A stretch of 64,000 bases of DNA from assembly GCF_030149425.1 (NCBI RefSeq), contig NZ_JASBRQ010000068.1, positions 62,001 through 126,000 of the forward strand, written 5' to 3'. Below the pieces are notes generated by a model. That model was not told the origin of the DNA and searched no databases. It saw only the letters and a program-made list of their open reading frames with translations. The position numbers and the translations under genes were made by a program. This stretch comes from Maricaulis sp. GTDB taxonomy: Bacteria; Pseudomonadota; Alphaproteobacteria; Caulobacterales; Maricaulaceae. Each line of letters starts with the position of its first letter. The first letter of the stretch is position 1. This document shows positions 1-64,000 of this stretch, piece by piece.

Positions 1-536
1 ACGCCATTGATGGAAAACCCGCCGGGCGCCAGCAGGACCAGGCTGGAGACGCGTTCGGGATGATCTGCGGCGAGCCGCCAGGCCACCAGACCGCCCAGGG
101 AATTGCCGACCAGGCTGGCCTCATCGAGCGCCAGGGCGTCCATCAATGAGCGCGTGAACGCAACAGTGTCCGCGACGCTGTAGCGGGCCTGCGGGTCCGG
201 CCCGGTCAGGGCATGCCCCGGCAGGTCAAAGCGGATCACCCGGTAGTCCTGCGCCAGATCGGCAGCCCAGGCGTCCCAGCTTTCCAGCGAATAGGAAAAC
301 CCGTGAATGAGCAGCAGGGCCGGCGCATCGGCGGGTCCTTCCATGCGCACGCGGGCAGTGATGCCATCGACATCGACCCAGCGGTCAGACGCTGACCAGT
401 AGGGGCTGTCCGGGATCGGCCGTTCGGAGGCGGACAGTTCGAACGTCGGTTCAGCGCTGTCGCGATTGCCTAGGAGGACCCAGGCAGCGAGCGCGATCAG
501 GACAAGGGCGAGAGCGACGAAAACGAGATTGCGCAT
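1..536 (-). CDS. Alpha/beta hydrolase, C-terminus cut by window edge
   Basis: The protein starts with an uncleaved-looking hydrophobic N-terminal segment (about residues 4-22), so it is probably anchored in the inner membrane or exported. It then shows the alpha/beta hydrolase fold: an LLIHGF oxyanion-hole loop, an RFDLPGHA strand, and the nucleophile elbow GNSLGG with Ser as nucleophile. The His and the distal acid of the triad lie beyond the left edge. It reads leftward after the TonB-dependent receptor gene, with an 81-base gap that holds a probable terminator, so it may have its own promoter. The substrate cannot be told; the neighbourhood suggests an ester or lactone. Confidence 0.8.
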   Translation of the reverse strand, partial: MRNLVFVALALVLIALAAWVLLGNRDSAEPTFELSASERPIPDSPYWSASDRWVDVDGITARVRMEGPADAPALLLIHGFSYSLESWDAWAADLAQDYRVIRFDLPGHALTGPDPQARYSVADTVAFTRSLMDALALDEASLVGNSLGGLVAWRLAADHPERVSSLVLLAPGGFSING

Positions 537-570
537 GAGGACCGGTCCTGCCCGACGATAAAAGACAAAC

Positions 571-605
571 AAAAAAGATGACGGGGCGATCCGGAGACCG
601 CCCCG
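571..605 (-). terminator. Probable intrinsic terminator of the TonB receptor operon
   Basis: A 7-bp GC-rich inverted repeat (582-588 with 599-605, loop of 10) is followed on the minus strand, after 5 bases, by a run of six T (571-576). It lies just after the receptor stop codon. Confidence 0.6.
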
Positions 606-617
606 CCAAGGTGCAGA

Positions 618-2912
618 CTAGTAGCGCACGGCGAAGGTTGCCGTGACGGTGCGCGGATTGCCGTAATAGGCCGTCAGCACGCCTTCTGCGCCAAGCTCGG
701 AGAGGAGCGTGTCATTGTTGACGAAGTCATAGCCGGAGACCCGGTATTCCTCGTCGCCGAGATTGCGGCCATGCAGGCCGACCTGGTAACGGCCATCTTC
801 GCTGTCCCAGACCACCGACGCGTTGAACAGCGTGTAGGCATCCTGGTCGAGTTCCGCGAAGGGGAATTCGAACTGGCTGCTATCGCCGCGATGCGAGACC
901 GTACCGAGCAGGGTCAGGTCGCCGCCATGCAGCGGAGTGACATAGCTCAGCGTCGCGCTGGCGGTGAGGTCCGGCGTGTTCTGGATGACGACATCATCGG
1001 AAACATCGACACCGAAGGCATTGATGAACTCCTTGTACTCGCCATCGAGATAACCGACGGCCCAGCTCAGATCGAGGCTGTCACCGGCATTGGCAACGTC
1101 CTCGCCCAGGGTCCAGAAGCCTTCATACTCGATGCCCCAGATCTCTGCCGAAGCGGCATTGGTGGTGACACCGGTGAAATCGTTGGCGACGCCGTCACCG
1201 GTCGTGTCGATACCGACCGAACCCGGGATCTGGACGTCCTGATAGTCCGAGAAGAACCAGGCCAGCGAGTGGCGATAATTGTCGCCGGCGAATTTCCAGC
1301 CGATTTCATAGCTGTCGACGGTTTCCGGCTCGAAGGACATGAAGCGGAAGATTTCAGCATCCGACACGCCACCGCTCTGGTCGAAGTCCGGTGCACCGGT
1401 CGTCTGCGCACGCGGGTCGAAACCGCCGCCTTTGAAGCCCTGCGAGTAGGTGAAGTAGACGTTGTTACGGTCGTCCATTTCATAGGCGAGCGAGAGGGTC
1501 GGGCTGAAATCGGTCCAGTCATTCGTGCCCTGGAAGTCCGACGTGGTCGCAACCGCTGCACCGGTGCCGCCGAAGAATTCGGAGAAACCGCCGAAATAAG
1601 TGCGGCGCAGAACCCGCGAGGTACGCTCGTCGGACGTATAACGCCCGCCCAGCGTGACCGAGAACTGGTCGGTCACGTCATAGGTGAAGTTACCGAAGAA
1701 GGAGTAGGTCTCGGTGTCCACTTCGCCGAACGTCTGGGCGTTGAGGCCGGCGATGACATTGTCGAGCAGCACGTCGAACACGGTCAGCGCCGAGGCGTCG
1801 AGATAGTAGTAGCCGAACACACCGGCGAGACGGTCGCCTTCATACAGGACCTGGAATTCCTGCGAGAACTGCTCGTTGTCATAGATCGCCGGGACGTCGA
1901 AATCGCCTGACGGCAGAGCGTCGAAATCGATCGGCGTAGTGCTGGAGTCTTCACGCTGCGAGGTGATGCTGCGGAAGGTCCAGTTGTCATTGATGGTCCA
2001 GTCGGCGGACAGGGAAAGACCTTCCGTGTCGACCTGTTGATCAACGACATTGAGACCACCGCGCGAGTCAAACACGTTGTCGAGGACCGGAGCGCCGGAC
2101 AGCTGACCCGGGATCAGACGGTGGCCGCCGCGGGCATTGGAGGTGTCTTCGGAGGTGTCATAGCTCAGGCGGACAAAGAAGGTGTCGCTCGGCTCCCATT
2201 CCATCGACACACGGCCGGCCAGGATATCCTTGTCGTAATTCTCCGTCCCCAGGGTCAGATTGGTCCCGAAACCGTCGCGCTCATAATTGGCGATGGCGCC
2301 ACCGATCCGGAAGGTGTCGCTCAGCGGCACGCTGGCGGTGATGATCTGATCGAGCTGGCCATAGCTGCCGACATTGAGACGGGCATTGAAAGTGGCCTCT
2401 GTCGGGTCGAGACGGCGCGTCACGTATTTGATCGCGCCACCAATGGTGTTGCGGCCATAGAGCGTACCCTGCGGGCCACGCAGGACTTCGATACGCACGA
2501 CGTCGAAAATGTCGAGCACCGCCGATTGCGGACGATTGAGATAGACATCGTCGACATAGATGCCGACACCGGCTTCAAAACCGGCCACCGGGTCTTGCTG
2601 ACCGACGCCGCGGATGAAGGCCGTCAGGGTCGAGTTGGTGCCGCGGGACACTTCCAGCGTCACGTTCGGCGTGGTTTCGCCGACCGTGGTGATGTCCACC
2701 GCACCGATGGTCTCCAGCTGCTCGCCGGAATAGGCCGTAACCGAAAGCGGCACGTCCTGCAGCGACTCTTCGCGGCGGCGGGCCGTGACAGTGACAACGT
2801 CCTCAATCTGGTCGCCATCCTGCGCCAGTGCCGCCGGTGCAGCCATCGGCAGGGTTGCCAGGATGCTACCCGCAAGCAGGGCCGACCGGGTCATCTTGAA
2901 AATCGGTTTCAT
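618..2912 (-). CDS. TonB-dependent outer-membrane receptor
   Basis: The 764-residue protein has a signal peptide ending near AALAQ (about residue 30), then a TonB-box-like stretch (EDVVTVTARRR), a plug domain with the LRGPQGTLYGRNTIGG motif around residues 140-165, and a long beta-barrel ending in the aromatic residues typical of outer-membrane proteins (FAVRY). It imports a ligand across the outer membrane using TonB-ExbBD energy. It belongs to the large alphaproteobacterial receptor group often linked to carbohydrates, lipids or aromatics rather than to iron alone. Its start codon overlaps the stop of the upstream hydrolase gene (TAATG), so the two are translationally coupled. The divergent TetR gene and the acyl-CoA genes beyond it point to an organic acid or ester as ligand, by inference. 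Confidence 0.93.
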   Translation of the reverse strand: MKPIFKMTRSALLAGSILATLPMAAPAALAQDGDQIEDVVTVTARRREESLQDVPLSVTAYSGEQLETIGAVDITTVGETTPNVTLEVSRGTNSTLTAFIRGVGQQDPVAGFEAGVGIYVDDVYLNRPQSAVLDIFDVVRIEVLRGPQGTLYGRNTIGGAIKYVTRRLDPTEATFNARLNVGSYGQLDQIITASVPLSDTFRIGGAIANYERDGFGTNLTLGTENYDKDILAGRVSMEWEPSDTFFVRLSYDTSEDTSNARGGHRLIPGQLSGAPVLDNVFDSRGGLNVVDQQVDTEGLSLSADWTINDNWTFRSITSQREDSSTTPIDFDALPSGDFDVPAIYDNEQFSQEFQVLYEGDRLAGVFGYYYLDASALTVFDVLLDNVIAGLNAQTFGEVDTETYSFFGNFTYDVTDQFSVTLGGRYTSDERTSRVLRRTYFGGFSEFFGGTGAAVATTSDFQGTNDWTDFSPTLSLAYEMDDRNNVYFTYSQGFKGGGFDPRAQTTGAPDFDQSGGVSDAEIFRFMSFEPETVDSYEIGWKFAGDNYRHSLAWFFSDYQDVQIPGSVGIDTTGDGVANDFTGVTTNAASAEIWGIEYEGFWTLGEDVANAGDSLDLSWAVGYLDGEYKEFINAFGVDVSDDVVIQNTPDLTASATLSYVTPLHGGDLTLLGTVSHRGDSSQFEFPFAELDQDAYTLFNASVVWDSEDGRYQVGLHGRNLGDEEYRVSGYDFVNNDTLLSELGAEGVLTAYYGNPRTVTATFAVRY

Positions 2913-3814
2913 TAGGTACTCCCCTCAATGTTCTGAACTGGGTTCGCTGCCGTCTGCACCCGGCTGGCGAAGTCGCGGACCGCATGTTCGAACTCTGTCG
3001 GTTCTTCCAGATGCGGTGCATGGCCCGAACGCGAAAATTCTTGTCGTGACGCGTTGGGCAGGGTTTCAACGAGATACCGGCTCGTTTCCGGGCCATAGGC
3101 ATCACTGCGCCCGCCATAGGCGATCAGCGTGGGTACGCGGATTGCCGGCAGGGCCGGACGCAGATCCTGTTGCGCCATTGAAGCCCAGAGGCGGGCCATG
3201 GCGTCTGAATCGAGATGGCGCATGCGCTCGCTCGTGCGCGCGACCAGATCGGGATTACCGCGCGCGGTGTCGCGCGCGAACATGTGCGGAGTAAAGGCCC
3301 GGACATAGGCCGGCCAGTCCTTGCGCATCACATCCAGCGCCCGGGCGCTGGAGGCGGCATCAAGACCATTGACCATACCCAGCGACCAGTCGGCCGAATT
3401 GAGAATGCGCGGGCTCATATCCTCGACCACCAGACCGGCCAGCGGACGCCGGCCGGGCTCGCTCAGATATTGCCACAGCACCAAGGCGCCCATCGACCAG
3501 CCCAGCGCAACTGCGTTATCGAGCTCAAGTGCGTCAATCAGAGCGGCGACATCGCTGGCCAGCAACTTGATCGAAAGCGGCGTATCACCGGCCGGGGTTT
3601 CACCATGGGCGCGCAGATCGGGAATAATCACGCGGTGATCGCGGGCCAGTCGGGCGCTGAGATCTTCGAAGAATTGCGACGACGCCGCCCAGCCGTGCAC
3701 CAGCACAATCGCGGGGCCCTCGCCATAATCGAAATAGCACAGGGGATTGCCGTCGGGCATGACCAGCTCGCGACGGTGCGATGGATCGTGATGCGCGGTC
3801 TTGGCGCTCAACAT
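2912..3814 (-). CDS. Alpha/beta hydrolase, coupled to TonB receptor
   Basis: This 300-residue cytoplasmic-looking hydrolase has the oxyanion motif VLVHGW, the strand PDLRAHG, the nucleophile elbow GWSMGA, and a late HAPHLEEP motif carrying the catalytic His. The start was placed at the ATG at 3814 because AAGGGGAG lies 8 bases upstream; a longer reading frame begins 16 codons earlier without such a site. The stop overlaps the start of the TonB receptor. Likely role: hydrolysis of the imported compound to release a carboxylic acid that the ligase across the divergent promoter could activate. That pathway link is inference from gene order. Confidence 0.85.
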   Translation of the reverse strand: MLSAKTAHHDPSHRRELVMPDGNPLCYFDYGEGPAIVLVHGWAASSQFFEDLSARLARDHRVIIPDLRAHGETPAGDTPLSIKLLASDVAALIDALELDNAVALGWSMGALVLWQYLSEPGRRPLAGLVVEDMSPRILNSADWSLGMVNGLDAASSARALDVMRKDWPAYVRAFTPHMFARDTARGNPDLVARTSERMRHLDSDAMARLWASMAQQDLRPALPAIRVPTLIAYGGRSDAYGPETSRYLVETLPNASRQEFSRSGHAPHLEEPTEFEHAVRDFASRVQTAANPVQNIEGST

Positions 3815-3831
3815 TTTTATCGCACTCCCCT

Positions 3832-3861
3832 TGGCACGGGCGTTTTTCTCGTTTCGTGCCA
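3832..3861. promoter_or_regulatory. Inverted repeat in divergent promoter region, possible TetR operator
   Basis: The 84-base gap between the divergent hydrolase and TetR genes contains TGGCACG and CGTGCCA as 7-bp arms 16 bases apart. Its position suits an operator bound by the adjacent TetR protein, but the spacing is wide for this family. Confidence 0.35.
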
Positions 3862-3898
3862 TATTGCGTTAGGACCAATTTTGTGAAAACTGAATCAT

Positions 3899-4507
3899 AT
3901 GTCAACTTTGCAAAAAGCCAGCGCCTCGAAAAATCCGAAGACCGCACGCGGTCAGCGCACCCGGAACAAGCTGCTGGATGCGGCGGAAATCGCATTCGGT
4001 GAGGAAGGGTTTCACGCCACCTCGATCGGTGACATCACCGGCAGGGCACAGGTCGCGCTCGGCACTTTCTACGTCTATTTCGACTCAAAAGACGAGATTT
4101 TCCGGGCACTTGTTGCTCATATGGGTCATATGGTGAGAAGCTGGATCGCCGAGCGCGTCGCCGGGTCCACCGACCGCCTCGACGCCGAGTTCAAGGGCCT
4201 GGTGGCCTACATCGAATTCGCCCGCGCCCACCGCAATCTCTACCGCATCATTGAGGAGGCGCAATTCGTCGCCCCTGATGCATATAAGGCACACTATGAG
4301 CGCTTTGCCGAAGGCTATCAGCGCAATCTGCGCGAGGCCGAGGAACGCGGCGAGATTCGCTCAGGCGATGCCGACACACGGGCCTGGGCGCTGATCGGTA
4401 TGAGCGTCTTCCTGGGGCTCAAATTCGGCATCTGGGATACCCAGCGCAGCCCGGAAGACATTGCCCGTGATGCGATCGACATGATCTCCGGAGGCCTGAA
4501 GCCATGA
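3899..4507 (+). CDS. TetR family transcriptional regulator
   Basis: The 202-residue protein has an N-terminal TetR helix-turn-helix (about residues 20-66): a LLDAAEIAFGEEGF helix, then ITGRAQVALGTFYVYFDSKDE, the family signature. The C-terminal ligand domain is all-helical and has an RIIEEAQF segment. Its stop overlaps the next gene (ATGA), so it is cotranscribed with the acyl-CoA enzymes and divergent from the hydrolase/receptor operon. It likely represses both arms until a CoA thioester or free acid binds. The start ATG has a weak ribosome binding site. Confidence 0.9.
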   Translation: MSTLQKASASKNPKTARGQRTRNKLLDAAEIAFGEEGFHATSIGDITGRAQVALGTFYVYFDSKDEIFRALVAHMGHMVRSWIAERVAGSTDRLDAEFKGLVAYIEFARAHRNLYRIIEEAQFVAPDAYKAHYERFAEGYQRNLREAEERGEIRSGDADTRAWALIGMSVFLGLKFGIWDTQRSPEDIARDAIDMISGGLKP

Positions 4508-5310
4508 CGGAGACGCTGGAGCAGCCCCCCATCATCTCGCATTTCGATCATGATGTGCTGACGCTTCAGCTCAACCGGCCGGCGCGCGCCAACAGCCTGA
4601 CCCCGCAGCTGATCGAGACCGGGCTGACCGCCCTGCACGAGCACGGCGGCGCCCATACCGTGATCCTGACCGGTAGCGGGAGGGCCTTTTCCGCCGGCGG
4701 CGATATCGGCGGCTTCCTCGACCATGCCTCCAGCACCCAGATCCTGCTGGACTATGCCGACCGGCTGGTCGGTCTGCTCAATGAGTTCATTCTGGCCCTG
4801 GTCGAGAGCGAGGCGCTTGTGATTACCGCCGTCAATGGTCCCGTGACCGGCGGCTCTCTCGGCCTCGTTCTGGCCGCCGACCACACCGTTTTCGCCGAGA
4901 CAGCGTTTGTTCAGCCCTATTACGGCCAGATCGGTTTTGCGCCCGATGGCGGCTGGACCGCGATGCTTCCGGACGTGATCGGCGCAGCCCAGGCGCGCAA
5001 CTGGATCGCTACGGATACCCGTTATGACGCCATTACGGCGCTGCATCTCGGTCTGGCGCATGAAGTGGTTTCCGCCGACGAGTTCGGCACTGCCGTCCGC
5101 GCGGCGATGGAACGGTTTGCGGTCATGGACCGCGCCGTCGTGCAGGCTTCGCGGGGCCTGCTCAACGTCGACCGGGACACCCTAGCCGGCAAGCTCGATC
5201 GCGAGCGCCGCGCCTTTCTCGATCTGATCGCCCGCCCGTCCACGCTGAGCCGCATGCGGGCTTTCGCCAATGGGTCGAAACGCGAAACCGACAGGCTCAG
5301 GGAGGTCTGA
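4504..5310 (+). CDS. Enoyl-CoA hydratase/isomerase family protein
   Basis: The 268-residue crotonase-fold protein shows the first oxyanion-hole motif RAFSAGGDIGGF near residue 60 and the second VNGPVTGGSLGLVLAAD near residue 115, followed by a FAPDGGW region. The two glutamates typical of true enoyl-CoA hydratases are not clearly present (GGS and FAPD replace the usual GGG and E), so isomerase, hydrolase or another crotonase activity is possible. It overlaps TetR by 4 bases and precedes the ligase by 4 bases, in a catabolic operon. Confidence 0.87.
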   Translation: MTETLEQPPIISHFDHDVLTLQLNRPARANSLTPQLIETGLTALHEHGGAHTVILTGSGRAFSAGGDIGGFLDHASSTQILLDYADRLVGLLNEFILALVESEALVITAVNGPVTGGSLGLVLAADHTVFAETAFVQPYYGQIGFAPDGGWTAMLPDVIGAAQARNWIATDTRYDAITALHLGLAHEVVSADEFGTAVRAAMERFAVMDRAVVQASRGLLNVDRDTLAGKLDRERRAFLDLIARPSTLSRMRAFANGSKRETDRLREV

Positions 5311-5314
5311 CGCC

Positions 5315-6811
5315 ATGATCACCGACATTATCCGCCGTCGCGCAGCGCTGGGTCCTGACCGTACCGCCTTCCACACCGTGGAGACCGGCGAGCGCGTGAG
5401 TTATGCGCAGCTGGAAGACCGTAGCGCCCGGGCGGCCAGCCTGATGGCAGATCGCGGCGTCCGCCATGGCGACCGCGTCGCCATCCTGTGCCGCAACCGG
5501 GTCGAGTTTTTCGAGATCATGTTCGCCTGCGCCAAGCTCGGCGCCATTCTGGTGCCACTGAACTGGCGCATGCCCGGCGCGGAGCTCAAGGGCCTGATCG
5601 CCGATTGCACCCCGACCCTGATGGTCACCGGAGCCGAGGACCGCGACACCGCAGCCATCGCGATCGAGGACCAGCGCGTCACCGTGCTCGACCTGGAAAC
5701 GGACTACCCCAGCGCCCGCGACGCCGCAAAACCGCACCCCGGCCGCACCGGCTGGCCCGAGGACGAGACCTGGTATCTGATCTACACCTCCGGCACGACC
5801 GGCCAGCCCAAAGGCGTCATCCAGACCTATGGCATGGCGATGATCAACTATATCAATATCGGCCAGGCCATCGGGCTGCGCGGGGATGATGCGACGCTCA
5901 ACTTCCTGCCGCTGTTTCACACCGCCGGCATCAATCTGCACACGCTCCCGGTCCTGATTGCCGGCGGGCTGGTCCATATCCTGCCCGGCTTCGAGCCCGG
6001 CCCCATGCTGAAACTGATCGATGAAGGCGCTCTGGATGTCTTCATCGGTGTGCCCGCCTGCTATCGCGGCCTGATCCTGCACGAGGATTTTGCCAAGACC
6101 GATCTGACGCGTCTGCGCCACTGGGCCTGCGGCGGGGCGCCGCTGCCCGATATTCTGGTTGAGCAATTTGCCGATCGCGGTGCTGTTGTGTGCAACGGGT
6201 TCGGCATGACGGAAACCGGGCCGACCGCATTCCTGGTCGATCCGGAGCGCGCCTTGGAGAAAATCGGCTCGGTCGGCAAACCGCAGGTCATGATCGATGC
6301 CCGGATCGCATCGCATGAGGGCGTGCCCGTCGCGCCGGGAGAGACCGGCGAAATCCAGTTCTTCGGGCCGGGCCTGACCCCCGGTTACTGGAACCGCCCG
6401 GACGAGACGGAGAAACTCTTCACCCCGGACGGCTGGCTCAAGAGCGGCGATCTGGGGCGGTTCGACGAAGACGGCTATTGCTTCGTCGCCGGCCGCATCA
6501 AGGAGATGTATATCTCCGGCGGCGAAAATGTTTATCCGGCCGAGGTCGAGAATGTCCTGCACGAACACCCGGCCGTTCTGGAAGCTGCCGTCGCCGGTGT
6601 GGCAGACGAGAAATGGGGCGAGGTTGGCTGCGCCCACATCATGCTTCGCCCCAATCAGAGCGCTGGTGAGGACGAATTGCGGGCCTGGTGCCGGGAACGC
6701 CTGGCCGCCTATAAAGTGCCCAAATACGTGCGTTTCGCCGCCGATTTCCCGCGTACCGCCGCCGGCAAGGTGCAAAAACACCTTCTGCCCGAACCGGAGA
6801 CGGCCCAGTGA
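5315..6811 (+). CDS. AMP-dependent acyl-CoA synthetase/ligase
   Basis: The 498-residue ANL-superfamily enzyme activates a carboxylic acid to its CoA thioester through an acyl-AMP. It shows the P-loop motif YTSGTTGQPKG, the GFGMTETGP motif, the LKSGDLGRFDEDGY segment with the conserved Asp, the hinge GRIKEMYISGGENVYPAEVE, and the C-terminal catalytic Lys in RTAAGKVQK. The ATG at 5315 was chosen because GGGAGG lies 9 bases upstream, though the frame opens 15 codons earlier inside the previous gene. It overlaps the next gene (GTGA). It is the entry step for the acid handled by this operon; chain type cannot be read from sequence. Confidence 0.93.
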   Translation: MITDIIRRRAALGPDRTAFHTVETGERVSYAQLEDRSARAASLMADRGVRHGDRVAILCRNRVEFFEIMFACAKLGAILVPLNWRMPGAELKGLIADCTPTLMVTGAEDRDTAAIAIEDQRVTVLDLETDYPSARDAAKPHPGRTGWPEDETWYLIYTSGTTGQPKGVIQTYGMAMINYINIGQAIGLRGDDATLNFLPLFHTAGINLHTLPVLIAGGLVHILPGFEPGPMLKLIDEGALDVFIGVPACYRGLILHEDFAKTDLTRLRHWACGGAPLPDILVEQFADRGAVVCNGFGMTETGPTAFLVDPERALEKIGSVGKPQVMIDARIASHEGVPVAPGETGEIQFFGPGLTPGYWNRPDETEKLFTPDGWLKSGDLGRFDEDGYCFVAGRIKEMYISGGENVYPAEVENVLHEHPAVLEAAVAGVADEKWGEVGCAHIMLRPNQSAGEDELRAWCRERLAAYKVPKYVRFAADFPRTAAGKVQKHLLPEPETAQ

Positions 6812-7176
6812 AAGAGGCGACGCTAGTTCGCAGCTTCCGGCAAAGCGATTTCGACGCCTTCGCGGCTTTGTCCGGCGATGACAATGCGATCCATACCGAC
6901 CCGGCATTCGCCGCCCGGACCCGGTTCGGCAAGACCGTGGCCCATGGCGCCATGCTCTGCGCCGTGCTGCGTGGACTGGTCGACCAACTCGTGCCGGGCG
7001 GACGCCAGCTACGCCAATCCACCATGTACCCCGCCCCTTCACCGGTCGATGAAGTACTGCGTTTCGAAGCCCGCATCCGCGAGGAGAGCGAACACCGGGT
7101 AATGCTGGACCTGTCCGTCCTCAGAGTGTCAGACGGCGAGATCACCTGCCGCGGCGAAACCGAGGTGGCGCGCTGA
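6808..7176 (+). CDS. MaoC-like hotdog hydratase, catalytic residues intact
   Basis: The 122-residue single-hotdog protein carries the MaoC/R-hydratase motif SGDDNAIHTDPAFA with catalytic Asp and His, followed by FGKTVAHGAML, the usual continuation. It would hydrate a 2-enoyl-CoA to the 3-hydroxyacyl-CoA. It starts with GTG overlapping the ligase stop, and its own stop overlaps the next start (TGATG). Such tight coupling with a second hotdog gene suggests the two form a heteromer. Confidence 0.82.
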   Translation: MKEATLVRSFRQSDFDAFAALSGDDNAIHTDPAFAARTRFGKTVAHGAMLCAVLRGLVDQLVPGGRQLRQSTMYPAPSPVDEVLRFEARIREESEHRVMLDLSVLRVSDGEITCRGETEVAR

Positions 7177-7553
7177 TGGCCCGGCTGGAACTGGGACAAA
7201 GGGCCGAGCGCCGGCGCAGTTTCAGCCCTGCGGATGCTGACCAGCTGCGTCATCTGACTGGTGCGATCAGCCTCAACGGACATGTGCCCGAAGCCCTGAT
7301 CAATGCGCTTTTTTCCGACCTGCTCGGCGTCGACCTGCCCGGACGCGGCACCAATTATCTGAAGCAGGAAACCGAGTTCCTGCGCCCGGCCCCGCTTGAT
7401 GTCGAGATCATAGCGAGCGTCGAAATCACCCGCTTGCGGGCCGACAAACACCTTGTCGATCTGAGTACGACCTGCCGGCTTGAGGATGGCACCGAGCTGG
7501 CGCGCGGCCGCGCCCTGGTCATGGCGAGGGATGTCGACGGCGCCTGGGGGTAA
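7176..7553 (+). CDS. Hotdog-fold protein, degenerate MaoC partner
   Basis: The 125-residue protein aligns in outline with MaoC-like dehydratases: an RRRSFSPADADQLRHLTG opening, LPGRGTNYLKQETEFLRPAPL in the middle, and a C-terminal beta strand ending RGRALVM. The catalytic loop reads GAISLNGHV, so the usual Asp of the D-N-x-x-H motif is missing while one His remains. This is what one would expect of a structural or substrate-binding partner to the intact hotdog protein immediately upstream. A thioesterase role is an alternative. Confidence 0.7.
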   Translation: MARLELGQRAERRRSFSPADADQLRHLTGAISLNGHVPEALINALFSDLLGVDLPGRGTNYLKQETEFLRPAPLDVEIIASVEITRLRADKHLVDLSTTCRLEDGTELARGRALVMARDVDGAWG

Positions 7554-7605
7554 TGCAACCAGCAGGTTATTGCCAATCCGCCCAAGCTATGGAAACTGCC
7601 GCGCC

Positions 7606-9231
7606 ATGCTGGCACTTTCTCATAACTCGGCTGTCGAGACACGCGACGCGCTGATCGTGGGCGGCGGTCATAACGGTCTGGTTTGCGCTGCCTATCTGGC
7701 CGAAGCGGGCCTGAACGTCACCGTCCTGGAACAGCGCGACATTGTCGGCGGTGCTGCGGTAACAGAGGAATTCCACCCCGGTTTCCGCAATTCCGTCGCC
7801 TCCTACACGGTCTCCCTGCTTAACCCGAAAGTGATTGCCGATCTTGATCTGCATCGCTACGGGCTGAAAATCGTCGAGCGCAAGGTCAGCAATTTCCTGC
7901 CGCTCGATGACGGCTATCTGCTCGCCGGTGAAGGCCTGACACGCGATCAGGTGGCAAAGTTTTCCCAAGCAGACGCGGACCGGCTGGAGGAATTCAATAC
8001 CCGGCTTGAAACCATTGCCGATACGCTGCGCCAGCTGGTTCTGGAAACCCCGCCCAATCTGCGTGAGGGCGGCTGGCTCTCGGCCCTGCCCGAGCTGATC
8101 AAGGCCGCCGGCCTGGGCGGCCGCCTCGGCGGCATGCCCATGGGCACCAAGCGGGACCTGCTCGACCTGTTCTCGAAATCCGCAGGCGACTGGCTCGATG
8201 GCTGGTTTGAGAGCGAGCCGATCAAGGCCCTGTTGGGTTTCGACAGCGTCGTCGGCAATTACGCCAGCCCCTATACGCCGGGCTCCGCCTATGTCCTGCT
8301 GCACCACGTCTTCGGCGAGGTGAACGGCAAGAAGGGCAGCTGGGGTCATGCCATTGGCGGTATGGGCGCGATTACCCAGGCCATGGCGCGCTGCTGTGAA
8401 GACCGGGGTGTGGAGATCCGTACCGGTTGCCGGGTGGCTGAAGTGCTCACCGAGGACGGCGCGGCGGCAGGCATCGTGCTGGAAAGCGGTGAAGTGCTGA
8501 GCGGCCGGGCCGTGATCTCCAATCTCAATCCCAAACTCCTGTTCGGCTCTCTCGTCGACCAAGACGCCCTGCCCGCTGATTTCAACGACCGCATCGCCCG
8601 TTATCGCTGCGGTTCCGGCACCTTCCGGATGAATCTCGCCCTGTCCGAACTGCCACGCTTCACCTGCCTGCCGGAGGCCGGCGATCATCTCACCGCCGGC
8701 ATCATCATTGCGCCGAGCCTGGCCTATATGGAAAAGGCTTATAGCGATGCCCGGCGCCAGGGCTGGTCGAGCGAACCGATCATCGAAATGCTGATCCCGT
8801 CCCTGCTCGACGAGACGCTGGCGCCAGACGGCCAGCATGTCGCCAGCCTGTTCTGCCAGCACGTCGCACCGGTCCTGCCCGGCGGGGCAAGCTGGGATGA
8901 TCACCGCGAAACGGTAGCGGATTTGATGATCGATACGGTCGATCAATGGGCCCCGGGGTTCAAACAATCCGTACTCGGCCGCCAGGCCCTGTCTCCGCTG
9001 GATCTGGAACGCACATTCGGGCTGGTCGGCGGCGATATCTTCCACGGCGCCCTGAGCCTCGACCAGCTGTTCTCCGCGCGCCCGGTCCTCGGCCATGCCG
9101 ATCACCGCAGCCCGCTGAAACGGCTCTATCAATGCGGCTCCGGCACCCATCCCGGCGGCGGTGTGACCGGTGCACCCGGCCATAACGCAGCGCGGGAAAT
9201 CCTCAAGGACGTCCGGGCCCGGCGCATATAA
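7606..9231 (+). CDS. FAD-dependent oxidoreductase, phytoene-dehydrogenase-like
   Basis: The 541-residue protein opens with an FAD-binding Rossmann motif (VGGGHNGLVCAAYLAEAG, about residues 19-36) and ERD-type strand end, and closes with the second dinucleotide-binding signature GSGTHPGGGVTGAPGHNAA. This pattern marks the NAD(P)/FAD oxidoreductases related to phytoene dehydrogenase and human PYROXD2. The ATG at 7606 was chosen over the in-frame ATG 42 codons upstream, which lies in the previous gene and adds no recognisable sequence. It is 52 bases after the hotdog gene and may belong to the same operon. It probably desaturates or oxidises the pathway intermediate; the substrate is unknown. 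Confidence 0.85.
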   Translation: MLALSHNSAVETRDALIVGGGHNGLVCAAYLAEAGLNVTVLEQRDIVGGAAVTEEFHPGFRNSVASYTVSLLNPKVIADLDLHRYGLKIVERKVSNFLPLDDGYLLAGEGLTRDQVAKFSQADADRLEEFNTRLETIADTLRQLVLETPPNLREGGWLSALPELIKAAGLGGRLGGMPMGTKRDLLDLFSKSAGDWLDGWFESEPIKALLGFDSVVGNYASPYTPGSAYVLLHHVFGEVNGKKGSWGHAIGGMGAITQAMARCCEDRGVEIRTGCRVAEVLTEDGAAAGIVLESGEVLSGRAVISNLNPKLLFGSLVDQDALPADFNDRIARYRCGSGTFRMNLALSELPRFTCLPEAGDHLTAGIIIAPSLAYMEKAYSDARRQGWSSEPIIEMLIPSLLDETLAPDGQHVASLFCQHVAPVLPGGASWDDHRETVADLMIDTVDQWAPGFKQSVLGRQALSPLDLERTFGLVGGDIFHGALSLDQLFSARPVLGHADHRSPLKRLYQCGSGTHPGGGVTGAPGHNAAREILKDVRARRI

Positions 9232-9313
9232 CTATCCCGTTTATGGTTTTTGGTTGCGTTGCGCTAATCGAAGCCCTTATCCTTTTCATGCCTGTTTAGA
9301 AGGGGATAGGACT

Positions 9314-9889
9314 ATGGCTAAGAAGGGCAAGCTGAGCCGCCGCTCATTTCTGCTGAATGTCTCTGGGGGCATTGTTACGGCAGGCGCCATGGCCTCGGTC
9401 ACCGGCCGGGCCGAGGCGCTGCAGCAATATACTGGCGAAACCGACAACGATTCGGGCAGCTATGCGGACCGGGCCGGCTATGGCCGCCAGCGTCGCACCG
9501 GCAATACCGATAATGACAGCGGCAGCGGCGCGGACCGCGCCGGATATGGTCGCCAGTCGCGCACAGGCAACACCGACAACGACAGCGGCACCTATGCCGA
9601 CCGGGCCGGCTACGGCTCGCAACGCCGCACCGGCAATACCGACAATGACAGCGGCTCCAACGCAGACCGCGCCGGATACGGTCGCCAATCGCGCACAGGC
9701 AACACCGATAACGATAGCGGATCCAACGCAGACCGCGCCGGATACGGTCGCCAGTCACGCACAGGCAACACCGACCGGGATAGCGGATCTAACGCAGATC
9801 GCGCCGGATATGGCCGCCAATCGCGCACCGGCTGCACCGATAGCGATGGCGGATCCAACGCGGACCGCGCCGGATACGGTCGCTGCTAG
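9314..9889 (+). CDS. Tat-signal protein made of seven 22-residue repeats
   Basis: This 191-residue protein is not one I recognise. Residues 1-35 form a twin-arginine signal (SRRSFLL, then a hydrophobic stretch to GRAEA). Everything after residue 39 is seven tandem repeats with consensus TGNTDNDSGSNADRAGYGRQSR. Each has a D-x-D-S-G segment like calcium-binding loops and an ADRAGYGR block. The last repeat is two residues short and is the only one with cysteines (TGC and the final Cys). The start follows AGGGGATAGG. It stands alone between an FAD oxidoreductase and a strong terminator. It would be exported folded or with a cofactor, possibly as a surface or periplasmic metal-binding or structural protein; function is unknown. 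Confidence 0.75.
   Translation: MAKKGKLSRRSFLLNVSGGIVTAGAMASVTGRAEALQQYTGETDNDSGSYADRAGYGRQRRTGNTDNDSGSGADRAGYGRQSRTGNTDNDSGTYADRAGYGSQRRTGNTDNDSGSNADRAGYGRQSRTGNTDNDSGSNADRAGYGRQSRTGNTDRDSGSNADRAGYGRQSRTGCTDSDGGSNADRAGYGRC
9431..9886 (+). repeat. Seven 66-bp tandem repeats inside the Tat-signal gene
   Basis: Six full 66-bp units and one 60-bp unit run in frame. Copies 4 to 6 are nearly identical in protein and the first three vary at positions 9-11 and 20-21 of the unit, which suggests recent expansion from the 3' half. Confidence 0.9.
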
Positions 9890-9905
9890 ACCCCCGGAGA
9901 CAAAC

Positions 9906-9946
9906 AAAAAGGGGCGGGCCGCATCATCGCAGCCCGCCCCTTTTTT
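9906..9946. terminator. Bidirectional intrinsic terminator
   Basis: A perfect 9-bp GC stem (9911-9919 with 9932-9940) is flanked by AAAAA on one side and TTTTTT on the other. It lies between the convergent repeat-protein gene and ppa and can stop transcription from both. Confidence 0.92.
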
Positions 9947-9968
9947 GTATCAGCCAACCAGCGCCGGA

Positions 9969-10490
9969 TCAGGCGCGCGCGACGGCTTCCATGATCAGCT
10001 GCTGGGCTTTCTCGGCATCGCCCCAGCCTTGGACTTTCACCCATTTATTGGGCTCAAGATCCTTATAATGCTCGAAGAAGTGCGTGATCCGGGCCAGCAG
10101 CGGCTTCTGCACGTCGGTGAAATTCTTCACGTCGTCATAGAAAGGCGTGAGCTTGGTGTGCGGCGCCGCGAGAATTTTCTCGTCCAGCCCGCTCTCATCT
10201 TCCATCAAGAGCACACCAACCGGACGCGCCCGGACAACGCAACCCGGCATCAAAGTGGTCTGGCCCAGCACCATGACGTCAATCGGATCGCCGTCATCAG
10301 ACAGGGTGTGCGGCATGAAGCCGTAATTGCACGGATACATCATCGGCGTATGCAGGAAACGGTCGACGAAAACCGTACCGGCATCCTTGTCCATCTCGTA
10401 TTTGACCGGCTGGCCGCCGACCGGGACTTCGATGATCACATTGATGTCTTCCGGCGGATTGATACCGGCAGAGATTTTATCAAGGCGCAT
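9969..10490 (-). CDS. ppa: Inorganic pyrophosphatase (soluble, family I)
   Basis: The 173-residue cytoplasmic enzyme hydrolyses pyrophosphate to two phosphates and so pulls biosynthetic reactions forward. It shows the family I active-site run [10 protein letters not shown] with three metal-binding Asp, [18 protein letters not shown] near residue 30, and a late [16 protein letters not shown]. Length is usual for bacterial family I. The ATG at 10490 was chosen because AAGGAG lies 8 bases upstream; the frame opens 28 codons earlier. It is convergent with the repeat gene and divergent from mobA. Confidence 0.97.
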
Positions 10491-10650
10491 AGGATGGGCT
10501 CCTTGCAGGACTGGAAATTGGCGCCTCTCATACGCCGATAGCGAGGCCGCGCCAATGCTTTCGCTGCGCTGCAATATGAAAAATCAGCATCAAGCGGTGA
10601 GCTTACCCTCGCAATTGCCCCCACGGGCAGACTGGAGGCATGATCCCGGC

Positions 10651-11187
10651 ATGAGCGAACACGCCAATTCCGACCTCGTCGGGCTGATCCTGGCTGGAGG
10701 GCAAAGCCGTCGCATGGGGCGTGACAAAGCCGCGCTGGACTGGCGCGGCCAGTCATTGCTCGAGCGGGCCCGCACCTGCCTGCAAGCGGCCGGATGCAGC
10801 ACCGTCCATGTCCTCGGCCCCGACGGCAGCCTGCCCGACCGCAGGACCGGTTGCGGACCGGCCCATGCGCTCTATGACGCCATGAACACGCTCAACACCA
10901 AGCGGGCCTTTCTGGCCCTGCCGGTCGACATGCCACGGCTTGAGCCGTCCGACCTGACAGCCCTGGTCGGCGCACAGCGCGCCCGCGCCTATCGCGACCA
11001 CCCGCTCCCGGCCTTCTTCCCCGCCCGCCTCCACAGCAAGTTTGAACCGCCCGAACACTTCTCCATGCGCATGCTGCTCGAGGCTTATGAGGTCGACTGG
11101 ATTGATACCGACCCATCACGGACCGATCACTTTGCCAATATCAACACACCTGAGGACTTCGCAGCGCTCGATAAGACGCTAAATTGA
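10651..11187 (+). CDS. mobA: Molybdenum cofactor guanylyltransferase MobA
   Basis: The 178-residue protein begins with the nucleotidyltransferase signature LILAGGQSRRMGRDKA and has a metal-binding LPVDMPRL motif near residue 90. It transfers GMP from GTP to Mo-molybdopterin to make the guanine dinucleotide cofactor used by DMSO reductase-type enzymes. It ends with the NINTPEDF motif common in MobA. The ATG at 10651 follows GGAGG by 12 bases; an upstream in-frame ATG at 10576 is less likely. It heads the cofactor gene run, 24 bases before moaA. Confidence 0.9.
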   Translation: MSEHANSDLVGLILAGGQSRRMGRDKAALDWRGQSLLERARTCLQAAGCSTVHVLGPDGSLPDRRTGCGPAHALYDAMNTLNTKRAFLALPVDMPRLEPSDLTALVGAQRARAYRDHPLPAFFPARLHSKFEPPEHFSMRMLLEAYEVDWIDTDPSRTDHFANINTPEDFAALDKTLN

Positions 11188-11211
11188 GCGCGAGCCAATA
11201 ACGGGATTGAT

Positions 11212-12231
11212 TTGGACCGGACCGCTTTCACCGCGACCGCATCACCGCTGATCGACGCTTTCGGGCGGACGATCAGCTATCTGCGCCTGTCTGTCACCGA
11301 CCGCTGCGACCTGCGCTGCGTTTATTGCATGAAGGCACGCCCGGACTTCCTGCCCAAAGCGCAATTGCTGACTTTGGAAGAGCTGACCCATGTTGCCGAC
11401 GCTTTTATCCGCCGTGGTGTCAGTAAAATCCGCATTACCGGCGGCGAGCCGCTGGTCAGGCGCGACATCCTCACCCTGATCGAAAATCTGGGCGCCAGGA
11501 TTGGGAGCACCGCGCTTGAGGAGGTCTGCCTGACCACCAACGCCACGCAGCTGCCGCGTTATGCCGAGCAGATTGCCGCGGCCGGCGTCAAACGGATCAA
11601 TGTGTCGCTCGACACGCTGGATGCGGGCCGGTTCGACACCCTGACCCGCGGCGGCCGGCTCAGCGACACGCTGGACGGTATCGAGGCCGCGGCGCAAGCT
11701 GGATTGCAGGTCAAGATCAACACGGTCGCCCTGAAGTCCGGAAATGCCGATGAGCTGGACCGGCTTGTGAGCTGGTCGCACGAGCAGGGGTTCGACATCA
11801 CCTTCATCGAGGTGATGCCCATGGGCGATGTCGGCTTTGACCGGGCCGATCAATTCCTGCCGCTGACTGCAGTGCGCGATGGTTTCGAACAAAACTGGAC
11901 GCTGAGCGATATTCCCGATCGCACCGGCGGACCGGCGCGCTATGTCCGGGTGGCGGAAACCGGCGGCAGGATTGGCTTCATCACTCCATTGACCGAAAAT
12001 TTCTGCGCCGGCTGCAACCGGGTCCGCCTGACCTGTACCGGCCAGCTTTACATGTGCCTGGGCCAGTCGGACCGGGTCGACCTGCGCGCAGCCCTGCGCG
12101 AGGGCGGGCCTGATGCCCTCGACCAGGCGCTGGATGCAGCCATGCAGGCCAAGCCCGAAGCCCATGACTTCGATGTCAGCCGCGGCGCTGGCCCCTCGGT
12201 CGGGCGCACCATGGCGCATACGGGAGGTTAG
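11212..12231 (+). CDS. moaA: GTP 3',8-cyclase MoaA
   Basis: This radical-SAM enzyme performs the first step of molybdopterin synthesis, converting GTP to 3',8-cyclo-GTP. The N-terminal cluster motif is CDLRCVYC (about residues 32-39) and the C-terminal cluster ligands sit in CAGCNRVRLTC. The protein ends in the Gly-Gly needed for activity in this family (HTGG). The start is a TTG at 11212, since no ATG or GTG precedes the first cluster motif in frame. The next gene, moaD, starts 1 base after its stop. Confidence 0.96.
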   Translation: MDRTAFTATASPLIDAFGRTISYLRLSVTDRCDLRCVYCMKARPDFLPKAQLLTLEELTHVADAFIRRGVSKIRITGGEPLVRRDILTLIENLGARIGSTALEEVCLTTNATQLPRYAEQIAAAGVKRINVSLDTLDAGRFDTLTRGGRLSDTLDGIEAAAQAGLQVKINTVALKSGNADELDRLVSWSHEQGFDITFIEVMPMGDVGFDRADQFLPLTAVRDGFEQNWTLSDIPDRTGGPARYVRVAETGGRIGFITPLTENFCAGCNRVRLTCTGQLYMCLGQSDRVDLRAALREGGPDALDQALDAAMQAKPEAHDFDVSRGAGPSVGRTMAHTGG

Positions 12232-12232
12232 A

Positions 12233-12481
12233 ATGGCTCTGCAGATCCGCTTTTTCGCCGCCCTGCGTGATGAAATGGGCCGGGCTGAAGATGTCCTCGA
12301 TGCGGCACTCGCCGACAAGGTCACTGACATAATCGCTCATTTCAAAAGCGCCGACGAAAAGGGCTGGGTGCTGGCCGAACCCTTTGTCCGCATCATCGTC
12401 AACGGCACCGTGGCGACACCGCAAACGCCGGTCACAGATGGCGACGAGATCGCCTTCTGCCCGCCCTTCTCGGGAGGATAG
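12233..12481 (+). CDS. moaD: Molybdopterin synthase small subunit MoaD
   Basis: The 82-residue ubiquitin-fold protein begins IRFFAALRDEMG and ends in Phe-Ser-Gly-Gly. The C-terminal glycine is thiocarboxylated and donates sulfur to cyclic pyranopterin. CGGGAGG overlaps the moaA stop region and serves as its ribosome binding site. It pairs with the next gene product. Confidence 0.94.
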   Translation: MALQIRFFAALRDEMGRAEDVLDAALADKVTDIIAHFKSADEKGWVLAEPFVRIIVNGTVATPQTPVTDGDEIAFCPPFSGG

Positions 12482-12485
12482 GGCG

Positions 12486-12956
12486 CTGAGCACGCACATC
12501 CGCGTTTCCGCCGAGCCTCTTGATCCAGCAGCAATGCTGGCGGAGCTGACGGGTCAGTCTGCACACGATGGCGCGGTCGCCAGCTTTATCGGGCAAGTCC
12601 GCGCCGGTGAGGAGCTGATCGCCCTGGAGCTCGAGCACTATCCGGCTGTGACCGAGACGGCATTGGACGAGATCGCGCAGGTTGCCGTTGAACGCTGGTC
12701 GCTGACACAGGCCGTCATCTGCCACCGGGTTGGGCGAATGCAGATCGGGGAGCCAATCGTGTTCGTTGCAGCCACGGCACCACACCGCCGGGCGGCCCTC
12801 GCCGCGGTGGAATTCATGATCGATGTCCTCAAGACCCAGGCGCCCTTCTGGAAAAAAGAACACACGCGTACCGGGGCCCACTGGGTTGAGCCGCGCGCGG
12901 ACGATCACGCCGCCGCCGAGGGCTGGTTGGCAAAGCCACAGGATAGGAAATTATGA
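12486..12956 (+). CDS. moaE: Molybdopterin synthase large subunit MoaE
   Basis: The catalytic subunit of molybdopterin synthase binds precursor Z and the MoaD tail. Visible family motifs are GAVASFIGQVR, LELEHYP, CHRVGRMQIGE and the catalytic Lys region FWKKE. No ATG, GTG or TTG lies at the expected N-terminus. The best candidate is a CTG at 12486, 7 bases after GGAGG and 4 bases after the moaD stop, which gives 156 residues, close to E. coli MoaE. The nearest in-frame ATG (12438) would add 16 residues unlike MoaE and overlap moaD by 44 bases. The stop overlaps moaB (ATGA). Confidence 0.92.
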   Translation: MSTHIRVSAEPLDPAAMLAELTGQSAHDGAVASFIGQVRAGEELIALELEHYPAVTETALDEIAQVAVERWSLTQAVICHRVGRMQIGEPIVFVAATAPHRRAALAAVEFMIDVLKTQAPFWKKEHTRTGAHWVEPRADDHAAAEGWLAKPQDRKL

Positions 12957-13468
12957 GCGAAATTCCCGAAACCGTCGGATTTGCCGTCATGACCGTCTCC
13001 GACACCCGGGACGAGACAACCGATCGGACCGGCCCCTGGCTGCGCGATCAGATTGAGGCGGCCGGACACACGGTCATCGATCACGGCATCACTCCGGACA
13101 GCATCGAGGCCATCCGCGCCCAATTGGAGACCTGGATCGCCGATCCCGCCATTCACGCGGTGATCACGACCGGCGGCACCGGCCTGACGGGGCGGGACGT
13201 GACACCGGAGGCGGTCCGCCCCCTGTTAGACAAGGAGCTCGACGGCTTTGCTGCGGTATTCCACCAGGTCAGTTATCAATCCGTCGGCGTGTCGACGATC
13301 CAGTCGCGGGCCCTTGCAGGCATTGCCGGCGGCACCTTCGTCTTCGCCATTCCCGGTTCGATGGGCGGCTGCAAGGACGCCTGGAACCACATCCTGAGGG
13401 ATGAGTTCGACCGCACGCACCGGCCGTGCAATCTGGTCGAACTGATCCCCCGCCTGAATGAGGTCTGA
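12953..13468 (+). CDS. moaB: Molybdopterin adenylyltransferase-type MoaB
   Basis: The 171-residue protein has the MoaB/MogA fold signatures [16 protein letters not shown] near the start and [17 protein letters not shown] in the middle, then [10 protein letters not shown]. In organisms without a separate MogA it adenylates molybdopterin ahead of molybdate insertion by MoeA. It overlaps moaE by 4 bases and is followed 1 base later by moaC. Confidence 0.93.
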
Positions 13469-13469
13469 A

Positions 13470-13952
13470 ATGACGGGTCTGACTCACCAGGACAGCGATG
13501 GACGTGTGCGCATGGTCGATGTCGGCGACAAGGCCGTAACCCGGCGTCGGGCTGTGGCTGAAGCGCATATCACGATGAACCGGAAGAGCTTCGAGGCTGT
13601 CCGTGACGGCCAGGGCCCGAAAGGGGATGTGCTGAAGACAGCAGAGATCGCCGGCATCATGGCCGCCAAGAAGACCAGCGATCTGATCCCGCTTTGTCAC
13701 CCCCTGCCCCTGACCAAGCTGAAAGTCACCATTGAGCCGCGGCCAGACGGATCGGGTTTCAAAGTTACATCCGAGGCCCAGACCGACGGCAAGACGGGGG
13801 TCGAGATGGAAGCACTGACGGCCGCCTCTATTGCCGCGCTGACCGTCTATGACATGGCCAAGGCGCTGGACAAGTCGATGCAGATTTCAGGCTTGCAGCT
13901 GGTCAGCAAGACCGGCGGAAAATCCGGCGATTACCACCGGGATGACGCATGA
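13470..13952 (+). CDS. moaC: Cyclic pyranopterin monophosphate synthase MoaC
   Basis: The 160-residue enzyme converts 3',8-cyclo-GTP to cyclic pyranopterin monophosphate. Characteristic segments are [16 protein letters not shown], the active-site [12 protein letters not shown], and [19 protein letters not shown] with KALDK. Start chosen at the ATG just after the moaB stop. It overlaps moeA by 4 bases. Confidence 0.97.
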
Positions 13953-15133
13953 TCGGGCTGGATGAGGCACATGCGCGCCTGCTCGGCCGGCTGCAGCCGG
14001 TCGGCGAGGAAGAGGTCGACCATGAGCACGCCTTGATGCGCCGCCTGTCCCGGAGCGTGGCCGCCGCGCGGACCCAGCCGCCGGTCGATGTCTCCGCCAT
14101 GGACGGGTATGCCGTCCAATCGGCCAGCCTGGGTGAAGCGCCGGTCGACCTCCTGCTGGCGGGAGAAAGCGCAGCCGGCCACGCCTATCCGGAAAAGATC
14201 AAGCCGGGCGAGTGCATTCGTGTCTCCACCGGAGCCGCCATCCCGGCCGGCGCGGACCAGGTCGTCATCCAGGAAAATACCGCCCGCAAGGGCCAGCAGG
14301 TCACAATGCAGGACCAGGCCAATCCGGGACGGCATATTCGCCGCGCGGGGCTGGATTTCGCGCGTGGCGACACGCTATTGCCGGCCGGCGCACCGCTCAC
14401 CGCAGAAGCCCTGGCCCTGGCGGTGAGCGCCGGCGTATCGCGCTTTCAGGTCTGGAAACGCCCCCTCGTCGGCATCTTGTCGACCGGCGATGAGCTGGTG
14501 GAACCGGGCCAATCTCCGGCCCCCGACCAGATCTACAACTCGATCTCCCATGCGCTCGCGGGCATGGTCCAGGCATGGGGCGGCCAGCCTCACTATGTCG
14601 GCATTGCGCGGGATAACCCGGATGATGTCGCCGCCAAGCTGGATCACGCTCAGACTTGCGACCTGCTGGTGACGGTGGGCGGCGCCTCCGTCGGCGATCA
14701 CGACCATCTGCGCCGGGTCTTCGCCGAGCGAGGCGGCCAGCTGGTGTTCGAGAAAATTGCCGTGAAACCCGGCAAGCCGACCTGGTTTGGCATGATGGAG
14801 CCCGGCTTCGTCCTCGGCCTTCCCGGCAATCCCGTCTCAGCCCTGGTCATGGCGCGCCTGCTTTTGCGCCCTGCTCTGGCCAAGCTGTCCGGCGCAGATC
14901 ATGTCCGCGTCTACAGAACGGCTGCCTTGGCGCAAGCACTGGCCGGCAATGGAGACCGGGAAACCTTCGTGCGCGCGCGCCTCGATACCGGTCGCATGAC
15001 CATCGCCCCGGACACCAACCAGGACTCCTCCGCGCTTTCAGCTCTGGTCCGGTCGAATGCGTTGATCCGGCGGAAAATTGGTGCACCCGCAGCACAGGCG
15101 GGCGAGCGGGTTGAATTTATCGACCTGGACTAG
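13949..15133 (+). CDS. moeA: Molybdopterin molybdenumtransferase MoeA
   Basis: The 394-residue enzyme inserts molybdate into adenylated molybdopterin. It shows SAMDGYAVQ near residue 50, [10 protein letters not shown] near residue 180, [12 protein letters not shown] and [11 protein letters not shown]. It is the last gene of the cofactor run, and its TAG stop lies in a CTAG that also encodes the stop of the convergent gene. Genes for MoaA, MoaC, MoaD, MoaE, MoaB, MoeA and MobA are all here, so the window can make the guanine dinucleotide cofactor from GTP. Confidence 0.96.
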
Positions 15134-16131
15134 CCGGTTACGGAAAAGCCGTGCGCGAAGGGATCACGCTCATCCACGAAGATCGTGTTGATGCCAGTTT
15201 GCACCGCCCAGCCCTGAACACTCGGCCTGATCCCGTCATACTCACCGATGCGGGCTGCCGCTTCGACCCGGCCGCAGAACAGGCTGCCGATAATGCTTTC
15301 ATGGACGAAGGGATCACCGGGCTTCAGTTTTCCGCGCGCGGCCAATTGCGCCATGCGGGCGCTGGTGCCGGTGCCGCAAGGTGATCGGTCGATCGCGCGC
15401 TTGCCATAGAAGACGGCATTGCGGGCATCGGCCTCCGGCGATTTCGCCTCATCGGTCCACATGACATGGCTGACGCCGCGGACGCTGGCATCATCGGGAT
15501 GGACCACATCCACCGCCTGATCGGCCAGTTCACGCAGTTTCGGACTGAGCGCGATGATGCGGTCGACGCCGAGCGCATCAATACCGGCATAGCCCCCCTG
15601 CGGCTCCACGATTGCGTAGTAATTGCCGCCATAGGCGATATCGATCCGCAAGCGCCCAAGCTCCGGGCAATCAATCTCGACATCGCGGCAGGCCAGATAG
15701 CTGGCGACATTGAAGATCCGTACGCCGGCAACCCGCTCGCCATCCCATTCGATTTCCGCACGGATTCTCCCGGCCGGGGCATCCAGGATCACCTCATCGC
15801 GCGCTTTCGGCCTGAGGATGCCGTTTTCCAGTCCCATCGTGATCGCTCCGATCGTGCCATGACCACACATGGGCAGGCAGCCGGTCGTTTCGACGAAGAG
15901 GATGGAGGCATCCGCATCGGCAGAGTGGGGCGGATAGAAAACCGCACCGGACATCATGTCGTGACCGCGTGGCTCGAACATCAGCGACGTGCGGACCCAG
16001 TCATGATTGCGGACGAAATCCTGCCGTTTGGCGCTCATATCCGCGCCATGCAGGTCCGGTGCACCGCCTATGATCAAGCGCACCGGATTACCGCAAGTAT
16101 GCCCGTCCAGGCAGGAAAAGGTGTGCCGCAT
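15130..16131 (-). CDS. Proline racemase family, probable 4-hydroxyproline epimerase
   Basis: The 333-residue protein has both catalytic cysteines of the racemase subgroup: MCGHGTIG (first Cys) and PCGTGTSARMA (second Cys). Having both argues for racemase or 4-hydroxyproline 2-epimerase rather than the trans-3-hydroxyproline dehydratase that has Thr at the second site. The SLMFEPRGHDMMSGA segment matches hydroxyproline epimerases better than proline racemase. It sits 23 bases downstream of a DapA-family gene, which fits the hydroxyproline pathway. The D-hydroxyproline oxidase and semialdehyde dehydrogenase are not adjacent. Confidence 0.85.
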   Translation of the reverse strand: MRHTFSCLDGHTCGNPVRLIIGGAPDLHGADMSAKRQDFVRNHDWVRTSLMFEPRGHDMMSGAVFYPPHSADADASILFVETTGCLPMCGHGTIGAITMGLENGILRPKARDEVILDAPAGRIRAEIEWDGERVAGVRIFNVASYLACRDVEIDCPELGRLRIDIAYGGNYYAIVEPQGGYAGIDALGVDRIIALSPKLRELADQAVDVVHPDDASVRGVSHVMWTDEAKSPEADARNAVFYGKRAIDRSPCGTGTSARMAQLAARGKLKPGDPFVHESIIGSLFCGRVEAAARIGEYDGIRPSVQGWAVQTGINTIFVDERDPFAHGFSVTG

Positions 16132-16154
16132 CTGCTGCGCCCCGAAGCGTGACC

Positions 16155-17078
16155 CTAGTGGGCGATAACCGTGTCCTTGAGCAGAAGCGGGCGGGTATCG
16201 CGCGCGCGCTCGACCATGGCGGCGACCTGGGCCCGGCGCTCGCCCTGCAGCGCCATGCGCGGCATGCGTACGCGTTCAGAGCCGCGCTCCATCACCGCTT
16301 CGGCCAGCTTGATCGACTGGACCAGATCATGCTCCGCATCGAGATGCAGCAGCGGCATGAACCAGCGATAGATCACGCGCGCGGCGTCGAGATCACCGGC
16401 CTCGAAGGCCTCCCACAAGGCAATCGATTCCTTGGGAAAGGCATTGGTCAGGCCCGACACCCAGCCCTTGGCCCCGAGCAGCAATTCTTCCAGGGCGACA
16501 TCATCCAGCCCGGCAAACACGGTGTAGCGGTCGCCGCAGGCATTGATGATATCGGTGATGCGGCGCGGATCGGGCGCGCTTTCCTTGATACAGACCAGGG
16601 TCTCGACATCACTGAGCCGCTTGAGCAGATCGATCGAGATCGAGACGCGATAGGCTGGCGGGTTGTTGTAGAGCATGATCGGCAGATGGGACGCGGCAGC
16701 CACGGCCCGGATATGGGCTTCCAGCTCGTGCTCCTGAGGCACATAGACCATAGCCGGCAAAAGCATCAGCCCATCGGCACCGATCTCGGCCGTATCCCGG
16801 GCATAGGCAACCGCCAGGTCCGTCGTCAGTTCGGACACACCGGTGATAACCGGGACCCGGCCTGCGACAGCATCGACAATGGTGCGCAGCGTGGCACGTT
16901 TTTCGTCCGCCTTGAGGGAGTTGTTTTCTCCCACAGTCCCCATGGCGACGATCCCGTGTACGCCATCGGTGACGAGATTATCGACGACGCGAGCCGTGGC
17001 CGCATGGTCGACGCTGAAATCTTCCGCGAATTGCGTCGTGGCGGCCGGAAACACACCCCGCCAGGCAGCTATCCCCAT
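16155..17078 (-). CDS. DapA-family lyase, probable pyrroline-4-hydroxy-2-carboxylate deaminase
   Basis: The 307-residue TIM-barrel protein belongs to the dihydrodipicolinate synthase/N-acetylneuraminate lyase family. The Schiff-base Lys is in CIKESAPD and the conserved Tyr in MLYNNPPAY; the GTVGENNSL loop replaces the GTTGE of DapA. Being in one operon with the hydroxyproline epimerase, the likely reaction is deamination of 1-pyrroline-4-hydroxy-2-carboxylate to 2-oxoglutarate semialdehyde. Another keto-acid aldolase or dehydratase role is possible. The start has a strong AGGAGGGA site. Confidence 0.8.
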   Translation of the reverse strand: MGIAAWRGVFPAATTQFAEDFSVDHAATARVVDNLVTDGVHGIVAMGTVGENNSLKADEKRATLRTIVDAVAGRVPVITGVSELTTDLAVAYARDTAEIGADGLMLLPAMVYVPQEHELEAHIRAVAAASHLPIMLYNNPPAYRVSISIDLLKRLSDVETLVCIKESAPDPRRITDIINACGDRYTVFAGLDDVALEELLLGAKGWVSGLTNAFPKESIALWEAFEAGDLDAARVIYRWFMPLLHLDAEHDLVQSIKLAEAVMERGSERVRMPRMALQGERRAQVAAMVERARDTRPLLLKDTVIAH

Positions 17079-17214
17079 CTGTCCCTCCTAATCTCCAGAG
17101 CATCACTCGATCATCAATTGCCTCGACAAACAACTGCCTTGCATCACCTGCTGAGCAAGGTGACAGGCCGCACGGACCCCGTTAGCGTTGCCGCGACTTG
17201 ATGGGGAGACACAC

Positions 17215-19719
17215 ATGACCTTGGTACGCGCATTCATCATGGCGCTGAGCGTGGCTGGCGCCGGCCTGTCCGCTCCAGCTCTGGCACAGTCGGAGATCGC
17301 CAGCCTGAACGAGGCCGTCGAGGGCATGGAACGCCGCGAAGGATTCTTGCCGCTCTATGTCGACAGCGAAACCGGCCGCATCCTGGCCGAACTGTCGCCG
17401 CAGGAGGATGGATCGCTGGGTCGCATGATCTATACGGCCCGTCTGACCTCGGGGCTGGGTTCAAATCCGGTGGGCCTGGATCGAGGCCGCGGCACCAGTT
17501 CCCACATCCTGCGCTTCTTCCGCGTCGCCAACCAGGTTTTCGCCGAGTTTGAAAACACGACTTATGTCGCGCGCGGCGCCGGTGCGGATGAAACCCGCGC
17601 AACGCAACAATCCTTTGCCCGCTCCATCATCTGGCAGACCGGAATTGAAGGCCAGGCCAATGGCCGGGTGGTGATCGATCTGACCGAATTCCTGAAACGC
17701 GACCCGGTTGATGCAATCAGCTACCTGTCCGGCACCAATCAGGGCAGTTTCTCCATCGATGCAGGCCGCAGCGCCCCTCTGACCGACACGGCACTGACCT
17801 TCCCGCAGAATGTCGAGATCGACGCGCTTTTAACGTTGCAGTCGTCCGCACCCGGGTCCGAGGTCCGCGCCGTCACGCCCTATCCGCGGGCCGTCACCTT
17901 GACGGTACACCACTCCTTTGTCGCCCTGCCGGACGCTGGATACACCCCGCGCTTCGCCGACCAGCGGGCGGGCTCGATCACGTCGGCCTTCTATGACATG
18001 GCGGCGCCGCTGGACGAGCCGCTGCGCCGGGTCTTCGCCCTGCGGCACCGGCTCAACCGGATCGATCCGTCCGCCAGCAGCGGACCGGTCGAGGAACCGA
18101 TCATCTATTATGTCGACCGCGGGGCCCCCGATGTGATCCGCGATGCGCTGATCGAAGGCGGCCAGTGGTGGGCCGACTCCTTTGAAGCAGCCGGTTTTGA
18201 AGACGCTTATCGCGTCGAGCTCTTGCCTGAAGGCGCGCATCCGCTTGATGTGCGCTACAACGTGATCCAGTGGGTCCACCGCCAGACGCGCGGCTGGTCC
18301 TATGGCGCCTCGGTTATTGACCCGCGCACCGGCGAAATCCTCAAGGGCCATGTCACCTTGGGCAGCCAGCGGGTGCGCCAAGACCGGATGATTTTCGAAG
18401 GCCTGCTCGGTGTTGAGGAAACCGGCAGCGGTAGTGCCGGCGATCCACTCGAGATCGCCCTGGCCCGCATCCGCCAGCTCTCGGCTCACGAGATCGGCCA
18501 TACGATCGGTCTGGCGCACAATTTTGCGGCCAGCATCAATGACCGGGCCTCGGTCATGGACTACCCGGCCCCCTGGGTCCGGCTCGATGATGCAGGCGCG
18601 ATCGACATCTCCAATGCCTATGACACCGGAATTGGCGAATGGGACACGGCCGCCATCTCGTGGCTGTACGGCCAGGCCGCGACCGCCGAGGAGGAACATG
18701 CGCTGATCGAGCAAGTGCTCGCTGACGCTCGCGCGGATGGGCTGCTTTACATCACTGACCGACATGCGCGGGGCACGGGCTCGGCCCACCCGCTGGCCAA
18801 TCTCTGGGATAACGGCCCGAACCCGGTCGAAGAATTGCTCGAGACGCTGGATGTCCGCGACACGGCGCTGGCGAATTTCGGCCCGCATGTGCTGCGCGAC
18901 GACCAGCCGCTGAGCAGTCTGCGTGGCGTGTTCGCACCGATTTATCTCTATCACCGCTACCAGGTCGAAGCGGCGGCCAAGACGCTCGGCGGGGTCTATT
19001 TCGATTATGAACTCAACGGCCCGGCGGCGCAGGGCCTGAGTGCGGCCCCGGCGGCCGATCAGACCGCTGCCTTGTCGGCCCTTATTGCCACGCTGGACCC
19101 GGCACGGCTGGACATTGCCGATACGACCTTGGCGCTGCTCGCACCCGCCCCCTTTGCCGATTACGACCAAGCGGTAACGCGTGAATTGTTCGAGAGCGGC
19201 CAATACCCCGCTTTCAGCCGGCGCGATGCGGCGGCCGCGGCGGCGCGCATCACCCTGGCCGCGTCCTTGTCTCCGGCCCGGATCGACCGCATGGCCGATC
19301 AGAGCTCACGCGATGCGCTCCAGCTCTCTCCGCTCACTGCCTTTGAGGCCTTTGAAGCGGCAATTTTCGTAGCCCCGCGCGATGAAGATGCCCGACTGGG
19401 ACCGGTGCGCGAGGCCGTCCAAGCCGAGTACGCTGCGCAATTGCTGCGTGTCGCCGGCGATGAGCGACCGGTTGCCTCGAGCTGGGCGCGCGACCGCCTG
19501 GAAACCCTGGCCCGCGGCCTGCCGACCGGGCGTTATGGCCGGGCCGGCCGGCGCAGTCACCGGATCTGGCTGGCGCGGCATATCGAGAGCGGCCTGGACC
19601 GCATTGATGAAGGCGAAACGCCGCGCTCAACCGGCACCACCGTGCCGCCGGGCAGCCCGATCGGCGCAGCGACGTGCTGGCATTGTGACAGTGCGGAGCT
19701 GATGGGGCTGGGACGCTAA
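17215..19719 (+). CDS. Secreted zinc metalloprotease, metzincin-type
   Basis: The 834-residue protein has a clear signal peptide ending APALAQ, so it is exported. The zinc motif HEIGHTIGLAH (near residue 425) fits HExxHxxGxxH, followed by a Met-turn-like SVMDYPAP about 20 residues on. The overall layout (N-terminal beta-rich domain with a LTSGLGSNPVGLDRG stretch, central protease, C-terminal helical region) matches the bacterial zinc-dependent metalloproteases with DUF5117/DUF5118-type flanking domains. Start at the ATG at 17215 after GGGGAG. The C-terminal tail has two Cys (CWHC) that may form a disulfide or bind metal. It may feed peptides to the M19 dipeptidase nearby. Confidence 0.87.
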   Translation: MTLVRAFIMALSVAGAGLSAPALAQSEIASLNEAVEGMERREGFLPLYVDSETGRILAELSPQEDGSLGRMIYTARLTSGLGSNPVGLDRGRGTSSHILRFFRVANQVFAEFENTTYVARGAGADETRATQQSFARSIIWQTGIEGQANGRVVIDLTEFLKRDPVDAISYLSGTNQGSFSIDAGRSAPLTDTALTFPQNVEIDALLTLQSSAPGSEVRAVTPYPRAVTLTVHHSFVALPDAGYTPRFADQRAGSITSAFYDMAAPLDEPLRRVFALRHRLNRIDPSASSGPVEEPIIYYVDRGAPDVIRDALIEGGQWWADSFEAAGFEDAYRVELLPEGAHPLDVRYNVIQWVHRQTRGWSYGASVIDPRTGEILKGHVTLGSQRVRQDRMIFEGLLGVEETGSGSAGDPLEIALARIRQLSAHEIGHTIGLAHNFAASINDRASVMDYPAPWVRLDDAGAIDISNAYDTGIGEWDTAAISWLYGQAATAEEEHALIEQVLADARADGLLYITDRHARGTGSAHPLANLWDNGPNPVEELLETLDVRDTALANFGPHVLRDDQPLSSLRGVFAPIYLYHRYQVEAAAKTLGGVYFDYELNGPAAQGLSAAPAADQTAALSALIATLDPARLDIADTTLALLAPAPFADYDQAVTRELFESGQYPAFSRRDAAAAAARITLAASLSPARIDRMADQSSRDALQLSPLTAFEAFEAAIFVAPRDEDARLGPVREAVQAEYAAQLLRVAGDERPVASSWARDRLETLARGLPTGRYGRAGRRSHRIWLARHIESGLDRIDEGETPRSTGTTVPPGSPIGAATCWHCDSAELMGLGR

Positions 19720-20102
19720 TCCCGCTCTGACCTGTCGCGTCCCGGTCCGTTGGGGCGCGACAGGATAAAATAAGTCACGGCGGAGAGCGTGATCGCCTGC
19801 ACGATAAGAATGCCCGGGCTCAGTTGCAGCGCAATGGACAGCCCGAAGGTCAGCGCAATCGCGATCATGGACCAGAATTTCGACCATGGGTCTATGGCGC
19901 CATGTTCACGCCAGTTGCGGATCAGGAGGCCGAATTGCCTGTGTTCCATGAGCCATGTGTGAAACCGCTTGGAACTGCGGGCAAAAGCATAGGCGGCGAC
20001 CAGCAGGAAGGGCGTCGTCGGCAACAAGGGCAGAGCGGCCCCGGCTATGGCCAATCCGACCGATGCCCAGCCCAGGGCCAACCATAGCCAGCGGATAATC
20101 AT
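19716..20102 (-). CDS. YbaN-like inner-membrane protein (DUF454)
   Basis: The 128-residue protein has three predicted membrane segments (about residues 5-28, 32-42 region with LLPTTPFLLVAAYAFARSS, and 78-112). The PLLPTTPFLL...FARSSKRFHTWL pattern marks the DUF454/YbaN family, whose role is not settled. It overlaps the dipeptidase start by 4 bases (ATGA) and shares 4 bases with the convergent metalloprotease stop. Confidence 0.88.
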   Translation of the reverse strand: MIIRWLWLALGWASVGLAIAGAALPLLPTTPFLLVAAYAFARSSKRFHTWLMEHRQFGLLIRNWREHGAIDPWSKFWSMIAIALTFGLSIALQLSPGILIVQAITLSAVTYFILSRPNGPGRDRSERD

Positions 20103-21277
20103 CCGTTTGACGCGTCCGGCAGGTTCTCGAGGAAGAAACGGATCGCGTTTTCCCCCGTCACCAGGCGGATGTCCGCTTCACTCATTCCCAGCGCCAAGAG
20201 CTCTTGAGTCAGTACAGCGAACTCGGACCCGTCAAATGTGGTGGTGACGGTGCCATCAAAATCGGAGCCGAGCGCGACATGCTCGACCCCGACCAACTCG
20301 ACGGCAGCAATGATCGTCTCGGCAACACCGCGAGGCGTGTCATCGCAGGTGACATCGCCCCAGAAACCGACCCCGATCAGCCCTCCTTCCGCAGCGATAG
20401 CCTGCATGAGACGGTCCGGAATGTTCCGCCGGACCTGGCAATGACCATAGATACCGGTATGGGAAATGATGAGCGGCCGGTCGGTCATGGCCAGCACTTC
20501 TTCGACCACGGCGTAGGACGAGTGGGCCAGATCGATGATCATGTCGCGCGCCAGCATGCGCTCGACGGCCTCACGCCCAAATTCGGTCAGGCCCGCATTG
20601 GACAGACCATGCAGCGAGCCGCCAAGCTCGTTGTCGAAGAAATGGTGCAGACCGATGAGGCGATATCCCTCATCATAAAGACCATCGATCTTACTCAGAT
20701 CGCCTTCAAGCGGATGAGCGCCCTCTGTCGCAAGGATGGTGATCAGGAGCTCGGAATTGCGCTCGCGCGCGTCCAGAGCCTGCTCCATTTGCTGACGGTC
20801 GCGGGCGATGACCAGTGCCCCATCCGAGCGGGCTTCAAGCCGGTGCAGCCGGCGAGCTTGATATCGAGCCCGCGCAAACAGCGATGTCCAGCTATCGACC
20901 GGCCATCTTTGGGCGATGGCCAACCCTGTTATGCGGTCGCTGTCGCCGGTATTGCTGTCATAGTTCTGGCCGGATGGTGACTTGGTCACGCTGGAAAAAA
21001 CCTGCAACGCGACTCCACCGGCCCGCAGCCGCGGCAGATCGGTATGGCCGCGCCCGTTCCAGTCCTCCGGATCGCGCATCCAGAGCAACATGTCGGAATG
21101 CAGGTCTGCGACCCGCAGACTGGCATGCAGATCACGAGCGCCCGGTGCAATCTCGTAGGGCTCATGCGGCTGGACGACATTCATGGCCGCATCAACCCGC
21201 GCCGGAACCACCCGGAACAAGCCGACCGCAGCCAAGGCCAGGACCGCGCCCAGAACAATCACAATGACGCGTAACAT
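20099..21277 (-). CDS. Membrane dipeptidase, peptidase family M19
   Basis: The 392-residue enzyme has an N-terminal membrane anchor (about residues 3-22), then the renal-dipeptidase fold. Zinc ligands are visible in ADLHSDML (His and Asp), TEGAHP (bridging Glu), ISHTGIYGH and the C-terminal GSDFDG. It would cleave dipeptides, including ones with D-amino acids, in the periplasm. It lies between the alkaline phosphatase (57-base gap) and the YbaN gene on the same strand, so these three may be one operon. Confidence 0.92.
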   Translation of the reverse strand: MLRVIVIVLGAVLALAAVGLFRVVPARVDAAMNVVQPHEPYEIAPGARDLHASLRVADLHSDMLLWMRDPEDWNGRGHTDLPRLRAGGVALQVFSSVTKSPSGQNYDSNTGDSDRITGLAIAQRWPVDSWTSLFARARYQARRLHRLEARSDGALVIARDRQQMEQALDARERNSELLITILATEGAHPLEGDLSKIDGLYDEGYRLIGLHHFFDNELGGSLHGLSNAGLTEFGREAVERMLARDMIIDLAHSSYAVVEEVLAMTDRPLIISHTGIYGHCQVRRNIPDRLMQAIAAEGGLIGVGFWGDVTCDDTPRGVAETIIAAVELVGVEHVALGSDFDGTVTTTFDGSEFAVLTQELLALGMSEADIRLVTGENAIRFFLENLPDASNG

Positions 21278-21334
21278 GGCGCTCTCCCTTTGCCCGGATC
21301 ATGGCCCGGGCAGGTCTAAGGGGGCAAGGGCGCG

Positions 21335-22888
21335 CTAGTTCGGCGCCTCGTCACCGGGCAGCTCTGTCCAACCCATGGCATAGGCCACCAGGTGGAAGAC
21401 CGTGTTCTGCTCCATCGAGCCGCCGAAATAATGTGCCCGCGCGCCGGTGGCGAACAAGGCAACATCATCGCCGGAATGGGTCTGGCTCGGCAGTGCGACC
21501 GTGGCTTCCTGGCGGTAATTCGGGGCCTGCACCTCTTCATCGCTCAGCGCTTCGTCATCCTGTCCGCGCGTATTCGGTCCGTTCGCATAGCTTAGCGTCG
21601 TATAGGGCCGCCCGGTCCGGTCCAGGGTCAGAGCCGTTTCGCCGTCGAGCCCACCCGATACCGCACGCCGGACCAGGCCGAGAATGGAGGTGCCCCGTGC
21701 CGGGTAACCCGAGAAGGTCATGGTGTGACCATGGTCGGCCGTAACCAGGATCAGCGTGTTGTCCAGATCGACACGGTCAATGGCCGCTTCAATGGCCGCC
21801 TCGAACGCCTGCATATCGGTCAGCGCGCGATAGGCATTGGTGGCATGGTGAGCATGGTCGACCCGGCCAGCCTCGACGAGCAGGAAATAGCCATCCTCTT
21901 CGGCGCTGAGACGATCAATGGCAAATCCGGTCATCTCTGCCAGCGACGGTTCTTCCGCATCATCACGGTCAGCGCTGAAAGCCAGGTGGCTGTTGGCAAA
22001 CAGGCCGAGAACCGGCTCTGTCGCCGCGACATCGAGCGACCGGAAGCCTGCTGCGTCGGTCACAGTCGCGCCGCCGCGCGCTTCCCATTCGGCGAGAAGA
22101 TTGCGTCCATCGCCGCGCCGTCCGCCATCGCCTTCCGGCAGGAAATTGGCACGTCCACCGCCCATAACAACATCGATGCCGTCGCCCTCATCGAACGATA
22201 AAAGCTGTGCTGCGATATCACGACAGCCTGCCGCGACAGCGTTGTCGGGAAGATCCACATCGCTTTCCCACTGACGGGACACGGAATGAGAATAGGTAGT
22301 TGCCGGCGTGGCGTGGGTGATACGGGTGGTGGTCACCACGCCCGTTGCCATGCCACGAGCTTCGGCGATCTCGGCCAGCGTCAGCGGCGCAGCCTCGGGC
22401 GTACCGCAAACCTCAACGCCCTGATCGGCCGCCAGGCTGATGGCGCCATTGCGGGTCTTGATGCCGGTCATCAAAGCCGTCGCCGTATTGGCACTGTCGG
22501 GAACCTGGGAGTCGGTCGAATAGGTGCGCACCAGCGCGGCGTTGGGGAAAGCTTCGAAGGTGAGCAGGTTCTCGACCCCGGAGGTGTCGCCGCCGGTCTG
22601 GCCGTCATAGATCCGCGCCGCGGCAATGGTGGGAATGCTCATGCCATCAGCGACGAACAGGATCACATTGCGGGCCTGACCTTCGCGGGCCCGCAGGGTC
22701 AGCCGCTGGCGCGCCTCTTCCGCAGCCCGGTTCCAGGTCGCGTCTACCACCCGGGTTTCAATCGGCGATTGGCTTGCCGGCTCACTCCCGGTCGCTTCTG
22801 ATTCAGCGTTTTGCTGGCAGGCGCTCAAACTGATGGCAATGGCCAAGCTGGAAACGGCAATCGGTGCACGCAAGGGATAATCCTCCAC
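21335..22888 (-). CDS. Alkaline phosphatase, lipoprotein form
   Basis: The 517-residue enzyme has a lipoprotein signal with lipobox LSAC near residue 24, so it is anchored in the membrane. The phosphatase core shows FVADGMS (metal-binding Asp), DSANTATALMTG with the nucleophile Ser in the PhoA-type D-S-A motif, HATPATTYSH, EAGRVDHAHHATN and TADHGHT. It releases phosphate from organic esters. A repeat resembling a Pho box lies 60-80 bases upstream of the start, although in reverse orientation. Confidence 0.92.
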   Translation of the reverse strand: MEDYPLRAPIAVSSLAIAISLSACQQNAESEATGSEPASQSPIETRVVDATWNRAAEEARQRLTLRAREGQARNVILFVADGMSIPTIAAARIYDGQTGGDTSGVENLLTFEAFPNAALVRTYSTDSQVPDSANTATALMTGIKTRNGAISLAADQGVEVCGTPEAAPLTLAEIAEARGMATGVVTTTRITHATPATTYSHSVSRQWESDVDLPDNAVAAGCRDIAAQLLSFDEGDGIDVVMGGGRANFLPEGDGGRRGDGRNLLAEWEARGGATVTDAAGFRSLDVAATEPVLGLFANSHLAFSADRDDAEEPSLAEMTGFAIDRLSAEEDGYFLLVEAGRVDHAHHATNAYRALTDMQAFEAAIEAAIDRVDLDNTLILVTADHGHTMTFSGYPARGTSILGLVRRAVSGGLDGETALTLDRTGRPYTTLSYANGPNTRGQDDEALSDEEVQAPNYRQEATVALPSQTHSGDDVALFATGARAHYFGGSMEQNTVFHLVAYAMGWTELPGDEAPN

Positions 22889-22929
22889 AATGGTGGCCGT
22901 GACATATCCAAGTCGTCTCAGGATGGCTA

Positions 22930-22966
22930 GTGACGGCTTTGCGTCACACTGTCATTGATCCGTCAC
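22930..22966. promoter_or_regulatory. Hairpin and Pho-box-like repeat upstream of alkaline phosphatase
   Basis: CTGTCAT (22949-22955) and CCGTCAC (22960-22966) are spaced by four bases, the layout of a PhoB box. Next to it, GTGACG (22930-22935) and CGTCAC (22942-22947) form a hairpin. The repeats read on the plus strand while the phosphatase gene reads on the minus, so function is uncertain. Confidence 0.3.
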
Positions 22967-22971
22967 GAAAC

Positions 22972-23805
22972 CTAGTCGGCACCCGGCTGATCGAGCAGGA
23001 TCGTCGCCTCGACGACATTGCCCCGTCCGAGATAGGCGACGCTGGAGAACGACATGTCTCTGGCCATCGCGATCCCTCGGCCACGATAGCCTTCCACCGG
23101 CCCTTTTTCACTTTCCTGCCGGGCAAAATCGAACCCGGCGCCGTCATCCTGGATGGTGATCGCGATCAGGCGTTCGCCGCGTTGAAAGGACACTTCCACC
23201 ACGCGATCAGCATATTCATCCGCGGCCAGCCGGCGCTCGACCTCATCGCGCCAACGGCCCTCCATGATCAGGTCCTGCTTTTCTTCGCCGGTGATCTCCA
23301 GATTGCCGTGCTCAACGGCATTGATCAGGAGTTCCTGCAGACCGATCACAACGAGGTCGGAATTCGGGCAGGCGAGGGCCAGCATGGTCGCCAGATTGCG
23401 GGCTTCATCAAGCGTCCGGAACGCAAAATGGCCGCTGATGATATTGCCCACGGCCGACTGCCTTCGGGACACATCAGACCGCAGGGTTTCCACCTGCTCA
23501 CAGAAATCCGCAGCCGCTGAAACAACAGAGTGCAGGATGGCGCGGTCGACATCAGCCGGCAGGACGAAATCGGCGCGGTCATGCGACTGATCATCGGCGA
23601 TGAGGATGGACTGGGTGCTTTCGGCGAGATGGTCGAGCAGACCGGCATGGGCCGAGTCGACGACAAGAATGGCGACCCGGCCACCCTCTGGCGGCATGTC
23701 GGCCGTCACACCAAACAGCCCACCGGCGAGCGCGTCTCTGACCGTCTCGCCCAGTCTTGCATCCTCAAGCTTGACACAGACCGTATTCCTCGCCGGATCC
23801 AGCAT
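22972..23805 (-). CDS. RsbW-like histidine-kinase-type ATPase
   Basis: The 277-residue protein has a C-terminal HATPase domain of the anti-sigma/serine-kinase type: N-box GLQELLINAVEHGN, G1 DDGAGFD, and GRGIAMARDMS. The first 110 residues resemble a degenerate receiver-like domain (VAILVVDSA) and then a helical linker. Partner-switching ATPases of this type phosphorylate STAS proteins or bind a sigma factor. It is the last gene of the chemosensory operon, its start overlapping the stop of the PP2C phosphatase (TGATG), and there is a STAS gene two genes up. Partner switching is therefore likely; the target is unknown. Confidence 0.85.
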   Translation of the reverse strand: MLDPARNTVCVKLEDARLGETVRDALAGGLFGVTADMPPEGGRVAILVVDSAHAGLLDHLAESTQSILIADDQSHDRADFVLPADVDRAILHSVVSAAADFCEQVETLRSDVSRRQSAVGNIISGHFAFRTLDEARNLATMLALACPNSDLVVIGLQELLINAVEHGNLEITGEEKQDLIMEGRWRDEVERRLAADEYADRVVEVSFQRGERLIAITIQDDGAGFDFARQESEKGPVEGYRGRGIAMARDMSFSSVAYLGRGNVVEATILLDQPGAD

Positions 23806-25001
23806 CAGGGCTGTATTACCTCGAGCATCAAGATGGTCAGGTCATCGGGGAAACTCTCCGGCATGGAACCGAAGACCCGCTGGATCAGATCGGTGGTAAA
23901 GCCCTCACGGACCTCGCCCTCCATGGTTGCGACGATCAGAGCTGACAACTCATCTACGCTGAGAGCACCGTCGGGCGTATCGAAATTCTCGTATAGCGCA
24001 TCGCTGTAAAGGCAGAGCCGGTCGCCGGGCTGCAGCGCAATGCGCTGATTGCCGTACTGGCCGCCGGACCGGCAGCCCATGATCAGACCGCTGGCATCAA
24101 GATGTTCCACACTGCCATCATGACGGCGCAGCACCGGGGTCGGCGCCCCCGCACCGGCAAATGTCAGACTGAGATCGCGCTTGTCAAACACACCATAGAA
24201 GGCGGTTGCAAAATGCTCGATCGGGAGGATTTCGTACAGCTCGTCGCTGAGACGCGCCAGCCAGGCGCCCGGGTCGCCGGCATCGGCCTCACTACGTTCC
24301 GCCAGCATGTGCAGGCGGAACGCATTAATCGCTGCCGACACTCCATGACCGGACAAATCGACCATCAGGACGCCGAAGCGGTGCTCGTCGATTTCGAAAA
24401 CATCCCAGAGATCACCACCCAACTTGTAGGACGGGCGGTAGAAGGTCTCCATGCGGGCCTGCCGCGGATATGTAATGGCATCGACTTCAGGCGCCTCCTT
24501 CATCAAGGACATCTGCATGCCCTCGGCGGTGTGGAGCTCCTCGTCCATCCGCTTCTGGTAGCGCTTCAGCCGGGCGATCAGCCGCCGCCGTTCAATATGC
24601 AGGCGCAATCGCGAGATCAGCTCACCGGCATTGATCGGCTTGGAGACCAGGTCCGTCGCGCCCATGTCGAAGGCGCGGACCCGTTGCTCGGCTTCCTGGA
24701 CGCCCGATTGCACCAGGATCGGCACATCGCTGTCGAACCGGTTGCGGATGGCATGGCTGACCTCGAACCCGTCCATCCTCGGCATGACTATATCGAGCAG
24801 GATAATATCGGGCTCATGCGCCTCGAAGCGCTCCAACGCTTCGATACCATCTCCGGCATAGTCGATATTGCTGAAACCAGCGGATTTCAGAACCGATCCG
24901 ATCAGCATCCGGGATGAGCGCAAGTCATCGACGACCAGAATGCGGGCATCATCGGATGGAACGGGTTCGGGCGCGGACGCCGGAGCGGGTTGAGCGGACA
25001 T
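23805..25001 (-). CDS. Receiver-PP2C (SpoIIE-type) response-regulator phosphatase
   Basis: The 398-residue protein has an N-terminal receiver domain with acidic pocket Asp25/Asp26, phospho-acceptor Asp70 (LLDIVMPRMDG) and Lys in VSKPI. A helical linker (about 125-170) leads to a SpoIIE/PP2C phosphatase domain with metal-binding GGDLWD and VDLSGHG and a late DDLTILML. This design is that of RsbU/RssB-type phosphatases, which dephosphorylate a STAS protein when the receiver is phosphorylated. The STAS gene 8 bases upstream is the obvious substrate, and CheA in this operon a possible phosphodonor. Confidence 0.92.
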   Translation of the reverse strand: MSAQPAPASAPEPVPSDDARILVVDDLRSSRMLIGSVLKSAGFSNIDYAGDGIEALERFEAHEPDIILLDIVMPRMDGFEVSHAIRNRFDSDVPILVQSGVQEAEQRVRAFDMGATDLVSKPINAGELISRLRLHIERRRLIARLKRYQKRMDEELHTAEGMQMSLMKEAPEVDAITYPRQARMETFYRPSYKLGGDLWDVFEIDEHRFGVLMVDLSGHGVSAAINAFRLHMLAERSEADAGDPGAWLARLSDELYEILPIEHFATAFYGVFDKRDLSLTFAGAGAPTPVLRRHDGSVEHLDASGLIMGCRSGGQYGNQRIALQPGDRLCLYSDALYENFDTPDGALSVDELSALIVATMEGEVREGFTTDLIQRVFGSMPESFPDDLTILMLEVIQP

Positions 25002-25009
25002 GTGTTCAG

Positions 25010-25315
25010 CTACGACTCGACCGGAATGATCTCATCGACTTTGGATAGCTGAATAACCTTCAGCACATGGCCATTGGCGCCGGTCAGACGGACTTCCTTG
25101 CCGGCTTTCTTGGCCCTGTCATTGGCCAGCAGGAGCATGCCGATCCCAGCGGAATCGATCATCTTGGTTTCACCCAGGTCGATTTCAGCCGTCGCGCTAT
25201 CGCTTTCATTGATCGCTTTGACCACGCTCTTGAAGCGCTCATGATCGTCAAACGTCAGCACACCGGAAATACGGACCTTAATAATCGCCCCGCCTTCTTC
25301 GATTTTATAGTCCAT
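25010..25315 (-). CDS. STAS-domain anti-anti-sigma-like protein
   Basis: The 101-residue single STAS domain has the phosphorylatable Ser55 in KMIDSAGIGML, the SpoIIAA/RsbV signature. Its state would be set by the ATPase (kinase) and PP2C (phosphatase) encoded just downstream. AGGGGATGAAG gives a good ribosome binding site. Cytoplasmic. Confidence 0.92.
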   Translation of the reverse strand: MDYKIEEGGAIIKVRISGVLTFDDHERFKSVVKAINESDSATAEIDLGETKMIDSAGIGMLLLANDRAKKAGKEVRLTGANGHVLKVIQLSKVDEIIPVES

Positions 25316-25325
25316 TCTTCATCCC

Positions 25326-26375
25326 CTAGAAGAGTTCGATATTCGACATGTCGTCGGGTTGATCCGGTTCAGATACCTCTGCCCCGGTTAGAGAACGCTG
25401 AAACTCGCGCCGGACATCCGAAAGCGTGATCGAGCCCAGAATGGACGCGGTCAAAGCTTCGCATGAAGTCTCGTCCATGGCGAGATCATCGTGATCGCCC
25501 ATGAAACTTACGATTTGATCAAAAGCGCCGATCACCGCTTCCGTGCGCTGCTTCATCCGGTCCTGGAACTGCATCGCCATGACCACATCGTGGATCTCGT
25601 TTGCCATTCTACGGCTGGCATCCGTGGAGTTTCCAAGCTCCCTCTGGATCTCGTTATTGCGCTCGACAAGCGCATTGAGGAGCACTTCGAGCTGCTCCTT
25701 GGCATCGACCTGGCTCGACAGATCCATGGCACCGATCTCGCTGAGCTCCTGGTACTCATTACGGATCGATCCGATCACTTCGCGGATACTCCCGGTGACC
25801 TTGCCGACGCTTTCGCGCATCCGTCCCGACAGTGCATCGATACGCCGCGACAGCGACTGCATTTCCATGGAGACGACCTGGAAGCCGACCCCGGCTGCGC
25901 CCGCCCGTCCCGCCTCGATCTGGGCGTTGAGCGAGAGTAGCCGGGTTTGCCGGTTGATGGCTTCAATCTCACCAATACAGCTGGCCACCTCGTCGATTTC
26001 CTCGAGGATTTCGTCGAGCGAATAGATCAGGGCAACGCCCTGTTTGGACAGGACCAGAATACGTTCGGTCACCTCCTGCAGCGATTCCTGCAGGATCCGC
26101 GGCAGGGTGACGAGGTCAAAGCTCTGGCCATTATGATCAACGGTGGTGATCTGGGCGAGCAGCTCGCCGAGACGTTCCGTCTGCTCGGCTGAATTCTCTG
26201 TCAGGCTGGTGAACAGGCCGCTCAGGCGCTGGGTTTGATCTTCGACATCCCGGGTTGTTTCTGCCAGCACGTTTTCGGCGGTCCCCAGCGCGCCGAGCAG
26301 GAGCCGGGCAAAGGGGGAACGCGTCGGCACCGGGGGCATACCCACTTCCGGTTGATTTAGCGCATATCCTGTCAT
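25326..26375 (-). CDS. Soluble MCP-like protein with a CheZ-like QFQDR helix
   Basis: The 349-residue protein has no membrane segment and is almost wholly helical. Its centre (about residues 140-165) resembles the tip of the chemoreceptor hairpin ([19 protein letters not shown]), but QTR replaces the usual QTN. Near residue 269 it has [11 protein letters not shown], similar to the catalytic helix of CheZ phosphatases and to helices of related che-associated proteins. It ends MSNIELF, a tail shared with CheD of this operon. It may be a signalling scaffold or a CheY phosphatase. ATG at 26375, 6 bases after GGAG, is preferred over the GTG one codon before. Confidence 0.72.
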
Positions 26376-26417
26376 CACCCACTCCAGCGCCCTGACGGGC
26401 CCGTTGAGACGCCTTGT

Positions 26418-27473
26418 TTAAATCCGCAACACATTGCCGCGCTCTGATACAATTTTCAGTATAGCGTCGGGAATCTTATCTTCAGGTAACTGCCGCTCGA
26501 CACCGCCAACATCAAAAGCGGCCTTCGGCATGCCGTAAACCAGGCTGGACGCCTCGTCCTGGCCAAGCGTATCGGCGCCGGCATCACGCATGGCCTTCAA
26601 TCCGGTTGCACCATCCCGCCCCATACCGGTCAGGATGACCCCGATTGCCGCCCCACCGCAGGCGCGGGCGACGGATTCGAACAATACATCGACGGACGGC
26701 CGATGGCCGGAGACCGGCGGATCTTCGGTCAGGCGGCAGACATAATCCGCACCCGAGCGCTTCACCGTCAGGTGATGATCACCCGGTGCGATGAAGACCT
26801 GCCCGGCCCGAATGCGTTGACCATCACTGGCCTCACAGACGGTGATCGCGCAATTGCGGTTGAGGCGGTCAGCGAACTGTTTGGTGAATTGCGGCGGCAT
26901 ATGCTGAGCGATCACCGTGCCCGGCGCATTCGGAGGCAGGGCAGCCAGCAGGCGCCCCAGCGTCTCCACCCCGCCGGTAGATGCCCCCATGGCAACAAGG
27001 CTTTCGGTGGTGTCAAAACTGACCGGGCCTGCCTGTTTGACAGCAGCTCTGCGCGCGGCCGCGCGCACCCGGGACGCGGCGGCGGTTTTGACCTTCTCGA
27101 TCAACTCTCCGGCCAGCGCTGGCATATTGCGCTCCAGGTCCATGACCGGTTTGCCGACGAAGTCGATAGCGCCCAGTTCCAGCGCGCGCAGTGTGACGTC
27201 GGCGCCTTCCTGGGTAAGCGAAGAGACCATGACTACCGGGGTCGGCCGCAGCGTCATGATCTTCTCCAGAAAGGAAATCCCGTCCATGCGAGGCATCTCG
27301 ACATCGAGCGTGATCACGTCCGGGCGGAGTTCCTTGATCATGGTGCGCGCGACATAGGGGTTGGACGCGGCGCCGACGACTTCGATTTCCCCCGTGCCCT
27401 GCAGCATGCTCGGGATCAGCATACGCATCAACGCGCTGTCATCGACGACCAGGGCTCGAATCTTCTTTGCCAT
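26418..27473 (-). CDS. cheB: Chemoreceptor methylesterase/deamidase CheB
   Basis: The 351-residue protein has a receiver domain (phospho-acceptor Asp57 in LDVEMPRMDG), a linker, and the methylesterase domain with catalytic Ser in GASTGG, His in AQHMPPQF and Asp in GMGRDGA. It removes methyl groups from chemoreceptors when phosphorylated by CheA and balances CheR. It lies 9 bases after cheD. Confidence 0.97.
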   Translation of the reverse strand: MAKKIRALVVDDSALMRMLIPSMLQGTGEIEVVGAASNPYVARTMIKELRPDVITLDVEMPRMDGISFLEKIMTLRPTPVVMVSSLTQEGADVTLRALELGAIDFVGKPVMDLERNMPALAGELIEKVKTAAASRVRAAARRAAVKQAGPVSFDTTESLVAMGASTGGVETLGRLLAALPPNAPGTVIAQHMPPQFTKQFADRLNRNCAITVCEASDGQRIRAGQVFIAPGDHHLTVKRSGADYVCRLTEDPPVSGHRPSVDVLFESVARACGGAAIGVILTGMGRDGATGLKAMRDAGADTLGQDEASSLVYGMPKAAFDVGGVERQLPEDKIPDAILKIVSERGNVLRI

Positions 27474-27482
27474 CGCGCGCCC

Positions 27483-28103
27483 CTAGAACAACTCGATTGA
27501 TGAGTCCGGTGCCCGCAAGGGCGGCGGCTGGCGCAGCTTGCGCTCGGCCCGCACCACATCATCAACCAATTGCTTCGATAGAAACCGCCGCCAGGCCTGC
27601 CCGGTATAGGGATCGAACACGATACGCCGGCCGCGATCACCACCCAGGTCAAAGGCGACGACATTGAGGCTTTCGGCCTGGGCGTACTCACGGGCGAAGG
27701 CAGCATTATTATCGCCGACGCCGCTCATACCGTTGACGACATTACCGCCGCCGAAGAATTTGCATTCCAGGCGACGCTTGTCCGCACCGGCCGCGAGCAG
27801 GCCGTTGATCAGCGCGTCCATGGCGTGATTACCGTAGCGCAAAGCCAGGCTGGCACCGCTCCAGAGCCCTTCATCATCATGCGGCAGCATGAAGTGGTTC
27901 ATGCCGCCAATACCGAGCAAGGGGTCATGGATACAGGCGGCGACGCAGGACCCGAGCACGGTTGAGATCAATTCCTGCCCGTTCGGGTCAGACGACACGT
28001 GCTGTGCGCCCGGAAGGACTTTCACCACCCAGCGGTCCGACGCCCGGTCATGATAGCGGCCATTGGCGGGTGTCTCCTGGCGGGCTGCAGCACTACGCGC
28101 CAT
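27483..28103 (-). CDS. cheD: Chemoreceptor glutamine deamidase CheD
   Basis: The 206-residue enzyme has the catalytic Cys in TVLGSCVAACIHD, His in GGMNHFMLPH and the conserved KFFGGGNV. It deamidates glutamines on receptors. The start lies inside the end of cheR: of two adjacent ATGs the one at 28103 is 6 bases after GGAG. A longer frame extends 34 codons further into cheR. The tail ends SSIELF, matching the tail of the MCP-like protein encoded two genes on. Confidence 0.93.
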   Translation of the reverse strand: MARSAAARQETPANGRYHDRASDRWVVKVLPGAQHVSSDPNGQELISTVLGSCVAACIHDPLLGIGGMNHFMLPHDDEGLWSGASLALRYGNHAMDALINGLLAAGADKRRLECKFFGGGNVVNGMSGVGDNNAAFAREYAQAESLNVVAFDLGGDRGRRIVFDPYTGQAWRRFLSKQLVDDVVRAERKLRQPPPLRAPDSSIELF

Positions 28104-28974
28104 CATGAACTCCGCCTTCGCGCGCATAAATCGTCCGCCCAACCGATTTGAGATGCCCGGAATCGCCCAGCAGGCTCTCCGAATGCCCGAGGAACAGACA
28201 GGCATCCTCCTTCATCATGCCGCGGAAACGCTGGATCAGGGTCCGCTTGGACTCGGCGTCGAAATAGATGGTGACATTGCGACAGAAAATGGCGTCGAAC
28301 TTTACCTTCATCGGCCAAGCCGCATGCAGATTCAGACGGTTGAAAACGAGGTGAGACTTGAGCGCCGCGGAGACCGCAGAATGATCTTCATCCCGGGCTG
28401 CGGTGCGGAAATACTTGTTCCGGTACTGCGCTGGAATCGCTTTCACGGCCTCGCGCTCATAACGGCCTTCGCGGCAATGATTGAGCACATTCGTGTCGAT
28501 ATCGGTGGCGAGGATTTTCCAGTCCCACCCGCCAAGACCATCAAGCGCCTCGGCGATGCTCATCGCCAGCGTGTATGGCTCCTCGCCGGTCGAGCAGCCG
28601 GCTGACCAGATCCGGATTTTGCGATTACCATCGCCTTGTGCCCGGCGTTTCCAGTACGGCACGAGGTAATCGCGCACATAGTCAAAATGGTGGGATTCGC
28701 GGAAGAAATTGGTGTGGTTGGTCGTCAGCGCATTGATCAGGTGATTGCGCTCGGCGTCACCAAACCCACCCTCAAGGCGCTCCAGATAGGCTTTGAAATC
28801 CGGCAATCCGAGCTCGCGCAGGCGCCGGGCGAGCCGGGAATAGACCAGCTCGCGCTTATGGTCGCCGATGACGATCCCGGCATGGTCGTAGATCGCCTTG
28901 GCAATGATGCGGAAGTCCGCATCCCGCATGGAGAACTCGCGCTCTCCACGGGGGTGCTCGATAGCCGTACGCAT
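28093..28974 (-). CDS. cheR: Chemoreceptor methyltransferase CheR
   Basis: The 293-residue protein has the CheR N-terminal helical domain and a SAM-binding domain with SAGCSTGEEPYTLAM, ATDID and FCRNVTIYF. The receptor-recognition TNHTNFFRE motif is present. It methylates glutamates on chemoreceptors. The receptor gene immediately upstream ends in DWSEF, the pentapeptide type that tethers CheR. It overlaps cheD by 11 bases. Confidence 0.97.
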   Translation of the reverse strand: MRTAIEHPRGEREFSMRDADFRIIAKAIYDHAGIVIGDHKRELVYSRLARRLRELGLPDFKAYLERLEGGFGDAERNHLINALTTNHTNFFRESHHFDYVRDYLVPYWKRRAQGDGNRKIRIWSAGCSTGEEPYTLAMSIAEALDGLGGWDWKILATDIDTNVLNHCREGRYEREAVKAIPAQYRNKYFRTAARDEDHSAVSAALKSHLVFNRLNLHAAWPMKVKFDAIFCRNVTIYFDAESKRTLIQRFRGMMKEDACLFLGHSESLLGDSGHLKSVGRTIYAREGGVHDGA

Positions 28975-29000
28975 GGAACTCGCTCCGTTCGGTCTGGAAC

Positions 29001-31886
29001 CTAGAACTCGCTCCAGTCGTCTTCATCATCGACCACGGTTTCGGCCAGCTGGGCCTGTAATCCGCGCGCTCCACCGGTTCCGGCCGCACGTGCCGGAGTG
29101 GCGTGGGTGACAGGCTGGATGTGCTGCTGTCCGCTCTCAACGCCGGCGTTGAAGAAGCTCATGCGCTGACGCATGCGCAGGGCCTGATCATTCATGGTCT
29201 TGGCCGCAGCCGCATTTTCCTCGACCAGGGCCGAGTTCTGTTGCGTCATCTCATCCATCTGCGTGACTGCAGTGTTAATCTCGTCCGCACCGGTCGCCTG
29301 CTCGCGGGAGGCAGCGCTGATCTCAGCAACGATATCAGCCACCTTCTTGATCGAGTCGACGATCTCGGTGAGTGCTTCACCGGTCTCATTGACCAGATCG
29401 ACACCGCCCTGAACCTGCTCGGTAGAGTCGACGATGAGATCCTTGATATCCTTGGCGGCCTGGGCCGAACGCTGGGCCAGGGAGCGCACCTCGGAGGCTA
29501 CGACTGCGAAGCCGCGACCGGCATCACCGGCTCTCGCCGCTTCGACCGCCGCATTGAGCGCCAGGAGATTGGTCTGGAAGGCAATCTCGTCGATCACACC
29601 GATAATATCGGAAATGCGGCGCGAGCTGTCCTCGATCTTGCCCATCGCATCGACCGCATTGGACACGACCTCACCGCCCTTGTCGGCGCTGTCGCGGGCG
29701 GTTACCGCCAGCTGGCTGGCCTGCTGCGAGTTGTCGGCATTCTGCTTGATGGTCGACGCCATCTCTTCCATCGATGCTGCGGTTTCTTCCAGATTGGCCG
29801 CCTGTTGCTCGGTCCGCTGGGAGAGATCGGAGGCGCCAGTTGAAATCTGCTGCGATGCCGATGCCACTTCCTCAGAGGCCAGCGAGATAGTGCGGACGGT
29901 TTCCTGCAGGGTCGACGCCATCGAGTTGGCGCTTTCCTTCAGCTCGTCATAGACGCCTTCATAATCCTGGGAGATGCGCTGGGTGAGATCGCCCTGGGCC
30001 ATGGCCTGAAGCATGTCGCCGAGCGAGCCGAGCACACCATCAACCGTGGATGCGAGGCTGTTGACGCTTTGCGACAGGTTGAGGAAGAAGCCGTCCTTGC
30101 CCTCGAGCGACAACGTGCGGGTGAAATCACCGCGCGAGACGGCGGACACCACGCCTTCGATCTCACGCTCAATGGCTTTTTCGGCGGTCTGGTCTTTCCA
30201 TTCGACGACGGTCCCGATGCGCTGGTTTTCATCGTCGGTTACCGGGCTGGCAATGAGGTGGAAACTACGACCGCCAACGCTGATATCGGTCTCGTATGCC
30301 GAGGTCAGATGCGCCAGCATATTGCGTTGATGCGCCGGGTTTTTATGGAAGACGTCAATGTTCTGACCGAGCAGATTATTGGCGTCAAACGCACTCAAAT
30401 CCTTGCGCAGATCTGCCTCGGCATTACGCATCATCTTTTCTTGCGAGGCATTCATATAGACGATGTTCAGATCGGCGTCGGCGACCATGACATTGGTCGT
30501 GGTATTGTCCAGCGCAGCCCGGATACGAACATTCTCCTTCATGCGATCACTGGCCGACAGATCCGTGGCGTATTTGACAACTTTCACCGGGTTCCCGTTG
30601 ACGTCATAGATCGGATTATAGGAGGCCTGCAGCACAACCTTGCGACCACCATTGGCGATGCGCTCATACTCTCCGGTCTGGAACTCTCCCCGTCCAAGCG
30701 CTTCCCAGAAGGCGCGATACTCGGCGCTCGACGCATAGCCACTCTCGGCAAACATCGAGTGATGGCGGCCTTTGATCTCCTCAAGGGCATAGCCCATCGT
30801 TTTGCAGAAATTCTCGTTGGCGGTGATTATGGTACCGTCCAGCTTGAATTCGATAACGGCCTGCGACTTGTGAATCGCGTCGATCTGACTGGTCATGTCC
30901 GCATTGCGGAGCTTTTCTTCGGTAATATCGCTCGCGAACTTGACGACCTTCACGACCTCGCCATGCTGATCGAAGACCGGGTTGTAGCTGGCATTGATCC
31001 AGATTTCCCGGCCGTCTCGGCCAAAGCGCTGGTATTCGCCCGAGGAGAACTCGCCGGAGCGGAATTTCTCCCAGAACGTCTTGTATTCAGCGGAGGCCGC
31101 GTATTCCCGGTCGACAAAGATCGAGTGATGGCGACCTTTGATCTCCTCCAGCGTATACCCGACCGCGTTACAGAAATTCTCGTTTGCCGTCAGGATTGTA
31201 CCGTCGAGTTCGAACTCGATAATGGCCTGGGAGCGATTGATCGCTTCCAGCTTGGCTTCACCCTCGGCGAAGGAGCGAGCCTGATCGGCGAGTTCCTTTT
31301 CTTGCGCCGTACGGTCTTCCCATTCGACAACCGTGCCGGAGCGCTGATGTTGCGCGTCGAATACCGGGCTGACGATCAGGCTGAACGTACGCTCGCCAAT
31401 CGTCAGCTTGGTTTTGTGGGTCTGGGTCAGGCGGTCGAGAATCGAGCGCTGGTAAGACGGGTTCTTATGGAATGTATCGATACTCTGACCAATGAGCCCC
31501 CGGGCGCTGAAGGCCGGGATATCTGAACGAATATCGGCTTCCGCCTCCTGCATCATCGTCTGCATGGTGTCGTTCATGTAGACGATATTGTAGTCCGCAT
31601 CGGCGATCATCACGTTCTGTTGACATGTATCCAGTGCCTGGCGGACGCGGTCATCTTCTTGCTGACCGGCGCCACCACCTTTGAGGAACTGCCAGGCGGC
31701 GAACAGGCCTGCTACCGGCAATCCAGCGACCAGAGCGAAACCGATTCCGGCATTGGCGGCAACGAAGCTGACGGCGGAAAAGGCAACGGCGCCTCCGGCA
31801 AACACGGCAGCGGTGGTGAGAAGGCCCTTGCGGCGACCAAAGTCACCGGCGGTCCGGTTCTGGGTATGTGCTTGAGCGTAGTTCAT
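29001..31886 (-). CDS. Methyl-accepting chemotaxis protein with four PAS domains
   Basis: The 961-residue receptor has an N-terminal hydrophobic segment (about 22-68, probably a hairpin of two helices, no periplasmic domain). Then four PAS domains: PAS1 near 85-205, PAS2 near 210-330, PAS3 near 332-450, PAS4 near 455-575. PAS1 and PAS4 resemble each other ([15 protein letters not shown] / [15 protein letters not shown]), as do PAS2 and PAS3 (TANENFC, IKGRHHS). A HAMP-like region follows, then the signalling hairpin with the conserved tip [20 protein letters not shown]. The last five residues, DWSEF, are a CheR/CheB-tethering motif. It senses an internal signal such as redox or a small molecule. 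ATG at 31886 follows AAAGGA. Confidence 0.95.
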
Positions 31887-31911
31887 AGCAGTGAGTCCTT
31901 TGGTCGTTTTG

Positions 31912-32439
31912 TCACTGAAGTTCGGTTTGTTCGTGTAGAGCGCTGTCGAGCACCTCGCTGCCAAGCAAGCGGGTCAGGTCGAGCATGGCGACCATCTGCT
32001 CTTCCTCGGTCAGAAAACCGGAGAAGACGCGCGCATCTTCCCGACCGGAGGTCTCCGGAACAGGCTGTATGCGTTCATCCGAAGCGCTGAGAATGTCCGA
32101 GACGGCGTCGACCAGAAGACCGACCTGGCGGTCGTCAACGGCGACGATAACAATGACATGGCGCGGGCTCGTCTCGGTAAGACCTCCGCCGAGCCGGCAT
32201 TGCAGATCGATGATCGGCAGGACCGCACCGCGCAGATTGAGCACGCCGCGGACATGGTCCGGCTGGTTGGGCAGGCTGGTCACATCGGTCCAGCCCTTGA
32301 TTTCGCGGACAGAGATAATGTCCACGGCATATTGCTCATCACCGGCAGCGAAGCTGACATATTGCTTCGCGTCGGAACTGGTCTCGCGGCCGGCCGCTAT
32401 GGCCTCCGCGGTCGCAAGCACGGCTTCTTCTGCATTCAT
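31912..32439 (-). CDS. cheW: Chemotaxis coupling protein CheW
   Basis: The 175-residue protein is a single CheW domain ([33 protein letters not shown]) with a 25-residue N-terminal extension. It links CheA to the chemoreceptor tip. Its start overlaps the cheA stop by 4 bases. Confidence 0.96.
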
Positions 32440-34493
32440 GCGCTCAGACCTCCGGTCGCTTCTTCGGAATTGGCAGTGTCACCGTCCTGCGGACGGGCGT
32501 CGGGGTTGCGGACAGGCATGGTGGCGAGCCCATCGATGTCGAGGATCAGGCGAACACGGCCATCGCCGAGAATGGCGGTCCCGGCCACGCCCTCAATACG
32601 GCGATAATTCGCCTCCAGACTCTTGATGACGACTTGCTGCTGGCCGAGCAGTTCATCGACCACGAGGCCGACGCGGCGGCCGAATTCGGTCTCGACGATC
32701 ACGGCGAGCTTGCGCAGAGGCTCGGGCTGGCCCAGGCGGGACAGATTCATCGATTGGCACAGGTCAATAAGACGGATGGTTTCCCCACGAAGCGGCATCA
32801 CCGTGCCACCTTCCGGCAAGGCCCGTATGGCGGAAGCGTCTGGACAAACCGTCTCCACAATGGCGGAAAGCGGCACGACATAGCGCTCGCCGGCGACCGA
32901 AACGAGCATGCCATCAAGAACAGCGAGGGTAAGCGGCAGGGCCAGGGTGAAGGTCGAGCCCTCACCTTCGGTCGACTCCACGGTCACGCGGCCGCCGAGC
33001 TTCTGGATGTTACGGCGGACGACATCCATGCCGACACCCCGGCCGGACACATCGCTGATCTCAGCTGCGGTCGAAAAACCGGGCATGAAAATCAGCGCCT
33101 CAATCTCTTCCTTGCTCAATTCGGCATCGGCATCGACCAAGCCGTTTTCGACGGCCTTGTTGAAGACTTTTTCCGGATTGAGCCCGCGGCCATCATCGCT
33201 GACGCGGATCAAGATGCGACCATTGCGGTGTTCCGCAGAAAGCCGCACCACACCCTGCTCGGGCTTGCCGGCCGCCAGGCGGTCTTCCGGAGTTTCGAGA
33301 CCATGATCCATACAATTGCGGATCATGTGGGTGAGCGGATCGCTCAGCTCTTCGATAATCGTCTTGTCGACTTCGGTCGCCTCGCCGTCGAGCTCGAGGC
33401 GAACAGACTTGCCGAGTTTGCGGGACAGATCGCGCACAATGCGCGGGAAGCGTTGGAACAGGGCCTTGAGCGGCTGCATGCGCACCGCCATCACGCCCTC
33501 CTGGAGCTGGCGCGTCCGCATGGTGAGGTCTTCAAGGGCTTGCAGCTGTTTGACATGGCGGATGTCGACCAGCTCGGACAGGCTGTCGAGCGCCATAGCC
33601 TGGGCAATGACCAGCTCACCGACCATGTCGACAAGCTGATCGACACGCTCGAGTTCGACCCTGATCGATGTCGACTGGACCGCAGCCGGACCTGAATTCT
33701 CGGTTTTGGCCGCGGGTTTGGCTTCGGGCGTGTCGACTGGTCCGGCTTCGACGGCGGCAGGCTCCTCGGCGACGTCCGGTGCGGCCGCGAGCGGTTCAAA
33801 TGTCAGATCACAATCGCCCTCGACGAATTCGAAGACTTCTTCGATCTCTGCAAGCCCTGGAGCGCCTCGCAGCTCCATTTGCCACGACACATAGCCCTCA
33901 TCGGGCTGCATTTTCGCCAACTCAGGGAGTTTCGAAAGATCGGCCTTTGCGGTCAGCTCACCCAGAACCGCCAGAGCATGGAATAGGAGCTGCGGCTCGT
34001 TGGCAGTTTCATACATCGCCCGGTGCGGGCGGAAGTGAATGCGAAAATCGCCTGAACCGGCTTCTCCAGCGCTTTCCATCTGAGCCGGGGCAGCAGGCTG
34101 GGCCGCGCCTCCAGCCAGCATCGCCTGAAGACGCGCGAGAGCTTCATCTTCCAGCCCTGCAGTGGCCTCAACGCCACTGCGTGCTGCGGCCACGAGGTCC
34201 TGCAGCACATCGCCGGCCTGCATGATGAATTCCGGATCGCCCTCGGCCAGTTCCATGCGCCCGGAGCGCACCCGGTCCATGACGTTTTCAAGTTCATGGG
34301 CGAACTTGACCAGACGGTCGAATTTGAACGCTCCGGCACCGGCCTTGATGGAGTGCACAGAGCGGAACATATCGTCCAGCCCAGCCGGGTCATTGGCCCC
34401 GGCCTGCAGCGTCCCGGCGACGTCTTCAAACTGCTGCAGCAACTCCTCGCATTCATCGAAGAAGGTCTGCTTGAACTGTTCGAAATCGTTCAC
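32436..34493 (-). CDS. cheA: Chemotaxis histidine kinase CheA
   Basis: The 685-residue kinase has the P1 domain with phosphorylated His47 in FRSVHSIKAGAGAF, a middle region around 170-245, an Ala/Pro linker, the P3 dimerisation helix (LVDMVGELVIAQ), the P4 ATPase with N-box MIRNCMDHGLE, G1 DDGRGLN and G2 GRGVGMDVVRRN, and a CheW-like P5 domain. It phosphorylates CheY and CheB, and possibly the receiver-PP2C protein of this operon. Start is a GTG at 34493, eight bases after AGGAGG. Confidence 0.97.
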   Translation of the reverse strand: MNDFEQFKQTFFDECEELLQQFEDVAGTLQAGANDPAGLDDMFRSVHSIKAGAGAFKFDRLVKFAHELENVMDRVRSGRMELAEGDPEFIMQAGDVLQDLVAAARSGVEATAGLEDEALARLQAMLAGGAAQPAAPAQMESAGEAGSGDFRIHFRPHRAMYETANEPQLLFHALAVLGELTAKADLSKLPELAKMQPDEGYVSWQMELRGAPGLAEIEEVFEFVEGDCDLTFEPLAAAPDVAEEPAAVEAGPVDTPEAKPAAKTENSGPAAVQSTSIRVELERVDQLVDMVGELVIAQAMALDSLSELVDIRHVKQLQALEDLTMRTRQLQEGVMAVRMQPLKALFQRFPRIVRDLSRKLGKSVRLELDGEATEVDKTIIEELSDPLTHMIRNCMDHGLETPEDRLAAGKPEQGVVRLSAEHRNGRILIRVSDDGRGLNPEKVFNKAVENGLVDADAELSKEEIEALIFMPGFSTAAEISDVSGRGVGMDVVRRNIQKLGGRVTVESTEGEGSTFTLALPLTLAVLDGMLVSVAGERYVVPLSAIVETVCPDASAIRALPEGGTVMPLRGETIRLIDLCQSMNLSRLGQPEPLRKLAVIVETEFGRRVGLVVDELLGQQQVVIKSLEANYRRIEGVAGTAILGDGRVRLILDIDGLATMPVRNPDARPQDGDTANSEEATGGLSA

Positions 34494-34513
34494 TGGGACA
34501 ACCTCCTCATCAC

Positions 34514-34879
34514 CTAGCGGCAGACCCGCTTCACGACCCCGATAAGTTGATCGGGATCAAAAGGTTTGACGATCCAGCCGGTCGCTCCAGCAGCCTTGCC
34601 CGCGGCTTTCTTTTCCTGGTCGGCTTCGGTGGTGAGAATGAGAATGGGCGTGGCCCGGAATTTCGGGTCCTGGCGCAGTTTTCCGACCAGGGTAATGCCA
34701 TCCATGCGCGGCATGTTGACGTCGGAGATCACCAGATCGTAGGCACCGTCAGCGGACTTCTCGATCGCGGCGACACCGTCCTCCGCCTCGACTACATCAA
34801 AGCCCTCCCGTTTCAGGGTGAACGACACCATGTCGCGCATGGTCTTGGAGTCATCGACTGCCAGAACGCGTTTACTCAT
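34514..34879 (-). CDS. cheY: CheY-type single-domain response regulator
   Basis: The 121-residue receiver has Asp9/Asp10 (AVDDSKTMR), phospho-acceptor Asp53 in ISDVNMPRMDG, the conserved Thr in LTTEAD, and Lys in VKPFDP. It carries the CheA signal to the motor or to another target. Start at 34879 after GGAGGG, overlapping the end of the STAS gene by 8 bases. Confidence 0.95.
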   Translation of the reverse strand: MSKRVLAVDDSKTMRDMVSFTLKREGFDVVEAEDGVAAIEKSADGAYDLVISDVNMPRMDGITLVGKLRQDPKFRATPILILTTEADQEKKAAGKAAGATGWIVKPFDPDQLIGVVKRVCR

Positions 34880-35174
34880 TACTTTCCCTCCAACTCTCCA
34901 GAACTTCCCCCAAACCCAACACAGCCATGGCCTCGACGATGGCGGGACTGGGTTCACGCAGGACCAGGCGGCCTCCGCGCGCGTTTTGGTCATGTGCAGC
35001 GGACAAGAGCACCTGGATCGCTGGCGTATCGATCAGGCTGACCTCACGCCCACAGACCGTCAGCTCATCAAGGCCTTCTCGGCGGTCCAGCAGGTCTCCG
35101 CGCAAGGCCTCAGCGGCCAGGAGATCGAGGCGAGCGGGTAACTCGACCGGCTCAGATGCTGCCGCTGATGTCAT
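34872..35174 (-). CDS. Small STAS-domain protein with Thr at the switch site
   Basis: The 100-residue protein has the STAS pattern (LPARLDLLAAEALRGDLLDRREG, LIDTPAIQVLLSAA). The position usually held by Ser is Thr in IDTPAIQ. It lies between the HPt and cheY genes at the head of the operon and is coupled to the HPt gene by a TGATG overlap. It may be a second switch protein for the ATPase/phosphatase pair at the operon's end, or a CheY-associated adaptor. Confidence 0.82.
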   Translation of the reverse strand: MTSAAASEPVELPARLDLLAAEALRGDLLDRREGLDELTVCGREVSLIDTPAIQVLLSAAHDQNARGGRLVLREPSPAIVEAMAVLGLGEVLESWRESNE

Positions 35175-35503
35175 CAACCGGCATCCTCGAGGCAACCGAC
35201 AGCCGCTTCAAAAACCGTATCCAAGTCAACCGCGGCGGCGGTGTCGCCCGCCTCCAGAATGGCGGCCAGCGAGGACAGGCGAACCAAGCCGATATTGGCC
35301 GCTGCGCCTTTCAGCGCGTGCGCGGTTTGGGAAGCCGACCCGGTGTCGCCGCGCCCGGCTTCCTCCTTGTAGGCATGCCGTAGATTTTTGAGATCATCGA
35401 TGAATTGGCCGCGCATTTCGACAAAGGCATCTGAACCAACGGCCGCGATCAGGGTCGATACGATCTGATCATCGAGGTCAGGCTTGGAGCGCCAGTCGGA
35501 CAT
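35174..35503 (-). CDS. HPt phosphotransfer protein
   Basis: The 109-residue four-helix protein has the HPt motif AHALKGAAANIG with phosphorylatable His62. It is the first gene of the chemosensory operon. Stand-alone HPt proteins pass phosphoryl groups between receivers, so it might link CheA-type receivers with an unlinked hybrid kinase or with the receiver-PP2C protein. Partner assignment is inference. Confidence 0.9.
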   Translation of the reverse strand: MSDWRSKPDLDDQIVSTLIAAVGSDAFVEMRGQFIDDLKNLRHAYKEEAGRGDTGSASQTAHALKGAAANIGLVRLSSLAAILEAGDTAAAVDLDTVFEAAVGCLEDAG

Positions 35504-35841
35504 TTTTCTGTTCCCGCAGATTCTGAAAAAAGCACCACCTATAATTGCAGCGCATAGACGAATGATTGTGAGTTGAAACTAAACGATTCTTCTAACCAAA
35601 ACCTAACGACCACAACTCGGCTAAGGTTTTCGGGCTGACTTCACATCTTGTTTTTATTCAAATGCTTAGCCACCAAACCCCCATGATAGTATGTCCCATG
35701 GGTAGAGTCGGACTCTCGTCATAAGTGGTTGTAAAATATAATATGGTTTACCATGACACAGCCGCAGGCACTGGCTGGCCGCGCTAATTTAGCGACGCAT
35801 AAAATATGCGCTGGAAATCCTTGCCAGACACAGTTGGCGCT
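35504..35841. other. Intergenic region with che operon promoter
   Basis: This 338-base stretch has no supported gene. It is richer in A and T than its surroundings and must hold the leftward promoter of the chemosensory operon and the 3' end of the lacI-family transcript. I could not fix -10 and -35 elements with confidence. Two short palindromes near its right end are listed separately. Confidence 0.6.
35782..35810. promoter_or_regulatory. Pair of adjacent short palindromes
   Basis: CGCTAA-T-TTAGCG (35782-35794) and CGCATA-AAA-TATGCG (35796-35810) are two perfect palindromes one base apart, 32-60 bases after the LacI-family stop codon. They may be operator half-sites, or a terminator without a clear T tract. 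Confidence 0.35.
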
Positions 35842-36897
35842 CTAAGCCGGTTTTGCCTTCACCGTGCTCGAGCTGTCGCGGATGATAACCTCGCACGGAA
35901 GCAGGCGCTGTGTCTGCGCAGCATCCTGCTCCGGCTCCGCATTAATTGCGGCGGCCAGGAGATCCACAGCGGCCCCCGCCATATCCGCGATAGGCTGCCT
36001 TACGGTCGTAAGCTGGGGCCAAAGCGTGGTCGCCGTATGCGTGTCGTCAAAACCAGCGACGCTGAGTTCACCGGGCACATCAATGCCCTTGCGGCCCGCG
36101 ACCGCCACGACGGCCGCCGCCATATCATCATTGGACGCGAAAATGGCCGTAGGCGGCTGCCGCAGAGACAAGAGCTGTTCAGCTGCGGCAAGTCCCGAGC
36201 GATAGGTGAAACGCCCTTCGACGATCAAACCGTCATCAAGTCCCACACCGGCTTCCTCCAGCGCGTCCTTGAACCCGCTCAGACGTTGCCGGCTCGCTCC
36301 ATGCCCTGCATCACCGGCAATGAAGCCGAGACGGCGATGCCCCAGATCAAGAAGATGGCGGGTCATGCGTCGCGCCGCATCACGATCATCCGTGCGCACG
36401 CTAGCAAAGAGGTCGGGTTCAAGCTCTGGTGCGATGCGGACACAGGCGATGTCTGCTCGCTCAATCGCACTCATGACGCTGTCGAAGTCACTGACCGGGG
36501 GCGCCACGATCAAACCGTCGAAATTTGAACTCGCCAGCATTCCTTCAATGCCGGCGGCCCACTCCTCATCGGTACTGCCGAAATTCTCGATTACCAGATG
36601 ATATCCGACCTGACGGCACCGGTTCATCAGCCCGATCAGCAATTCGCTGACATAGCCGGGATTGGGATTGTTATAGAGCAGGCCAATAAACAGGCTGCGC
36701 GCCTTGGCCAGGCTGCGGGCAGACAGGTTTGGCTTGTAGTTCAGCTCGCGGATCGCGGCTTCCACGCGCTCGCGCGTTGCCGGCCGCACCCGGTGACCGG
36801 CATTGAGGACGCGAGACACAGTCATCGCGGAAACCCCGGCGAGGTCCGCGACATCCTTGATGGTCGCTCCAGATTGTTTGTTGGCACGCGTTCTCAT
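35842..36897 (-). CDS. LacI family transcriptional regulator
   Basis: The 351-residue protein has an N-terminal LacI helix-turn-helix (TIKDVADLAGVSAMTVSRVLN, about residues 12-32) with the hinge LNYKPNLSARSLA, followed by a periplasmic-binding-protein-like ligand domain (residues 65-335; SNDDMAAAVV, GFDDT). It should bind a sugar or nucleoside-like effector. No sugar operon is adjacent, so targets lie elsewhere or are the gene itself. Confidence 0.92.
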   Translation of the reverse strand: MRTRANKQSGATIKDVADLAGVSAMTVSRVLNAGHRVRPATRERVEAAIRELNYKPNLSARSLAKARSLFIGLLYNNPNPGYVSELLIGLMNRCRQVGYHLVIENFGSTDEEWAAGIEGMLASSNFDGLIVAPPVSDFDSVMSAIERADIACVRIAPELEPDLFASVRTDDRDAARRMTRHLLDLGHRRLGFIAGDAGHGASRQRLSGFKDALEEAGVGLDDGLIVEGRFTYRSGLAAAEQLLSLRQPPTAIFASNDDMAAAVVAVAGRKGIDVPGELSVAGFDDTHTATTLWPQLTTVRQPIADMAGAAVDLLAAAINAEPEQDAAQTQRLLPCEVIIRDSSSTVKAKPA

Positions 36898-36962
36898 CGC
36901 GTGCGATCGGACCAGCCCAATCGCTCGGCGTCAATGCATCACGCACACCACAAGACTGGAAA

Positions 36963-37622
36963 TCAAAGACCGGTAAAGACCTGGAACAGCTTCAGAAGCG
37001 GGCTGTCATAACGCAGCTTGCCACGCGTCAGGGCCAGGCAGATGCACTCATCGCCATCATCGATGCGGATATCATGCTCGGTATCCGGACCAGCTTCCTC
37101 GACATCACCCCGGCAATACTGCTGAGTGCCATCATGGAAGCTGCCCTTGAGCACCAAGGTCAGTTCGGAACCATTATGTCCGTGATGGGGGATAGCCACA
37201 CCCGGCTTGGCCTTGAGCAGCCATAGCTTCTCCTGTTCCGGACCGTCCCAGAGCATCGCCTTTTGCAGGCCCGGGCCGAGAAATTCCCATTTCACATCGC
37301 GATCAATCCCGTCCAGGAAGCTCTTGAGCGCCTCCGGGAGGATGATCTCGCTGTCGATATCATTGGCTGCCATTGGCGTGGTCGCCGCAGCCTGGGCATC
37401 CAGGTCAAAAATATCATCGGCAGAAAAATTGAGCTCGCCCTCGTCGCCGGCCACCATAAGCAGGGCCGCGCCAATGCGCTCAAGCTCAGCTACCCGCTCG
37501 CTGGCGGTGCCGGACAATTCCAGGTGTGACGCGATCAGGACTTCTTCACCGACGCTATCCAGCGATCCGGCGGCATAATCCATATACCAGGCGTCATCCA
37601 TCATGTGGCCGCGCTCGGTCAT
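36963..37622 (-). CDS. chrR: ChrR-type anti-sigma factor lacking the zinc cysteines
   Basis: The 219-residue protein pairs with the upstream RpoE-type sigma factor (4-base overlap, ATGA). The N-terminal anti-sigma domain has MDYAAGSL and a His at residue 33, but the H-x3-C-x2-C zinc site reads H-LEL-S-GT-A: both cysteines are replaced (Ser37, Ala40). His6 and His33 remain. The C-terminal cupin keeps its metal motif (HHGHNGSELTLVLKG, then TEHD). In Rhodobacter sphaeroides ChrR releases RpoE on singlet oxygen. Here zinc binding by the first domain would have to be absent or different. Confidence 0.85.
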   Translation of the reverse strand: MTERGHMMDDAWYMDYAAGSLDSVGEEVLIASHLELSGTASERVAELERIGAALLMVAGDEGELNFSADDIFDLDAQAAATTPMAANDIDSEIILPEALKSFLDGIDRDVKWEFLGPGLQKAMLWDGPEQEKLWLLKAKPGVAIPHHGHNGSELTLVLKGSFHDGTQQYCRGDVEEAGPDTEHDIRIDDGDECICLALTRGKLRYDSPLLKLFQVFTGL

Positions 37623-38203
37623 TCTTGTTCTCCAATACACACGCGCAGTTTTTCCATGGCCAGTCGAATACGGGATTTCACTGTCCCCAGCGGCAGGTCG
37701 AGCTGGTCGGCGATATCACGGTGCGACCGGCCTTCCTTGAACGCGAGGTCCACCACAAGACGTTGATCGTCTGGCAGCGTCGACAAGGCTTCAATTACAG
37801 TTGAAACGTCCTCAGACCGGGAAACCAAGGCATCCGGGGCCGGGTCGTCATTCAGGTGGAAATGCGGATCGTTCTCGTCAAGTTGTTGAGCCCGCGCCGT
37901 TTTCCGGAAATGGTCGATATGCTGGTTGCGCGCAATCGTATAGATCCACGTCGAGGGTGACGCCTTCGACCGGTCATAACTTTCCGCCCGGCGCCAGATT
38001 GTCAGCATCACGTCCTGGGTCAGGTCATCAGCCTGCGCACCGGACAGCCGCCGCTGGACCAGAAAGGTCCGGATCCGCGGCGCGAAATGCTGAAACACCT
38101 GGCGAAATGCATCGCGATCGCGCTCCTTGCCAACCCGCTCAAGCAGGTCAGACAAATCAGCAACGCTCAACGCCGCGGCTGGAAAATTGACGGTCGAAGC
38201 CAT
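37619..38203 (-). CDS. rpoE: ECF sigma factor, RpoE of the RpoE-ChrR group
   Basis: The 194-residue sigma factor has a region 2 with FQHFAPRIRTFL, LTQDVMLTIWRRA and STWIYTIARNQHIDHFRK, and a region 4 with LPDDQRLVVDLAF and LPLGTVKSRIRLAMEKL. It resembles the R. sphaeroides singlet-oxygen sigma factor. The ATG at 38203 gives the family's usual length; an ATG at 38272 lies almost on the predicted transcription start. It is preceded by a promoter of the same type as the divergent lipid operon, so it likely activates its own gene. Confidence 0.92.
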   Translation of the reverse strand: MASTVNFPAAALSVADLSDLLERVGKERDRDAFRQVFQHFAPRIRTFLVQRRLSGAQADDLTQDVMLTIWRRAESYDRSKASPSTWIYTIARNQHIDHFRKTARAQQLDENDPHFHLNDDPAPDALVSRSEDVSTVIEALSTLPDDQRLVVDLAFKEGRSHRDIADQLDLPLGTVKSRIRLAMEKLRVCIGEQE

Positions 38204-38279
38204 CCGGCCCTTTCCGGGGTCGTCAATTGGTGCGTCTTTGGGACGCCTATCTAATTGAGCGGCAACGTACATGTTTCAA

Positions 38280-38307
38280 CATACGATTCCATCACAGAAT
38301 TGGATCA
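38280..38307 (-). promoter_or_regulatory. Predicted RpoE promoter of rpoE-chrR
   Basis: On the minus strand TGATCC (38307-38302) is followed after 16 bases by CGTATG (38285-38280). The divergent promoter has the same -35, the same spacing and the same CGTA core, which supports both. Confidence 0.75.
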
Positions 38308-38322
38308 TCAGAAAAACTTTTG

Positions 38323-38350
38323 TGATCCGCACTGCATTCTAACCCGTAGG
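38323..38350 (+). promoter_or_regulatory. Predicted RpoE promoter of the lipid-modification operon
   Basis: TGATCC (38323-38328), 16 bases, then CGTAGG (38345-38350), 37 bases ahead of the start codon. It is built like the promoter of rpoE itself on the other strand. Confidence 0.75.
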
Positions 38351-38386
38351 AGTTCCCGGGGTTTCCAGAAACCATCGAGGATTTCT

Positions 38387-39754
38387 ATGACGCAATCGAC
38401 GCGGAAAAGCGTAGCCGTTATCGGCTCCGGAATTTCAGGCCTGTCGGCGGCCTGGAGGCTGAGCCAGACGCATGACGTCACCGTCTTCGAGAAAGACGAC
38501 CGGCTTGGCGGACATGCGAATACCCAGCATGTTGTGGTCGACGGCACCGAGGTCGCCGTCGACACCGGGTTTATCGTCTATAATCCCAAGAACTACCCGA
38601 ATTTCACACCGCTGCTGGACGCGCTGGGCGTCGAGAGCGCGGAGAGTGACATGTCGTTTGCCGCGTCCATCGACGATGGCGGTTTTGAATATTCCTCGAA
38701 CTCTCATGGCCTGTTCGCTCAGCGCCGCAACCTCTTGCGTCCGCGCATGTGGGTGATGATTTCCGACCTGTTGCGGCTCTACCGGTCGGCCCAGGACGGC
38801 TCATTGACCAAGGATCCGCGCTCGCTGGACCAGTTCCTGCGCGAGGAAGGCTATTCAGACACGTTCCGGAATGACCACATCCTGCCCATGTGCGCGGCGA
38901 TCTGGTCCTCCCCGGCCGTTCAGATGAAGCAGTATCCGGCCCGGACTTTCTTCGAGTTCTTCCGCAATCACGGCCTTGTCCAGCTGCGGGATCGTCCGAT
39001 GTGGCGCACGGTTCGCGGCGGCAGCCAGAATTACGTCCAACCGCTGGCCGATGCCATTGATGGCGTCATCCATCGCGGAGCAGACGTGCAGAAAATCGAC
39101 CGGACTGTAGACGGTGTCCTGGTTTATCTGGCCGGCCAGGAACCGATGCGTTTCGACGAGGTCGTCCTCGCCTGCCACAGCGACCAGGCCCTCGGTCTGC
39201 TCAGTGATGCGGATGTGCAGGAGCGCGAAATCCTCGGGGCCATCGCCTACAAGCCGAACACCGCCGTGCTGCATACCGATACACGGCTGATGCCCAAGCG
39301 ACGCAAGGCCTGGGCGAGCTGGAACTATATCGAAACCCGCGGCGGCGCTGGGCAGAGTGAGATCAGCCTCACCTACTGGATGAATGCGCTGCAACCGCTG
39401 CCAACGGAAACGCCGGTCCTTGTCACCCTCAACCCGGAACGCCAGCCCGCCCCGGAAACGGTGTTGAAGACGGAAACCTACGCGCATCCTGTCTTTGATG
39501 AAGCCGCAGTGGTGGCCCAGAATCGCATGCCGGAGATCCAGGGTCGCGGTGGCATCTGGTATTGCGGCGCCTGGATGGGGTCGGGCTTCCATGAGGACGG
39601 CCTCCAGGCCGGCCTCGCTGTTGCAGAAGCCTTGGGAGCGCCGGTTCGCCCCTGGGGCCTGGCCGGCAGCACCTCACGTATTCCCTGGCCGAACCATATC
39701 GCCGACACGCCCGTTTTCGAACGCCCCGCCGCTCTTGGAGTTGCCGCGCAATGA
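38387..39754 (+). CDS. FAD-dependent amine-oxidase-like oxidoreductase
   Basis: The 455-residue flavoprotein has the FAD motif VIGSGISGLSAAWRLS and FEKDDRLGGHANT, then the typical DTGFIVYN. It closes with GIWYCGAWMGSGFHEDG, which contacts FAD. Homologues are regularly found with DUF1365 and cyclopropane-fatty-acid-synthase genes and, in R. sphaeroides, in the RpoE regulon, where related genes are tied to modified (furan) fatty acids. The start at 38387 follows GAGG. It overlaps the next gene by 4 bases. Confidence 0.88.
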   Translation: MTQSTRKSVAVIGSGISGLSAAWRLSQTHDVTVFEKDDRLGGHANTQHVVVDGTEVAVDTGFIVYNPKNYPNFTPLLDALGVESAESDMSFAASIDDGGFEYSSNSHGLFAQRRNLLRPRMWVMISDLLRLYRSAQDGSLTKDPRSLDQFLREEGYSDTFRNDHILPMCAAIWSSPAVQMKQYPARTFFEFFRNHGLVQLRDRPMWRTVRGGSQNYVQPLADAIDGVIHRGADVQKIDRTVDGVLVYLAGQEPMRFDEVVLACHSDQALGLLSDADVQEREILGAIAYKPNTAVLHTDTRLMPKRRKAWASWNYIETRGGAGQSEISLTYWMNALQPLPTETPVLVTLNPERQPAPETVLKTETYAHPVFDEAAVVAQNRMPEIQGRGGIWYCGAWMGSGFHEDGLQAGLAVAEALGAPVRPWGLAGSTSRIPWPNHIADTPVFERPAALGVAAQ

Positions 39755-40521
39755 TGCCGCTGCCGGCCTCCATCTATACCGGCGAGGTCGGTCATACGCG
39801 GCTGCGGCCGCGCCATCATGCTTTGCGCTACAAAATGTACTCCATCCTGGTGGATATCGACGGCCCTGATGCCAAACCCAAGGCCGGACCGTTGTTTTCC
39901 ATCGGACCGTTCAACGCGGTCAGCTTTGCTCCGCGCGACCATGGTCGCGGCGATGGCGAGCTGCGGGGTTGGGTCGAGGAAAAACTGCAAGCGGCGGGCG
40001 TTGGCGACACGATCGGCCGCATCCAGCTGCTAACCGCCCCGCGGACCTTTGGCGTCAATTTCAATCCGCTTTCGGTCTTTTTCTGTCACGACCGGGACGA
40101 CCGCCTCGCAGGCATCATCTTCGAGGTCAATAATTTCCACTCCGGTCGCTGCGCCTACGCTTTCCGCGTCGATGACCCGGAGGCCCGGACATTGCGCTTT
40201 GCCTGTTCGAAGGCATTCTTCGTCTCGCCTTTCAACCCGGTAGACGGAGAGTATAATTTCCGTCTCGACCGGGATGAGGATCATTACCGGCTGGGCATCC
40301 AGCTGGTCCGCAACAACCAGATTGAGATGAGCGCGGTGCATCGCGCAGAGCGGCAGCCGCTTACGTCAAGATCTCTACTGGCAACAAAATTCCGACACCC
40401 GTTCAACACGTTATCGATTGTTGGCGCGATCCTGATTGAGGCGTTAAAATTGCGCCTGAAAGGACTTGCCACCCACGCACCACGACGCGGAACAATCGAT
40501 ACCCAATCCCGGAGCCTGTAA
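39751..40521 (+). CDS. DUF1365 family protein
   Basis: The 256-residue protein belongs to DUF1365: SIYTGEVGHTRLRPRHHALRY at the start, then LTAPRTFGVNFNPLSVFFCHD and KAFFVSPFNPVDGEY. Its biochemical role is not established. It always travels with the FAD oxidoreductase and the methyltransferase, and is coupled to both here by 4-base and 1-base overlaps, so it probably acts on the same membrane lipid. Confidence 0.9.
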   Translation: MMPLPASIYTGEVGHTRLRPRHHALRYKMYSILVDIDGPDAKPKAGPLFSIGPFNAVSFAPRDHGRGDGELRGWVEEKLQAAGVGDTIGRIQLLTAPRTFGVNFNPLSVFFCHDRDDRLAGIIFEVNNFHSGRCAYAFRVDDPEARTLRFACSKAFFVSPFNPVDGEYNFRLDRDEDHYRLGIQLVRNNQIEMSAVHRAERQPLTSRSLLATKFRHPFNTLSIVGAILIEALKLRLKGLATHAPRRGTIDTQSRSL

Positions 40522-41753
40522 TGGACCTGACCTCAGAACACATGCAGGGCGAACCGCGCCAGCCGTCCGCCGGACCGATTGATCGCCTGGTGGAAGCCTG
40601 GCTCGGCAAGGCAATGGCCCGTGTCGAAGACGTTCGCCTCATGGTCCGGCTGCCCTCCGGGTATCGCTTTGTCTGTGGTCACCCGGATGCATCGCGCGAT
40701 ATCGAATGGTCGCTGAAGCGGTGGAACGCCCTACTGCGCGTGGCATCCAGCGGCGCGCTCGGTTTTGCCGAAGGCTATATCAATGACGAGTGGGACACGC
40801 CCGACCTGCAGACGCTCCTGACGACACTGTCGGGCGAGCTCGACAAGATCCAGACGGCACAACGCCGCGGCGGACCGAGCCGGCTCCTGGCTCGCCTGAA
40901 GCACCTGCGCAATGCCAATACGCGCAAGGGCAGCCGTCGCAATATCTCCTTCCATTACGACCTCGGAAACACGTTCTACAGCCACTGGCTGGACGAAACG
41001 ATGACCTATTCCTCCGCGGTCTTCGACCAGCTCGACGAACCGCTGGCCGACGCCCAACGCCGGAAATACCGGCGCATCTGCGATCAGCTTGAGCTGAAAC
41101 CGGGTCAGAGCGTGCTTGAGATCGGCTGCGGCTGGGGCGGTTTTGCCGAAGTAGCTGCGGGCGAATACGGTGCCCGGGTTACCGGCGTCACCTTATCCAA
41201 GGAGCAATTGGACTTCGCACAGCAGCGCATGTTGCGCCTGGGTCTCGCCGATCAGGTCGATCTGCGCCTGCAGGATTACCGCGACATCCCGGAAACCTTC
41301 GATGCGATCGCGTCAATCGAGATGTTTGAGGCAGTGGGCGAAGAACACTGGCCGGTGTATTTCAAGAAGCTGCAATCCTGTCTCAAGCCGGGCGGCAAGG
41401 CGGCCCTGCAGATCATCACCATCCGTGAGCAGGATTTCGAAGGCTACCGCCACGCGGTCGACTTCATCCAGAAATACATCTTCCCGGGCGGCATGCTGCC
41501 GCCCCCGGTCAAGCTTGAGGAACTGGCTCAGGACGCGGGACTGATCAGCGATGATATCTGCATGTTCGCACCGAGCTATGCGGAAACCCTGCGCCGCTGG
41601 CACGAGGATTTCGATGCCGACTGGGCGCGAATTGAGCCGCTCGGCTTCGATCAGCGCTTCCGCCGGATCTGGAAATACTATCTGGCCTATTGCGAGGCGG
41701 GCTTTGACACCGGCCGCATCGATGTCGGCCAGTTTATCTATCGCAATCCCTAG
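40521..41753 (+). CDS. Cyclopropane-fatty-acyl-phospholipid synthase-like methyltransferase
   Basis: The 410-residue SAM-dependent enzyme has the N-terminal lipid-binding region, then FHYDLGNTFYSHWLDETMTYS, the SAM motif VLEIGCGWGGFAEVAA, and VDFIQKYIFPGGMLPP. These are the marks of the Cfa family. It would add a methyl or methylene group to an unsaturated fatty acyl chain of a membrane phospholipid. Position third in an RpoE-controlled operon points to membrane protection from singlet oxygen or related stress. A furan-fatty-acid role (as for UfaM in Rhodobacter) is an alternative to plain cyclopropanation. Confidence 0.9.
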   Translation: MDLTSEHMQGEPRQPSAGPIDRLVEAWLGKAMARVEDVRLMVRLPSGYRFVCGHPDASRDIEWSLKRWNALLRVASSGALGFAEGYINDEWDTPDLQTLLTTLSGELDKIQTAQRRGGPSRLLARLKHLRNANTRKGSRRNISFHYDLGNTFYSHWLDETMTYSSAVFDQLDEPLADAQRRKYRRICDQLELKPGQSVLEIGCGWGGFAEVAAGEYGARVTGVTLSKEQLDFAQQRMLRLGLADQVDLRLQDYRDIPETFDAIASIEMFEAVGEEHWPVYFKKLQSCLKPGGKAALQIITIREQDFEGYRHAVDFIQKYIFPGGMLPPPVKLEELAQDAGLISDDICMFAPSYAETLRRWHEDFDADWARIEPLGFDQRFRRIWKYYLAYCEAGFDTGRIDVGQFIYRNP

Positions 41754-41867
41754 CCGCTCATAATAAATTACTGATCCGCTGCACGCATGGTGAACAAGTG
41801 CAGCGGCTGGAAGCGGAGTTTTTACCTCTGCCCGCTAGCGTCCGTCCCAATAAGAATGGGATGGGTA

Positions 41868-44015
41868 ATGCGTAAACCGCTCGAAAAACGGCTCGCACTA
41901 TATCTAAGCGCCGCAGCGATCTTATCGCTGATCGCGTCCGTGCTGACGATCTACTTCTTCGTCGGCACGCTGAACCGCAACGCAGCCGAGACAGATCGCA
42001 GGCTGATTACTGCGGGTATTGAAGCCGCGGCCCGGCAGAATGAAATCTGGGCGGCTGATTATGGCTGGTGGGACGAAGCTCTGCTTCTTTTCAATGCCGG
42101 CAGTACTGAAATCCTCAGCTCCGCGATGGCCTCGCCCTTCGAGGACCACAGCGCCTTCGACCTTATTTCACTGTCCGAACCCGGCAATGATCGCAGCTTC
42201 GGCTGGCGTCGAGATACCGGTCAGAAAGTCCATCACAGCCTGCTGAGCGCGGAGACGCTGGATTCGCTTAGGGCCGGATTGCAGGCGGGACGCGAGCGCT
42301 CGGAATTCATCGTCAGTCAGTTTGTTGACCTCGACGGTCAACTTTATCTTTTCTCGGTCAGCACACTGGGAGAAAGCGATGCACGGGGGGAGCTCGACCC
42401 CCAGACAGCGCCGATCATTGTGGTTGGTACCCGTATCGACAAGGAATTCGTTAGCGCGCTGGAGCAGAACTTTCTGATCCACGACATCCGCCTGGTAGAG
42501 GAGGAGCTCCGCCCGGTGGCCGGGGCCGTGCCGTTGAACAACCACCTTGGCGAGGCTGTCGGCGAGTTTGTCTGGACGCCCTCCAAGCCCGGGATCGAAA
42601 CGCTGCGGGTCGCAATGGTGCCGATCGTCGGCTACATCCTCGTTTTCATGCTGGCCTTCCACGTCATGCGCCGTCGTGTGCGCCGTATGGCGCGACGGTC
42701 CGAAGCCAATGAGCGCCGGGCTCGCCGCGCGGCCGCTCGCGATGCTCTGACCGGGCTGTCCAATCGCCAGGGCTTCAACCAGTATATTGCCCGCCCGGCC
42801 TCTCGGAGCGCCGCCCAGAGTGGCGAAGCTGCCGTAATCTATGTCGACCTCAACGGCTTCAAGGCGGTAAACGACAAAGCGGGCCACCAGGCTGGCGATA
42901 TTGTCCTGAAAACGGTGGCCAACCGGTTCCGCAAGAGCATGCCCGCACATGTCCACATCGCCCGGATTGGTGGCGATGAATTCGCCTGTGTCGTGCTGGG
43001 CAAGGATGCATCGGAACGGGCGCTCGAGCTGGCTCGGACGATCTCTGAGTTTCTGGCTGAGCCCGTTGAAGCACAGGGCCGGAATTATGATATCGGCGGC
43101 GCCATCGGCGTCAGCTGGTCCACGCTCGAGCAACCGCGCGCGTTCAAGGAGCTGGTTGAAGAGGCCGACATGGCCATGTACCGCGCCAAGGCGGAACAGC
43201 TCGATCAGCCTCTGACCTATGACTGTTCGCTCGGCATTGAACACAATCGCCGCCGCGATCTTGAAGCCGATATGGAAGCCGGTCTGGAGCGCAATGAGTT
43301 CTATGTCGTCTATCAGCCCATCGTGGATGCCAATGACGGGACCATCCGCTCGGTTGAAGCGCTGGCACGTTGGGAACACCCGACGCGGGGTGCTGTTCCT
43401 CCCGATGTCTTCATTCCGATCGCCGAGCGCTCGAAACTGATCCAGAAACTGGGTGATTTCGTTCTCGACACAGTGTGTCAGGACTTCGCCGCCTGCTCCG
43501 AGCATACGGTGTCGATCAACCTGTCGCCGGCCCAGCTCAACAGCGCCGATGTCTGTGAACGCTATGTCGCCAAGCTGGAAGCCGCCGGCCTGTCGCCGGA
43601 GTTGATCGAGATCGAGCTGACCGAAGCCGTCCTCGTTGATGACTTTGAACGGGCCCGCGAGCGCCTGCTGCAATTTGCTGCGGCTGGCTTCCGCCTCAAT
43701 CTCGATGATTTCGGAACCGGTTTTGCCGGCATGGGCTATCTGCACCAGGTCCCGTTCAACAAGATCAAGATCGACAAGAGTTTCGTTCGCTCGATCGGCA
43801 AGGGCGACGGGTCCAACAAGATGCTGCAGGCGATGTCGCTGCTCGGCGACGCCTTGCAGAAAGATCTCGTTGCTGAAGGTGTTGAAACCGAAGGGCAGGC
43901 TTCCCTCCTGCGCCTGCTCGGCTTCCGCTATCTCCAGGGTTGGCATTTCGGCCGTCCGCTGACCGCTTCCGCCCTGCGCCAACACTTGCGCGACCACAAG
44001 CGCCAGGCGGGCTGA
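41868..44015 (+). CDS. GGDEF-EAL protein with CHASE4-like sensor
   Basis: The 715-residue inner-membrane protein has two transmembrane helices (about 11-31 and 252-272) enclosing a periplasmic domain like CHASE4 (AADYGWWDEAL). The GGDEF domain has an intact RIGGDEF site but lacks the RxxD inhibitory site (PAHV instead). The EAL domain keeps EALARWE, LTEAVLV, LDDFGTG, KIDKSF and VAEGVE. It could make or break cyclic di-GMP; which dominates cannot be told. Start at 41868 preferred for its position just before the first membrane helix. It is not in an operon with its neighbours. Confidence 0.92.
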   Translation: MRKPLEKRLALYLSAAAILSLIASVLTIYFFVGTLNRNAAETDRRLITAGIEAAARQNEIWAADYGWWDEALLLFNAGSTEILSSAMASPFEDHSAFDLISLSEPGNDRSFGWRRDTGQKVHHSLLSAETLDSLRAGLQAGRERSEFIVSQFVDLDGQLYLFSVSTLGESDARGELDPQTAPIIVVGTRIDKEFVSALEQNFLIHDIRLVEEELRPVAGAVPLNNHLGEAVGEFVWTPSKPGIETLRVAMVPIVGYILVFMLAFHVMRRRVRRMARRSEANERRARRAAARDALTGLSNRQGFNQYIARPASRSAAQSGEAAVIYVDLNGFKAVNDKAGHQAGDIVLKTVANRFRKSMPAHVHIARIGGDEFACVVLGKDASERALELARTISEFLAEPVEAQGRNYDIGGAIGVSWSTLEQPRAFKELVEEADMAMYRAKAEQLDQPLTYDCSLGIEHNRRRDLEADMEAGLERNEFYVVYQPIVDANDGTIRSVEALARWEHPTRGAVPPDVFIPIAERSKLIQKLGDFVLDTVCQDFAACSEHTVSINLSPAQLNSADVCERYVAKLEAAGLSPELIEIELTEAVLVDDFERARERLLQFAAAGFRLNLDDFGTGFAGMGYLHQVPFNKIKIDKSFVRSIGKGDGSNKMLQAMSLLGDALQKDLVAEGVETEGQASLLRLLGFRYLQGWHFGRPLTASALRQHLRDHKRQAG

Positions 44016-44064
44016 CCGCCAAGCTGGCTGGACGAGACCTCCGCCATCGCGCCATAGTCCGGAC

Positions 44065-44829
44065 ATGCGCGACGGGCTGATTGTCTTCCTTTTGTCCGGC
44101 CTACTGGCTGTGACAGCTTCTGCGTCGGCCCGGGCCGACGAAATCCGGGTCGCGGTCGCGGCGAACTTCCTGTCCACAGCGCGTCAGCTGGAAGCGGCAT
44201 TCGAGGCGGAACACGACCATCAGGTCACCCTGATCCCCGGTTCCACCGGCCTGCTCTATGCCCAGATTGTTCAAGGGGCGCCTTTCGATATCCTGCTCGC
44301 CGCAGACCAGGCACGGCCAAGCGCTCTCGCTGCGCGCGGACTGGGCCTCGAGGACACCCGCTTCACCTACGCCACGGGCCAGTTGAGTCTGCTGTTTCAA
44401 CCCGGGGACGCGGTCCCGGCCGACCTGCGCGGCATCCTGCAGCAGGCCAGCCGCATCGCCATGGCCCAGCCCGAGCTCGCCCCCTACGGCCTGGCTGCCG
44501 GACAGGTCCTGGACGCGCTTGGACTGAGTGAAAAAACCGCAGACAACCAAGTCTATGGGGTCAATGTGGCCCAGGTTTATGCCGTCGTGGCGACCGGCAA
44601 TGCCGATGCCGGCTTCATTGCACGCTCGGCCCTTGTCCAGTCGCCCGTCCCGGACGGGCTGAAGACCATCGATATTCCCGCCTCACTGCACAGGCCCGTG
44701 CACCAGGATGCGATCCGCCTCGCGCGAGGCCGTTCCCCCGCAGCCGCTCAGGCCTTCCTGGACTATCTCCGCTCTCCGTCCGCACGCGCATTGATGCAGC
44801 AGGCCGGATATGAAAGCCACGCGCCATGA
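44065..44829 (+). CDS. modA: Molybdate ABC transporter substrate-binding protein ModA
   Basis: The 254-residue periplasmic protein has a signal peptide ending SARAD (about residue 25), the ModA opening VAVAANFLSTARQLEAAFE, and the PGSTGLLYAQIVQGAPFDILLAAD run that binds the oxyanion. It captures molybdate or tungstate for ModBC. It overlaps modB by 4 bases. Confidence 0.94.
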   Translation: MRDGLIVFLLSGLLAVTASASARADEIRVAVAANFLSTARQLEAAFEAEHDHQVTLIPGSTGLLYAQIVQGAPFDILLAADQARPSALAARGLGLEDTRFTYATGQLSLLFQPGDAVPADLRGILQQASRIAMAQPELAPYGLAAGQVLDALGLSEKTADNQVYGVNVAQVYAVVATGNADAGFIARSALVQSPVPDGLKTIDIPASLHRPVHQDAIRLARGRSPAAAQAFLDYLRSPSARALMQQAGYESHAP

Positions 44830-45500
44830 TCTCTGAATGGCAAAGCATCGCCCTGAGCCTGCGCCTGGCAGCTCTGGTCACCGTCCTGCTGCTGGTTATC
44901 GCCACGCCGCTGGCCTGGTGGCTGGCCCGCTCCCGTCATCCGCTCAAGCCCGTTGTCGAGGCGCTCACCGCCCTGCCGCTCGTGCTGCCGCCGACCGTGC
45001 TGGGCTTCTACCTGCTGATCCTGCTCAATCCGCAATCACCGATCGGCGCCTTTTGGCGCGAATGGACCGGCGGTTCGCTGACCTTCTCGTTTTCCGGCCT
45101 GGTGGTGGCCTCGATCATCTATTCCCTGCCCTTTGCCGTACAGCCGCTGCAAACGGCCTTTGCCGGCGTTGGCCAGGGCCAGCTCGAGGCGGCGGCCAGC
45201 CTCGGCGCCGCCCCCCTGGATCGCTTCATCCACATTGCGATCCCGGTCTCCATTCGCGGCTATATCACCGCCGCCGTGCTCAGCTTCTCCCATACCCTAG
45301 GAGAATTCGGCATCGTCCTGATGATGGGCGGCTCCATTCCCGGTGAGACGCGGGTTGTCTCCATCGCCCTGTTCGAGGCGGTTGAGACCCTGGACTACAA
45401 CACCGCCCACGCCCTGTCCGCCGGGCTGATCCTGTTCGCCTTTGTCACCCTGCTCGCGGTCTTCGCCCTCAATCGCCGTTTCCCTGTCCATGTCCGCTGA
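44826..45500 (+). CDS. modB: Molybdate ABC transporter permease ModB
   Basis: The 224-residue permease has five or six membrane segments and the ABC coupling motif (EAAASLGAAPLDRFIHIAIP), plus PLVLPPTVLGFYLL and SHTLGEFGIVLMMGG, typical of ModB. It overlaps modC by 11 bases. Confidence 0.95.
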   Translation: MISEWQSIALSLRLAALVTVLLLVIATPLAWWLARSRHPLKPVVEALTALPLVLPPTVLGFYLLILLNPQSPIGAFWREWTGGSLTFSFSGLVVASIIYSLPFAVQPLQTAFAGVGQGQLEAAASLGAAPLDRFIHIAIPVSIRGYITAAVLSFSHTLGEFGIVLMMGGSIPGETRVVSIALFEAVETLDYNTAHALSAGLILFAFVTLLAVFALNRRFPVHVR

Positions 45501-46581
45501 CGATCTCTCTCTCGATATCGCCTGGGCCCGGCCAGGATTTGACTTGCGGGTCGAGGAAACTGTCCGCGGGCAGGGCGTGACCGGCGTGTTCGGCCCCAGC
45601 GGCAGCGGCAAGACTTCGCTGTTACGCCTGATCGCCGGTTTCGAGACCCCCATGACCGCCGGCACAATCCGTCTGGGTGACGATGACTGGCTGTCACCGG
45701 CGCGCCGCAGCGCAGTGCCCGCGCATTTGCGGCGTATCGGCTATGTGTCCCAGCACGCGGACCTGTTCGGGCATCTCGATGTGCGGGGCAATCTGGAGTT
45801 TGCAGCCCGGCGCTCAAAACTGGGCGACAGACAGCGCCAGGAGATCATAGAGGCGCTTGAGCTGGCCGACCTGCTGGACCGCCATCCGGGAAATCTCTCA
45901 GGCGGAGAACGGCAAAGGGTTGCGCTTGGGCGAGCCCTGATGAGCCGGCCGCGCATGCTCCTGCTCGACGAACCGCTTTCAGCGCTCGACCGGCCGCGGC
46001 GGCATCGGCTCATGTCCTATCTGCGCAGCGTCTTGGCCCAATTCGATGGCCCGGTTTTTTATGTCAGCCACGATGTCGACGAGATGCTGGCACTGGCGGA
46101 TCGTGTGCTGCTGCTTGCCGGAGGGCGCATCAATGACCGCGGCGACACCGCGTCCGTTCTGGCCGCGCATTTCGCTTCGCTGGACGGCGGAGCACAAACC
46201 GCCGGCATTTTGAGCGGAAGGATTGAGCGGCACGACCCGGCTCTGGCCCTGAGCGAGGTTTCGGTTCCCGGCGGAAAAATCCAATTACCGGGAATCCTCG
46301 ACCGGCCCGCCGGGGAGGCTATCAGGCTTCGCATCGATGCACGCGACATAGTGCTCGCCCGTGAGGAGCCAGCCGGGCTGAGCATTCGCAATGCGTTGCA
46401 GGCCGAGATTTCAGCAATCGATCCTGATCCGGCCGACGCCTTTGCCCAGGTCCAGCTCAACCTGCCGGGTCAGCATGCTTTGACAGCGCGGCTCACCCGG
46501 GCAGCGGTTCTTGATCTCGACCTTGCGCCTGGCGACACGGTCTATGCCTTGATCAAAACCGCCTCGCTGGCATCCCTCTAA
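45490..46581 (+). CDS. modC: Molybdate ABC transporter ATP-binding protein ModC
   Basis: The 363-residue ATPase has Walker A GPSGSGKTS, signature LSGGERQRVALGRAL, Walker B LLLDEPL and the His-loop YVSHDVDE. The C-terminal third is a MOP/TOBE-like regulatory domain that binds molybdate. With ModA and ModB it imports the metal used by the cofactor operon at 10.6-15.1 kb. The start at 45490 gives the usual N-terminus for ModC. Confidence 0.95.
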   Translation: MSADDLSLDIAWARPGFDLRVEETVRGQGVTGVFGPSGSGKTSLLRLIAGFETPMTAGTIRLGDDDWLSPARRSAVPAHLRRIGYVSQHADLFGHLDVRGNLEFAARRSKLGDRQRQEIIEALELADLLDRHPGNLSGGERQRVALGRALMSRPRMLLLDEPLSALDRPRRHRLMSYLRSVLAQFDGPVFYVSHDVDEMLALADRVLLLAGGRINDRGDTASVLAAHFASLDGGAQTAGILSGRIERHDPALALSEVSVPGGKIQLPGILDRPAGEAIRLRIDARDIVLAREEPAGLSIRNALQAEISAIDPDPADAFAQVQLNLPGQHALTARLTRAAVLDLDLAPGDTVYALIKTASLASL

Positions 46582-46676
46582 AGACAATCCGCGACAAATT
46601 GCTGCTGTGCGTTTTGGGCACATCGGGCTGCTCCCGGCCGCCGCTTATAGTCGCAAAAATTTTCCGGGGACCTGAG

Positions 46677-48017
46677 ATGACCGCTACCGACCTGTCTGCG
46701 CCGCGTTTTCTGCCGCAATTGGCCTGTGAGACCGTACCGCGCTACACCTCCTATCCGCCCGCCACAGGATTTCGCGCCGAGACCGGTGCTGAGAACTGGG
46801 TGAGCTGGATGCAGGACCTGCCTGAAACACCGGCGGTTTCGCTCTACCTGCACGTCCCGTTTTGCAAATCGATGTGCTGGTATTGCGGCTGTCACACCAC
46901 CATCCCCAATCGCCGCGAACGCATCGAACGCTATGTTGAGGCACTGCTGATCGAGCTGGATCAGCGGGCCGCCCAGCTACCGGCAGATCACCAGGTCCAT
47001 CACATTCATTTCGGCGGCGGCTCTCCGGACATGCTCAACCCGGCTGAGATGACGCGGATCATGGAGCGTCTCCGCGCCCGTTTCACATTGGCTCCGGATG
47101 CCGAAATAGCCGCCGAGCTGGATCCTCGGGGAGTTACCGGAGAGCTGGCCGCCAATCTGGCTGACAACGGCTTCAATCGCGTCAGTCTCGGGGTGCAGGA
47201 CCTCTCGGAGGAGGTGCAGACACTCATTCACCGCATCCAGCCGCTGACTACTGTCGAGCGCGCCGTTGCAACCCTGCGCGCGGCTGGGATCGCGGCCATC
47301 AATCTGGATATCATGTACGGCTTGCCGGCACAGACCCGCGAACGGGTGGCGCGAACCGCGCGCTGTGCGGCCATGCTCAAGCCCGACCGGATAGCCCTTT
47401 TCGGCTATGCCCATGTGCCCTGGTTCAAGAAGCACCAGCGCGCAATCCCGGAGGACCGCTTGCCCGGCGCCCAGGCTCGATTTGAGCAGATGTTCACCGC
47501 CACCGGCGTGCTGGAACTGGCCGGCTATCAGCCGGTCGGCTTCGATCATTTCGCCCGGCCCGATGATGCGCTGGCGGTCGCGGCACGCACCGGCAAGCTT
47601 AACCGGAATTTCCAGGGCTATACCGATGATCGTTACGACGTATTGATCGGCCTTGGCGCCTCGGCCATCAGTGAAGCGCCTGGCGGCTATGTCCAGAACG
47701 AAACGGACCCGGCGGTTTTTGCGGAGGCACTGGAAAACGGGCAGAGCGCGCTGGTACGCGGCCGCGGCCGGTCGGTTGAGGAACGGCGCACCGGCGCCCG
47801 GATCGAACGGGTCCTGTGCGATTTTCATCTCGCATCGGGCACGATTGATGACGCGGATCGCGCCGCCCTGGAGGACCTGCTCCAGCTCGGCCTGGTGGAA
47901 GAGCAGGATGGCCACTTACAGGTAACGGCGGCGGGCCGGCCCTATGTCCGCAATATCGCGGCCCGGCTGGATCCGGCTTTCAACGCGGGCACTGAGCGCC
48001 ATAGCGTCGCTGTCTAG
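46677..48017 (+). CDS. hemN: Oxygen-independent coproporphyrinogen III dehydrogenase
   Basis: The 446-residue radical-SAM enzyme decarboxylates coproporphyrinogen III to protoporphyrinogen IX without oxygen. It has the HemN start PRYTSYPPATGF, the cluster motif HVPFCKSMCWYCGC, FGGGSPDML and a C-terminal HemN domain (GYTD, GLGASAIS). It is followed by a strong terminator. I saw no clear Fnr box upstream. Confidence 0.95.
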   Translation: MTATDLSAPRFLPQLACETVPRYTSYPPATGFRAETGAENWVSWMQDLPETPAVSLYLHVPFCKSMCWYCGCHTTIPNRRERIERYVEALLIELDQRAAQLPADHQVHHIHFGGGSPDMLNPAEMTRIMERLRARFTLAPDAEIAAELDPRGVTGELAANLADNGFNRVSLGVQDLSEEVQTLIHRIQPLTTVERAVATLRAAGIAAINLDIMYGLPAQTRERVARTARCAAMLKPDRIALFGYAHVPWFKKHQRAIPEDRLPGAQARFEQMFTATGVLELAGYQPVGFDHFARPDDALAVAARTGKLNRNFQGYTDDRYDVLIGLGASAISEAPGGYVQNETDPAVFAEALENGQSALVRGRGRSVEERRTGARIERVLCDFHLASGTIDDADRAALEDLLQLGLVEEQDGHLQVTAAGRPYVRNIAARLDPAFNAGTERHSVAV

Positions 48018-48038
48018 GCAAGCCATGGCCGAAACAAG

Positions 48039-48066
48039 AACGGGCGCCCCTTGGGGCGCCCGTTTT
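48039..48066. terminator. Bidirectional terminator between hemN and autotransporter
   Basis: A 10-bp GC arm (48041-48050) pairs with 48053-48062, extended by AA/TT, with a TTTT tract on the right and AAGAA on the left. It lies between two convergent genes. Confidence 0.85.
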
Positions 48067-48088
48067 GTGTTTGGGTGTTGGCTTTGGC

Positions 48089-51000
48089 CTAGAATTTCAG
48101 CCCGACCTCGAAACCAGCGCTGTGGTTGTCGGTCGTATCGCCATACTGGCCGCTATAGCCGAAGGAGATGCGGATATTGTCACCGCCGGAGAAGTCGACA
48201 CCGGCATCGAAGGTGATCAGCTCCTGATCAATCTCCGTGATGATGTCCGCCGGGATGGTGCCGTTCGGTGCATCGCGGAAGCTGATCGGCAGGCCGACAT
48301 GATCCTGCTGCGTCAGACGGCCACCCAGAGCCAGCGAGAAGCGGGTATAAGCGCCGCTCTCACGCTCGTTGAAGTAACCGAACTCCAGATTGGGCGAGAA
48401 GCTGGTGATGTACTGCGTCTCACCATCCGAGCGCACGCCATTACCCTGGGCCCCGATCTCGTAGAGACCGCCATGGATCAGCGAGGTCACCGCAACCTCT
48501 GCCGACGGCAGGAGGTAGTAGCGATTACCCTCGAACTCATAGCGCTTGCCCGCGGCCAGGCGCATGTCGACATAACCGGCATCCGGACCGCTTTCGATCT
48601 GGAACGGCTCCCATAGACGCATCAGGCGCGTGGTGTCGTACTGCATCCAGCCACCCGACAGGGCACCGGAGATAACGCCGCCATCAGCCCAGTGACGCTG
48701 CAGGGTCATACCCATGGTGACGCCGTCACCGCTGGTATAGGCCCGGCCGGCATCGATGGAGTGGATGTTCACCGACTCGATACCGATCGCCATACCGATC
48801 CGCCACAGATCATTGAGCGGACGCTGGTGACCGGCGCGCAGTGAGGTCGTGTCCATCTGCGTGCCGAAGCGTTCAAAGCTGCTGTCGCGATCTGCCGTAC
48901 CGGCATCGATACGCACGAAGCTGCATTCTTCACCCAGATCCATCAGCGTTGCGGTGCCGCAACCCTGCAGATCATCGCTGAAGCTGGCCGCCGTATTCAG
49001 CAGGCCCTGGAGCGGTGCGATATGCGGCTCCGGGTTCAGCTCGGTCATGAGGAAGTTGTAAAGCTCCTCATCCTGCAGATTACCCAACCAGGCCAGCAGA
49101 CGGCCGGTGCCTTCCGCACCGCCAACCAGCAGGTTGGAGTCCATATGGGCACCCAGTTCCTGCTCATTGCGGTTGAGACCGTTCACACCGCCAAAGTCGG
49201 TGTCGATGTTGAGCAGGACATCACCGGCCTGCGTGGTGATGGAGAAGTCCACCGCCAGCGTGTCCGTGATCTCCAGACCATTATCCGTCGCCGTTCCCGT
49301 CGGGGAGGTGAAGAGCGGCGTCGGCACCGCATCGGACAGCCAGATGAAGGTCACATCACCGGTACCGTCGACATCCGCATCACCGGTCAGGGTGACGAGG
49401 TCATAGTCATACGGTCCGAAGGCCACGTCGAAGTTGAGATAACCGGTATCGGTCTGGACGTAGTTACCGTCCAGCTGCACGTCATTGATGACGCGCGCAC
49501 CGTAGTAGACGTTGAACAGCGGATCGCCCTCATCGTCGAGGTTATAGAACTCAGCCGACGGATCCTGCAGGTCGATCGGCAGCGTGGTCGCTGCCAGGCC
49601 CATCAGGAAATTGCCCTCATTGGTAAAGGTCGCCGGGTCACCCGGTGCGGCTGCCAGCGGGATAACCGGAGCATCCATGACCGAGGTGACCGGGGTCTGG
49701 ACCGCGGTCTGAACCGCAGGGCTCAGCACGGCCTGAACCGCCAGCTTCGGCGCCACAGGGTCGCTTGAGGTCACGACGATCTCATCGGAAGCATCATCGC
49801 TGGACGCGGCCGTGTCTTCAGCGGCGGCTTCCGCCGGCCCCATCAGAGCAGCTTCACCGCGCACCGGTTCACCGGCTGCCGGCGTAGCCACGGCCACGAG
49901 ACCGAAGCCAGAAGCGTTGGTCGCGGTTCCATCCGTCACCGAACCGAAGGCCTCGCCTTCACCGCCACCCGGCGCGAAGGCGACCAACTGACCCGAGGCC
50001 GCATTGTCGGTCGCAACCGGAGCGAAGGCGGCGCTATCGGCCGCTACAGGCGTCGCCGCCGGAGCCGAGGAGGCCACCGGAGCATCCGCCGGAGCCGGGG
50101 ATGCCGCCGCAACCGGCGTGTCAGACGTTGCCAGCTTGATCGGACCGGAGCTCGTCTCAGACCCCGGAGCCGTATCCGACACCGGCGTCTTCAGATCCGT
50201 CGACGTCGTTGCGACCAGGCCGAGAGCCCCTTCGCTCGCCGTCGGGGCAATCACCATGCGCTGGGCCAGAGACTGGCTACCCGCACCATTGCCAACCTTC
50301 AGCGGCGATTGCGGCGAGCCCGTCGGGTCACGCAGATCAATCGTGTTGAAGGCCATAAAGGTGGAGCCAAGCTGGTTATTGAACCGGTTGATACCGGAGC
50401 CCAGATCGATATTGCCGACCACAAGACCGGTATTGTTCACCGTGTCATTGCCGGTGGTCATGTTCATCGCCCAACCGGACACGGCAGACACCGTACCGGA
50501 CGTGTTGAGAACATTGTTGCTGCCACCGTCATAGAACACGCCCATGCCGAACAGCGAACCACCGCGGATATCGCTATCCAGGGTGATGACCATGTCATCG
50601 GTGCCGTCGCGAGCGTCAGACTGGGACAGGACCGCGACAGCATTGACGTCCGGCGCGATCACATCACCGGAGTGGATGATGTTCACCTCACCGGCAACAC
50701 CCGCACCGAGGAAGCTGCCGAGCGAGCCCAGGGACGAACCGAAATTGCCCAGCAGGCCGCCACCGCCGCCGACAGACTGGGCGAAGATGCCCGTCGCGCC
50801 GAAGCCGCGGATATTGATATTGCCATTGGTCCGGATGGTGATGTCACCGCCATCGCCGTCACCGCCCGAGAACGGGTTGAGGCCGACATTGGTGGTGTAG
50901 GTACCGAAGCCGAAGGAGTAGTCGCCGGCTGCACCGCCGCCACCACCGATGGACTGGGCAAAGATACCGTAGGCGCCGAAGCCCTCCGTGGTGATATTGC

Positions 51001-54000
51001 CGGTATGGGTGATGTTGATGTCACCGCCATCGCCGGCCGAACCGCCGACACCGGAAATCGTCACATCGCCCCAGGCACCGACCGAGCCGGCACCGCCGAC
51101 GCCGCCGCCGCCACCGACCGACTGAGCCATGATGCCATGGGCACCGTCGCCAGACGTGAAGATGGAGCCGGAATTGGTGATGTTGATATCGCCACCATCA
51201 CCGGCTGCGCCGCCTTTACCACCGATATTCAGGGTCAGGGACGGGTTATCGAAGCTGTCCAGCAGCTGGTAGAATTCGGTCAGGTCTGCAGCGGTCTGGA
51301 TCGCAGCGCCGAGAGCCGTGCGGCTATCATTGCTGTCATCATAGTCGGTCGCGCCACCGACACCGCCACCGCCACCGATGGACTGGGCGAAGATGCCGTG
51401 GGCGTTGGAGCCGGTCGTGGAGACCGCACCGCTATTGTCGACCGTGACATTGCCACCGTCACCGGCTGCACCGCCGGCGCCGCCAACAGCCACGTTGCCG
51501 GCCAGGCCGGAGCCGCCGACACCGCCGCCGCCACCGATCGACTGGGCGAAGATGCCGTAACCGCTGCGGGCATTGTCGGCGAAGATGACACCGCTATTGG
51601 TGACGACGACATTGCCGCCATCGCCAGCCGCACCACCGGTACCACCGATATTGACCGAAGCTGCGCGGTTCTCGTCATTGGAGATGAAGCCGAGCCAGGT
51701 TTTCACCAGCTCGCCGGACTGGGAGACCAGCCCGCCTTCACCACCGCCGCCGCCGACGGACTGGGCGAAGATACCGTTGGACATTTCACCGCTGACGCCG
51801 ATCGCGCCCTGGTTATCAACGCTTACAGCGCCGCCGTCGCCGCCCGTGCCACCGGAACCACCCATGGACACCGACACCTGGGTGTCGCGCGTCGCGGATT
51901 GGTCGGTAGAGTTGTAGGAGGTCACGAAGCCGCCAGCATCGCCACCACGGCCACCGCCGCCACCGACGGACTGGGCGAAGACACCGTGGGCCGCGCCACC
52001 AAGAGTGATGATTGCGCCGGTATTGGTCACGTCGACGGATCCGCCCACGCTGCCCGTACCGCCGGAGCCACCGATGCCGATGGCGTAATTGCCGTTCTTG
52101 CCGGCGCCGAAGGAGCCCGAAGTGGCAAGACCAACGCCGCCATCACCGCCGCCGCCACCGATAGACTGGGCGTAGACGCCGACCGCCTGGTTACCCAGGG
52201 TCAGAATGGCTGCATCCGTGTTGACCGTGACTGAGCCACCGGAGTTACCGGCACCGCCAGCGCCACCGATCGAGACGTTGAGGCTGTTGGAATTGGTCCC
52301 CAGGCTGACCGAGGTCGAACCGGTCAGGAAGGCGCCGAAAGTGTCTTCATCAACACCGACCATGCCACCCTGGCCGCCACCGCCGCCAATCGACTGAGCG
52401 AAGATCGCGTGCGAAGCCTCGCCCGTGGTCTGCACGATGCCATCGGCCGTGACCGAAACCGCACCACCAGTGCTGCCATCGCCGGCATCGCCACCGACAG
52501 ACAGGTCGATCGTGTTGGAGTTGGACCCCGTCATCGACAGATTGCCGGCATAGCCGCCCTGGCCGCCGCCACCGCCAACGGATTCAGCGAAGATACCGTA
52601 GGAGGCCGCGCCCGAGGTCGTGATCGTACCGGACTGGCTGACCGAGACCGTGCCGCCTGTGCCGCCAATACCGCCGCTGCCGCCGATCGAGACGTTGAGC
52701 GAGTTGGAGTTGGAGAGCGAGAAGGAGCCGGAGAAGGTCGAGCCGCCATTACCGCCGCCGCCACCGATGGACTGGGCAAAGATGCCGTGGGAGGCATTGC
52801 CAATCGTACCGATATCGGTCGTCGAAGTGATGGAAACCGTGTTGCCGTCACCGCCCCCGGCGCCGCTGCCGCCGATGGCGACACCGAGCGAGGTCGTGTT
52901 GGAGGACGTCAGCGCACCGGAGAAGGTACCGGCGAAGCCGCCATTACCGCCGCCGCCACCGATCGACTGGGCAAACAGGCCGTGCGAGCCGGCGCCTTCG
53001 GTCGTGACCGTGCCTTGCGAGGTGATGCCCGCCGCACCGGCCTGACCGGCCGTTCCGCCGGAACCACCCAGAGCCACGTTCAGGGACGTGCTTCCGGAAC
53101 CGCCGGTGAGCGAACCGGCGAGCGAGAAGCCGCCATTACCGCCACCGCCGCCGAGCGACTGCGCGAAGATACCGTGCGCGGCATCACCGAGGGTGGAAAC
53201 GCCCACCTCCTGCGAGATCGAGACGTCGCCGGCATCGCCGCCGCCGCCGCCGGAACCGCCAAGCGACACACCGATAGTCCGGCTGGTCGAACCGGAATAG
53301 GCCGCCGCCAGATTGCCGGACCAGCCGCCATTACCGCCGCCGCCGCCAACAGACTGGCCGAACAGGCCGTGCGAGCGATCACCGCCCGTGGTCACACCTT
53401 GAGTGGACGCAATCGTCACCGCATCGGCATTGCCCGCGCCGCCACCGGTACCACCGATGGACACGCTGGCCGTATTCGCCGACTGGCTGGCGCCGCCACC
53501 GGAACCGGACAGCGAGAAGCCGCCGGTACCACCGCCGCCGCCGACAGACTGAGCTTGAACGCCGGAGGAATCATTGCCGAGGGTCGAGATGATGGCCGAG
53601 TTGGTCACCGAAACAGCAGCGGCATCATTGCCGGAGCCGCCGTCACCGCCGAGCGAGACCGAAGCCGTCGTCGTGGAATTGCCGATTGCGAAGGCCAAAG
53701 AGCCAGACCAGCCGCCACGACCACCGCCGCCAGCGATAGACTGAGCCAGGATGCCCTGGGCCTGATCGCCTTCAGTGATGATGATGTTGGAATTGTCGAC
53801 CGTGACCGTTCCGCTGGTTGCTCCGCTGCCGCCATTGCCGCCGAGGCTGACAGAGGCCGAGAGCGGGCTGCCGGAACCGGCAACTGCGGCCGAACCGGAC
53901 AGCGAGAAGCCACCGGCACCACCGCCGCCGCCGACGGACTGGGCGAGAATACCCACGCCGCCATTGGATGTCGTGCCGATCGCACCGGAATTGGTCACGG

Positions 54001-57000
54001 AAACATTGTTGCCGAGACCACCCGTGCCGCCATCACCACCGAGAGAGACCGAAGCGGCGTTCGCAGTCGAACCGACAGCGATCGCGCCGGACACCGAGAA
54101 GCCACCATTACCGCCACCGCCGCCAACGGATTGAGCGACAATACCGGCCGCATTGGCGCCGTCGGTCGTAATGGTCGCCGTGTTGTTGACCGATACGGTG
54201 CCGGCATCATTACCGGAGCCGGCATCGCCGCCCATGCTGAGCGCAAGCGAACCGGCGGTCGAGCCGGCAGAACCGGAGGCGGCAAACGAGAAGCCGCCAT
54301 TACCACCCCCGCCACCGACGGATTGGGCCAGAATGCCGTGGGCACTATCGCCGAGCGTCGCGACACCTGCGGTATTAGCAACCGTCACGGCCGCGGACGT
54401 ACCACCGCTGCCACCGTCGCCACCCATGGCAACCGATGCGGAGTAGGCATTGGACCCGCCGGACACAGCAACCGCGCCGGCCCAGCCGCCATTACCGCCA
54501 CCGCCGCCGACAGACTGGGCGAAGATGCCGTGGGCGCTATTGCCGGACGTGTTGATGATCGCAGAGTTGGTGACACCAACGGTCGAAGCCGCACCACCGG
54601 TACCGCCATCACCGCCCATGGCAAAGCCCAGAGCCGGGAAGGACGAGGTGCCTGCCGCGAGACCAACACTCAAACCGAAATGGCCATTACCGCCACCGCC
54701 ACCAATGGATTGGGCAGCCAGGGCAATAGCGGAGTCACCGGAGGTGACGATTTCGCCGGAGTTGTCGACCGTGACGGCACCGGCCACACCGCCGGAACCG
54801 CCGTTCTGACCACCGATACCGAAGGACGCAGCAACGCCGTTCGACCCGACACCGAGAGACCCGGTTGCGGAGAAGGCGCCGTTACCACCACCGCCACCGA
54901 TCGACTGGGCCAGGATGCCCATGGCCGCATCGCCGCCGGTCAGGATCATGGAGGAGTTGGAGACGCCGACGGTGGAACCGTCGCCGCCATCGGAGCTGTT
55001 GCCACCGATGGAATAAGGCACAGCAAAGGATGTCGTCGATCCGGCAAAGGTCGCCGAGCCGGAAACCGCGAAGCCGGCATCACCGCCGCCGCCGCCCAGG
55101 GACTGGGCGAAAATCGCATGCGCTGCATCGCCCGCCGTGGTGACGAAGTCACCGGAGTTGAGCAGCGTTACAGCACCGGCATTACCGCCATTGCCACCAT
55201 CGCCGCCAAGCGCCAGGGCACCGCCGAGAGCGTTCGAGCCGGCCGCATTCACATTGCCGGAAATGGCGAAGCCACCGGCACCGCCACCGCCGCCGACGGA
55301 CTGGGCGAACATGCCGTGAGAGCGATCACCGCTCGTGGCAACCCAATCGCTCGAGGACAGCGAGACCGTACCGGCATTACCGCCGATTGCGCCGCTTGCA
55401 CCGAAGGCGAGGTCAATACCGATTGCGCTCGAGCCGGTACCGTTGATGGAGCCGGAGATCGAGGAGCCGCCATTACCGCCACCGCCACCGATGGACTGGG
55501 CGAAGATGCCGGTCGACTCGTCGCCGAGGGTTAGAACAGCGCCGTTGGAGACGGTGGTCACATTGCCAGCATCGCTGGCCGCACCTGCGCCGCCGCCGAT
55601 CGATACGCCGATCGAACCGCCATTGGAGCCAGCCAGTGTGATGGACCCGGTGATGGACATGCCACCATTACCGCCACCGCCGCCGATCGACTGGGCGAGG
55701 ATACCGTGCGAACGGTCACCTTGCGTGTAGACCAGGTCTTGCGTGGCGACATTGACGTTATTGCCGTTGGCGCCTGCACCACCGGAACCACCGAGGGCGA
55801 AATTAATGCCCATGGCGTTGGAGCTACCCGCCGTGATCGCACCGGAGATGGCCAGACCGCCATCACCACCGCCACCGCCGATGGACTGCGCCAGAATACC
55901 GTGAGCGTCATCGCCGACCGTCGAAACGGCCTCATCGGTGTTGACCGTGACAACACCCGGCGTATCGCCGGTGCCGCCGGCGCCACCGATGGAAACACCA
56001 ATCGTCACAGCCTGTTGGCCAAAGCTCAGGCCGCCGGCAATGGACATGCCGCCATTACCGCCGCCGCCGCCAAGCGACTGGGCAGAAATACCGTGGGCGC
56101 CATCGCCCTGCGTGCTGACGACATCCGCGTTGACCGTGACGTTGCCGGCCTGGCCACCAGATCCGCCGCCGCCGCCGATCGCAACATTCAGAGCACCGCC
56201 GACCGTGCCGCCGAGGCCTGCTCCGGCAGAGATGGCGAAACCGCCATTACCGCCGCCACCACCGATGGACTGGGCCAGGATGCCGATCGCGTCATTGCTG
56301 ACGGTGTAGACTTCGTCGGCCGTGACCAGGACTGAACCTGCAACCCCGCCATCACCGGCGCCGCCACCAATCGACACACCGACAGAGCCGCCGACGGTAC
56401 CACCGCCGCCTGCACCGGCAGACAGCGAGAAGCCGCCATTACCGCCGCCGCCACCGATGGACTGGGCCATGACGCCGATCGCACCTTCGCCCATGGTCTG
56501 GACGTCGTCGACCGTGACCGTGACACTGTCGGCATTCCCGCCAACCGCGCCGGTTCCGCCAAGCGCGACATTGACCGATCCGCCAACCGTGCCGCCGAAG
56601 CCTGCGCCTGCAGCGATGGCGAAGCCGCCATTACCGCCGCCGCCGCCAATCGACTGGGCCAGCACACCATGGGCGTCACTGCCCTGGGTGATGATGTGTT
56701 CGCTCTGGGAAACCGTGACCGTGCGCGCGAAGGAGCCGGCACCGCCGCCGCCACCGATCGATACGCCGACACCGACGCCGCCCGTGCCGCCAGCCGTGAT
56801 ATTGCCGGTCGCAGACCAGCCACCATTACCGCCGCCGCCGCCAATGGACTGCGCCGCGATACCATGCGAGCCGGCACCCGAGGTTTCGACAACAGCCGTC
56901 GACGAGACCAGCACGTCATCGGCATTGGAACCCGCGCCGGCACTACCGCCGAGCGCGACATTGACCGCGCCACCGGCGGTACCACCGACTGCGAGCGTAC

Positions 57001-60000
57001 CGGACACGGCGAAACCGCCATTACCGCCGCCGCCGCCGATCGATTGGGCGAGGATACCGTGGGAGATATCGCCAAAGGTGAAAATGCCATCACTCGACGT
57101 GACCTGGACATCGCCGTTGACGATGCCGCCACCGCCACCGTCACCGCCAAGCGAAACGCCAACGCCGACACCCGCCGTGCCACCAATGGAAATGGAACCG
57201 GTCGCAGACCAGCCACCATTACCACCGCCGCCACCGACCGACTGGGCGAACAGGCCGTGGGAGTTATTGCCCGTCGTCGTGATCTGGCCGGTGCTGTTCA
57301 TCGTCACAGCACTGGAATAGGAGCCGGCACCGCCATCACCGCCCAGGGCGACATCAACACCGATACCCGCTGCGCCACCAGCCGTCAGAGAGCCGGAGAA
57401 GGAGAAGCCGCCATTACCGCCAGCACCACCGATCGACTGCGCCACCAGGCCGTGGGAGTTATCCCCCGTCGTCGAGACATTGCTGGTGGAGCCGAACGTA
57501 ACCGTGTCGCCATAGCCGCCGGTTGCGCCGTCGCCACCAAGCGAAACGCCGACACCGACCGCCGCGCCATCGGAGATGGCGAGCGTCGCCGTACCGGACC
57601 AGCCACCATTACCACCGCCGCCACCGACGGATTGCGCCAGGGCGCCGAACGAGTTGTCGCCGCGGGTCTGAAGATCGCCGTCTGTAAAGACGCTGACGAC
57701 ACCGCCATCACCGCCCGATCCACCATCGCCGCCAATGGCAACGGAAACAGATGCGGAAGCCCCCAGACCCACGCTCACCGAACCGGCAAAGCTCTGGCCG
57801 CCATTACCGCCGCCGCCACCGACGGCCTGGGCAATAATACCGTGCGAGTTGGCGCCGAATGTGGTGACCGAACCGTCTGTATTGATATTGACGACACCAC
57901 CATCACCACCGGCGCCGCCTTCACCGCCAACCGCGACGCTGACGGAACCGAAGGCACCAATGGAACCGGCCACCGAATAGCCGCCATTACCGCCACCGCC
58001 ACCAACGGACTGAGCCAGAATACCAGCCGAGTTGTCGCCGCGGGTTTCAATATCGCCGTCGGAACTGGAATTGACGTTGACCGTACCGCCCTGGCTGCCT
58101 GAGCCGGCGTCACCACCGATTGCGACAGAGGCGAACAGGCCGCCGGAAACAGCGTTACCGCCATTACCGCCGCCGCCACCGATCGACTGGGCAATCAGAC
58201 CGCCCGAGTTCTCGCTGATGGTCAGAACGTTGCCGTTCACGTTGACGGTTACATCATCGGCGTTCTGGCCGTTACCGCCAGCACCACCGACGGAGATCAT
58301 ACCGCCCGCGCCGCCGCCATTACCGCCGCCGCCACCGATCGACTGGGCTACAATACCGGTCGAGTTGACGCCTTGTGTTTGGATCACATCGGTGGTGGTC
58401 ACCTCAACAGTGCCACCGAGACCGCCGCCACCACCCGTGCCGCCAATCGCGCCAAGGCCGCCGGCCGTGCCGCCATTACCGCCACCGCCGCCGATAGACT
58501 GGGCGAGGACGCCGAAGGCGCGAACGCCTTCGGTCAAAACACTTCCCGTGGAGACATCAACGGCCGCACCATCGCCGCCACTATCAGCGCTGCCACCAAT
58601 GCCGACCAGGCCCGCCGAGGAGCCACCATTACCGCCACCGCCACCGATGGCCTGAGCAATAATGCCGTGCGCGTCATCGCCATAGGTCACGGTCGTCCCG
58701 CTACCGCTGACGGTCACGATATTGGCGCTGCCGCCGCCCGAGCCGGAGCCACCAATGGCCGCCAGGCCGCCGGAGGACGCACCGGTACCGCCACCGCCAC
58801 CGATGGACTGAACGATGATACCGACGGCGCCTTCACCGCGCGTGGTAATCAGGCCGTCATGATGGACCAGAACTTCACTTGATGCACCGCCATCACCACC
58901 GGCACCACCAACGGCGACCAGCCCGCCCGTGCTCCGGCCGGATCCACCGCCGCCGCCAATCGACTGCGCGATAATGCCGTGTGAGAAGGCACCCGTGCCG
59001 CCGGTAATACCGGTATCAATGGAGCCATAGTTATAGACTGTCACTGTGCCGGCATTACCACCACTACCGGACGAGCCGCCGATGGCTGCCACGCCGCCGG
59101 CTGCGCCGGAGCGACCACCGCCGCCACCAACAGACTGGGCAAAGATACCCGGCGCATCATTGTTCCGCGTGACGATGGCACCGGTCGAAAAGTTATTGAC
59201 GGTTACATTGCCGCCGGCGCCGGCACCACCGCCGCCACCACCCGAGGCAAACAAGCCGCCGGACGCACCGGCATCACCGCCGGATCCACCGACGGATTGC
59301 GCAAAAATACCGGCAGAGTTCAATCCGCTGGTGATAATCGAGCCGTGATTGTCAACTCTTACCGTTGAACCATTACCGCCGGTTGAGCCGCTGTCGGCAT
59401 CACCCACAATACCGAAACTTGAACCGCCCGTGCCCGAAGAACCGCCCATCGACTGGGCGAGAATACCGTTGGAATCTGCGCCTGTGGTCGAGATAGCCCC
59501 GTAATTGACCACACGCACCGTGCCACCCTCGGCCGCCGGGCCAGAGGAGCCACCATCGGACCAGATGAAGCCAGAGCCACCATCGCCGCCACGGCCTGCG
59601 CGGGACTGGGCAAAGATTCCATGGGCACCCGTACCGGAGGTCGACACGTCGACATAGCTGGTCAGATCGACCGCACCACCGGCGCCGGAAGCACCACCTT
59701 CATAGCCCTGGAAGCCAAAACCGGCCGCGTTACCGCCCTTGCCGCCATCACCGCCGATGGAAATGGCGGAAATACCGGACAGACCGTCGGTTACGGACTG
59801 CACATTGCCATTATTGACGACCGTAATGACGCGGGTGATATCCGGGCCATCGCCACCATCCCCACCGGGCGAACCGTTCGCGCCGATCGTGAAACACTTG
59901 ATGATACAGATCCGGGCTCCCCAGGCATTGCTGCCGCCGGCGCCATTGGTGCCGGTGAGCCACTCGGAGTAGACATTGACATTGCCCGCGGGGATGGTCG

Positions 60001-60493
60001 GGCTGATATTGGCGCCGGGGGAACCAGGGGCGCCGGCAATGCCGGAAGATGCACCATTGATCTGGCTGGCACGCGAGGTCACCGAGGAGAAGGTGACCTT
60101 GGTGCCGCCACTGTCTTCACCCTCGATCGAAATAATCCGGCCGCCGCTATCGGTGTTGATCTTGGTAACCGTGTAGATCGTACCAGAGCCGGGGTTCTCG
60201 CCTGTCGCTGTAGGGTCAATGAAGGTGTCGCCCACCGTGTCGGCCAGAACGATGATGTTCAACGCATCGGTAAAGACGACATTATCGCCCAGCACCGCCT
60301 CGACGACTTCGCTCGCCCCCGTCACCGGGTTGGTAATCGTCGATCCAACCGTTTGCGCGTAAGCGCTCGGCGCAACAACCGCCGCCAGCGCCATGGTCGC
60401 AAGCGCCGCTCCCATGGCATGCATGGACGATCCGGCGAGCAGACGAGCTGCACGACGCGCACGAGTCGCGGACACTTTTGATTTGCTGGACAC
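48089..60493 (-). CDS. Giant autotransporter with about 48 glycine-rich repeats
   Basis: The protein is 4134 residues. A GTG start at 60493 lies five bases after GGGGGAGG; the ATG 21 codons upstream has no such site. The first 46 residues are an extended signal peptide ending SAYAQ. The passenger is built of repeats of about 50-70 residues, each with GI-x-AQS-[IV]-GGGGGNGG, then a beta-strand rich stretch and an SLGGDGGSGG-like turn, the pattern of a beta-helix adhesin. A Pro/Ala/Ser linker (about 3420-3500) and a further beta-rich segment precede a C-terminal beta-barrel (about 3858-4134) ending in Phe (VGLKF), as in type V secretion. It should be displayed on the cell surface; the ligand is unknown. 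Confidence 0.93.
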   Translation of the reverse strand: MSSKSKVSATRARRAARLLAGSSMHAMGAALATMALAAVVAPSAYAQTVGSTITNPVTGASEVVEAVLGDNVVFTDALNIIVLADTVGDTFIDPTATGENPGSGTIYTVTKINTDSGGRIISIEGEDSGGTKVTFSSVTSRASQINGASSGIAGAPGSPGANISPTIPAGNVNVYSEWLTGTNGAGGSNAWGARICIIKCFTIGANGSPGGDGGDGPDITRVITVVNNGNVQSVTDGLSGISAISIGGDGGKGGNAAGFGFQGYEGGASGAGGAVDLTSYVDVSTSGTGAHGIFAQSRAGRGGDGGSGFIWSDGGSSGPAAEGGTVRVVNYGAISTTGADSNGILAQSMGGSSGTGGSSFGIVGDADSGSTGGNGSTVRVDNHGSIITSGLNSAGIFAQSVGGSGGDAGASGGLFASGGGGGGAGAGGNVTVNNFSTGAIVTRNNDAPGIFAQSVGGGGGRSGAAGGVAAIGGSSGSGGNAGTVTVYNYGSIDTGITGGTGAFSHGIIAQSIGGGGGSGRSTGGLVAVGGAGGDGGASSEVLVHHDGLITTRGEGAVGIIVQSIGGGGGTGASSGGLAAIGGSGSGGGSANIVTVSGSGTTVTYGDDAHGIIAQAIGGGGGNGGSSAGLVGIGGSADSGGDGAAVDVSTGSVLTEGVRAFGVLAQSIGGGGGNGGTAGGLGAIGGTGGGGGLGGTVEVTTTDVIQTQGVNSTGIVAQSIGGGGGNGGGAGGMISVGGAGGNGQNADDVTVNVNGNVLTISENSGGLIAQSIGGGGGNGGNAVSGGLFASVAIGGDAGSGSQGGTVNVNSSSDGDIETRGDNSAGILAQSVGGGGGNGGYSVAGSIGAFGSVSVAVGGEGGAGGDGGVVNINTDGSVTTFGANSHGIIAQAVGGGGGNGGQSFAGSVSVGLGASASVSVAIGGDGGSGGDGGVVSVFTDGDLQTRGDNSFGALAQSVGGGGGNGGWSGTATLAISDGAAVGVGVSLGGDGATGGYGDTVTFGSTSNVSTTGDNSHGLVAQSIGGAGGNGGFSFSGSLTAGGAAGIGVDVALGGDGGAGSYSSAVTMNSTGQITTTGNNSHGLFAQSVGGGGGNGGWSATGSISIGGTAGVGVGVSLGGDGGGGGIVNGDVQVTSSDGIFTFGDISHGILAQSIGGGGGNGGFAVSGTLAVGGTAGGAVNVALGGSAGAGSNADDVLVSSTAVVETSGAGSHGIAAQSIGGGGGNGGWSATGNITAGGTGGVGVGVSIGGGGGAGSFARTVTVSQSEHIITQGSDAHGVLAQSIGGGGGNGGFAIAAGAGFGGTVGGSVNVALGGTGAVGGNADSVTVTVDDVQTMGEGAIGVMAQSIGGGGGNGGFSLSAGAGGGGTVGGSVGVSIGGGAGDGGVAGSVLVTADEVYTVSNDAIGILAQSIGGGGGNGGFAISAGAGLGGTVGGALNVAIGGGGGSGGQAGNVTVNADVVSTQGDGAHGISAQSLGGGGGNGGMSIAGGLSFGQQAVTIGVSIGGAGGTGDTPGVVTVNTDEAVSTVGDDAHGILAQSIGGGGGDGGLAISGAITAGSSNAMGINFALGGSGGAGANGNNVNVATQDLVYTQGDRSHGILAQSIGGGGGNGGMSITGSITLAGSNGGSIGVSIGGGAGAASDAGNVTTVSNGAVLTLGDESTGIFAQSIGGGGGNGGSSISGSINGTGSSAIGIDLAFGASGAIGGNAGTVSLSSSDWVATSGDRSHGMFAQSVGGGGGAGGFAISGNVNAAGSNALGGALALGGDGGNGGNAGAVTLLNSGDFVTTAGDAAHAIFAQSLGGGGGDAGFAVSGSATFAGSTTSFAVPYSIGGNSSDGGDGSTVGVSNSSMILTGGDAAMGILAQSIGGGGGNGAFSATGSLGVGSNGVAASFGIGGQNGGSGGVAGAVTVDNSGEIVTSGDSAIALAAQSIGGGGGNGHFGLSVGLAAGTSSFPALGFAMGGDGGTGGAASTVGVTNSAIINTSGNSAHGIFAQSVGGGGGNGGWAGAVAVSGGSNAYSASVAMGGDGGSGGTSAAVTVANTAGVATLGDSAHGILAQSVGGGGGNGGFSFAASGSAGSTAGSLALSMGGDAGSGNDAGTVSVNNTATITTDGANAAGIVAQSVGGGGGNGGFSVSGAIAVGSTANAASVSLGGDGGTGGLGNNVSVTNSGAIGTTSNGGVGILAQSVGGGGGAGGFSLSGSAAVAGSGSPLSASVSLGGNGGSGATSGTVTVDNSNIIITEGDQAQGILAQSIAGGGGRGGWSGSLAFAIGNSTTTASVSLGGDGGSGNDAAAVSVTNSAIISTLGNDSSGVQAQSVGGGGGTGGFSLSGSGGGASQSANTASVSIGGTGGGAGNADAVTIASTQGVTTGGDRSHGLFGQSVGGGGGNGGWSGNLAAAYSGSTSRTIGVSLGGSGGGGGDAGDVSISQEVGVSTLGDAAHGIFAQSLGGGGGNGGFSLAGSLTGGSGSTSLNVALGGSGGTAGQAGAAGITSQGTVTTEGAGSHGLFAQSIGGGGGNGGFAGTFSGALTSSNTTSLGVAIGGSGAGGGDGNTVSITSTTDIGTIGNASHGIFAQSIGGGGGNGGSTFSGSFSLSNSNSLNVSIGGSGGIGGTGGTVSVSQSGTITTSGAASYGIFAESVGGGGGQGGYAGNLSMTGSNSNTIDLSVGGDAGDGSTGGAVSVTADGIVQTTGEASHAIFAQSIGGGGGQGGMVGVDEDTFGAFLTGSTSVSLGTNSNSLNVSIGGAGGAGNSGGSVTVNTDAAILTLGNQAVGVYAQSIGGGGGDGGVGLATSGSFGAGKNGNYAIGIGGSGGTGSVGGSVDVTNTGAIITLGGAAHGVFAQSVGGGGGRGGDAGGFVTSYNSTDQSATRDTQVSVSMGGSGGTGGDGGAVSVDNQGAIGVSGEMSNGIFAQSVGGGGGEGGLVSQSGELVKTWLGFISNDENRAASVNIGGTGGAAGDGGNVVVTNSGVIFADNARSGYGIFAQSIGGGGGVGGSGLAGNVAVGGAGGAAGDGGNVTVDNSGAVSTTGSNAHGIFAQSIGGGGGVGGATDYDDSNDSRTALGAAIQTAADLTEFYQLLDSFDNPSLTLNIGGKGGAAGDGGDINITNSGSIFTSGDGAHGIMAQSVGGGGGVGGAGSVGAWGDVTISGVGGSAGDGGDINITHTGNITTEGFGAYGIFAQSIGGGGGAAGDYSFGFGTYTTNVGLNPFSGGDGDGGDITIRTNGNINIRGFGATGIFAQSVGGGGGLLGNFGSSLGSLGSFLGAGVAGEVNIIHSGDVIAPDVNAVAVLSQSDARDGTDDMVITLDSDIRGGSLFGMGVFYDGGSNNVLNTSGTVSAVSGWAMNMTTGNDTVNNTGLVVGNIDLGSGINRFNNQLGSTFMAFNTIDLRDPTGSPQSPLKVGNGAGSQSLAQRMVIAPTASEGALGLVATTSTDLKTPVSDTAPGSETSSGPIKLATSDTPVAAASPAPADAPVASSAPAATPVAADSAAFAPVATDNAASGQLVAFAPGGGEGEAFGSVTDGTATNASGFGLVAVATPAAGEPVRGEAALMGPAEAAAEDTAASSDDASDEIVVTSSDPVAPKLAVQAVLSPAVQTAVQTPVTSVMDAPVIPLAAAPGDPATFTNEGNFLMGLAATTLPIDLQDPSAEFYNLDDEGDPLFNVYYGARVINDVQLDGNYVQTDTGYLNFDVAFGPYDYDLVTLTGDADVDGTGDVTFIWLSDAVPTPLFTSPTGTATDNGLEITDTLAVDFSITTQAGDVLLNIDTDFGGVNGLNRNEQELGAHMDSNLLVGGAEGTGRLLAWLGNLQDEELYNFLMTELNPEPHIAPLQGLLNTAASFSDDLQGCGTATLMDLGEECSFVRIDAGTADRDSSFERFGTQMDTTSLRAGHQRPLNDLWRIGMAIGIESVNIHSIDAGRAYTSGDGVTMGMTLQRHWADGGVISGALSGGWMQYDTTRLMRLWEPFQIESGPDAGYVDMRLAAGKRYEFEGNRYYLLPSAEVAVTSLIHGGLYEIGAQGNGVRSDGETQYITSFSPNLEFGYFNERESGAYTRFSLALGGRLTQQDHVGLPISFRDAPNGTIPADIITEIDQELITFDAGVDFSGGDNIRISFGYSGQYGDTTDNHSAGFEVGLKF
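50750..59625 (-). repeat. About 48 in-frame repeat units of the autotransporter passenger
   Basis: Counting the AQS-x-GG motif by eye gives about 48 copies across nearly 9 kb. The glycine core is almost fixed while the flanks differ, so the units are old duplications kept by selection, with some neighbouring pairs closer to each other than to the rest. Confidence 0.85.
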
Positions 60494-60874
60494 GTATGCC
60501 TCCCCCGAACACCGCCCATCCCGGGGCGTACGCTCAAACAGTTTCGCGCCGCCCACGACGGACAGCGCTCCCCTCAGTGGCAGAATATAACCACATGCAA
60601 GGGCGTTAAGGAAAGCGATAGTTGCAAAATTTTGCTAAAATTATGCCCAACCCAACCACCTAGAAATTTCTGTTTTTTGTTTTAATTTCAGATCTCTAGA
60701 TGCATGCTGGAAACAATCCGAGGAATATTCAGATCTTCTGTTGTGAATCAACCACACCCACCCAAAGCCAGGGACACATTGCCAGCGCGCGCGGCATTAT
60801 ATTTTTTCCATAATGGATATTTTTCCAGTTTATACGCCGCATTACTTACTTCATCAGAAATTAAGGAGGCTGTT
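60494..60874. promoter_or_regulatory. Divergent AT-rich promoter region of autotransporter and microprotein
   Basis: This 381-base region is much richer in A and T than the genome around it. It holds a perfect 12-bp palindrome GCAAAATTTTGC (60624-60635), 131 bases from the autotransporter start, and two copies of TTCAGATCT (60687-60695 and 60728-60736) 41 bases apart. The pattern suggests binding sites for a regulator controlling the autotransporter, the microprotein, or both. No clear -10 or -35 was fixed. Confidence 0.45.
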
Positions 60875-60973
60875 ATGCGCTGGACCGGACTGATTATTGC
60901 CACTGCTGTTTTTGGGCTTGTCGTCGCCTTTGCCACGATCAGCACAACCGATCCGGGCCTGATCATCACCTGA
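60875..60973 (+). CDS. 32-residue single-membrane-span microprotein
   Basis: The peptide (MRWTGLIIATAVFGLVVAF followed by ATISTTDPGLIIT) has one hydrophobic helix of about 20 residues and a short C-terminal tail. Its ATG is six bases after a textbook AAGGAGG site in an otherwise non-coding, AT-rich region, so I trust it more than the longer frame that begins further left. It is not recognised. It may regulate a membrane protein or be a small toxin-like or stress peptide. Confidence 0.6.
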   Translation: MRWTGLIIATAVFGLVVAFATISTTDPGLIIT

Positions 60974-61159
60974 ACCAATACGCAGCCGCCCCGACCGGGC
61001 GCCGGCAGTTGCCGGCAGCGAAACCGGCCGGCTCGCCGGCAAGGGCTGCGGCAGCGGAATAACCCGATTTTTGTTCACGTTAGGGGTTTGACCCGGTCGC
61101 AAGGCGGTGGAATGCTCCCTCGCAAGCAGATCCCATGCTGTGGCGAGGAGGGCACCACC

Positions 61160-62395
61160 ATGATCAGAACGCTTGTCACTATGACAGCAACAGCAGCGCT
61201 GCTCACGGCTTGCGGCCAGGGCGGTCAGGCCGGACGCGACCTGAGCGATGCGAACAGCGATTATCAAAGCGTATTGCTGGAGCAGCTGATCGATGCCCAA
61301 CCGGGCGATGTCATTGACATCCCGGCCGGCGTTTATGAATTCGACCGCTCCTTGATGCTGACCGTTGACGGCGTGACGCTGCGAGGCGCCGGCATGGGCG
61401 AAACAGTGCTGAACTTCCAGAACCAGGTCGCTGGTGCCGAAGGCCTGCTGGTCACTGCCAATGACTTCACCCTGGAAAACCTGGCGATCGAAGACACGAT
61501 CGGCGATGCGGTTAAGGTCAATGGCGGCCGCAATATCGTTATCCGCGGGGTACGGGTTGAGTGGACCGGCGGATATGCGACGGAAAATGGCGCCTATGGC
61601 CTTTACCCTGTCCAGACGGAAAATGTGCTGATCGAGGATAGCGTCGCCATCGGCGCCTCCGATGCCGGCATCTATGTTGGCCAGTCGCGCAACATCACCG
61701 TTCGCAATAACCGGGCGGAATTCAATGTCGCGGGCATCGAGATTGAAAACTCTGTCGGCGCAGATGTGTACGGCAATACGGCCACCAACAATACCGGCGG
61801 CATCCTCGTCTTCAACATGCCCAACCTGCCCCAGCGCGGGCACCGGACCCGGGTTTATGACAATGACGTCTTTGCCAATAATACCGAGAATTTCGGCCAT
61901 GAGGGCACACCGGTCGCCAGCGTGCCGGCCGGGTCAGGCATTGTCATCAACTCCAATGACGAGGTTGAGATCTTCAACAACCGGATCGCCGACAACAATA
62001 CCGCTAATATAATCATCTCGAGCCTGCACTCGACCGGGTATTCGGACTATTCGGCTCAGCCAGATTTCGACCCCTATCCGGAAACCATCTGGATCCATTC
62101 CAATACCTTCACCGGCGGTGGCAGCTCCCCGGACGGGCTCGACCTGACGGCGCTGAAAGTTCTGCTTTTTGGCCTCAATGGGAGTTTTCCGGACGTGCTT
62201 TTTGACGGCTATGTGGACGCCGCCAAGCTGGAAAACGGTGCGCTCCCGGATGCCCTTCGGATCTGCGTCGGCGACGAGGTTGATGTCCTCAATGCCGATG
62301 GCCCCAACGGGTTCGAAAACCCGCGCGTCGAGACCGAGAATTACCGCTGCACCCATGAAGGCCTGCCGCCAGCAACGCTCAGCTTCCTGGACTAG
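61160..62395 (+). CDS. Parallel beta-helix lipoprotein
   Basis: The 411-residue protein has a lipoprotein signal (lipobox LTAC at about residue 18). The body is a right-handed parallel beta-helix with many N-N, V-x-V and G-I-x-I rungs (GIYVGQSRNITVRNNRAEFN, GIEIENS, GILVFN). The family pairs regularly with a diheme cytochrome-like protein, and that gene follows here. GGAGG lies 9 bases before the ATG. It may bind or cut a polysaccharide, or hold a partner in the periplasm. Confidence 0.88.
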   Translation: MIRTLVTMTATAALLTACGQGGQAGRDLSDANSDYQSVLLEQLIDAQPGDVIDIPAGVYEFDRSLMLTVDGVTLRGAGMGETVLNFQNQVAGAEGLLVTANDFTLENLAIEDTIGDAVKVNGGRNIVIRGVRVEWTGGYATENGAYGLYPVQTENVLIEDSVAIGASDAGIYVGQSRNITVRNNRAEFNVAGIEIENSVGADVYGNTATNNTGGILVFNMPNLPQRGHRTRVYDNDVFANNTENFGHEGTPVASVPAGSGIVINSNDEVEIFNNRIADNNTANIIISSLHSTGYSDYSAQPDFDPYPETIWIHSNTFTGGGSSPDGLDLTALKVLLFGLNGSFPDVLFDGYVDAAKLENGALPDALRICVGDEVDVLNADGPNGFENPRVETENYRCTHEGLPPATLSFLD

Positions 62396-62403
62396 CAGAC
62401 GTG

Positions 62404-63522
62404 ATGCACCGCCTTGCTTTCCTGGCCGGCCTGGCCCTGCTCCTGACGGCTTGTGGTCAGGAGACAGCCACCCCGCGCTTCATTGACAGCGGCAATCCGG
62501 CGCTGCTGTCGGAATGGGGACAGCTCGAGATCCGCAATGGCCAGCTTCGACCCGCCAGCGGCGTCGTGGCCTATGAGCTGACCTCTCCGCTGTTCACTGA
62601 CTATGCGCATAAGCTGCGCACGATCTGGATGCCCGAGGGCAGCCAGGCTACCTATCGCGAAGGCGAAGTGCTGGACTTTCCGGTCGGGACGGTCATCACC
62701 AAGACCTTTTACTATCCCCGGTCCAGCGAGGCGGGCGTTCTGGCCAGCGCCTACACCGGAGAAGCGCCGGCCAAGGTATCAGCTCTCGATCTCGATACCG
62801 TCGAGTTGATCGAAACCCGGATCCTGGTGCGCCGCGAGAACGGCTGGGATGCCATCCCCTATCGCTGGGAAAGCAATCAGCGCGAGGCCGGGCTCAATCG
62901 GATCGGCGATATTATTCCGATACAGCTTGACCATGCGGGCCAGCGGCTGGACTTCAACTACATCATGCCGAACGTCAATCAGTGCGCCAGCTGTCACGCG
63001 CCGGACTCCAATACGCGTGAAATCGCCCCCATCGGCCCCAAGCCCCGGCATCTCAACCGCGCGTTTGATCACGGCGACGGGCCGGTGAACCAACTCGCTC
63101 ATCTTGTCGCTGCCGGGATGCTGATCAACACGCCGCCGGCCGACGACACTCCGCGCAATGCAGACTGGACCGATATGAGCGCATCGCTGAATGCCCGGGC
63201 GCGCAGCTATCTCGACATCAATTGCAGCCATTGCCACAGCCCGGTCGGGCCAGCCGACACATCGGGCTTGTTTCTTGAACCGGATACGCCGGTGGGACCG
63301 CAACTCGGGCTGTGCAAACCACCGATCGCAGCGGGCGGTGGCACCGGCGACCGGCCCTACGATATCGTGCCGGGCGCACCGGAGCTTTCAATCCTGCTCT
63401 ATCGCATGGACTCGGTCGAGGCGGACGTGATGATGCCGGAGATTGGGCGCTCGACGATACACGCCGAAGCCGTCGCCTTGATCCGTGATTGGATCACGCA
63501 GATGGACGGCAGCTGCGCTTAA
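62404..63522 (+). CDS. Diheme c-type cytochrome-like lipoprotein
   Basis: The 372-residue protein has a lipoprotein signal (LLTAC) and two heme c motifs, CASCH near residue 200 and CSHCH near residue 278. It belongs to the SO2930/HNE_0200-type family found next to parallel beta-helix proteins. A GTG one codon upstream is an alternative start. Heme c must be attached in the periplasm. The pair's function is not known; an electron-transfer or oxidase role toward the partner's substrate is possible. The TAA stop overlaps the convergent TetR stop by 4 bases. Confidence 0.88.
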   Translation: MHRLAFLAGLALLLTACGQETATPRFIDSGNPALLSEWGQLEIRNGQLRPASGVVAYELTSPLFTDYAHKLRTIWMPEGSQATYREGEVLDFPVGTVITKTFYYPRSSEAGVLASAYTGEAPAKVSALDLDTVELIETRILVRRENGWDAIPYRWESNQREAGLNRIGDIIPIQLDHAGQRLDFNYIMPNVNQCASCHAPDSNTREIAPIGPKPRHLNRAFDHGDGPVNQLAHLVAAGMLINTPPADDTPRNADWTDMSASLNARARSYLDINCSHCHSPVGPADTSGLFLEPDTPVGPQLGLCKPPIAAGGGTGDRPYDIVPGAPELSILLYRMDSVEADVMMPEIGRSTIHAEAVALIRDWITQMDGSCA

Positions 63523-64000
63523 TCGAGATAAGGCGAGATATAGCGTTCGAGAACGCGCATCGACTCGGCAAAATATCGGTCAGCCACTTCCGGCTCGTCA
63601 CGCTTTTCAAAGGCGATCACCTCGGCGGCGCAATAAATCTCGACGATCATGCGCGCGACCATATCGGGATCTCCTCCGTGGAAGTTGTCACGCCCCTCGC
63701 GCCAACGGCTGGCCAGAACTTCGGCGAAGCGCCGATTCCATTCCGCCCGAACCCCGCGCAGCTCCGGTGTCGTCAGGGTCAGGCGGAAAACCGCTCCAAA
63801 TGAGGGCGTATCCTGGACCAGCTCACGCAGCCCCTGGATCATCCCGGTGAGACTGACCCGCCAGTCGGTTATCTCCGGATTGGACAGAATGCCGTGAATG
63901 ATCGCATCGGTCTGCGTCTTGAACTCCTCCAGAATGGTGAGGTGGACCGAGTAGATATTCGGAAAGTAGCGATAGACCGAGCTGACCGGCACATTTGCCT
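63519..64000 (-). CDS. TetR family regulator, N-terminus cut by window edge
   Basis: The visible 160 residues begin in the recognition helix (ANVPVSSVYRYFPN), continue through the TetR ligand-binding helices, and end at RYISPYLD. The DNA-binding first helix is outside the window, so the GTG at 63992 is not the true start. It is convergent with the cytochrome gene. Confidence 0.85.
   Translation of the reverse strand, partial: ANVPVSSVYRYFPNIYSVHLTILEEFKTQTDAIIHGILSNPEITDWRVSLTGMIQGLRELVQDTPSFGAVFRLTLTTPELRGVRAEWNRRFAEVLASRWREGRDNFHGGDPDMVARMIVEIYCAAEVIAFEKRDEPEVADRYFAESMRVLERYISPYLD

Follow-up and report, generated by a model that had tools for sequence, protein, structure and literature searches.

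The stretch of Maricaulis DNA analysed here (64,000 nucleotides, called the window below) carries a gene for a repeat protein that is probably, at a rough probability of 0.7, one of several substrates of a dedicated JmjC 2-oxoglutarate/Fe(II) oxygenase. Comparison of sequences and genomes suggests that the repeats of this protein would be hydroxylated and that the chain would be exported by the Tat pathway. The oxygenase and three paralogues of the repeat gene are encoded outside the window and were for that reason missed by an earlier note on this DNA.

The window protein consists of a Tat signal, six repeats of 22 residues and a last repeat of 19 residues, with the repeats starting at residue 41 (Table 1). 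The earlier note had described seven near-identical 22-residue repeats; seven is the right number, but the last unit is shorter. Its reading of each unit as D-x-D-S-G followed by ADRAGYGR mostly holds, except that repeat 3 ends in GYGS and the last repeat reads DSDGG. As it had also seen, cysteines occur in the last repeat only; there are two of them, and they bracket this repeat. The predicted twin-arginine signal, with its SRRSFL motif, a hydrophobic stretch and a likely A-x-A cleavage site, AEA followed by LQ, was borne out, and a TatC gene is present in the same genome. Among the 156 residues that follow residue 35 are 21 Asp, 22 Arg and 30 Gly; Lys is absent, and a single Leu is the only hydrophobic residue besides tyrosines and alanines.

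Table 1. Features of the repeat gene and its surroundings (positions in the window).
Feature	Position	Strand	Basis
Repeat protein gene	9314..9889	+	ORF, 191 aa + stop
Ribosome-binding-site-like AAGGGG	9300..9305	+	Upstream of start codon, by reading the sequence
Tat signal peptide, SRRSFL motif, likely cut after AEA (residue 35)	9314..9418	+	Sequence; cleavage site inferred
Repeat 1, GETDNDSGSYADRAGYGRQRRT	9434..9499	+	Repeat alignment
Repeat 2, GNTDNDSGSGADRAGYGRQSRT	9500..9565	+	Repeat alignment
Repeat 3, GNTDNDSGTYADRAGYGSQRRT, sole repeat with GYGS instead of GYGR	9566..9631	+	Repeat alignment
Repeat 4, GNTDNDSGSNADRAGYGRQSRT	9632..9697	+	Repeat alignment
Repeat 5, GNTDNDSGSNADRAGYGRQSRT, same sequence as repeat 4	9698..9763	+	Repeat alignment
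Repeat 6, GNTDRDSGSNADRAGYGRQSRT	9764..9829	+	Repeat alignment
Repeat 7, GCTDSDGGSNADRAGYGRC, 19 residues, flanked by two cysteines	9830..9886	+	Repeat alignment
Hairpin, 17-nt arms	9906..9945	.	Hairpin scan, minus strand reported
Inorganic pyrophosphatase gene, neighbour of repeat gene	9969-10490	-	ORF identity
FAD-dependent amine-oxidase/desaturase-type protein gene, neighbour of repeat gene	7606-9231	+	ORF identity

When the units of the window protein were compared with each other, the mean pairwise identity was 84% for the protein (minimum 63%) and 76% for the DNA. Pooled over the units, dS was 0.97 and dN 0.16 (dN/dS 0.17). The DNA has thus drifted while the protein was kept, which places the repeat under purifying selection and excludes chance. 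The number of repeats differs between the window gene (7) and its closest relative (9), and a protein of the Maricaulis relative G007 is 97% identical to the window protein across residues 1-173. An AlphaFold2 run with 16 aligned family members left the repeats without a predicted fold (mean pLDDT 37.6).

The absence of a recognised family, also claimed by the earlier note, was confirmed: the window protein has no Pfam match at E<=1 and nothing above cut-off in NCBIfam. The sub-threshold NCBIfam matches included staphylococcal Ser-Asp adhesin repeats, which we took as an effect of composition. TIGR02811, the formate dehydrogenase region TAT target, matched weakly in the signal region only (residues 3-40); its 17.7 bits are far under the cut-off of 48.45 bits and the repeats were unmatched. 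Searches of the window protein against PDB sequences gave no match, nor did PADLOC for the repeat protein or the JmjC enzyme, nor a plasmid search. A match on contig C5 of the own genome (L005) was dropped, as it was short, chance-like and out-of-frame-looking and lay over an ftsQ/ftsA-like region.

Three more repeat genes were found in one cluster on contig C21 of the own genome (G000), followed by the JmjC gene. The order is ruvC (other strand), the three repeat genes, the JmjC gene and transketolase (other strand), with ruvC and transketolase identified by reading of the ORFs. The window gene has no JmjC neighbour and sits on another contig than its three sisters and the enzyme. Since this genome has four repeat genes and a single enzyme of the clade (at E<=1e-6), the enzyme would act on the window protein in trans. 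In the assembly, the third sister gene (L006:10410-11015) harbours an in-frame TAG about halfway through the repeats; its positional counterpart in G007 (L042) has no stop, and the TAG is either a true nonsense change or an assembly error.

The partner enzyme matches JmjC_2 (PF08007) with 100.3 bits against a cut-off of 22, which identifies it as a JmjC 2-oxoglutarate/Fe(II) oxygenase. By sequence, its matches in the PDB are NO66, MINA53 and YxbC. The predicted model (pLDDT 90.9) was closest to NO66 in Foldseek (TM 0.76), followed by MINA53, YcfD and YxbC. An alignment of 20 enzymes shows no variation at H146, D148, H209 and K161, and these residues align with NO66; we take the H-x-D...H residues to bind Fe(II) and the basic residue K161 to bind 2-oxoglutarate. 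P137, Q156 and W231 are among the positions that set the repeat-linked clade apart from control JmjC proteins. At the C-terminus a domain is predicted in which strands (320-349) are followed by helices (350-387). This bbb-aaa order matches the RRE type, but a winged helix is common to the whole group of ribosomal oxygenases and the domain is therefore no proof of precursor binding.

To see how far repeats and enzyme go together, we searched 41 relatives, 19 of them Maricaulis genomes. Both were present in 19/19 Maricaulis genomes, and in all 19 the nearest ends of the repeat and enzyme matches lay within about 260 bp of each other; the lack of homologues in sister genomes, by which the earlier note would have had its own idea refuted, was thus not observed. 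At E<=1e-6, 18 Maricaulis genomes have one enzyme and G006 has two, each with its own repeat gene. The pair was also present in G022, from another genus of the same family, and in G030, from another family of the same order, where the repeats were detected by profile search only. In G020 the contig starts inside the enzyme gene and no repeat gene was found.

The repeat profile matched 9 genomes in a sample of 289 Alphaproteobacteria. The enzyme profile matched 39, with 10 at >=403 bits and the others at <=185 bits. A strong enzyme was found in 9/9 repeat genomes, adjacent to the repeats in all nine, as against 1/280 of the others. That tenth genome (G240) has no visible repeat; its contig ends 31 nt past the enzyme and the 4.7 kb upstream are empty. 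In a phylum sample of 329 genomes, repeats were found in 7 and a strong enzyme in 8, with both in 7/7 repeat genomes; in the eighth (G613), two short repeat genes under the profile threshold adjoin the enzyme. Fisher tests gave p values of 3e-16 (class) and 1e-13 (phylum), uncorrected for kinship, and the two samples share the positives G000, G030 and G282.

Because profile A2, used to find the enzyme, derives from enzymes linked to repeats, two of which come from genomes in the class sample (G000 and G043), the boundary between strong and weak matches is partly circular. This point is addressed by a maximum-likelihood tree of 89 enzymes, in which 20 controls and the 69 others are split by one branch with a support of 100/100; several long branches were flagged, foremost that of L152. 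The 36 weaker JmjC matches of the class sample supplied the controls; the best 20 were taken with their surroundings. No repeat gene was found near these 20 homologues in the stretches of 5.8 to 11.5 kb examined. In the same tree the enzyme of the second G006 cassette (L051:6010-7734) falls among those of Erythrobacteraceae, and the repeat protein encoded in that cassette has a signal peptide whose first matches are repeat proteins of Erythrobacteraceae. A horizontal transfer of the repeat and enzyme pair as a unit is the likely origin of this cassette, as judged from these affinities. The enzyme of an 'Anaerolineae' MAG (L153) is almost identical to an alphaproteobacterial one (L155); that contig is probably mis-binned, so that we do not claim Chloroflexota as a host.

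A pattern scan of named genomes gave at least 116 loci in 8 kb tiles. Among the matches listed, 101 loci hold an ORF of at least two repeats; in 51 of them an enzyme ORF of 200 aa or longer is present too. The remaining 50, which have none in the same tile and count against the link, are explained partly by tiles that cut loci and partly by scattered paralogues. The length rule left out a truncated enzyme in L063. The other 15 loci, which have no ORF with two repeats by the pattern, include true degenerate or single-repeat members (L084, L124, L130, L152 and L161). A Tat-signal protein with one clear repeat lies beside a JmjC gene in a gammaproteobacterial Granulosicoccaceae MAG (L152:3141-4650) and adjoins one in a Rhodobacteraceae strain (L161:4229-6167). 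An Acidobacteria MAG (L084:6706-8000) has a one-repeat Tat-signal protein by a JmjC gene that is cut by the tile and scores 36 bits only. When the neighbours were clustered in 72 loci, JmjC, with its antisense shadow, was the sole cluster that recurred across lineages. The next clusters reflect synteny within one lineage, and the flanking genes differ from lineage to lineage while the enzyme stays. Neither a protease nor a transporter is a recurrent neighbour across lineages in these 72 loci; a few neighbour genes were annotated from ORF reading alone.

The consensus of the repeat, [T/S]-D-x-D-x-G-x-x-A-D-x-x-G-x-G-R, is common to records of Alphaproteobacteria and Myxococcota. In 838 distinct windows in which only D9, G12 and G14 were fixed, D1 was kept in 87%, D3 in 87%, G5 in 86% and R15 in 91%, and some of the loss of D1 and D3 is due to a shorter variant in another register. 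Conversely, 931 windows with only [TS]DxD fixed showed D9 in 84%, G12 in 81%, G14 in 88% and R15 in 79%. Among the matches listed, repeat genes occur in Maricaulis, Oceanicaulis, Hyphobacterium, Woodsholea, Brevundimonas, Erythrobacteraceae, Parasphingopyxis, Pararhodobacter and Myxococcota. We collected 199 family members by pattern matching from overlapping genome sets, some of them ORFs without a sure start. By simple patterns, 179/199 have an RR-type motif ahead of the first repeat, 69/199 a Cys-bracketed repeat and 55/199 a lipobox-like pattern, with at least one false case among the last. A repeat protein of G187 (L179:5358-6197) carries a C-terminal PG_binding_1 fusion (67 bits), a domain match that hints at a cell-wall role for the family. 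Four short divergent members from the Rhodobacterales-like family f27 (L212, L213, L214 and L211) have two degenerate repeats each. In these, and also in L122 and L094, a K-T-L-x-D-x-x-I stretch is conserved before the RR motif and is a candidate recognition sequence for the JmjC enzyme.

In the mechanism that we propose, the enzyme, encoded elsewhere beside the three sister genes, would bind the unfolded repeats in the cytoplasm and hydroxylate one residue per repeat, acting on the window protein in trans. The chain would then be exported by Tat and its signal cut off. The mature window protein, of about 156 aa, would be a soluble, flexible and charge-rich chain with a disulfide that closes its end; it may stay soluble or be released, with its lipoprotein and wall-binding relatives remaining anchored. 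The lipid anchors that sister proteins appear to carry, and the fusion of a family member from another species to a peptidoglycan-binding domain, suggest that the family works in the cell envelope, where it may form a metal-binding or surface-coating polymer. The earlier note had taken Tat export as a sign of folding before transport. This does not fit the disordered model, and the need to be modified in the cytoplasm would give the chain a different reason to use Tat.

As the hydroxylated residue we tentatively favour the Arg of GxGR, since a basic side chain is the target in those relatives of the enzyme whose targets are known (Arg for YcfD, His for NO66 and for MINA53, Orn for BipG) and since the YcfD target lies in a Gly-rich stretch. 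The main rival target is an Asp, which is a possible site because it is equally conserved and because a hydroxylated Asp would suit metal binding. That some other residue is modified is rather doubtful.

The repeats could instead belong to an unmodified calcium- or metal-binding envelope protein, whose D-x-D-x-G loops bind ions after export, with the JmjC protein doing something else, for example acting as a ribosomal oxygenase. Asp at repeat positions 1, 3 and 9 is strongly kept, acidic DxD loops resemble calcium loops in general, disorder in AlphaFold2 would be expected of an ion-dependent fold, and among solved structures the enzyme is closest to ribosomal oxygenases, which act on ribosomal proteins. 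Against this, no Pfam calcium repeat (EF-hand/dockerin, TSP3) matches and the EF-hand/TSP3-type DxDxDG spacing is absent: the window unit is spaced DxDxG with the next Asp six residues past the second, and the RTX motif differs from it as well. We consider this explanation unlikely, as it leaves the tracking of repeats by the enzyme (9/9 and 7/7 genomes) and their joint movement without a reason. It is also not exclusive, because modified repeats may bind metal, and the earlier note's calcium-binding surface layer or metal store may thus still apply. Even less probable is a low-complexity gene with hardly any function, or none, that is present in the genus by chance and whose link to the enzyme reflects hitch-hiking of neighbours. 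The disordered model and the quick change in repeat number would suit such a gene, but the inter-repeat dN/dS, the consensus common to Alphaproteobacteria and Myxococcota and an enzyme that stays while its flanking genes change already disfavour this reading, which we hold to be extremely improbable.

A multi-core precursor cut into seven short peptides, with or without hydroxylation, would account for the near-identical cores, for an N-terminal region that could be a leader and for a tailoring enzyme by the sister genes whose bbb-aaa domain is like RiPP recognition elements. The earlier note had proposed such a precursor and an Arg-rich protease junction between the units. The precursor idea survives in so far as a modifying enzyme seems to have the repeats as its substrates. 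A conserved cut site that would release seven peptides was not found: 539 of the 849 inter-repeat linkers are distinct, dibasic-type motifs occur in 126/849, and the genes recurring across lineages in the 72 loci include neither a protease nor a transporter. Moreover, Tat transports whole proteins, and the lipobox pattern and the one peptidoglycan-binding domain fit whole chains that are anchored. Cutting into peptides is therefore very unlikely, and hydroxylation of repeats in an exported chain is the reading that we prefer.

Passages of PMC6182338 and PMC5862935 describe YcfD as acting on an Arg of a ribosomal protein in a Gly-rich stretch, NO66 as a ribosomal His hydroxylase, MINA53 as also targeting His, and the C-terminal winged helix as group-wide. 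Like these PF08007 ribosomal oxygenases (NO66/RIOX1, MINA53/RIOX2 and YcfD/RoxA), the partner enzyme has JmjC_2, the His-x-Asp...His and Lys positions and a C-terminal winged helix. The YcfD substrate peptide as given there, KPVTKKPAEVRMGKGKGSVE, has a flexible Gly-rich context similar to GxGR in the repeats. Unlike the ribosomal oxygenases, the partner enzyme belongs to a clade that is linked to genes for exported repeat proteins and separate from 20 other JmjC_2 proteins of Alphaproteobacteria. In biphenomycin synthesis the JmjC protein BipG hydroxylates a ribosomal peptide (Orn), according to parts of PMC12707348, and JmjC proteins are treated as peptide hydroxylases in passages of PMC12707348 and PMC12257519. 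Section 6 of PMC12710340 mentions fusions of RRE-like domains with JmjC proteins of PF08007, and bacterial homologues whose contexts are RiPP-like; it does not name the repeat family.

These RiPP pathways (BipG/BpmG and RRE-like JmjC) likewise have a JmjC gene beside a ribosomal substrate and a bbb-aaa C-terminal domain. In contrast to them, JmjC is here the sole recurrent enzyme, and the proposed substrates are Tat-exported many-repeat proteins, some of them anchored. A putative substrate gene by the gene of a putative tailoring enzyme is seen for the three sister genes and across genomes, not for the window gene; a division into leader and core has its counterpart in signal region and repeats, with no recurrent protease and no conserved inter-repeat cut site. 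In the open-licence PMC literature we found no description of the repeat family or of its pairing with the enzyme. A ribosomal substrate with a JmjC tailoring enzyme is thus of a known type, and the exported many-repeat form with proteins that are probably uncut is unusual.

In animals, AspH hydroxylates EGF repeats before they leave the cell, possibly tuning metal binding. The proposed system would follow the same logic with a different repeat, a different oxygenase subfamily (JmjC_2), and bacteria and Tat instead of the endoplasmic reticulum. For the broadest form of the proposal we see even odds. In it, JmjC oxygenases would act on each repeat of disordered, D/R-rich proteins that Tat exports, and the hydroxylated products would be metal-binding or surface polymers of the envelope, a new and widespread bacterial counterpart of AspH/EGF in which one enzyme serves scattered substrates in trans. 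If true, a JmjC clade of unknown function gains a clear substrate set with several identical target sites per molecule. Protein hydroxylation would also be linked to Tat export, which would explain the use of Tat by an apparently unfolded protein, and a name would be given to an envelope protein family of Alphaproteobacteria and Myxococcota without a Pfam or NCBIfam description for the members scanned. A complete repeat and JmjC cluster is present in the record (L131) of the marine type strain Maricaulis maris DSM 4734, which is in culture and would allow the system to be tested.

In the window itself, the hairpin separates the convergent repeat and pyrophosphatase genes and, with an A-run on one side and a T-run on the other, is terminator-like on both strands, as judged from its letters. 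A repeat gene that adjoins the pyrophosphatase gene is also present in G007 and, strongly diverged, in G010. Far downstream, at 48089-60556 on the minus strand, the window holds an ORF of 4155 aa with Gly-rich repeats, an apparent signal at its N-terminal end and an autotransporter-like C-terminal end.
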